Positions 1 through 35,774 of a DNA stretch of 35,774 nucleotides are shown one piece after another; position 1 is the first letter of the stretch; every line of letters begins with the position of its first letter. The translations under genes were made by a program, and so were the position numbers. This DNA is from a bacterium. GTDB taxonomy: Bacteria; JAHJDO01. A model generated the notes under the pieces. The model was not told the DNA's origin, did no database searches, and worked only from the letters and a program-made list of their open reading frames with translations. The DNA lies in NCBI GenBank assembly GCA_030611945.1, contig JAUWOV010000006.1, forward strand, positions 1-35,774, written 5' to 3'.

Positions 1-1473
1 GTAGTACTGGCTGTTAGTCCTATCAAATTGGATTGCTGTCTCAAGTTCTTCTTCAGCAAGTTTAAGATTCTTTATGCGTAAATAAGCAATCGCTCTGTCC
101 TTATGTATCTCCGCAATTGACGGTCTGACTAAAATAATGGACATTACACACACAACTGAAAGCAAAAATATAGAAAATACTATTTTTGCAAAGAATGAAT
201 TAATTTTTATTATCCTTGTGCCTCTGTCCCTTTGTGCTTCTATCATTCCTATAAAGAGCCATACATTCATTGATATTCCCGGCACATAGAAATCAAAATC
301 AACCAGACTATGGATCAAGAAAGCGCCGCATCCCATGTACATACCAATGCCTATTGCCTTTGCGTATCTAATGCGAAACGTTTTCTTCCAACCCATAAGA
401 AACATAACCCATATTAGTAAAAAACTTAACGCGCCGAGTGTTCCTGTCTCTGTCCAGATCTGCAGAAAGCTATTATGCGCAAGCTGTACCTCTCTTGCCT
501 GTGGGCTCTTGTACTTTGGATAAATGCTTCCAAATGTACCTATGCCGCTTCCAAACGGAAAATCTCTAACCATACCAGGACATGCCTTCCAGTAATTTAA
601 CCTTACTTTAAAAGAACCTAGTGTGTCATGTATCATATTAGTTCTGTTAATAATTTTCAAAAATGTTGCAGAGAATATAACCAAACAAACTATTGCTGAT
701 ATTGAAACTATGTAAAACGTCTTCTTATGCCTGAATTTCTTGTACACCAAAATCAAAATTGATATTAAGACCAATAGTAGAAATATTCCCCACCCTCCTT
801 TGGAATATGTAAGATAAAGACAGAAAACAATACTCGCCGCTGCAATACTAAGCAGCAGCCTGTAAAAAGACTTAGAAATAAAAAACAAGGAAATGCAAAG
901 AGGCAGTATTAACAAAAGATACCCTGCTAATGCGTTACGAATAACAAATGTTGAAAAGGCTTGATTAATACCCAATCTTGAAAGAACTCCCGGATGAAAT
1001 TGTATGCCTTGCTGAAGGACCCAGTTTCTTGTCTCATTCAGTCCCCAGAAATACTGATAAATACCATATAGAGAAACAATAGTTGTTGCTATTACCAGAC
1101 ATGCTGTGATTATAAGAACCTGTTTCTTTTTCTTGACAATGTTTATAACTAAAAAACACAGCAAGATATTTGGGATAATAATACAGGTTTGCTTTAAGCT
1201 GGCATTAAGATTAACTGAGTATATACATGATAAAATGACAAAAAACGCAAAGCTTAGTATTGGAATATATAAGGAAGTTCTAACCAGACTAAATCCACCC
1301 AGCCAGATACACTTAATAAGCCAGATTGTAAGTATCAGCAAGATGATAAGCTGACATACGGTATTTGATAAGGGATAGCTTATTCCGGAGACCAGCGGTC
1401 TAAATAGAACGAGAAATGCCAGAAATCCTGTACTAAGCCAGAGGGCTGTTTCCTCAATTTTGTTTCTATTCAT
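1..1473 (-). CDS. O-antigen ligase / Wzy-type polymerase family membrane protein (C-terminus runs off the window)
   Basis: My own minus-strand translation from ATG (CAT at 1471-1473): MNRNKIEETALWLSTGFLAFLVLFRPLVSG...; many TM segments, a large loop (YLTYSKGGWGIFLLLVL...LAHNSFLQIWTETGTLG) typical of Wzy_C, then a soluble tail resembling a TPR (KNLKLAEEELETAIQFD). Open at the window edge, so absent from the ORF track. Confidence 0.8.
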   Translation of the reverse strand, partial: MNRNKIEETALWLSTGFLAFLVLFRPLVSGISYPLSNTVCQLIILLILTIWLIKCIWLGGFSLVRTSLYIPILSFAFFVILSCIYSVNLNASLKQTCIIIPNILLCFLVINIVKKKKQVLIITACLVIATTIVSLYGIYQYFWGLNETRNWVLQQGIQFHPGVLSRLGINQAFSTFVIRNALAGYLLLILPLCISLFFISKSFYRLLLSIAAASIVFCLYLTYSKGGWGIFLLLVLISILILVYKKFRHKKTFYIVSISAIVCLVIFSATFLKIINRTNMIHDTLGSFKVRLNYWKACPGMVRDFPFGSGIGTFGSIYPKYKSPQAREVQLAHNSFLQIWTETGTLGALSFLLIWVMFLMGWKKTFRIRYAKAIGIGMYMGCGAFLIHSLVDFDFYVPGISMNVWLFIGMIEAQRDRGTRIIKINSFFAKIVFSIFLLSVVCVMSIILVRPSIAEIHKDRAIAYLRIKNLKLAEEELETAIQFDRTNSQYY

Positions 1474-1903
1474 TTATAGATTTCAATATTTTCTTTTTAT
1501 CCTTTCTTATTCTGTCCAGAATTCCGTTAACAAATCCTCCGCTATTCTCCGTGCTATACTTCTTGGCTAACTCCACTGCTTCATCAATGGATACAATATC
1601 GGGGATATCATCTCTAAAGAGTATCTCGCATATAGCCATTTTCATTATGCTTTTATCTATAACCGCTACTCTGTTTATCTCCCAGTGCTCCAGATATTTT
1701 TCAAGAAGTTTATCAATTATCTCTCTATTTCCAAGTACTCCTCTAAATAAATCTTCTGCAAAATCTGTTATATCTGATCCATATTGTTCAGCATCGGAGC
1801 TAATAATATTTTCTACAGCCCGCTTTATATTCTTATCATCAGAAAACTCTTCTCTATAAAGCAGTGTCAGAACAAGTTCTCTTCCTTTTCTCCGACTTCC
1901 CAT
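1466..1903 (-). CDS. nusB: Transcription antitermination factor NusB
   Basis: 145 aa; MGSRRKGRELVLTLLYREEF...INRVAVIDKSIMKMAICEILFRDDIPDIVSIDEAVELAKKYSTENSGGFVNGILDRI matches the NusB family. Confidence 0.95.
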   Translation of the reverse strand: MGSRRKGRELVLTLLYREEFSDDKNIKRAVENIISSDAEQYGSDITDFAEDLFRGVLGNREIIDKLLEKYLEHWEINRVAVIDKSIMKMAICEILFRDDIPDIVSIDEAVELAKKYSTENSGGFVNGILDRIRKDKKKILKSINE

Positions 1904-1904
1904 T

Positions 1905-2372
1905 TTACTTTCCTATTTCATCAAACAAATTTACCATTTCAATTGCTGAGATAGCAGCGTCCTTGCCCTTGTTTCCTGATTTTGTTCCTGCTCTTTCAAT
2001 TGCCTGTTCCAGTGTATCGCAGGTAATTACGCCGTATATTACAGGCACTCCTGTAGATAGAGAGATTTGACCTATTCCCTTTGTTACCTGTGAGCTTATA
2101 TAGTCAAAATGAGGTGTGCCTCCGCGAATCAATGCGCCAATGCAAATAATACTGTCATATTTCTTGGTTTTCGCCATCTTATCTGCTGCATACGGAATCT
2201 CAAATGATCCGGGCACCCAGGTAATATCTATCTCTTTATCCTTAGCGCCGTGACGTTTGAGTGTATCTACGCATGCATCCAGCATCTTTGATGTAATGAA
2301 CTCATTGAACCTTGATACAACAACACCAAACTTCTTCCCTTCAACAACCAGTTTTCCTTCATACACTTTCAT
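1905..2372 (-). CDS. ribH: 6,7-dimethyl-8-ribityllumazine synthase (true start likely MKVYEGKL at 2372, not the 2474 in the ORF track)
   Basis: [26 protein letters not shown]...[16 protein letters not shown]...[14 protein letters not shown]...[32 protein letters not shown] lies just upstream of the ATG at 2370-2372. Confidence 0.97.
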
Positions 2373-2376
2373 TTCG

Positions 2377-3792
2377 TTAGCCCTCCTGTTTTTTAAATTT
2401 ATTTTTTGAAAAATATTTTTGCTTTGGACTTGTAAACTTATCAGGTATTGTCGGATGGAGCAATCCTTGTTCAATCAAAGGATTTAGTATTTCTTTTCTA
2501 AAATATTCTCGATCTTTTAATTTAAGAAATATCTGAATTTCCTCTCTATTCTTTGACATCTTGCAGAATTCCAGTATTTTTTTTGTCCGTTCGTCTTGCG
2601 GGGTAGCTTGCGGGGTAGCTTGCTCAGCAAGCGGAATAATCATCTTGAAAACATCTTCTTCCACTAATTGCGGCACATTATTGGAATATATTTTTACATA
2701 TTTCATAAGATTTCTTGTGCCTGAGCCAAGTTCATCCGCAAAACCTATTTCTTTAAAAAATCTTGCTATTACCGGGTTTTTAGGAAATGGCGAAAAATTA
2801 TCAGGATCAATTAATCCATGTCCATGAGGCTTGTTGCTGTTCTCGGTATAAACCCGATTTTTTTCAATGATAAGTTTTGCCGGAAATGCGTTAATAAATT
2901 CTCTATGTATAAGAATATTTGAAGCAACCTCTCGAAAAATCTTGTCCCGCACGCTAATGCGTTTATCTTTCTCTAGAAAAAATGGATCAGGAAGATGTTT
3001 TTGTGTGAATGCCATAATTCTATCATAACTTTCTATTAGATTTGTTCTTATATCGTCACGGTCATCATATCTATCCAGATTCTTTGTTCTTAATATGGCA
3101 TCCGTGCGGAAATGTGGAAGCACTGACAATATAATATTATCTTTTCCAAGCAATAGAACTGCTGCAAGAGTAAATCCTTCTTTGCCGGTTTGATAATCTT
3201 TTAAATAGAGTTGAGCGCTTTTTATAAGGTCAAAATCATCCAAATTCTTCCATGGATGGTTTGCCTTTTGATTCACCGCCAATTTTCTGGCTCGCTCTAT
3301 TAAGTCAGGTCTTAAATCTTCTATTCCAATATATGGATAAACTTTGTTTTCTGAGTAGATTGTCTGTTTTCTCAGATACAAGGCTGTTACTAGATTGGTA
3401 TTATCTGTAACATTAAAATCACCGTCTTCATTGCGGTCAAATATTTTTCCATTACAGCGATGAACCTGCGAACTTTCGGGCACATAGATGTATAATATAT
3501 TTTTGCCATCTATTAAAATTTCTTCTATGGTCAGATAGAATGAAGGACTGATTTTATGCGGATTGTTGATGGCAGTTGAAAAATCTTTTTTTATCTGCCC
3601 AATATAATTTTTATCAATACCTGTTATTTCACAGTTATCTTTTACTCCCAATAAAAGTTCGCCACCCGAACGGTTTAGAAAAGAACAGACTGTATCATAA
3701 ATATCTTTATTTATGGCAGTTCTGCATTCTTTAAATTCTGCCTGTAATCCTTCGCCGTTTTTTATTATTTCTTTTATTTTAGATGCAAGCAT
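2377..3792 (-). CDS. AlbA_2 (Schlafen-type) domain protein with C-terminal RecG-like HATPase_c_4 region; putative transcriptional regulator/ATP-binding protein
   Basis: N-terminus [12 protein letters not shown]...[23 protein letters not shown] (AlbA_2); [38 protein letters not shown]...[24 protein letters not shown] (HATPase_c_4); TPQATPQ linker and a C-terminal winged-helix-like tail. Confidence 0.85.
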
Positions 3793-3793
3793 T

Positions 3794-5005
3794 TTATATG
3801 TGTCTTAGTATATGCCCTAATTTCTCTTTCTTTGTCTTGAGATATTTCTTGTTTTCATTATTCGGTTTAACTTCAATAGGAACCCTTTCTGTAACCTTCA
3901 AACCATAGCCCTGTAATCCAATAATCTTCTTCGGATTGTTTGTCAAGAGACGTATAGTTTTCAATCCTAAATCCACCAGTATCTGAGCTCCAATTCCATA
4001 ATCTCTTAAATCAGGACGAAAACCAAGCTCTACATTTGCTTCAACAGTATCCAATCCATTATCTTGAAGATTATACGCTCGCAATTTATTTGCCAAACCA
4101 ATTCCCCTGCCCTCTTGAGACATATAAAGAAGGACTCCCTCATCTTGCTTTTGGATTTCTGTCAATGATTGAGACAATTGCTCCCCGCAATCACATCTTA
4201 ATGATCCTAATATATCCCCTGTTAAGCACTGTGAGTGTACCCTCACAAGCACGTCCTTTTTATTTTTAATATCTCCTTTTACAAGCGCAACATGAACAGA
4301 GTGATCTATTATGTCTTCATAAGCAATGAGCCTAAATTGTCCGTATTTTGTCGGTAATTTTGTCTCTACAATTCTCTTGATTAATTTTTGGGATTTCCTT
4401 TTATACTTAATCAAGTCAGCTATTGTACATATCTTTAAATCGTATTGTTTTGCAAATTCGCTAAGTTCAGGAACTCTTGACATAGTTCCGTCTTCATTCA
4501 TTATTTCACAAATCACACCAGCGGGATATAAGCCGGCCAGAACTGAGAGGTCAATAGATGCCTCTGTATGACCAGCTCTTTCCAATACACCTCCTGCTTT
4601 AGCTTTTAGCGGGAAAATATGTCCGGGCTTTGTTAAGTCATCTGGCTTTGTCTTGAAGTCTATAAGTATTTTTACAGTCAATGCTCTGTCATGAGCTGAT
4701 ATACCCGTTGTTATTCCTTTCTTTGCATCAACTGATACTGTAAAAGCTGTATCCAGCCTGTCGGAACTATTAGGTACCATAGCGTCAATTTTTAATTCTT
4801 TTAGGCGTTTTTCTGTCATAGAAACACAAATCAGACCTCTGCCGTGCTTTGCCATAAAATTAATTCCATTCGAAGTTATCTTTTCTGCTGCTATAACCAG
4901 ATCTCCTTCATTCTCTCTGTTCTCATCATCCACTACAATAACAAATTTCCCTTCTCTTATATCTTCTACTATCTGCGGGATTGTATTAAACTTGTACTTC
5001 TTCAT
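3794..5005 (-). CDS. ribBA: Bifunctional 3,4-dihydroxy-2-butanone-4-phosphate synthase / GTP cyclohydrolase II
   Basis: N-terminal RibB ([48 protein letters not shown]) fused to RibA ([48 protein letters not shown]). Confidence 0.97.
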
Positions 5006-5007
5006 AT

Positions 5008-5637
5008 TTAGATTATCCCCTTTTCTCCCAAAAAGTCTAAAGTCAGCTTTGGTTCTCTATCTTTTAAAATTTTTACAACATGCTTTCCCAATATATCCGC
5101 CTCTAAATTAACTACATCCCCTCTTTTTTTATTGTCTAGCGTCGTAGCACTGATAGTATGCGGAATAAGCGCGACTTTAAAACTTCTTTTATAAACTTCT
5201 GCGACTGTCAAGCTCACCCCGTCAACAGCTATAGAACCTTTCTCAACAACATAGTTCATAATCTCATCTTTTGTTTCTACTTCAAGAATTCCACGAAAGC
5301 TAGAAACTGCGGATATAATAGTTCCTGTATTATCAATATGTCCCAGAACAAAATGCCCGCTTAATTGATCTCCCACACGCAGAGGTTTTTCAATATTAAC
5401 CTTGTTCCCCACACGCAATAAACCAAGATTCGTTCTTTGCAGAGTCTCATTAACCACATCTGCTGAGAAATTCTTTTCCTCTTTTTTTGTAATAGTTAAA
5501 CAAACTCCATTAACCGCAATACTATCTCCCATATTTGAACTCTCTATGTCTTTAGCCCTAATACGAAGTTCGCAAGACTGAGAGCTCTTCTTTATTCTAA
5601 TAATACTTCCTATTTCCTGAATTATTCCAGTAAACAT
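5008..5637 (-). CDS. ribE: Riboflavin synthase alpha chain
   Basis: Duplicated lumazine-binding halves: [12 protein letters not shown]...[13 protein letters not shown]...[12 protein letters not shown]...[13 protein letters not shown]. Confidence 0.95.
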
Positions 5638-5656
5638 ATATTTTACCGAATTGGTA

Positions 5657-6766
5657 TTACCAGTTCGGATACCCTTCTATCATTATATCATCTTTAAATC
5701 TTCTGACTTTAATATCCTTCAGGGAAACTGCACCTTTTATCTTACTTACTCCCTTGTTCCAAAAAGGAACTAATGCCGTCTTTCCACCTATTATTTTGGG
5801 ACAAATAAAAGCATAAATTTTGTCTACAGCTCTTTCTTCTATAAATGAGGATATCACTCTTGAGCCGCCTTCAACAAGAATGCTTGCAATGCCTTTTTTA
5901 CCTAATCTAACAAGAAGGTCTTGAATATTAACCATTTTATTTTTATCCGTTTTGCAACATATTATTTCAGTACCAATTCGTTTCAATTTTTCAACATTAG
6001 ACTTAGAAGCTTTTTTTGTAACTGCAACAATAGTAGGGACAGGTCGCGACCTGTCCAAAACCCTTGATTTCATAGGGATTCTTGCGCCGCTGTCCAATAT
6101 TATCCTTATTGGTATTTTATCTGTAATACTGCCTTGCCTTGGTGTAAGACGAGGATTATCTTTAATAACAGTATTCACTCCAACAAGAACTGCATCTGAG
6201 ATGCTTCTTAACTTATGCACAAACCTTCTGGATTTATCATTGCTTATCCATTTTGAATCACCAGTTCCTGTAGCAATTTTACCATCAATACTCATCGCAT
6301 ATTTAACTGTAACAAATGGCAGTTTAGTTGTTATATGTTTGATATAAACCTTATTAAGTTCCCTTGCTTGCTTTTCCATAACTCCGCATACAACCTGAAT
6401 ACCAGCTTTTTTTAATGCCCGCATTCCTCTGCCATTCACTAATGGATTCGGGTCTTTAATCCCTATTACTACTCTGCTCAATTTGTTTTTAATAATAGCA
6501 GGTGCACACGGAGGTGTTTTTTTATTAGTATGCGCACATGGTTCTAAATTTACATACAATGTCCCATGTCTTGCCTTTTCACCAGCGTCTTTAATAGCGC
6601 AAACCTCTGCATGAGGTGCTCCAGGATGTGCATGATATCCTCTTCCAACAATCTGTCCATTTTTAACAATAAGCGCTCCTACCATTGGATTAGGAGATGT
6701 ATATCCCTCGCCTTTCTTTGCCAGAGCTAAAACCAGTTTCATAAATTTTATATCTTCGTTACTCAT
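5657..6766 (-). CDS. ribD: Bifunctional diaminohydroxyphosphoribosylaminopyrimidine deaminase / 5-amino-6-(5-phosphoribosylamino)uracil reductase
   Basis: HAEVCAIKDAG...YVNLEPCAHTNKKTPPC deaminase motif; reductase domain KYAMSIDGKIATGTGDSKWIS...ILVEGGSRVISSF. Confidence 0.96.
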   Translation of the reverse strand: MSNEDIKFMKLVLALAKKGEGYTSPNPMVGALIVKNGQIVGRGYHAHPGAPHAEVCAIKDAGEKARHGTLYVNLEPCAHTNKKTPPCAPAIIKNKLSRVVIGIKDPNPLVNGRGMRALKKAGIQVVCGVMEKQARELNKVYIKHITTKLPFVTVKYAMSIDGKIATGTGDSKWISNDKSRRFVHKLRSISDAVLVGVNTVIKDNPRLTPRQGSITDKIPIRIILDSGARIPMKSRVLDRSRPVPTIVAVTKKASKSNVEKLKRIGTEIICCKTDKNKMVNIQDLLVRLGKKGIASILVEGGSRVISSFIEERAVDKIYAFICPKIIGGKTALVPFWNKGVSKIKGAVSLKDIKVRRFKDDIMIEGYPNW

Positions 6767-6790
6767 TTAATTTCATCACCAAAATAAAAA

Positions 6791-6812
6791 AATCCCGAAT
6801 TTCTTCGGGATT
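6791..6812 (-). terminator. Intrinsic terminator downstream of the FMN riboswitch aptamer (likely expression platform)
   Basis: Perfect 9-bp stem AATCCCGAA-TTTC-TTCGGGATT; on the minus strand it is followed by TTTTTTTATTTT, between the aptamer and ribD. Confidence 0.85.
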
Positions 6813-6835
6813 GAACTAGCTTATCATCTATCTTC

Positions 6836-6980
6836 TCCCATCCAGACTATACTGTCGGCTACGGCTTCTCACCGTATCAATTCCATCACCGAACAAACTC
6901 GGCTCTCAGAACTTGCGGGCTTTCTTCAATAACAAAAAGATTCACCGCCGGTAGGGATTCTCACCCTGCCCCGAAGACAT
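6836..6980 (-). ncRNA. FMN riboswitch (RFN element)
   Basis: Minus-strand sequence ...TCTTCGGGGCAGGGTGAGAATCCCTACCGGCGGTGAAT...AGCCCGCAAG...GGTGATGGAATTGATACGGTGAGAAGCCGTAGCCGACAGTATAGTCTGGATGGGAGAAGA matches the conserved RFN consensus; it lies directly upstream of ribD. Confidence 0.97.
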
Positions 6981-6984
6981 ATTT

Positions 6985-7012
6985 ATAATAGCAAATTTTT
7001 CTTTTATGTCAA
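6985..7012 (-). promoter_or_regulatory. Sigma70-like promoter of the rib operon
   Basis: Minus strand TTGACA-N16-TATTAT immediately upstream of the RFN element. Confidence 0.7.
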
Positions 7013-7104
7013 GCAATTTAAAAATGCGCAATTTTCTCTTGAGTTATAGCCTAAAAAAATGTTAAATGTAACTGCTCTTAACACTGAAAGGATATGCAAA
7101 AAAT

Positions 7105-7380
7105 ATGATTAGGGATAAAAATTGGAAAAAGGTACTGTTTGGTTTGGGTCTTGATAATAAAGATGAGCATAAACGTTTTACAAAAGGACATAATTTCTAT
7201 CTGATAGGCGGTTCTGAAGACACGCATAAGACAATGCAGGAAAAGTCAATAAAGTTTAATGAATGTCTTAAAAAGCGCAGAAAAACACTTGATGATATAA
7301 ATAAAAAAGAATTTTATGAGATTGCTGATAAAATAGGACTGCAAATACCTGATGACAAGAACAAAAAATCAAAATCTTGA
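7105..7380 (+). CDS. Conserved hypothetical protein (short, charged)
   Basis: 91 aa ORF; stop codon overlaps the start of the downstream SprT-like ORF (coupled). No family recognised. Confidence 0.55.
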   Translation: MIRDKNWKKVLFGLGLDNKDEHKRFTKGHNFYLIGGSEDTHKTMQEKSIKFNECLKKRRKTLDDINKKEFYEIADKIGLQIPDDKNKKSKS

Positions 7381-8000
7381 ACAAGCGAATAACAATTCTT
7401 TATACAAATAATTCTGCTGTTATGATCAGCTGTAAAAAAAGCTTCAATAGACATACTATTCGTCTGCATAACATGTTTAAGAACGCTCCTGAACATGTTC
7501 TTGAGGCAATACTCAAGATATACACACGCCTTACAAGAAAAAGCACACGCACTGCATGTAGAAAAATAATAAGAAATTTCATAACTCAAAATCAGCATAG
7601 AATAGTATGCAAACCAAAAACTGGCAGAATCCTGCCGGATCCAGTTGGCAAGGTATTTAATCTTGGAGAAATCTATAACAATCTAAATAGCGAATATTTC
7701 AGCGGCAATCTGGATATTCATATCACTTGGTCGCATAAACCCAATAAAAGACTTATGGGAACATGGAAGGATACAGGATCAGAAAAAAATCTTATAAGAA
7801 TTAATCGTCTTCTTGATGCCAAAAAAGTCCCTTCATACTACATCAACTATCTGGTTTATCACGAAATGCTGCATGAGGTGTTTAAACAAAGGGTTGTCAA
7901 CGGCAGGGTACAAAGACATCCTAAAGAATTCAGAAAGCTTGAACGGAATTTCCCTTTATATCAAAAAGCGTGTAAATGGCAGAAAGAGCATCTTGATTAA
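7377..8000 (+). CDS. SprT-like / zinc-dependent metalloprotease
   Basis: GEIYNNLNSEYFSGNLDIHITWSHKP...RINRLLDAKKVPSYYINYLVYHEMLHEVF: HExxH motif (HEMLH) in SprT-like context. TTG start at 7377; a downstream ATG is possible. Confidence 0.8.
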   Translation: MNKRITILYTNNSAVMISCKKSFNRHTIRLHNMFKNAPEHVLEAILKIYTRLTRKSTRTACRKIIRNFITQNQHRIVCKPKTGRILPDPVGKVFNLGEIYNNLNSEYFSGNLDIHITWSHKPNKRLMGTWKDTGSEKNLIRINRLLDAKKVPSYYINYLVYHEMLHEVFKQRVVNGRVQRHPKEFRKLERNFPLYQKACKWQKEHLD

Positions 8001-9083
8001 TTTGGTATAAATTTGTTCTGTTTTGAAAACCATTTTATCAATAGGAAATCTCTCTTTAACTTTCTCTCTTGCAGATTCTCCAAGTCTTTGCCTTTGCGCA
8101 GGATCTCCTAAGAGCTTTAGAATAGCTTCAGCAAGCGCTTCTGAATTTGCAGGTTCCACCAGTACACCATTTATATTACTGTCTATAAGGTCTTTTGATC
8201 CTCCTGTATCGGTTGCAATAACAGGTTTTCCGGCTGCCATAGCTTCTAACAGCGCATTCGGCATTCCTTCCCACAAAGAAGGCAGAACAAAAATATCTAT
8301 GACGGATAATAGTTCCGGAATATCATTTCTAAAACCAATGAATTTTACATTTCTTGATATATTAAGCTTAATTGATAATTCTTTTAATTGGGATGCTAGA
8401 GGGCCACTGCCTACAATGATAAACGTAATATTGGGAAATTGCTCAATTGTTTTTTTTGCCGCATAGAGTAAATATTCTATTCCCTTCTGTTCAGATAATC
8501 GGGCAACAGTGCCAACAACGAGCGAATGGGCTTTTTTATTTCTGTGCGATGTAACCGCATCAAGGAATGTATCAGGAATTCCATTCTCAACAACTTCAAG
8601 TTTATGTTCTGAAATGCCAGCTTTTTCTATTGTGAAGTTTTTAACTTCTTTTGACACGCATATTTCAAGATCTACCATCCGGTTTGTGATTCTATCCATC
8701 CATAGATGATACAGTTTCTCCCTCTCACACACACGGATTGATGAAACAACGATCGGGATACCAGCGAGTTTCCCGCAAATTCTTCCTATGATATTTGCAT
8801 GAAAAAGATAGGAATGAAGAATATCAAAGCGTCCCTGTCTCAGAAAGGAAACAACGTTAGCGAGTTTATATATATGCCATAGTTTCTCAATATGAAAGTA
8901 TTTTACCTTTATTCCAAGAGCTTCCAGTTTCTTTCCAACTATGCCTTTCCCTTTTAAACAACCAACTTCTGGGATGAACTTGCTTTTGTCAATGCGCTGT
9001 GCCAGCTCAAAAAGCATGTTTTCCGCGCCGCCAATGTCAAGGTCTGTGATAAGGTAGAAAATACGTTTTGGAGGAAAGGTCAT
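7956..9083 (-). CDS. Glycosyltransferase family 4 (GT-B fold)
   Basis: ITDLDIGGAENMLFELAQRI...VGTVARLSEQKGIEYLL...VGSGPLASQLK...FGFRNDIPELLSVIDIFVLPSLWEGMPNALLEAMAAGKPVIATDTGG. Confidence 0.92.
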   Translation of the reverse strand: MTFPPKRIFYLITDLDIGGAENMLFELAQRIDKSKFIPEVGCLKGKGIVGKKLEALGIKVKYFHIEKLWHIYKLANVVSFLRQGRFDILHSYLFHANIIGRICGKLAGIPIVVSSIRVCEREKLYHLWMDRITNRMVDLEICVSKEVKNFTIEKAGISEHKLEVVENGIPDTFLDAVTSHRNKKAHSLVVGTVARLSEQKGIEYLLYAAKKTIEQFPNITFIIVGSGPLASQLKELSIKLNISRNVKFIGFRNDIPELLSVIDIFVLPSLWEGMPNALLEAMAAGKPVIATDTGGSKDLIDSNINGVLVEPANSEALAEAILKLLGDPAQRQRLGESAREKVKERFPIDKMVFKTEQIYTKLIKMLFLPFTRFLI

Positions 9084-9883
9084 TTTACAATTATCCCCGC
9101 ATATCCAACCACCTGAGCAAAATCTCCTGTCGTTTCGCCGCTATTAGTATATTTTATCAGCTCTGCGCGCTTTGCGCCTAGTTTCTTAGATGATGCAAGC
9201 ATAACGCATACAGGTCCATAGCCGCACATAGAAATATTATGCTTGTGAACTCTATTAAAAAGTTCTACTTCATCCAATGCTAATATAGATTCAATAGCCA
9301 TATCATCTTTGCGTTTTGCAGTTTCAGATGATTCGTAATGCGTCATATCGGAGCTAGCTATAATAAGCGCTTCTTCTTCAATATCTTCTATTGCGCTCGC
9401 AATTGCGTACCCAATCTCCTGATACTGTTTTATATCACCATATGAAACCACAATTGGAACAAATCTAAAACCGGTTTTAAGATATTGAATAATAGGGAGC
9501 TGAACCTCTATTGAATGTTCGTAAATCTGCGCTTCTTCGTCCTCTTTTACCAAGTTGGTTTTGTTCAATATTATTTCCGCAAGTTCGCCGTTAATATTGA
9601 TATTCCCCATAGGTGTGTTCCATACACCATGAGCCATTATAGAAAATCTTGCGCCGGCTCCGGTATGATTAGGTCCTAGGATAATTATATTATCCGGCAG
9701 TTCTGCTTTTGCTAGTGTGAGCGCTGCGGTTTCCCCGGAATACATATAACCTGCATGAGGCGAAACAATGCCTAGAGTTTTTTCTTTTGATGATTTCTTA
9801 CTAACGTATTTCTCTATTTCGCAAGTGAGCTGCTTTTTTGAGGCAGGATAGAATTGCCCGGACACTACAGGATTTCTGAGCAC
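9080..9883 (-). CDS. MEMO family protein (AmmeMemoRadiSam system protein B)
   Basis: RNPVVSGQFYPASKKQL...GIVSPHAGYMYSGETAA...ILGPNHTGAG...EHSIEVQLPIIQYL...IIASSDMTHYE. Confidence 0.92.
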   Translation of the reverse strand: MLRNPVVSGQFYPASKKQLTCEIEKYVSKKSSKEKTLGIVSPHAGYMYSGETAALTLAKAELPDNIIILGPNHTGAGARFSIMAHGVWNTPMGNININGELAEIILNKTNLVKEDEEAQIYEHSIEVQLPIIQYLKTGFRFVPIVVSYGDIKQYQEIGYAIASAIEDIEEEALIIASSDMTHYESSETAKRKDDMAIESILALDEVELFNRVHKHNISMCGYGPVCVMLASSKKLGAKRAELIKYTNSGETTGDFAQVVGYAGIIVK

Positions 9884-9892
9884 AATAACACT

Positions 9893-11155
9893 CTATTCCT
9901 TTAGCTTTTTGAAAGCTCTAATTGCTGCTCTTACAAAACGGGGATCAAATTGAGTACCTGCGCTCCGCGCTAATTCAGTCAAAGCGTATTCTTTAGTAAA
10001 CGCCTTTCTATATGGTCTGTCTGACAACATTGCATCATACGCATCCGCAATGCTGAATACTTTAGCAAGTAAAGGAATCTTCTTATCCCGCAGCTTCATT
10101 GGATATCCTTTCCCATCATACCGCTCATGATGACTTAGGATAATTGATTTTGCCGGTTTCATAAAATCTATAGTTTCAATTATTGTTACTCCAATACGCG
10201 GATGGCTTCTGATAATCTTCCATTCTTCTCTAGTCAGCTTAGCCGGCTTATTTAGTATTCTTAATGGAATCCCTATTTTCCCAATGTCATGTAAAGCGCC
10301 AAACCGTTTTATTAATTCTATATTTTCCTTAGATAAATTCACTTCTCTGGCTATAGCTATGGCGTATTTTTTAACCCTATCCGAATGACCGCGCGTATAT
10401 GGCTCCTTTGCCTCCATAGCTCTGATTAGAGCTGTTATTGTATGAAAGTAACTCTGCTGAAGTTTATCAAAAAGAAGAGCGTTGTTTACAGCTATAGCAG
10501 CTTCATAACCTATAGTGCTAAGCATTGTCAGGTCGTTCCTTGTAAAGGCAAGTCCGCCAACCTTTTCTTCAACATTTATTACACCTATTACTTTTGCTCT
10601 GATCTTCAGAGGCACACATATAAGCTGTCTTTTTTCTTTCCTGTTCATAATGTCTTTAAATTTGTCAGCTCTGAGCACATTCTTTATAAGAACAGGTTTC
10701 CCCTCTTTTGCAACCCATCCGGCAACGCCTTCTCCCATTTTAAACTTAACAGTTTTAATCTTTGTTTTAGTTACGCCCTTTGCAGCTTTTATTCGTAGTT
10801 GTTTTGTTCTTTTGTCAACAAGCATAACGGATATTTTTTCTGTTGAAGTTTTTTGGGAGATTAGCCTTATCATAGATGACAATAACTTTTGTATATCCAG
10901 CTGAAGAGTAAGCGTTTCCCCTATTTTATGCAAAATTTCCAGCTGCTTTATTTTTTTGTCAAGAGCGATTTTTGTTTCTTCTAACTGCTCCGCGATTTGT
11001 TTTGTTTCAGTCGTTAGGGGTTTTTCAACTTTTGCCGTGTCAAGAGCAGTTTTTGTCTTTTCCAACTGCTCTACAATCTGTTTTGTCTTATTTACTACTG
11101 CTTTTTGAACTTTTTCCATGGCCGGCATAATACGTAAATTCCAATTTTTTGTCAA
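9893..11155 (-). CDS. GAF domain - HD-GYP domain protein with N-terminal coiled coil (likely c-di-GMP phosphodiesterase/metal-dependent phosphohydrolase)
   Basis: GAF: LLSSMIRLISQKTSTEKISVMLVD...GEGVAGWVAKEGKPVLIKNV; HD-GYP: GHSDRVKKYAIAIA...FGALHDIGKIGIP...HHERYDGKGYPMKLRDKKIPLLAKVFSIADAYDAMLSDRPYR. Confidence 0.93.
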   Translation of the reverse strand: MTKNWNLRIMPAMEKVQKAVVNKTKQIVEQLEKTKTALDTAKVEKPLTTETKQIAEQLEETKIALDKKIKQLEILHKIGETLTLQLDIQKLLSSMIRLISQKTSTEKISVMLVDKRTKQLRIKAAKGVTKTKIKTVKFKMGEGVAGWVAKEGKPVLIKNVLRADKFKDIMNRKEKRQLICVPLKIRAKVIGVINVEEKVGGLAFTRNDLTMLSTIGYEAAIAVNNALLFDKLQQSYFHTITALIRAMEAKEPYTRGHSDRVKKYAIAIAREVNLSKENIELIKRFGALHDIGKIGIPLRILNKPAKLTREEWKIIRSHPRIGVTIIETIDFMKPAKSIILSHHERYDGKGYPMKLRDKKIPLLAKVFSIADAYDAMLSDRPYRKAFTKEYALTELARSAGTQFDPRFVRAAIRAFKKLKE

Positions 11156-11211
11156 ATCTCATTTCTTTTTTATGATTTTGTGATACACTTAGAATTAAGG
11201 ATTGGGCTTTT

Positions 11212-11247
11212 ACTTAATTCTTAATCCCTATAACTTAATACTAAAAA
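11212..11247 (+). repeat. Shared 36-nt leader element, copy 1 (upstream of nifJ)
   Basis: ACTTAATTCTTAATCCCTATAACTTAATACTAAAAA; 33/36 identical to the minus-strand copy at 31609-31644 upstream of dapF. Confidence 0.8.
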
Positions 11248-11260
11248 GGAGGTTTTTATT

Positions 11261-14200
11261 ATGGCTCGCAAGATGGTTCCTTATGATGGAAATAGCGCTG
11301 TGGCGTATGTGGCGCATGCAACTAATGAAGTAATTGCAATATATCCAATCACTCCTTCTTCCGGAATGGGTGAGATTGCTGACGCAAAATCTGCAAAGGG
11401 AGAAAAAAATATCTGGGGAACAGTGCCGGTCGTTGTAGAACTCCAGTCAGAGGGCGGCGCATCCGGGACAGTTCACGGCGCGCTTACTACAGGCGCGCTT
11501 ACTACAACATTTACAGCATCCCAAGGGCTGCTTCTTATGATTCCGAATATGTATAAGATTGCAGGGGAATTATGTTCAACAGTATTTCATATAGCTGCCC
11601 GCTCTATTGCGTGTCAGGCATTATCCATATTTGGAGATCACTCAGACGTTATGACAGCTAGAGCTACGGGTTGGGGAATGCTTGCTTCAGGGAGTGTGCA
11701 GGAAGCCATGGATTTTGCCCTGATAGCTCAGGCAGCAACATTGGAAGCCAGAGTTCCTTTTCTGCATTTTTTTGAAGGATTCCGCGTTTCACATGAAATA
11801 CAGAAGATAGAAGAGATCACTCGTGATGATATGAAGGCAATGATTGATATTAAACTAGTTAGGGCACACAGGCTAAGAGGTCTTTCTCCTGACAGACCAC
11901 AGCTTCGTGGAACTTCTCAGAATCCGGATGTGTTCTTTCAGGGACGCGAGAGTGTTAATAAATATTATAACGAGTGTCCTGCAATTGTTCAAAAGGCAAT
12001 GGATAAGTTCGCCCAGATAGTAGGACGACAGTATAAGCTATTTGATTATATTGGAGCTCCTGATGCTGAAAATGTGATTGTAATAATGGGCTCCGGCGGA
12101 GAGACAGTTCATGAAACTGTTGGATACTTGAATGCTAAAGGCGAAAAAATAGGCGTTATAAAGGTCAGACTTTATCGTCCGTTTGACGTGCCGGCATTTG
12201 CGTCTGTTCTGCCAAACACAGTAAAAAGAATAGCTGTTTTTGACAGGACAAAAGAACCAGGAAGCCTTGGAGAACCTTTATATGAGGATATACGTACAGC
12301 GATTGGCGAGGCAATGGAGCAAAAACTGATTAAATTAAGTAAGTATCCATTGATAATCGGCGGTCGCTATGGGCTCGGTTCTAGTGAGTTTAACTCTGCG
12401 ATGGTTAAAAGCGTCTTTGATAATTTAGCCGGGAATAATCCGAAAAATCACTTTACTATTGGCATTAAAGACGATATCACTCATACAAGCCTGGAGTATG
12501 ACCCGTCATTCAACTCTGAGGAGGATGTGTACAGAGCTATGTTTTATGGTCTTGGTTCTGATGGAACAGTTGGAGCGAACAAAAACTCCATTAAGATCAT
12601 AGGAGAAAAAACGGATAATTATACTCAGGGATATTTTGTGTATGATTCTAAAAAGGCTGGTGCTGTTACAGTCTCTCATCTCCGATTCGGCAAAAAAACT
12701 ATAAGAAGTCCCTACCTGATTTCCAAAGCAAATTTTCTTGCATGTCATAATTCCACATTTCTGAAAAAATACGACATGCTTAGACATATAATTGATGAAG
12801 GGATTTTTCTTTTAACATCAGGGTATGATAAAAATACCGTATGGGAAAACTTGCCCGGGAAAGTGCAAAAACAAATCATAGATAAAAAGCTTAAATTCTA
12901 TGTTATAGATGCAGTTAAGATTGCCTCAGAACTTGGGTTAGACACACGTATTAATACAATAATGCAGACTGCATTCTTCCTGATTTCAGATATACTTCCT
13001 AAAGAAACGGCTATTTCTGCAATTAAGGAATCTATAAAAAAGACATACGGGAATAAAGGAGAGAAGGTTGTTGATATGAACATTCAGGCTGTGGATGCCA
13101 CTGCCGCTAATATTCAGGGAGTAGAGGTTCCTCACTCTTTCACAGGACAGGTGGATGAGAAGCCTACTGTGGCTGATAATGCGCCTAATTTTGTTAAAGA
13201 GGTTACAGCAAAGATAATAAGACGGGAAGGAGAAAGTATAAAGGTTTCTCAAATGCCGCCGGATGGAACATGGCCTACAGGAACAACTCAATATGAAAAA
13301 CGCAACGTTGCTATTAACATTCCAATGTGGAATCCGGAAACATGTATCCAGTGCGGAAGATGCTCATTAGTTTGTCCGCATGCTGCGATCAGACCGAAGA
13401 TATATAAGAAAGAACTCCTTAAAAACGCGCCGGACACATTTAAACATACCGGGCCAAAACCTTCAAAAGATATGGATGATTATCAATATACACTTCAGGT
13501 AGCTCCGGAGGATTGTACTGGATGCGGCACTTGCGTTGAGAATTGCCCCATGAAAAATAAAGAGGCGATTAAAATGTCGCTGCAATCTCCAATAAGAGAA
13601 GAAGAAGCAAAAAACTATGAGTTCTTTCTCAACTTGCCAGATACAGCCCCTGAGCTTTATAATAGGAACACAGTTAAAGGCAGCCAGTTTATAAAACCCA
13701 TGTTTGAATATTCAGGAGCATGCGCGGGATGTGGGGAAACCGCATATGTTAAGCTGCTTACTCAGCTCTTTGGTGACCGGGCAATCATAGCAAATGCTAC
13801 AGGATGTTCCTCAATCTACGGAGGAAATCTTCCTACAACGCCATATTGCAAGCGTTCGGACGGGCGCGGCCCGGCATGGAATAACTCGCTCTTTGAAGAT
13901 ACTGCTGAAATTGCATTTGGCATGAGGCTGACTGTTGATAAATTCAGGGAATATGCGTGTGAACTTGCAGATAAAATTGCAAATAACAAATCCTGTTCAA
14001 AAGACTTGAAAAGTCTTCTTTCTCAAATAAAAGATGTTGACCAGTCAACACAGGCAGATATAGAAAAACAACGAGAACAAGTTGTGAAGTTAAATAATTT
14101 ATTAAAAACCTGCGATTGCGAAGATTGTAGGGAACTTCTTACAGTTTCAGATTATATGGTTAAAAAATCCGTATGGGGACTTGGAGGAGACGGCTGGGCG

Positions 14201-14821
14201 TATGATATAGGATATGGCGGGCTTGACCATGTCCTGGCTTCAGGAAAAAATGTCAACATACTTGTACTGGATACTGAGGTATATTCAAACACAGGAGGAC
14301 AGTCTTCAAAAGCGACTCCTCTTGGCGCTGTCGCTAAGTTTGCAGCAGCGGGAAAACCAGTTCCCAAGAAAGACCTTGGACTTATGTTTATGAGCTACGG
14401 ATATATCTATGTTGCAAAAGTTGCAGTAGGCGCTGATCCAAACCAGTTGATTAAAGCATTTGTAGAAGCGGAAGCTTATAACGGACCTTCAATAATTATT
14501 GCATACTCTCACTGTATAGCCCATGGTATAGATATGACACGCGGACTTTATGAGCAGAAGAATGCAGTAGCGAGCGGCTACTGGCCCCTTTACAGATACA
14601 ATCCGCAGCTCACTGACCAAGGGGAAAACCCACTTATGCTTGACAGTAAAGAGCCCCAGATTCCATTTTCGGATTATGCCTATAATGAAAACAGGTACAG
14701 AGTCCTGAAGAAGATAGATCCGAAACGCGCAGACAAACTGATGAAGTTCGCTCAGCAAAACGTTACGCAAAAATTCAAGCTCTACAAACAGCTCGCAGAA
14801 TTGGATTATAAAAGGAATTAA
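11261..14821 (+). CDS. nifJ: Pyruvate:ferredoxin (flavodoxin) oxidoreductase, single-chain
   Basis: 1186 aa; N-terminal YVAHATNEVIAIYPITPSSGMGEIAD; ferredoxin insert CIQCGRCSLVCPHAAIRP and CTGCGTCVENCPMKN; TPP domain CAGCGETAYVKLLTQLFGDRAIIANATGCSSIYGGN...GGDGWAYDIGYGGLDHVLASGKNVNILVLDTEVYSNTGGQ. Confidence 0.98.
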   Translation: MARKMVPYDGNSAVAYVAHATNEVIAIYPITPSSGMGEIADAKSAKGEKNIWGTVPVVVELQSEGGASGTVHGALTTGALTTTFTASQGLLLMIPNMYKIAGELCSTVFHIAARSIACQALSIFGDHSDVMTARATGWGMLASGSVQEAMDFALIAQAATLEARVPFLHFFEGFRVSHEIQKIEEITRDDMKAMIDIKLVRAHRLRGLSPDRPQLRGTSQNPDVFFQGRESVNKYYNECPAIVQKAMDKFAQIVGRQYKLFDYIGAPDAENVIVIMGSGGETVHETVGYLNAKGEKIGVIKVRLYRPFDVPAFASVLPNTVKRIAVFDRTKEPGSLGEPLYEDIRTAIGEAMEQKLIKLSKYPLIIGGRYGLGSSEFNSAMVKSVFDNLAGNNPKNHFTIGIKDDITHTSLEYDPSFNSEEDVYRAMFYGLGSDGTVGANKNSIKIIGEKTDNYTQGYFVYDSKKAGAVTVSHLRFGKKTIRSPYLISKANFLACHNSTFLKKYDMLRHIIDEGIFLLTSGYDKNTVWENLPGKVQKQIIDKKLKFYVIDAVKIASELGLDTRINTIMQTAFFLISDILPKETAISAIKESIKKTYGNKGEKVVDMNIQAVDATAANIQGVEVPHSFTGQVDEKPTVADNAPNFVKEVTAKIIRREGESIKVSQMPPDGTWPTGTTQYEKRNVAINIPMWNPETCIQCGRCSLVCPHAAIRPKIYKKELLKNAPDTFKHTGPKPSKDMDDYQYTLQVAPEDCTGCGTCVENCPMKNKEAIKMSLQSPIREEEAKNYEFFLNLPDTAPELYNRNTVKGSQFIKPMFEYSGACAGCGETAYVKLLTQLFGDRAIIANATGCSSIYGGNLPTTPYCKRSDGRGPAWNNSLFEDTAEIAFGMRLTVDKFREYACELADKIANNKSCSKDLKSLLSQIKDVDQSTQADIEKQREQVVKLNNLLKTCDCEDCRELLTVSDYMVKKSVWGLGGDGWAYDIGYGGLDHVLASGKNVNILVLDTEVYSNTGGQSSKATPLGAVAKFAAAGKPVPKKDLGLMFMSYGYIYVAKVAVGADPNQLIKAFVEAEAYNGPSIIIAYSHCIAHGIDMTRGLYEQKNAVASGYWPLYRYNPQLTDQGENPLMLDSKEPQIPFSDYAYNENRYRVLKKIDPKRADKLMKFAQQNVTQKFKLYKQLAELDYKRN

Positions 14822-14822
14822 T

Positions 14823-15179
14823 ATGATATTAACAAATGTAATGAAAGCAAAGATTCACAAAGCCACAATTACAAAAAAGGTGCTTGGTTATAATGGCAGC
14901 ATCGGTATAGACAAAGCGCTTCTTAGAGCAAGTGGAATGGTACCTGGTGAAAGGGTACAGGTTCTGAATTTTCAAAATGGCGCCAGACTTGAGACATACA
15001 TTATAGAAGAGGAAGAAAACTCAGGCATAATTGCGCTTTATGGTCCTGCAGCAAGACGCGGAGAAATTGGCAATGAATTATGTATTATTTCTTATGTTCT
15101 AATCACTAGTGACGAGATCCCCAATTTCAAAAGCAAGGTTGTATTTGTGGATAAGAACAATAAGATCGCTAAAATTTAA
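14823..15179 (+). CDS. panD: Aspartate 1-decarboxylase (pyruvoyl-dependent)
   Basis: KAKIHKATITKKVLGYNGSIGIDKALLRASGMVPGERVQVLNFQNGARLETYII...GPAARRGEIGNELCIISYV; conserved G-S processing site. Confidence 0.96.
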   Translation: MILTNVMKAKIHKATITKKVLGYNGSIGIDKALLRASGMVPGERVQVLNFQNGARLETYIIEEEENSGIIALYGPAARRGEIGNELCIISYVLITSDEIPNFKSKVVFVDKNNKIAKI

Positions 15180-15210
15180 CCTTAAAATAGATACCAAAGG
15201 AGACACTTAA

Positions 15211-16503
15211 ATGATTTCTAGATATTCCCTGCCTGATATGAAAAGAATCTGGAGCGATGAGAACAAGTTTAATACATGGCTCAAGATTGAACTGCTTGCA
15301 TGTGAGGCTCTGTGTGAGCTTGGCGATATACCGGAAAAATCTTTGAAAAATATAAAAGATAAAAGTAAGTTTGACATAAAGAGGATTCAGCAGATAGAAA
15401 AAGTAGTAAAACATGATGTGATTGCTTTTCTTACATCTATATCTGAAAAAGTAGGTAGGGATGCGCGTTTCATTCATATGGGGCTTACATCTTCTGATAT
15501 ATTGGATACTGCTCTTTCTTATAATATGACTCAAGCTGCAGATTTGCTTTTGAAGGATTTGCAAAATCTAAGAACTGTACTTAAGAATATGGCTAAAAAA
15601 CACAAGAATACTATCATGATCGGCAGATCCCATGGTGTACATGCAGAGCCAATGACGTTTGGCTTGAAGATGCTTCTCTGGTTTGATGAGATTAATAGGC
15701 ATATACACAGACTTGAACACGCAAAAAGCACAATAAAATACGGAAAAATCTCGGGCGCAGTAGGAACTTACGCTAATATAGATCCATATGTGGAGCAATA
15801 CGTATGCAAAAAACTTGGACTTTTCCCATCTCCATTATCAACGCAGGTATTACAAAGAGACAGACATGCAGAGTTCATGACAACATTAGGTTTGATTGCA
15901 AGTTCCCTGGAGAAATTCGCTACTGAGATAAGAGCATTGCAGCGCACTGAGATTAACGAAGCGCAAGAATTCTTTACAAAAGGGCAGAAGGGCTCCTCTG
16001 CTATGCCTCATAAGAAGAACCCTATTATTTGTGAACGTATATGCGGATTAGCAAGGCTAGTCAGGGCTAATTCCATACCTGCAATGGAAAATATCTCTTT
16101 ATGGCATGAAAGGGATATTTCACACTCATCTGTGGAAAGAATAATTATTCCTGACAGCACAATTGTTCTGGACTATATGTTAAGTAAATTTACTGACATA
16201 ATGAAAAATCTTGTAGTAAATAGCAAAAACATGAAAAAGAACATAGACAAGACCAGGGGAAATATCTTCTCTCAAACAGTATTATTGAAACTAATAAAGA
16301 AAGGTTTAAGCAGAGAGGATGCGTACAAAATAGTACAGACTAACGCAACTAAAGCAGACAGGGAACACAAAGGACTTAAAGAAGTAGTGTTAAAAGATAG
16401 AAAAATACAAAAGATACTCTCTAAAGGGGAAATAGAAGAAAGCTTCAATGTTAAGATACACCTAAAAAACATTAAGGAAATTTACAAGAGATTCGGTATG
16501 TAA
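15211..16503 (+). CDS. purB: Adenylosuccinate lyase
   Basis: MISRYSLPDMKRIWSDENKFNTWLKIELLACEAL...HDVIAFLTSISE...MGLTSSDILDTALS...GRSHGVHAEPMTFGLK...GSSAMPHKKNPIICERICGLARL. Confidence 0.97.
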   Translation: MISRYSLPDMKRIWSDENKFNTWLKIELLACEALCELGDIPEKSLKNIKDKSKFDIKRIQQIEKVVKHDVIAFLTSISEKVGRDARFIHMGLTSSDILDTALSYNMTQAADLLLKDLQNLRTVLKNMAKKHKNTIMIGRSHGVHAEPMTFGLKMLLWFDEINRHIHRLEHAKSTIKYGKISGAVGTYANIDPYVEQYVCKKLGLFPSPLSTQVLQRDRHAEFMTTLGLIASSLEKFATEIRALQRTEINEAQEFFTKGQKGSSAMPHKKNPIICERICGLARLVRANSIPAMENISLWHERDISHSSVERIIIPDSTIVLDYMLSKFTDIMKNLVVNSKNMKKNIDKTRGNIFSQTVLLKLIKKGLSREDAYKIVQTNATKADREHKGLKEVVLKDRKIQKILSKGEIEESFNVKIHLKNIKEIYKRFGM

Positions 16504-16507
16504 TACA

Positions 16508-16533
16508 TAGGGGCATAAAATATTATGCCCCTA
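16508..16533. terminator. Perfect 11-bp inverted repeat between convergent purB and zinc-ribbon genes; bidirectional terminator and/or dispersed TAGGGGC hairpin element
   Basis: TAGGGGCATAA-AATA-TTATGCCCCTA, 5 nt after the purB stop; A/T-rich but no clean U-tract. Confidence 0.6.
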
Positions 16534-16549
16534 CATTTAATTTCATGTA

Positions 16550-16921
16550 TTATTTCGCTTTTTCTGCAGGTACTTCACGCACATGCATTAGCATATCACT
16601 GCCGCATTTAGGACATTTAGGCATTTCCATCGCCATCTTATCGTCCATACTACGAATTCTTCGCTCAAAAATATGCTTGCACTTTTCACACTGATACTTT
16701 ATCACTCGAACAGCCTTCTTCTCCCCACACTCAGGACATTTAATAGGAGGAGTCTGATATTCTGCCCTAAAGCGGGCATCACAGTTTTCACACACATAAT
16801 TTACTATTGAGCGAGGATACTTTTTTGGCATAAGTGTTTTTATCATAAACCCCACACAAACTACAATAATCAGGATAAGCCCTATAATTGCCAGTGGATT
16901 CTGCTTTTTTTGTTCAACCAT
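16550..16921 (-). CDS. Membrane-anchored tandem zinc-ribbon protein
   Basis: N-terminal TM helix LAIIGLILIIVVCVGFMI; four CxxC knuckles CENC, CPEC, CEKC, CPKC forming two zinc ribbons. Confidence 0.75.
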   Translation of the reverse strand: MVEQKKQNPLAIIGLILIIVVCVGFMIKTLMPKKYPRSIVNYVCENCDARFRAEYQTPPIKCPECGEKKAVRVIKYQCEKCKHIFERRIRSMDDKMAMEMPKCPKCGSDMLMHVREVPAEKAK

Positions 16922-16940
16922 ATTATCATCACCTCCTCTT

Positions 16941-17942
16941 TTACATATTTTCAGACAGCTTAGCTACCCATATATCAAAGTTTCCGCTTCTATCTGATTG
17001 AAAGGCAATTTTGCTTCCATCAGAAGAAAAGCATGGATACAATTCGCTATATGTATCATCCGTAATCTGAACGGGGTTAGTCCCATCACTATTCATAATC
17101 CAAAGATCATAGTTCCCGCTTCTATTAGATATAAAAGCTATCTTATTTGTTTTTAATGAAACACTTGGGAAGCTGTTCCACGCAGTGTTTGTTAAATATA
17201 TGCGGTCTTCTTTATCAATGTTTATTGAGCACAGGTCATTATCACTGGAAAAAAGCAACTTTTTAGCATTATCCATCCAGCACGGATAATCATGATATCC
17301 TTTTGTAGTAATATATTCAGGCTTGTCGTTTGACGTATTCATTACCCATAGGTTATTCTGAGAAACAAACACAATTTGTCCGTTAACCGGCGAACATGAG
17401 GGGTTATATCCATGTACTCCTTTGCCTAATTGCCTAAGATTAGTTCCGTTGCTGTTAACTATACACAGTTTGGGCTCTGCATTATCATTCAATTTTGCGG
17501 AGCTAAAGATTATTGATTTACCATCAGCGCTCCAAGTTGGACGATTATCCAGTGTCGCTGTGCTGGTTATACGTTTTGGTTCTTCCTCTCCTTCAGAATC
17601 TACAATCCATATATTCTGCGTATCATCCTGGTAGGATACATAAGCTATTTTAGTGCCATCCGGGGAAAAAGCAGGAGCAGAATCATATTCATAGGCTTTT
17701 GTAACCCTTATAAATTCTATCTCAATCTTTGTCTCTTCTTTTTTCTCTTCCTGCCTTTTTTTTGTAGCTCTTCTCAATTCTTCTATTTTCTTACTTGTAT
17801 CTACAGTTTTTATATCACTTTTCTTGCATCCAAATACAGACAGGCAAATTATTAATACTACAGAAAAAGCCATGCATTTTTTCACACTAATTCCCCATTC
17901 AGTTTCTATATTTATTCTACGGCACAAGACTAGCTCTGTCAA
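16941..17942 (-). CDS. TolB-like / PD40 beta-propeller lipoprotein
   Basis: Lipobox-like LSVFGCKKS after a hydrophobic stretch; repeated PAFSPDGTKIAYVS / RPTWSADGKSIIFSS / SEPCFSSDGSKIAFQSDRSGNFDIW blades. Internal start near VKKCMAF is likely. Confidence 0.88.
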   Translation of the reverse strand: MTELVLCRRINIETEWGISVKKCMAFSVVLIICLSVFGCKKSDIKTVDTSKKIEELRRATKKRQEEKKEETKIEIEFIRVTKAYEYDSAPAFSPDGTKIAYVSYQDDTQNIWIVDSEGEEEPKRITSTATLDNRPTWSADGKSIIFSSAKLNDNAEPKLCIVNSNGTNLRQLGKGVHGYNPSCSPVNGQIVFVSQNNLWVMNTSNDKPEYITTKGYHDYPCWMDNAKKLLFSSDNDLCSINIDKEDRIYLTNTAWNSFPSVSLKTNKIAFISNRSGNYDLWIMNSDGTNPVQITDDTYSELYPCFSSDGSKIAFQSDRSGNFDIWVAKLSENM

Positions 17943-18943
17943 AGGTTTTTTATCTCATCCATAAATCGTGTGGCTAAGGCTACATCATCTATAACGACTA
18001 TATTTTCCCAATTCAGTTTATGAGCGCTGAATGTCGGATTAAAGGAACCTGTAATTATTATTCTTTTATCTATTATGAAAACCTTATGATGCATCTGGTG
18101 AGAATAATTCCTGTCCCATTTCACATCAATGCCTACATGACGGAAAAAGCTGAACATGTTCCAGAAACTATCCATGCCTTTTTCCATCACTCCAGTTATT
18201 TTTATGCCTTTGTTGTGCTTAGATATAATAACTTTTGCTATGTCTTTATCTGTAAAAATGAAACTTGCAAAACAGATACTTTTCTCAGCGCTATTTAAGA
18301 GCTGAATTATCCTCTGTTTGCAATTATCTTTTTTTGAGAAAAAGACTGCTATTTCATTCTCTGCAGTCTGTCGTCTGTAATCTTTATAATTCTCAGAACC
18401 GGAAATCCTGCGAAATTCATTTATAAAATCTTTTGCCAATATTTCTGAATTTATAACGACTGCATTATTGTTATTGTAATATGTGCCGTTATAAGTAGGG
18501 TTATAAGACCCTGTCCATATAACTTTATTATCAAATACACAAAACTTATTATGCATAAGACCTCTGGGTTGTCTTGTAACATTTATGCTAATATGCTTTC
18601 TTAACAACGCATATTGAGATCTGCGACTATTTATTCTTCCATTATCCATTACCAAGTGCACCTTTACTCCTCTGTTTTTCGCATCTATCAAGGCAGAGGC
18701 AACTTTAAAGAGCCTCAGGCTGTAGAATGCGCCATAGATATTTTTCTCAGATAGATTTATCAATTTTATTAATTGTTCACTCAGATTATTCTTTGGGCCA
18801 AAATATACGGAAATTAAATCATAATCTTTAAGCAAAAGGTCATTGACCTGACTTTCAGCCCTATTAGCCGTAACATGCTTATGACATGGTATAAGGCTTA
18901 AAAACACACCTATTAAGATTATTAGCCGGATTCTTTTGAACAT
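17939..18943 (-). CDS. Phospholipase D superfamily protein (two HKD motifs), putatively secreted nuclease/phosphodiesterase
   Basis: HNKFCVFDNKVIWTGSYNPT and HHKVFIIDKRIIITGSFNPT; N-terminal signal-like MFKRIRLIILIGVFLSLIPCHKHVTANRA. Confidence 0.92.
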   Translation of the reverse strand: MFKRIRLIILIGVFLSLIPCHKHVTANRAESQVNDLLLKDYDLISVYFGPKNNLSEQLIKLINLSEKNIYGAFYSLRLFKVASALIDAKNRGVKVHLVMDNGRINSRRSQYALLRKHISINVTRQPRGLMHNKFCVFDNKVIWTGSYNPTYNGTYYNNNNAVVINSEILAKDFINEFRRISGSENYKDYRRQTAENEIAVFFSKKDNCKQRIIQLLNSAEKSICFASFIFTDKDIAKVIISKHNKGIKITGVMEKGMDSFWNMFSFFRHVGIDVKWDRNYSHQMHHKVFIIDKRIIITGSFNPTFSAHKLNWENIVVIDDVALATRFMDEIKNL

Positions 18944-21108
18944 AGTATCTTAATCCTATTATTCTTTATTTTTATTGAAATTGTTCCGTCTGTCTCTGTG
19001 TAATAAATGTCTTTATCACGGATATGTTTTACAGCAGAAAGCTTGTGTTGATAAATAAGGATTTTTCTATCGTTAATGCTGATTATGTGTGCACAATCGG
19101 GGGTGATTAAGAGCTTCACATTGCTTGGCGCAATGTGAAGCTCAAGATTGTTATTGCAGACTTTAGAACTAATTTTCGAATATTTGAAAACAGGTTCTTC
19201 ATGTTTGATATTTCTGTATGTAAGTCCGGTATGTTCAATGAATTTGCGGAAGTTCTTGTATGTAAACGAGTTTTTGGACTGCGCAGTATCCAGAACTTGT
19301 TTAATATTGAAATTCTTTGATAGATCAACAACTGTGCCCAGATGATCGTCGCTTACTCTATTCAGGAACAGATAATCAATTTTCGAGATATGTTTTGTCC
19401 ATAGAAGCGGCTGAATTACTTTTTCAACATTATTAAATTTATTGCTGTCACTGGTTATAAGCACGATTTTATTTCGAGTTCTCCCGCAGGGGAATTTTAT
19501 AAGCACTATATCTCCGTCCGAAGAATGTGGAAAAACAATCTCAATAGAATTGCTCTTTATTCTTGGAGATAAAAATAGAATTACCAAAATAAGTGTGAGG
19601 ATATATAATAGCTTCCTGTTTTTTATGCCGTTATAAAGCGCATATAAGGCAAATGCGATTAATGTGTAATATCCAATGACATCTGCAATATATGGCTTTT
19701 GCACCTCAAGATACATGAAGTTTATTGATGAGAAAAATTCTATTAATCTTAATAATATTGTCAGTAGAATCCAATTTGGCATACTGAAGATATAGGCAAG
19801 TTTAATCCATAATATTCCGAACATGGATGCGAGCAATCCAAGCGCTAATATGCAGGCAACAATTGGAAGCACTATAATATTGGTAAAAACGCTCCACAAC
19901 GATAAATAATTAAAGTGATATGCGACTATTGGCATAACGCTTATCTGGGCTGCCAAAGACACTGAAAATGCAGCTGACAAAAAATACGGTCTTAATTTAA
20001 TTCTCTCAATCAGTATAGGAGCAAGGCAAATAATTCCTAATGTAGCTATGAAAGAAAGCTGAAAACCAGCATTAAACAAGCTGTATGGATTGATAAATAA
20101 AAGCGCAAGACATGCTAACGACATGCTGATATAAAGATTCTGTTCTCTATCAATTATAATAGCCGTTAATACTGCTAAAGCCATTATAGTTGTGCGGAAT
20201 ATAGGATCCCGCATACCCGTAACCATACAATACAATATAACCAATAATATCAAGATAAGCGCAGCGACCTTTTTTGGAATTCTGCATAACTTTAGAAATC
20301 CCCAGAACATAAGAAGAATCAGACCAACATGAAGACCTGACACTGCAAGAATATGTACTATGCCGCTCTTTCTGAACATATCAAAGATCTGTTGTGGTAT
20401 ATCCTCCCGCATGCCCAGTAGAATCCCGTTCAGCATCGCAGCCTGAGGATCCGGTAAACTTCGTTTATTGATCATTTTTATAACGTTCTTTAAAGCAAGC
20501 GCCTTGCCAATAATAAAATTTCCCTCATTCATGGCGACTATTTTTATATTCTCTGCATCTTTTATCTTCATTACTCCATATACATGATGCCGTTCCAGAT
20601 ACTTTTTATAGTTAAATGTTCCTATATTCCCTGACCAGTAGGGCTGAGAAAGTTTTCCAAACACCTGAACTTTATCACCGTATTTAAAATTAAGATTGCA
20701 AGAGCTTACTTTAACAAAGATCAATCCATTAGGTGTTTGCAGCCCTTCAATTTGCTCAGGAGATATAACAAAATTCGTATAGAATCTTCTCCTTACAGGG
20801 TCTTTTATTATTATGCCTTTAATTTGAATGTCGGCATTGGAATATGTCTGGATGTTTGGTTGATGAAAAGAAGAGTAGATTTCAGTATACGTCATACCAA
20901 TTGGGATCGTTAAGCAGTAAAGAAAGATTATGCCTCCGAATGCTTTCGGAGAAGTCCTTTTCTTTCTAAAGCAAATTATTTCTCCTGAAAGAAGAACAAG
21001 GCTGCATATTGCTTTATACAATAGAGGGATATGTAAATACGTCTCAAGCAATATACCTGCAATGAATAGAAGAGTGATGTATATAAGAGGACTAGTTTTG
21101 CCTTTCAC
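18922..21108 (-). CDS. comEC: ComEC/Rec2 family DNA-uptake channel with degenerate C-terminal MBL-like domain
   Basis: DUF4131-like N-terminus (IQIKGIIIKDPVRRRFYTNFVI...GDKVQVFGKLSQPYWSGNIGTFNYKKYLERHHVYGVMKI); Competence domain MLNGILLGMREDIPQQIFDMFRKSGIVHILAVSGLHVGLI. Confidence 0.93.
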   Translation of the reverse strand: MKGKTSPLIYITLLFIAGILLETYLHIPLLYKAICSLVLLSGEIICFRKKRTSPKAFGGIIFLYCLTIPIGMTYTEIYSSFHQPNIQTYSNADIQIKGIIIKDPVRRRFYTNFVISPEQIEGLQTPNGLIFVKVSSCNLNFKYGDKVQVFGKLSQPYWSGNIGTFNYKKYLERHHVYGVMKIKDAENIKIVAMNEGNFIIGKALALKNVIKMINKRSLPDPQAAMLNGILLGMREDIPQQIFDMFRKSGIVHILAVSGLHVGLILLMFWGFLKLCRIPKKVAALILILLVILYCMVTGMRDPIFRTTIMALAVLTAIIIDREQNLYISMSLACLALLFINPYSLFNAGFQLSFIATLGIICLAPILIERIKLRPYFLSAAFSVSLAAQISVMPIVAYHFNYLSLWSVFTNIIVLPIVACILALGLLASMFGILWIKLAYIFSMPNWILLTILLRLIEFFSSINFMYLEVQKPYIADVIGYYTLIAFALYALYNGIKNRKLLYILTLILVILFLSPRIKSNSIEIVFPHSSDGDIVLIKFPCGRTRNKIVLITSDSNKFNNVEKVIQPLLWTKHISKIDYLFLNRVSDDHLGTVVDLSKNFNIKQVLDTAQSKNSFTYKNFRKFIEHTGLTYRNIKHEEPVFKYSKISSKVCNNNLELHIAPSNVKLLITPDCAHIISINDRKILIYQHKLSAVKHIRDKDIYYTETDGTISIKIKNNRIKILCSKESG

Positions 21109-21154
21109 AAAGAACTTTATAATAAATCAGAGTCTCTTTAGCAAGAATAAACCA

Positions 21155-21547
21155 TTACCTTTTCCCATATTTAGCTCCTTTATCAGCAGCCATGGGAATT
21201 GAATACGATTCCTCTTCCGAAAGAATAATCCTACAGACTTGCAGAATCCTCCTAATATCTTCGGTTTTTTGTTTTCGCAAGGTATTCTCAATATCTATAA
21301 TTAGTTTCTCTTTTTCTTCAATTGAGTATTTTCGTGAAATAAAAGAGAAAAACTTCTCTTCCTTAACGCCAAGGGCTGTTGCAAGTTTCTCTATCGTATC
21401 CAACGAGGCTCCCTGCTTGCCTCTTTCCATTATTCCGATGTAAGTGGGATGCAATCCTGCTTTTTCTGCCAGCCATTCCTGTGTCAGCCCCTTGGACAGT
21501 CTTAAACTTCTTAATCTCCGTCCAAATAATTTTCTTAAATTTCCCAT
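21155..21547 (-). CDS. XRE-family HTH transcriptional regulator
   Basis: FGRRLRSLRLSKGLTQEWLAEKAGLHPTYIGIMERGKQGASLDTIEKLATALGV. Confidence 0.93.
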   Translation of the reverse strand: MGNLRKLFGRRLRSLRLSKGLTQEWLAEKAGLHPTYIGIMERGKQGASLDTIEKLATALGVKEEKFFSFISRKYSIEEKEKLIIDIENTLRKQKTEDIRRILQVCRIILSEEESYSIPMAADKGAKYGKR

Positions 21548-21566
21548 ATATCTCCTTCTTTTTTAT

Positions 21567-21587
21567 TATAGTTATAATATAGTTATA
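21567..21587. promoter_or_regulatory. Candidate XRE operator: two TATAGTTATA direct repeats with 11-bp period
   Basis: TATAGTTATA at 21567-21576 and 21578-21587 in the divergent intergenic region between two XRE genes. Confidence 0.5.
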
Positions 21588-21685
21588 AAATCCCACATTT
21601 AAACAGACTAAAATTTATTTTCTTTGACAAGTATGACTATAATCTGTATTCTGTAATTAAGATTGAATTTAAAAAAGGAGGTTGT

Positions 21686-21892
21686 ATGTCTTGGGTTTTA
21701 AAAAAATTTGGCAGAAATGTGGCGCACTATCGTAAAGAGAAGAAGCTTTCTCAGGAAAAACTTGCAGAATTAGCCAATCTTCACCGTACCTACATTGGAC
21801 AAATTGAAAGCGGCAAACGAAATGTTGGCATAGAAAATATAGCCAAGCTCGCCAAGGCTCTTGGCGTTTCAGTGAAGATTTTAGTCAAGTAA
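21686..21892 (+). CDS. Small XRE-family HTH regulator
   Basis: 68 aa: FGRNVAHYRKEKKLSQEKLAELANLHRTYIGQIESGKRNVGIENIAKLAKALGVSVKILVK; RBS-like AAAGGAGG upstream. Confidence 0.92.
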   Translation: MSWVLKKFGRNVAHYRKEKKLSQEKLAELANLHRTYIGQIESGKRNVGIENIAKLAKALGVSVKILVK

Positions 21893-22032
21893 GTTGGCAG
21901 AATATGCTCTTTTGAGAAAAAACAGTAATCCACTTTTACTGGTATTATTTTGCTAAATCAATAAAAATTTGGTATATTTTAGTTGGTTTTTTATTGGATT
22001 ACATTTAAAATTATAAATTAGGAGAAATATTT

Positions 22033-22953
22033 ATGGATACAAATGACCTTAAAATAGGAGATGTTCTTCTCTTTTCCCCGGAGAAGGGAAGCTTTATCTC
22101 ATGAGCGATCACATTTTTAACCGATGCACCTGTAAGTCATGCAGCCATGTTTTACAATGAAGAGAATCAATTGATCATTGAAGAAACACCACCTCAGGTT
22201 AAAGTAAATGGTGCTGTTGAACGTTTTAAAGGCAGAGAAATTTACATACGTCGCCTAAACGTTAAAGAAGAATTGCCTCTATCTCCTGTAATTGAAGTGT
22301 CAACAAATTATTTAAATGATGCAGAACCATATGATAGTAGTGGGCTGTATATGGTTGGTTTATTGTTGATTTACAGAAAATTCACGCCAAATACTTTAGT
22401 TCAAAAGGTGATGGTGAAAATTTTGAAAAAGCTCACTAAATCTATTGTTAAATATATACATGAGTATCAGAATCCAGGGAAATCACCAATGGTATGTTCT
22501 CAATTCGTGGCACAGTGTTACGATGCTGCTGGTGATAAATACAAATTACAAATTAAAAATGGTATTTTGCAGAAAATGTCGGCTATGCAAGATAACAGCA
22601 GCAATGTATTGGATCAGGTAATGGAAATTGTGGAAAGCGGCAAAAGAGCAAATTTACAGACGTTACTTGCCCCAACTTTCAAAATCAAGGACGAGTCGTT
22701 TTCCTCTGGTGAAGAACTATGCAGAGAATTGAAAGAAGCTTTTGATTTAACGGCAAAGGAAATTACCACAGGCATCACAGATGAACTAATTGAAGCTATC
22801 TCTCAATTTGCTCACGCTCATTTACAAGGTATCATCCAAGACGATGTCACTAAGGTTTTTCAAAATCTTAAAGATAATGAAAATATGTTTGTGTTTCCAG
22901 GAGATTTACTGAATCATTGTAACAATCTTAAGGATGTTGGGACGATTAAGTGA
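22033..22953 (+). pseudogene. YiiX/NlpC-P60-like permuted cysteine peptidase interrupted by one in-frame TGA (22102-22104)
   Basis: In-frame translation MDTNDLKIGDVLLFSPEKGSFIS*AITFLTDAPVSHAAMFYNEENQL...SPMVCSQFVAQCYDAAG...; AGGAG upstream of the ATG at 22033; ORF 22147-22953 is the same frame after the stop. Confidence 0.75.
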
Positions 22954-23072
22954 TATATAAAACATAACAAATCACTCCAGCGGACAGCGTATCGCTATCG
23001 TTGAATTTTAGTCTTTTGGATGAATCTTGAATGACTTCTCTTTGATCTCTGAAGATCCAGTAAAAATTATTA

Positions 23073-23101
23073 TTGACAGGAGATAATAACCCTGCTAAAA
23101 T
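23073..23101 (+). promoter_or_regulatory. Sigma70-like promoter of the AAA_14/DUF4143 gene
   Basis: TTGACA (23073-23078)-N17-TAAAAT (23096-23101) with extended -10 TGC. Confidence 0.65.
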
Positions 23102-23134
23102 TCACATTAGTTGAATAATAACCCTGCTAAAATT
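23083..23134 (+). repeat. 20-bp perfect direct repeat ATAATAACCCTGCTAAAATT, copies at 23083-23102 and 23115-23134
   Basis: Directly read; period 32 bp; the first copy overlaps the -10 region, the second lies just before the ATG at 23141. Confidence 0.9.
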
Positions 23135-23140
23135 AAATTT

Positions 23141-24388
23141 ATGTACATAAAAAGAGAGTTAGAAACTAAAATTAGGAAGTATCTTGCTAAACCGGAGATA
23201 CTTGCAATCATTGGCGCAAGGCAGAGTGGTAAAACAACGCTCTTGAAAGAAATTTTTAAATCATTGAAAGATGCGGTTTATGTTGATTTTGAAGATAGGG
23301 ATATTCTTGAGTTATTCAGCAATGATATTAAGTCTTTCTATAATCTATATGCCATGGATGCAAAGTACCTGTTTATTGACGAGTTTCAATATGCTAAAGA
23401 AGGGGGACAAAAATTAAAATATCTCTATGATACTCACAAGACAAAAATTATTATTTCAGGGTCCTCTGTTTTGGATTTGACACACCAGGCAGTGAGGTAT
23501 TTGGTCGGGCGCATATTCATATTTAATCTTTATCCTTTTAATTTTAGAGAGTATCTCCGTTACTGCAATCCCACACTTTGTAAAAATATATATTGGAATA
23601 TCAAAAATGGAATAGATGAATATCTCTACGAGGAAATGAAGTCTCCTCCTAATGTATCTGGGGACGTAATAAAAGAGATTAATAGATACTATTACGAGTA
23701 TGCTGTTTTTGGGGGATACCCGCGAGTAGTATTGGCAGAAAATAGCGATGAGAAGATGATGATATTGAAAAATATTTATAATACCTATTTTCTGCGAGAG
23801 ATTAGAGACATCCTGCAATTGAGCACAGAAGCAGAACTGCAAAAACTCATAAAAACGCTTTCCATGCAGGTAGGTTCTTTGGTGGCATATAACGAGTTAT
23901 GTCAGATTAGCTCCCTCAATTATAGCAATCTCATGAAACATTTGAACATTCTGGAGAAGACCTTTGTAATTAAGAGGGTGTTGCCTTTTTATACCAACAA
24001 AAGAATTGAGATAGCTAAGTCTCCAAAGGTATATTTCATAGATAATGGGTTTCGCAATGTTGCTGTGGGTAATTTTCAGAGATTTGAGGAAAGAAGCGAC
24101 ATAGGAAATCTTAATGAAAATTTTGTAGCAGGACAGTTATTGAAGGAGGAACGCAATATCAACTATTGGCGTACAAAGTCTCATGCTGAGGTTGATTTTG
24201 TGCTGGAAGAGAAGGGAAGAAAGATGGCTATAGAGGTAAAATCCACATTACATTCTAATAAAGCAGGCAGAGCATTGCTGAGTTTAAAAGAAAAGTATTC
24301 TCTGCATAGGACAGTCGTCGTTTCTGAAAATCATTTCTCTTTTGATAAAGAACGCGATATTCTTTTTATGCCTATATTTTTTGTTTAA
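23141..24388 (+). CDS. AAA_14 / DUF4143 family ATPase (ORF-track start 23111 is a TTG inside the repeat; ATG at 23141 is likelier)
   Basis: IKRELETKIRKYLAKPEILAIIGARQSGKTTLLKEIF...YLFIDEFQY...IIISGSSVLDL...LVGRIFIFNLYPFNFREYLRY...INYWRTKSHAEVDFVLEEKGRKMAIEVKST. Confidence 0.93.
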   Translation: MYIKRELETKIRKYLAKPEILAIIGARQSGKTTLLKEIFKSLKDAVYVDFEDRDILELFSNDIKSFYNLYAMDAKYLFIDEFQYAKEGGQKLKYLYDTHKTKIIISGSSVLDLTHQAVRYLVGRIFIFNLYPFNFREYLRYCNPTLCKNIYWNIKNGIDEYLYEEMKSPPNVSGDVIKEINRYYYEYAVFGGYPRVVLAENSDEKMMILKNIYNTYFLREIRDILQLSTEAELQKLIKTLSMQVGSLVAYNELCQISSLNYSNLMKHLNILEKTFVIKRVLPFYTNKRIEIAKSPKVYFIDNGFRNVAVGNFQRFEERSDIGNLNENFVAGQLLKEERNINYWRTKSHAEVDFVLEEKGRKMAIEVKSTLHSNKAGRALLSLKEKYSLHRTVVVSENHFSFDKERDILFMPIFFV

Positions 24389-24414
24389 GAATCCATTACA
24401 CGGAGGGATTAAAA

Positions 24415-25062
24415 ATGGCTTTATTTTTTTCAAAAACCAATAAGCTTCTGGAAATGCTTGAAGGATATTTGGGAAAGGTTACTGAATGTATGGAACAGGC
24501 ACAAAAGACTTTATTGCTCTATCTTGATAAAGGCTGTTGTGAGGAATTTGACGGGCTTGTAACTAAAACTCACATAGCTGAATCATGCAGTGATGATCTG
24601 AGAAGAGAGATTGAGATTATTCTATATGAAAAGGCATTAATGCCAGAATCAAGAGGAGATATTCTCGGGTTGCTGGAGACTGTTGACAGGATTCCAAACA
24701 AGGCGGAATCCGTGGCGTTCCAAATGCAAACAGAGGCGCTGAAAATCCCTGATGAATTTAAATCGGATCTGCGTAAGATAATCAATATAAATTTAAATAT
24801 CTTTGAGGACATTAAACGGGCAATTAGGGCTGTATTTAAGAATATTAAAGATGTAAGACACATTACAAATGAGATAGATAAGAAAGAGAGTAATTCTGAT
24901 TCTATGGAAAGGGATTTAATTAAAAAATTGTTCCGTTCAGATATTGACACTGGAGAGAAAATTCTCCTGAAAGAATTAATAATTGAGATTGGAAGTATAT
25001 CAGACAGAGCTGAGGACACTGCGGATCGACTGAATATAATGGCGGTAAAGAGGCTGATTTAA
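24415..25062 (+). CDS. DUF47 family (PhoU-like) phosphate transport regulator
   Basis: ETVDRIPNKAESVAFQMQTEALKIP...EIDKKESNSDSMERDLIKKLFRSDID...KELIIEIGSISDRAEDTADRLNIMAVKR; overlaps the PiT start. Confidence 0.92.
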   Translation: MALFFSKTNKLLEMLEGYLGKVTECMEQAQKTLLLYLDKGCCEEFDGLVTKTHIAESCSDDLRREIEIILYEKALMPESRGDILGLLETVDRIPNKAESVAFQMQTEALKIPDEFKSDLRKIININLNIFEDIKRAIRAVFKNIKDVRHITNEIDKKESNSDSMERDLIKKLFRSDIDTGEKILLKELIIEIGSISDRAEDTADRLNIMAVKRLI

Positions 25063-26006
25063 TGTTTCTTAGTCTTAGTTATTTAAAATTACTTGGTGGT
25101 ATTTACCTCGGCTGGTCATTAGGCGCAAATGATGCTGCAAATATCTTTGGAACTGCAGTTTCTTCAGGCATGGTCAAATTCCGAACAGCAGCGGTTTTTC
25201 TTACTGTGTTTGTAATACTCGGAGCAATAATCGGCGGAATGCCAGGAATGAAAACACTTGGAGGACTTACAAGCCAAAACATAGACACAGCCTTTGTTAT
25301 TTCTATTGCGGCAGCTATTGCGGTAACTTTATTAACAATATTAAAACTCCCTGTTTCTACGTCTCAGGCAGTTGTAGGAGCTATACTCGGTATTGGAATC
25401 TTACAGAAGCAGGTTAATTTTGCTGGATTGCAGAAGATTGTAATCTGCTGGATATGCACACCTATTGGCGCCGCTGTTATAGCAATTCTACTCTACATGT
25501 TTTTGACTTACATGCTTAGAAAAATAGATATACATTTTCTTAATTTTGATAGAATTGTGCGAATTATGCTTATACTGTCCGGGGCTTATGGAGCCTATGC
25601 TTTGGGAGCAAATAATGTTGCGAATGTAACGGGCGTTTACTATCAAGCTGGCATACTTACGCCATTTTCGGCCGCATTAATAGGAAGCATTAGTATAGCG
25701 CTTGGCGCAGTTACATTTAGCAAAAATGTTATGACGACAGTGGGAAAAAGCATTATTCCTTTAAATGCATTCTGCGCTCTGGTTGTAGTGCTTTCAGGAG
25801 CTATAACAGTTGATGTATTTGCGCATATTGGAGTTCCTGTTTCTACATCTCAAGCTGTGATAGGAGCGGTCCTTGGAGTTGGAGTTGTAAGAAATGTTAA
25901 GGCAGTTAACTTTAAAGTGCTTTACAGGATTTTCTCAGGATGGTTAGTCACTCCTGTTATTAGCTGTGCTCTTTCTTATATGTTGTATAGGATATTTTAT
26001 ATGTAA
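25062..26006 (+). CDS. PiT family inorganic phosphate transporter
   Basis: GWSLGANDAANIFGTAVSSGM...KLPVSTSQAVVGAILG and repeat YALGANNVANVTG...GVPVSTSQAVIGAVLGVG. Confidence 0.96.
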   Translation: MFLSLSYLKLLGGIYLGWSLGANDAANIFGTAVSSGMVKFRTAAVFLTVFVILGAIIGGMPGMKTLGGLTSQNIDTAFVISIAAAIAVTLLTILKLPVSTSQAVVGAILGIGILQKQVNFAGLQKIVICWICTPIGAAVIAILLYMFLTYMLRKIDIHFLNFDRIVRIMLILSGAYGAYALGANNVANVTGVYYQAGILTPFSAALIGSISIALGAVTFSKNVMTTVGKSIIPLNAFCALVVVLSGAITVDVFAHIGVPVSTSQAVIGAVLGVGVVRNVKAVNFKVLYRIFSGWLVTPVISCALSYMLYRIFYM

Positions 26007-26093
26007 TTTCCACAGTTATGTAAAAATTATATGGATTTTTTTTACAATATTTGCTAAAATTCTCGCATACAATATGTGGTATGATACAGAAAG

Positions 26094-27197
26094 TTAATGT
26101 ATAAGTTTTTCTATTCTCTCAAAGATTTTTTCTGTAGAATTGATATGAAGCTTGCCAAGTTTCCTGCTGCTCAAAGCCATTTGCTCCAGCTTGTGTTCGT
26201 TTTTAATTAAATCCAGTATTTTTTCGCTTAGTGTTGCTGCACAGAGGTTTTTTTCTTCTATGATTATTCCTGCTCCATTGTCAGAGAGAAGTTTGCCATT
26301 GTAAAACTGATGATTAGCTGCAGCATGAGGATAGGGGATTAGGATGGCAGGAATACCAAATAAACTGATTTCAGTAATTGTCATGGCTCCTGCCCTTGAT
26401 ATTACAAAATCGGAATTTGCATAAATATCAGCGATATGTTCCGTAAAAGGCATTACTTTTATATCTAAATTAGCTTTTTTATATTTGTCCAGAATTGATT
26501 GATAATCTTTTTCTCCTGTAATATGTATTATGTGCCAGTCTTTGAAATTTTCTCTTATATTGATAAATGTATCCAAAGAAACAATATTGATCTGATGCGA
26601 TCCCTGACTGCCTCCAAAGACAAAGATTGTTTTCTTTTTTTTTGAAGCAGGATTATGCTTTTTATCAGCTGCTCTTAAAATGTCATCTCTTATAGGATTG
26701 CCAACTGTTACAATCCTGCTCCTGCATGGCAGATATTCTTTTGTCTCATCAAATGCAACATCAACTTCTGCAGCTATATTTGCCAATAATTTATTTGTAG
26801 AACCTGGCACAACATTCTGTTCATGAATTAAAGTAGGAATTCTTATCAGGTATGCGGCTATAATAGGTGAAACGCTCAGGTAACTGCCCATGCCTACAAC
26901 TATATCCGGCTTAAATTTTAATATAAGAATAAAGGATTGGATCAAGCCCAAGAAAGCTTCAAACAAGCATGGGATAATATTGAACAGTTTGTTCCTGTTC
27001 CATCCTCTGCCAAAAATCGCGGCTGTTTGAAAACCTGTTTTCGTAATTTTATGTGGAGAACAGTGTCTTGAAATCAAAAATAATATGTCAGGGTTTTTAA
27101 CCCTTTTTGTATAATTTGCGATCGCCAATGCAGGATACAGATGTCCGCCTGTTGTTCCTGCGGCAAATATGATCTTTGTGCGCTTCATCGTTCCCAT
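26094..27197 (-). CDS. murG: UDP-N-acetylglucosamine--N-acetylmuramyl-(pentapeptide) pyrophosphoryl-undecaprenol GlcNAc transferase
   Basis: IIFAAGTTGGHLYPALAIA...VVGMGSYLSVSPIIAAYLIRIPTLIHEQNVVPGSTNKLLA...FGGSQGSHQIN...SDFVISRAGAMTITEISLFGIPAILIPYPHAAANHQFYN. Confidence 0.97.
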   Translation of the reverse strand: MGTMKRTKIIFAAGTTGGHLYPALAIANYTKRVKNPDILFLISRHCSPHKITKTGFQTAAIFGRGWNRNKLFNIIPCLFEAFLGLIQSFILILKFKPDIVVGMGSYLSVSPIIAAYLIRIPTLIHEQNVVPGSTNKLLANIAAEVDVAFDETKEYLPCRSRIVTVGNPIRDDILRAADKKHNPASKKKKTIFVFGGSQGSHQINIVSLDTFINIRENFKDWHIIHITGEKDYQSILDKYKKANLDIKVMPFTEHIADIYANSDFVISRAGAMTITEISLFGIPAILIPYPHAAANHQFYNGKLLSDNGAGIIIEEKNLCAATLSEKILDLIKNEHKLEQMALSSRKLGKLHINSTEKIFERIEKLIH

Positions 27198-28270
27198 TCC
27201 CTGCTGACATTAAGCAATAAGCCGATAGCAGTCATATTAACAATTAAGGAAGAGCCGCCAAAACTGATAAATGGAAGAGTGGTTCCCTTTGTCGGAAGAA
27301 GTCCTGTGACAACACCAATGTTTATTACAACCTGATATGCAATCATTATAGTAATGCCAATTGCCAATAGGTGTCCATATAAGTCAGGTGCGTGATATGC
27401 TATTATAATGCCTCTCCATATTATGTATGCAAATAACATAATTATTATGAAAGTTCCTATAAAGCCAAGTTCTTCGCCAATTATTGAAAATATAAAATCC
27501 GTATGCGCCTCGGGCAGATAGAATAATTTCTGAATTCCTTTGCCGAGTCCTTTTCCCCACCAGCCGCCTGATCCTAATGCGTAAAAGGATTGGATGATTT
27601 GATATCCTTTTCCCAGAGGATCCTCCCATGGATTAAGAAAAACCATTATCCTTTTCATGCGGTAAGGAAAGGTGCGAATTGCAATATAGACAGCAGGTAA
27701 GGATGAGAGGAAAAAGACTGCTAGGTGCTTTATATTAGCTCCTGATATGAACATCATTGTCAGAACAATTCCTGCAATAAGCACACATGACCCAAGATCG
27801 TTTTTTATTATTAGAGCTAATACTAAACCCAATACCAGCATTTGAGGTAGAAAACCTTTTATAAATTCTTTAATATTGTGCTGTTTTCTGGTTAAGAAGT
27901 TGGCTGCATACATAATCATAACAAGTTTTGCGAGCTCTGAAGGCTGCATGCTGAACGAACCGATTCTGATCCATCTTCTTGCTCCTCCCGCAGCTCTGCC
28001 AATATGAGGAAAATGTACCAGGATTAATAGAATAATTGTTATAATCAGAAAAGGTTTTCCAAGTTTTTTAAGCATCTCATAGCGGATATTCATACTTGCA
28101 AACATAAATATAAGCCCTATAAAAGCCAGGATTAAATGGCGGACAAGGAAATGAAATGGATTATTGAATTTCAATATAGAAACCATAGCTGCTGTATTGA
28201 ACACCATTATTATTCCAATACTAATTAAGATAAAGACAACAGATAGCAGCGCAATATTCTGTTTATGCAT
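27185..28270 (-). CDS. ftsW: Lipid II polymerase FtsW (SEDS family)
   Basis: ARRWIRIGSFSMQPSELAKLVMIMYAANFL...NPWEDPLGKGYQIIQSFYALGSGGWWGKGLGKGIQKLFYLPEAHTDFIFSIIGEELGF...GLLPTKGTTLPFISFGGSSL. Confidence 0.96.
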   Translation of the reverse strand: MHKQNIALLSVVFILISIGIIMVFNTAAMVSILKFNNPFHFLVRHLILAFIGLIFMFASMNIRYEMLKKLGKPFLIITIILLILVHFPHIGRAAGGARRWIRIGSFSMQPSELAKLVMIMYAANFLTRKQHNIKEFIKGFLPQMLVLGLVLALIIKNDLGSCVLIAGIVLTMMFISGANIKHLAVFFLSSLPAVYIAIRTFPYRMKRIMVFLNPWEDPLGKGYQIIQSFYALGSGGWWGKGLGKGIQKLFYLPEAHTDFIFSIIGEELGFIGTFIIIMLFAYIIWRGIIIAYHAPDLYGHLLAIGITIMIAYQVVINIGVVTGLLPTKGTTLPFISFGGSSLIVNMTAIGLLLNVSREWER

Positions 28271-29627
28271 GCTCTATTCTTGATTTTAGTGTATTAACGG
28301 CGTTTTTAAAGAGATTGCCTCGTTCTATGTAATTTTGAAACATGTCAAAACTGCTGCATGCAGGAGAAAGCAGGATCGTATCATTTGGGTTAGCTAATGA
28401 AAATGCTTCTTCCACTGCGTCATCCATTGAATAAACGTATGTTATGGGAACCAGTTCGCCAATATCCTTTTTTATTATATCTTTAGATTCCCCCATTAGA
28501 ATAAGATGTCTGACCTTATTTCTAATAACCTGTTCCAAATAGGCGTAGCTGCTTCCTTTATGTTTTCCTCCCATAATAAGAATAATTGGAGACTGTGTAT
28601 TTTTAATTGCTGCTTTGGCAGCATCAACATTTGTAGCCTTGGAATCATTAATAAATGTAACATTATTTATTTTATTGACGAATTCTGTTTTATGAGGCAG
28701 TCCAATAAACTTGGCTAAACTGGTTTTTATTATTACAGGATTAATTTTGAATATAGATGCTGCACATATAGCTGCAAGCATATTTTCCAGATTGTGCGCG
28801 CTTTTTATCCGCAATTCATTAATTCCGCATACCTCCTTATCCTTTGCATCAGACCCTATGAATATTTTCCCATTTTTAATAAAAGCGTTACATGTTTGAA
28901 TTTTTCTGCTAAAAAAGGACACATGCGCTTTTGTTGTATTCTCAAATTTAGACACTATAGGATCATCGTAGTTTAGAATAGTGAAATTCTTAGCAGTTTG
29001 ATTTTTAAAGATTAATGACTTTGCACGTGTATAATTTGCCATGTTTTTATATCTATCAAGATGATCAGGTGTAATATTTAAAACCAAAGAAATAAATGGA
29101 CGGAATTTGTGAATGGTTTCCAGTTGAAAGCTGCTGATTTCAGCAACAATGATATCGGATTCTGATAAGGATTCAACTTTTTCAGACAGAGCAGTTCCTA
29201 TATTCCCAGCGACAATAGCATTGTAGCCCGCTTCTTTAAGCATATTCTTAATAAGGATAGTTGTTGTTGTCTTTCCGTTTGTACCTGTTATGGCAATGAT
29301 TTTCGCAAGAGAGAACCACGATGCAAACTCTATTTCGCTTACTACCTTAATATTTTCTTCCTTTGCCTTGCGAAGAATGGGAATATCAGGAGGAATGCCG
29401 GGACTTAGTATTATAAGATGCTTATTTTTGTAAACATTATCTGAATGCCTGCCTATCTCCACTTCAATACCTATGCTGGTAAGAGTATCTTTGTTTTTTT
29501 TGGTAGCGTCATTATAAGAACTGTCACTTACGAAGACGTTTGCGCCCATTTTCCTAGCCAGTTTTGCAGCAGCAAAACCGCTTTTCCCGAGACCAAGAAC
29601 AGTGATGGATTTATTTTTTATATCCAC
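28263..29627 (-). CDS. murD: UDP-N-acetylmuramoyl-L-alanine--D-glutamate ligase
   Basis: VLGLGKSGFAAAKLARK...IAITGTNGKTTTTILI...GNIGTAL...EISSFQLETIHKFRPFISLVLNITPDHLDRYKNMANY...FINDSKATNVDAAKAAI. Confidence 0.97.
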   Translation of the reverse strand: MDIKNKSITVLGLGKSGFAAAKLARKMGANVFVSDSSYNDATKKNKDTLTSIGIEVEIGRHSDNVYKNKHLIILSPGIPPDIPILRKAKEENIKVVSEIEFASWFSLAKIIAITGTNGKTTTTILIKNMLKEAGYNAIVAGNIGTALSEKVESLSESDIIVAEISSFQLETIHKFRPFISLVLNITPDHLDRYKNMANYTRAKSLIFKNQTAKNFTILNYDDPIVSKFENTTKAHVSFFSRKIQTCNAFIKNGKIFIGSDAKDKEVCGINELRIKSAHNLENMLAAICAASIFKINPVIIKTSLAKFIGLPHKTEFVNKINNVTFINDSKATNVDAAKAAIKNTQSPIILIMGGKHKGSSYAYLEQVIRNKVRHLILMGESKDIIKKDIGELVPITYVYSMDDAVEEAFSLANPNDTILLSPACSSFDMFQNYIERGNLFKNAVNTLKSRIEHA

Positions 29628-29637
29628 AAAGTTTTTT

Positions 29638-30804
29638 CTACTTCAGCGCATTCTTAATTCGCTGCATGGCTTCTTGAAGCCGTTTGTCAGAGACCGTTAG
29701 GGAAATTCTTATGTAGCCTTCGCCGTGCTTTCCATAAGAGGAGCCTGCAGCAACAACAACTGAAGCCTTCTCAAAAAGCATTGTGGCAAAATCAATTGAA
29801 CTTTCTCCATTCAGCGTAGGTATCCATAAATAAAACGTTCCGTTAGGAGGAGTGTAAATCCAGCCTATTGAATTCAAAGTGTCAACAACAAATCTCCGTC
29901 TTTTTTCGTAGATATCCAGCATTTTATCTATGTTTTGTGTTTCGCTTTCCAATGCCTTTATTCCTGCGTATTGAATAGCATTAAAAATACCTGAATCCAC
30001 ATTCTCTTTAACCTTTGATATTGCTGCTATTATATCCGGATTGCCCATAGCCATACCTATGCGCCAGCCTGTCATATTGTACGGCTTTGATAGAGAGTTA
30101 AGCTCTATTCCGACATCCTTGGCGCCTTCAACAGAAAGAAAACTGAGTCTTTTCTGTTTATTAAACACGATCTCGCTGTATGGATTATCGTGGCATACTG
30201 CAATGTCATAGGTCTTTGCAAACTCAACTAGTTCTGAAAAGAATTTTTTTGTAGCAACTGCTCCTGTAGGATTATTTGGGTAGTTAAGATAAAAAGCCTT
30301 TGCATTTCTTGCAATATCAGAGGATATATCTGAAAGAATCGGAAGAAAATTATTTTTTTCCAGTATGGGGATATTATAAGGTTTTGCTCCAGCCAAAAAG
30401 ATATTGGCTCTGTACGCAGGATATCCGGGATCTGTCATGAGCACAGTATCCTGCGGATCCACAACAGCCATAGCAAAATGATGCACACCTTCCTTTGAGC
30501 CTATTAAAGCTATAATTTCTTTAGCAGGATCAAGTTTTACCTGATATCTTTCTCCGTACCATTTGCTTACAGCTTCTCTAAATTTGAACATACCTTTTTC
30601 TTCGTCTGTAGGGTAACGGTGATTTTTTTGGTTATAGGCAGTTTTGCACAGTTCATCAATTATGGATTTGGGAGTTGGCTCAACAGGATCTCCAATTGCA
30701 AGGCTTATAACATCTATTCCCTCAGCCTTTGCTTTTGCAATCTTATTGCGCAGTTTCATAAAAAGATATGGAGGAATATTATCTAATCTTTTAGCTGTTT
30801 TCAT
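29638..30804 (-). CDS. dapL: LL-diaminopimelate aminotransferase (DapL-type class I aminotransferase)
   Basis: IPPYLFMKLRNKIAKAKAEGIDVISLAIGDPVEPTP...GSKEGVHHFAMAVVDPQDTVLMTDPGYPAYRANIFLAGAKPYNIP...LNYPNNPTGAVA...LNSLSKPYNMTGWRIGMAMG. Confidence 0.85.
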   Translation of the reverse strand: MKTAKRLDNIPPYLFMKLRNKIAKAKAEGIDVISLAIGDPVEPTPKSIIDELCKTAYNQKNHRYPTDEEKGMFKFREAVSKWYGERYQVKLDPAKEIIALIGSKEGVHHFAMAVVDPQDTVLMTDPGYPAYRANIFLAGAKPYNIPILEKNNFLPILSDISSDIARNAKAFYLNYPNNPTGAVATKKFFSELVEFAKTYDIAVCHDNPYSEIVFNKQKRLSFLSVEGAKDVGIELNSLSKPYNMTGWRIGMAMGNPDIIAAISKVKENVDSGIFNAIQYAGIKALESETQNIDKMLDIYEKRRRFVVDTLNSIGWIYTPPNGTFYLWIPTLNGESSIDFATMLFEKASVVVAAGSSYGKHGEGYIRISLTVSDKRLQEAMQRIKNALK

Positions 30805-31606
30805 AAACCAATTCTCCCTTGTATATTATCTGAGCATCTCCTTCCAAAAATACATCAGAAAAAACACCTTTGTTATAATGCAGATTGGCCCTTAAACTTC
30901 CACCTTTAACTTTAATGGAGATAGGCATTCTTTTCACCTTGCCAAGTGCATAGGAAATCGCTGCAGATGCAACTGCGCCTGTTCCGCAAGCATAAGTTTC
31001 TCCTTCAACGCCCCTTTCATAGGTTCTCATATTCAGAGAATCATTATTATCAATAGAGACAAAGTCAACATTTGTTCCTCTGGGAGAAAAATGCTTATGA
31101 TGGCGTATAAGAGAACCTATTGCCATAACATCAACATTCTCAATATTATCAAAGTATAAAATTGTATGAGGCACACCAGTATCTATGTAATGAACAATTT
31201 GTTTCTGTCCATTAACCTCAAGCTGCATGTTAAGCTTCATATCACAGGGGTTACTCATTTTTAGGCGGATATTGCTGCCTGTATCTTCTGCCTCAATTAT
31301 TCCTGCAATTGTTTCAAATCGTGTTCTTTTTGAAACCAGTTTCAACTGTTGCGCAAATCTGGCAATGCAGCGCGCTCCATTGCCGCACATTTCAGCCTCA
31401 CTGCTGTCAGCATTTATTATCCGCATTTTGAAATCAGCCTTTTTAGAATTTTCTAAAAACAGAACCCCATCCGCGCCGATTCCAAACCGTCTTGAGCAAA
31501 CATGTTTTGAAAAAGAACGCACATCTTCAATAATTTTATCCCGATTATCAATCACAATAAAATCATTGCCTGTTGCGCACATTTTAGTAAATTTAATAAT
31601 ATTCAT
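30791..31606 (-). CDS. dapF: Diaminopimelate epimerase
   Basis: FTKMCATGNDFIVIDNRD...INADSSEAEMCGNGARCIARFA...RGTNVDFVSI...RTYERGVEGETYACGTGAVASA. Confidence 0.97.
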   Translation of the reverse strand: MNIIKFTKMCATGNDFIVIDNRDKIIEDVRSFSKHVCSRRFGIGADGVLFLENSKKADFKMRIINADSSEAEMCGNGARCIARFAQQLKLVSKRTRFETIAGIIEAEDTGSNIRLKMSNPCDMKLNMQLEVNGQKQIVHYIDTGVPHTILYFDNIENVDVMAIGSLIRHHKHFSPRGTNVDFVSIDNNDSLNMRTYERGVEGETYACGTGAVASAAISYALGKVKRMPISIKVKGGSLRANLHYNKGVFSDVFLEGDAQIIYKGELVYENS

Positions 31607-31608
31607 TA

Positions 31609-31644
31609 TTTTTAGTATTAAGTTGTAAGTATTAAGAATTAAGT
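31609..31644 (-). repeat. Shared 36-nt leader element, copy 2 (upstream of dapF)
   Basis: Minus strand ACTTAATTCTTAATACTTACAACTTAATACTAAAAA; 33/36 identical to 11212-11247 and in the same orientation relative to the downstream gene. Confidence 0.8.
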
Positions 31645-31786
31645 AAAAACATCACACACTACAGACTTAATCCTTAGAGCGAAGCGTCTTAATCCTTAAT
31701 CCTAGTTAGTTCTTTATATCAAAAAATCTTATTAAACACAATTATTGTCATTATAATTACAAGAACAAGTTTTGCTACTGACCCGC

Positions 31787-33034
31787 CTAATCTTCCTGCA
31801 AATGCGATATATCGTTAACTTTGCAAGTCTCTTTCCGAAGAAGGCTTCCTTTTTCCACCCTGTTTTTTGCTTTTATAAATATAATCTGCCCATGATTAGC
31901 GAATTCCAGCTCATTATCGTTTTTATCTGTCATATGTGTTACAACTTCCTTGCAGTCGTCTTTTAAACTTGATCCAATTACTTCAAGCTTGTCTCCTATA
32001 CATATTTTATTTCTAACTTCAATTCTTGCGATGTTTGATTTTGCAGTTTTAACTATACCAACAAATTCATAATTTTTTATGTAGGATGAGGACTTATATA
32101 CTTGACCTTCATCATTTGGTTTATTCAGGAAAAAGCCTGTTGTATAGCCGCGATGGCTGATTTTTTTTAATTCATCCAGCCAGATTTTCTTAAATCTATA
32201 TTTTGACGGCTTGGACGCATATTCATCAATTGCTGTCCGATATACTCTTGTTACACAGGCTGTATAATAGAGGCTTTTCATTCTGCCCTCAATTTTTATA
32301 GCATTTATACCTGTCTTAAAGATTTCAGGAATATGTTCTATTAGGCAAAGATCCTTTGAGTTAATTATGAATGTGCCTCTTTCCCCTTCAAAAACAGGGA
32401 AGTATTCTTCATGTCTTGTTTCTTCATTAAGGAAATATTTCCATCTGCAGGGCTGAGTGCAGTCACCAAGATTGGCGCTTCTTCCTGTCATAAAACTGCT
32501 AAGCAGACATCTTCCTGAATGAGCCATGCACATAGCTCCATGAACAAAGATCTCTATCCCGCATTTTGTTTTTTTAGCAATATTTTTTATCTCTGTTTTT
32601 GAAAGCTCTCTGGATAGGACGATTCTTTTTATGCCCTGTTTTTTCCAGAATTCCGCGCTATGCTGATTTGAAGTGCTTACCTGAGTGGAAAGATGGATAT
32701 TTACCTCAGGGCTTACTTCCTGAATAATGGAGATAATTCCCGGATCAGAGACAATATATGCATCAACTCCAATAACAGAGAGTTTCTTTATATAATTTTC
32801 TAATCCAATAAAGTGCTTATTATGCGCAAATATGTTAAGCGCAATATATATCTTTTTCTTACGTTTATGAACATAGTTCGCTGCTTTTTTAATTTCAGAT
32901 AGTGTGAAGTTGTCAGTTCTTGCTCTGAGACTCCATCTTTTTCCGCCGATATAGACAGCATCAGCTCCATAATCAATTGCTGTTTTTAACTTTTCAAGAT
33001 TTCCTGCAGGCGCAACCAGTTCAGGCTTTTTCAC
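31787..33034 (-). CDS. Peptidase U32 family protein
   Basis: KPELVAPAGNLEKLKTAIDYGADAVYIGGKRWSLRART...STQVSTSNQHSAEFWKKQGIKRIVLSRELS...EIFVHGAMCMAHSGRCLLSSFMTGRSANLGDCTQPCRW. GTG start overlaps the upstream stop. Confidence 0.95.
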   Translation of the reverse strand: MKKPELVAPAGNLEKLKTAIDYGADAVYIGGKRWSLRARTDNFTLSEIKKAANYVHKRKKKIYIALNIFAHNKHFIGLENYIKKLSVIGVDAYIVSDPGIISIIQEVSPEVNIHLSTQVSTSNQHSAEFWKKQGIKRIVLSRELSKTEIKNIAKKTKCGIEIFVHGAMCMAHSGRCLLSSFMTGRSANLGDCTQPCRWKYFLNEETRHEEYFPVFEGERGTFIINSKDLCLIEHIPEIFKTGINAIKIEGRMKSLYYTACVTRVYRTAIDEYASKPSKYRFKKIWLDELKKISHRGYTTGFFLNKPNDEGQVYKSSSYIKNYEFVGIVKTAKSNIARIEVRNKICIGDKLEVIGSSLKDDCKEVVTHMTDKNDNELEFANHGQIIFIKAKNRVEKGSLLRKETCKVNDISHLQED

Positions 33035-33303
33035 TTATTCTCCAACTGCTTTTTATATATTTTTATATCACTGATACTATTCGGCTCTATCAGCCTCTCA
33101 AAACTCACAAATTTTCTCAACAGAACTTTACCCATTTCCATCTCATAATAATTGGTCTGATTGAACTCTAATAACTCTGTCTCAAAATCTATTTTTCCAA
33201 ACTTATCCACAAGCATTCTTATTGCAGAATCTATTAAATTCTTATCCTGAGAAAAAATGCTTGTTACTAATTTCACCGGCTCGTGTTCTTGTATTATGCC
33301 CAT
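33031..33303 (-). CDS. DUF4416 family protein, half-length (C-terminal half missing)
   Basis: EPVKLVTSIFSQDKNLIDSAIRMLVDKFGKIDFETELLEFNQTNYYEMEMGKVLLRKFVSFERLIEPNSISDIKI resembles the DUF4416 N-terminal half; stop overlaps the U32 start. Confidence 0.7.
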   Translation of the reverse strand: MGIIQEHEPVKLVTSIFSQDKNLIDSAIRMLVDKFGKIDFETELLEFNQTNYYEMEMGKVLLRKFVSFERLIEPNSISDIKIYKKQLENK

Positions 33304-33321
33304 TTACCAGATTTCCATATT

Positions 33322-33347
33322 GTAGGGGCGGGGCTTGCCTCCGCCCG
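33322..33347. repeat. GC-rich hairpin element (GTAGGGGC... family)
   Basis: GTAGGGGCGGGGCTTGCCTCCGCCCG: GGGCGG-GGC-TT-GCC-T-CCGCCC stem with one bulge in AT-rich intergenic DNA. Confidence 0.65.
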
Positions 33348-33527
33348 TTCTCAGGTTGAATTTTTGCAATTTGGATTTCGTTATTTACACTGCATTATGC
33401 CACAAAACTAATTTTATAGTGTAAATATTTTCAGGCAATATAAAGTCCCACTTTGTCCTTTGGCTAAGAAGGGGGATTCAGGGGGCAAGGATGTATCTTG
33501 CCATTTCCAGCAAATTGTATATTTTTA

Positions 33528-33556
33528 TTGCGGCTTTAAGCAATTTTAAGTATAAT
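33528..33556 (+). promoter_or_regulatory. Promoter of the HEPN/MNT module
   Basis: TTGCGG (33528-33533)-N17-TATAAT (33551-33556), about 40 bp upstream of the GTG at 33597. Confidence 0.55.
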
Positions 33557-33596
33557 AGCATTAAAGTAGCTGTAAAATTGTGAGAGGACAATAGAA

Positions 33597-33896
33597 GTGA
33601 ATAAAGATGAAATAACGCGTTTGATGAGAAAAAGTCATGATGTGTTGGCGGCAGAATATGGTGTTTCCAGAATTGGCATTTTTGGATCGGCGGTAAAAGG
33701 TGTCATGACAAAAGATAGTGATTTAGATGTAGTTGTTGAATTCGAAAAGCCAATAGGTTTTAAGTTTATTAGACTTGTGGAATATCTTGAAAATTTATTC
33801 GGGACAAAGGTTGATGTGATAACGAAAGACGGGCTTGAAAATATACGAGTAAAAGAGGTTGCGAGAGATATTGAAAGAAATTTAGTTTATGTCTAA
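33597..33896 (+). CDS. mntA: MNT-type minimal nucleotidyltransferase antitoxin (MntA-like)
   Basis: GIFGSAVKGVMTKDSDLDVVVEFEKPIGFKFIRLVEYLENLFGTKVDVITKDGL: GSxxxG-x5-DSDLD nucleotidyltransferase motif. Confidence 0.92.
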   Translation: MNKDEITRLMRKSHDVLAAEYGVSRIGIFGSAVKGVMTKDSDLDVVVEFEKPIGFKFIRLVEYLENLFGTKVDVITKDGLENIRVKEVARDIERNLVYV

Positions 33897-34218
33897 AAGA
33901 AAAGATACTGCTGTTGTCCAGGATATGAAAGAATCTATTGATAGAATTATATCTTACACATCAAAGATAGAATATGATGATTTTCTACAGGACTACAAAA
34001 CGCAAGATGCAGTGATTAGAAATATTGAGATTTTGGGCGAAGCTGTTAAATTATTATCAGATGAAACAAAAGAAAAGTATCCAAATATTCCTTGGAAAGA
34101 CATTGCAGGCACAAGAGATAAACTAATTCATGATTATTTTGGTGTAAACATTGATGTTGTGTGGGATATTGCCAAGAATGAGATTCCGTCTCTATCCGTA
34201 TATTTAAAAGATATATAA
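33889..34218 (+). CDS. hepT: HEPN-domain toxin, HepT-like (DUF86)
   Basis: DAVIRNIEILGEAVKLLSDETKEKYPNIPWKDIAGTRDKLIHDYFGVNIDVVWDIAKNEIP with Rx4HxY motif (RDKLIHDY); overlaps the MNT gene. Confidence 0.93.
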   Translation: MSKRKDTAVVQDMKESIDRIISYTSKIEYDDFLQDYKTQDAVIRNIEILGEAVKLLSDETKEKYPNIPWKDIAGTRDKLIHDYFGVNIDVVWDIAKNEIPSLSVYLKDI

Positions 34219-34411
34219 ACGGCTAACGAATCAATCGCGTTATTTGCACCATGATTTCCTTTTACTAAACTCCATTTGTCCTGAATCAGAGAATCTCGGT
34301 TCGGTGCTTTGAAGAGTGATTTAGGGGATATGTAAAACTTCGCTTTCAAATTGTTGTGTAATCTCCTCGTAATATGATATTCTAAAGAATAGGAAAACAG
34401 GCGAAATAAAT

Positions 34412-34831
34412 GTGATAAAAGTATACTGCGACACTGGAGGATTTCGGCAGGAACTAGAAAATCTTCAAAAACAAGGAAAAATAAAGTTGATTATGTTTAA
34501 GTACGAAAACATAATCAAAAAAATAACTAATAGTGGAATACCTTCTGCTGCAACTATAGGTGATCTTAAAAAATATACAATTGGCACCCTCCCCAGAACA
34601 TTTGGAAATTATAAGGGTTCTAATAAATTTGAATCGTTAAAGCAAATAATAGGAGAGGAAAATAGAATAGATATTTTACATTTAGATTCGGTCTTTAAAT
34701 CGAGCTGCTCATTCTTCCTTACCAGAGACAAAAAAGATATCGTCTCTAAAAAAGAAATTATAGAAAAATTGCTCAGCATTAAAATTATACATTCTGATGA
34801 TGATTGGGAAAAATTCAGTTCATATTTTTAA
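34412..34831 (+). CDS. Putative PIN-like domain protein
   Basis: MIKVYCDTGGF (N-terminal Asp) and RIDILHLDSVFKSSCSFFLTRDKKDI (D..HL...TRD spacing like the PIN-domain C-terminal acidic motifs). GTG start. Confidence 0.5.
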   Translation: MIKVYCDTGGFRQELENLQKQGKIKLIMFKYENIIKKITNSGIPSAATIGDLKKYTIGTLPRTFGNYKGSNKFESLKQIIGEENRIDILHLDSVFKSSCSFFLTRDKKDIVSKKEIIEKLLSIKIIHSDDDWEKFSSYF

Positions 34832-34908
34832 AATAGTTTCTTACATCGTTGAATCTTGAGGTATTGTGCCTTGCAAGTAAGCGTATTGTCATTTTAAATT
34901 AATAAATT

Positions 34909-35774
34909 ATGAAAATTTTTATTTGGCTTTTTCTTGGATGGCTTGTTTATAAGTTTTTTGTTTTTTTATCAAAAGACGATTCAAACACAAATGAATTTTC
35001 CTCAAAAGATAGAGAATTAAATGCTACTTCTTCTAAGCTTGAAAAAGCCAAAGAATTACTAGATAAATCTTTTTATGCGGAAGCTGATTGTCTTTTTTTT
35101 GATGAAAAAGACCAGTTGATTAAGAAATACTATTCTTTAAAACAAAAATATATTCTTGGGTTTTTTAATGATAATTTTCCTTCTTTTGAAGGTGATAACG
35201 AAAAAGCTAGTGCCATATCAAATTTTTCTCCTGCTTTTTTACTAACGGCTAGAGCAGGGACAGGTAAAACATCGTCCATATTTCTAAAAATATCGTTATT
35301 GATAGAAAAATACAGTGCTTCTAAAAACGACATGTTAGTTTTAACATTTAATAAAAATGATTATAAAAACAAATTATTTGATTTTTTTAGTGATACTGAA
35401 TACCTGTCTATTGACGAAAATAGTACTACTTTAAGAGGGGAAATAGTTAAATCAAAAGGAGAAAGGTATATTGCTGATTTTTTGTTCCTACATGGGATAA
35501 AATATCAATACGAGAAGGGCTATATTTGGAATGGCAGAGTTTATAAGCCTGATTTTACGATATATGCTATCGACAAAATGATTATATTGGAACATTGGGG
35601 AATAGATGAAAATGACAAAAAATCTATTTCACCAAGTTTTGAAATTACTTGGGAAGAATATAAATCTCAGATGGATAGAAAAAGGGACTTCTGGAAAAAT
35701 AAGAATAAATATATTTTTATAGAAACATCAATAAAAGACATGTTTAGCGGTCAAACACATTTTAATTCCATATT
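34909..35774 (+). CDS. UvrD/Rep-like helicase with inserted PD-(D/E)XK-like nuclease segment and N-terminal TM helix (partial, runs off window)
   Basis: Own translation: MKIFIWLFLGWLVYKFFVFLSK...SPAFLLTARAGTGKTSSIFLKISLLIEKYSASKNDMLVLTFNKNDYKNKL...GEIVKSKGERYIADFLFLHGIKYQYEKGYIWNGRVYKPDFTIYAIDKMIILEHWGID. No stop to 35774. Confidence 0.72.
   Translation, partial: MKIFIWLFLGWLVYKFFVFLSKDDSNTNEFSSKDRELNATSSKLEKAKELLDKSFYAEADCLFFDEKDQLIKKYYSLKQKYILGFFNDNFPSFEGDNEKASAISNFSPAFLLTARAGTGKTSSIFLKISLLIEKYSASKNDMLVLTFNKNDYKNKLFDFFSDTEYLSIDENSTTLRGEIVKSKGERYIADFLFLHGIKYQYEKGYIWNGRVYKPDFTIYAIDKMIILEHWGIDENDKKSISPSFEITWEEYKSQMDRKRDFWKNKNKYIFIETSIKDMFSGQTHFNSI

Follow-up and report, generated by a model that had tools for sequence, protein, structure and literature searches.

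An incomplete UvrD-like helicase-nuclease gene at a contig end, probably a damaged or reduced copy of a widespread kind

The last gene of this contig raises the question of whether a helicase whose nuclease segment lies unusually early has an alternative working order or has lost a part. The window which we analysed, 35,774 nucleotides in length, is the entire contig C28 of a draft genome (119 contigs, 1.66 Mb, 91% complete), and the 5' part of the gene, 288 codons, lies on the forward strand at 34909..35774, where it is cut by the contig end. A sequence-only reading had described its product as a membrane-anchored UvrD-like helicase with a compressed domain order, and had suggested a role in defence or DNA uptake together with the neighbouring HEPN/MNT and PIN-like genes. 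We found that the gene belongs to a family of helicase-IV-like proteins with an inserted nuclease, that it lacks a segment of the motor and that it keeps the nuclease residues. In our estimate the probability is roughly 0.6 that it is a damaged or reduced copy of this known kind of helicase-nuclease, with a core motor element lost and the nuclease kept.

From the ATG at 34909 to the contig end at 35774 the frame is open throughout, giving 288 amino acids; the chance of 288 stop-free codons is ~1e-12 at the local base composition. The next in-frame start is not reached until codon 70, so any longer product would include the N-terminal hydrophobic helix. The missing 3' end, which would encode motifs II-VI, was not found on any other contig of the genome: C108 (1026 amino acids) and C57 (565 amino acids) were considered and rejected, each being another, complete UvrD-type gene, and a same-genus match, G001 C103, was rejected as a chance match inside a membrane protein gene. 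The 565-amino acid UvrD-like helicase on C57 (L021 2311-6651) adjoins type I restriction HsdS- and HsdM-like genes. All four same-genus genomes, G001-G004, contained a UvrD-type helicase match of 645-789 amino acids and none was found in G000, which is probably due to the incomplete draft. GC content drops toward the contig end, from about 0.35-0.39 to 0.27-0.34 within 33400-35774, a stretch spanning the HepT/MntA, PIN-like and helicase genes. This AT-rich segment is likely to have been horizontally acquired, since the helicase-nuclease gene has only 28% GC, against 35-42% in chromosomal genes which we sampled from the window.

Relatives of the gene were recovered from plasmids (45 records in a translated search) and from species genomes, where an alignment-led scan with a three-sequence alignment gave 154 loci, 80 of which were retained; the same genome scan with a single sequence gave no match. 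Only two relatives came from viral contigs. The family is widely scattered and not common, because only 3 of 289 genomes sampled across the domain had a match, our own included. We found no paper describing this group in the open literature, a search which excludes most subscription journals. The Walker A and nuclease residues are shared by 36 sequences. Full-length relatives are mostly 830-1200 amino acids long, and both the UvrD N- and C-terminal domains and the NCBIfam DNA helicase IV model were matched in all 34 of those examined. For NF008276, with a cut-off of 543 bits, the relative L026 scored 191.8 and our gene 20.8, a cut-off which a 288-amino acid fragment could not reach. The phage contig MT837260 was rejected as a family relative on account of its different architecture: this 7.3-kb, phage-labelled contig encodes a 1200-amino acid AAA_30/RecD-like protein (L012 697-4299) whose C-terminal part is a nuclease of the same type. 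It would seem, then, that this nuclease type has passed from one helicase family to another.

L026 (872 amino acids) was predicted to have a UvrD-type motor (model with mean pLDDT 82.5), and a fold search of the model returned UvrD, PcrA, Rep and AddA. Motif Ib is at 254-256 and motif II at 586-590, and the nuclease lies between them at about residues 345-446. The relatives share the SF1A motor architecture of DNA helicase IV (PRK11054, NF008276) and of UvrD, PcrA and Rep, but are about 150 residues longer between motifs Ib and II, where they carry a nuclease. In UvrD-family enzymes subdomain 1B leaves and re-enters subdomain 1A (review, PMC13238157), and we place the nuclease insertion of the relatives at the point where 1B leaves 1A. 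The family consists of widespread, mostly uncharacterised superfamily-1A helicases, related to DNA helicase IV and UvrD, with a PD-(D/E)XK nuclease inserted into the first motor domain. By analogy with UvrD, AddAB and RecB, a complete relative would use its ATP-driven motor to travel along single-stranded DNA and so deliver the nuclease to the strand.

Within our gene, a helical pre-helicase linker (residues about 37-95, 35017..35193), which resembles the EAD-LF segment of relatives, is followed by a match of residues 98-149 to the UvrD N-terminal domain (Pfam UvrD-helicase, E = 4e-6, above cut-off), bearing out the assignment to UvrD-like helicases. As in a UvrD-like SF1A helicase, both Walker A (motif I, ARAGTGKT, residues 114-121, 35248..35271) and motif Ia (MLVLTFNK, residues 142-149, 35332..35355) are present, and the domain 1A strand with motif Ib (TFH) is missing. 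The Walker A had been read as non-standard, but in this family ARAG[ST]GKT is the usual form; as it was also a search pattern, selection accounts in part for how often it occurs at the loci. The early position of the nuclease and the compressed order were both confirmed: 65 residues separate Walker A from the nuclease, compared to 139-195 (median 149) in 70 relatives from many phyla, which puts our gene outside the range of the nuclease-inserted group. At the upper end of this range is a subgroup with a spacing of 187-195 and an extra insert of ~40 residues directly after motif Ia (L042, L045, L047, L048, L054, L057, L059, L060, L067, L068, L070 and L077).

The shortening consists of two separate in-frame contractions, of about 64 and about 16 residues, with a conserved helix between them. 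The first (35356..35358) leaves 1 residue where relatives have 58-109, and motif Ib and its strand are absent; the second (35389..35430) leaves 14 residues where relatives have 29-54. The segment between them, DYKNKLFDFF (35359..35388), was rejected as the helix after motif Ia and matches instead the helix preceding the nuclease of relatives, with a score of 13.3 against -6.8 ± 6.0 for shuffled sequences; this test is generous, since the alignment had already placed the segment there, and more weight can be put on the difference between the two sites. Together the contractions remove motif Ib, its beta strand and neighbouring helices, which in the L026 model are strand 252-254 and helices 232-245, 255-263 and 278-296. 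Of 29 columns conserved in ≥ 95% of 67 aligned relatives, 25 are kept, and three of the four losses are the T, F and H of motif Ib, inside the gap. As had been suspected from a missing TFHS-bearing stretch after motif Ia, TFH is absent from our gene; it was found in at least 65 of the 67 aligned relatives (65-67 for each residue singly) and was invariant in the 34 full-length relatives. The fourth loss, Gln to Lys at residue 99, also occurs in relatives L053 and L034.

It could be argued that these codons are present in the organism and were lost when low-coverage or repetitive reads near the contig end were joined, as the genome is a draft in 119 contigs, the site is ~0.4 kb away from a contig end and the same gap occurs in no relative. 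A single wrong join would give a single gap, however, and not two in-frame contractions around a conserved helix, and no copy of the missing segment was found elsewhere in the assembly; we consider an assembly error unlikely. We give a similarly small chance to a compact but working helicase-nuclease in which other parts of the protein, perhaps past the contig end, replace the missing strand and DNA contacts. Such a variant would fit the open frame and the fact that Walker A, motif Ia and all conserved residues of the nuclease are retained, but TFH is retained by nearly all relatives across many phyla and, in the L026 model, is predicted to provide a strand of the 1A core. We therefore read the compression as a core motor element lost, in preference to a different order that still works. 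In the predicted structure of our gene (36 sequences) the helicase part is formed of helices without a sheet; a fragment lacking everything from motif II onwards might form none anyway, so the absent sheet alone is no proof of a broken fold.

The nuclease presents a different picture. The PD-(D/E)XK-type domain (residues 181-288, 35449..35772) contains KSKGERYIADFLF, YKPDF, IILEHWG, Y251 and K258, so that the KSxxE and YxPDF motifs, the conserved E (E228) and the downstream Y and K of the group are all present and every conserved nuclease residue is retained. It was modelled from 36 sequences with pLDDT mostly 87-96, and a fold search returned the PD-(D/E)XK-type proteins Bax1, Hjc and XisH with weak E-values (best 4e-3), which upholds the reading of this segment as a restriction-endonuclease-fold insertion. 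Bax1 and Hjc-type nucleases were among the best fold matches (Bax1: E 4e-3 to 0.3, probability up to 1.00), with low TM-scores and only the nuclease part aligning; Bax1 differs in being a protein of its own, which binds the XPB helicase. Residues 173-250 match nuclease-bearing models, nuclease segments of candidate defence proteins and plasmid UvrD proteins. Plasmid-borne UvrD-helicase proteins with an internal nuclease (Ca. Tenderia, Anabaena pANA03, haloarchaeal plasmids and others) have the domain order and nuclease residues of our gene, and the nuclease of the Tenderia protein is 45% identical to ours. The seven full-length plasmid proteins which we read have motif Ib or a counterpart and the full spacing, whereas our gene lacks about 80 residues.

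The N-terminal hydrophobic helix (residues 3-21, 34915..34971; helix 2-21 in the model) was also confirmed as a predicted membrane anchor, with a Kyte-Doolittle maximum of 2.02 over 19 residues. The hydropathy threshold was passed upstream of Walker A in 12 of 67 relatives, about ten of which look N-terminally anchored, so the predicted anchor is recurrent in the family and not unique to our gene; homologues do not all begin after the helix. Most anchored relatives form a separate branch of the tree (Bacteroidales, Erysipelotrichaceae, Coriobacteriia and Paenisporosarcina). Like our gene these have one N-terminal hydrophobic helix, which mostly lies 115-140 residues ahead of Walker A; unlike it they retain motif Ib. 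Our gene lies in the other branch, on a long end branch with no firm sister.

A membrane-tethered defence or DNA-uptake device acting with the adjacent genes would draw on the HepT gene (E = 1e-29) and MntA-like gene (NTP_transf_2, E = 2e-13) just upstream at 33597-34218. After this pair comes a 139-amino acid ORF (34412-34831, forward strand), PIN-like according to the sequence-only reading, with no above-cut-off match in Pfam, NCBIfam or PADLOC. However, homologues of the HepT, MntA-like and PIN-like genes were found at none of the fetched loci of relatives, and the defence reading thus rests on a single, unshared neighbourhood. Neighbourhood conservation, which had been proposed as a check, gave no recurring partner either: among 120 neighbours of about 43 relatives no family occurred more than four times. 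Defence families such as PglZ, SduA and type IV restriction each occurred once or twice among these neighbours. As raw hits, PADLOC gave partial matches of our protein, to the nuclease part of PDC-S68/S69 and HEAT_CxxC_PDDEXK and, weakly, to the Walker A region; full-length component matches with partners, as in a known defence system, were not found. The nuclease resembles that of the PADLOC candidates PDC-S68. From the neighbourhoods a defence role is possible for the family and unsupported for this gene, and a device of the kind described appears very unlikely. A damaged or reduced relative is a likelier reading of the gene than a new defence machine.

The damaged or reduced copy which we favour would have lost motif Ib, a core strand and flanking helices through the two in-frame contractions, keeping the nuclease and the N-terminal helix, and the most likely consequence would be a non-working motor. 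The outcome may be a recently damaged gene or a reduced, putatively membrane-tethered nuclease; the kept residues argue against an old pseudogene, and selection may therefore be maintaining the shortened form. A further idea, that loss of motif Ib made the motor of a membrane-anchored nuclease into an ATP-binding, non-translocating switch controlling it, is in our view a long shot. Nuclease-inserted helicase-IV-like proteins occur in many phyla and on plasmids, some of them with a predicted membrane anchor. A shortened form that proved real and maintained would test whether the inserted nuclease of this group can work without a translocating motor.
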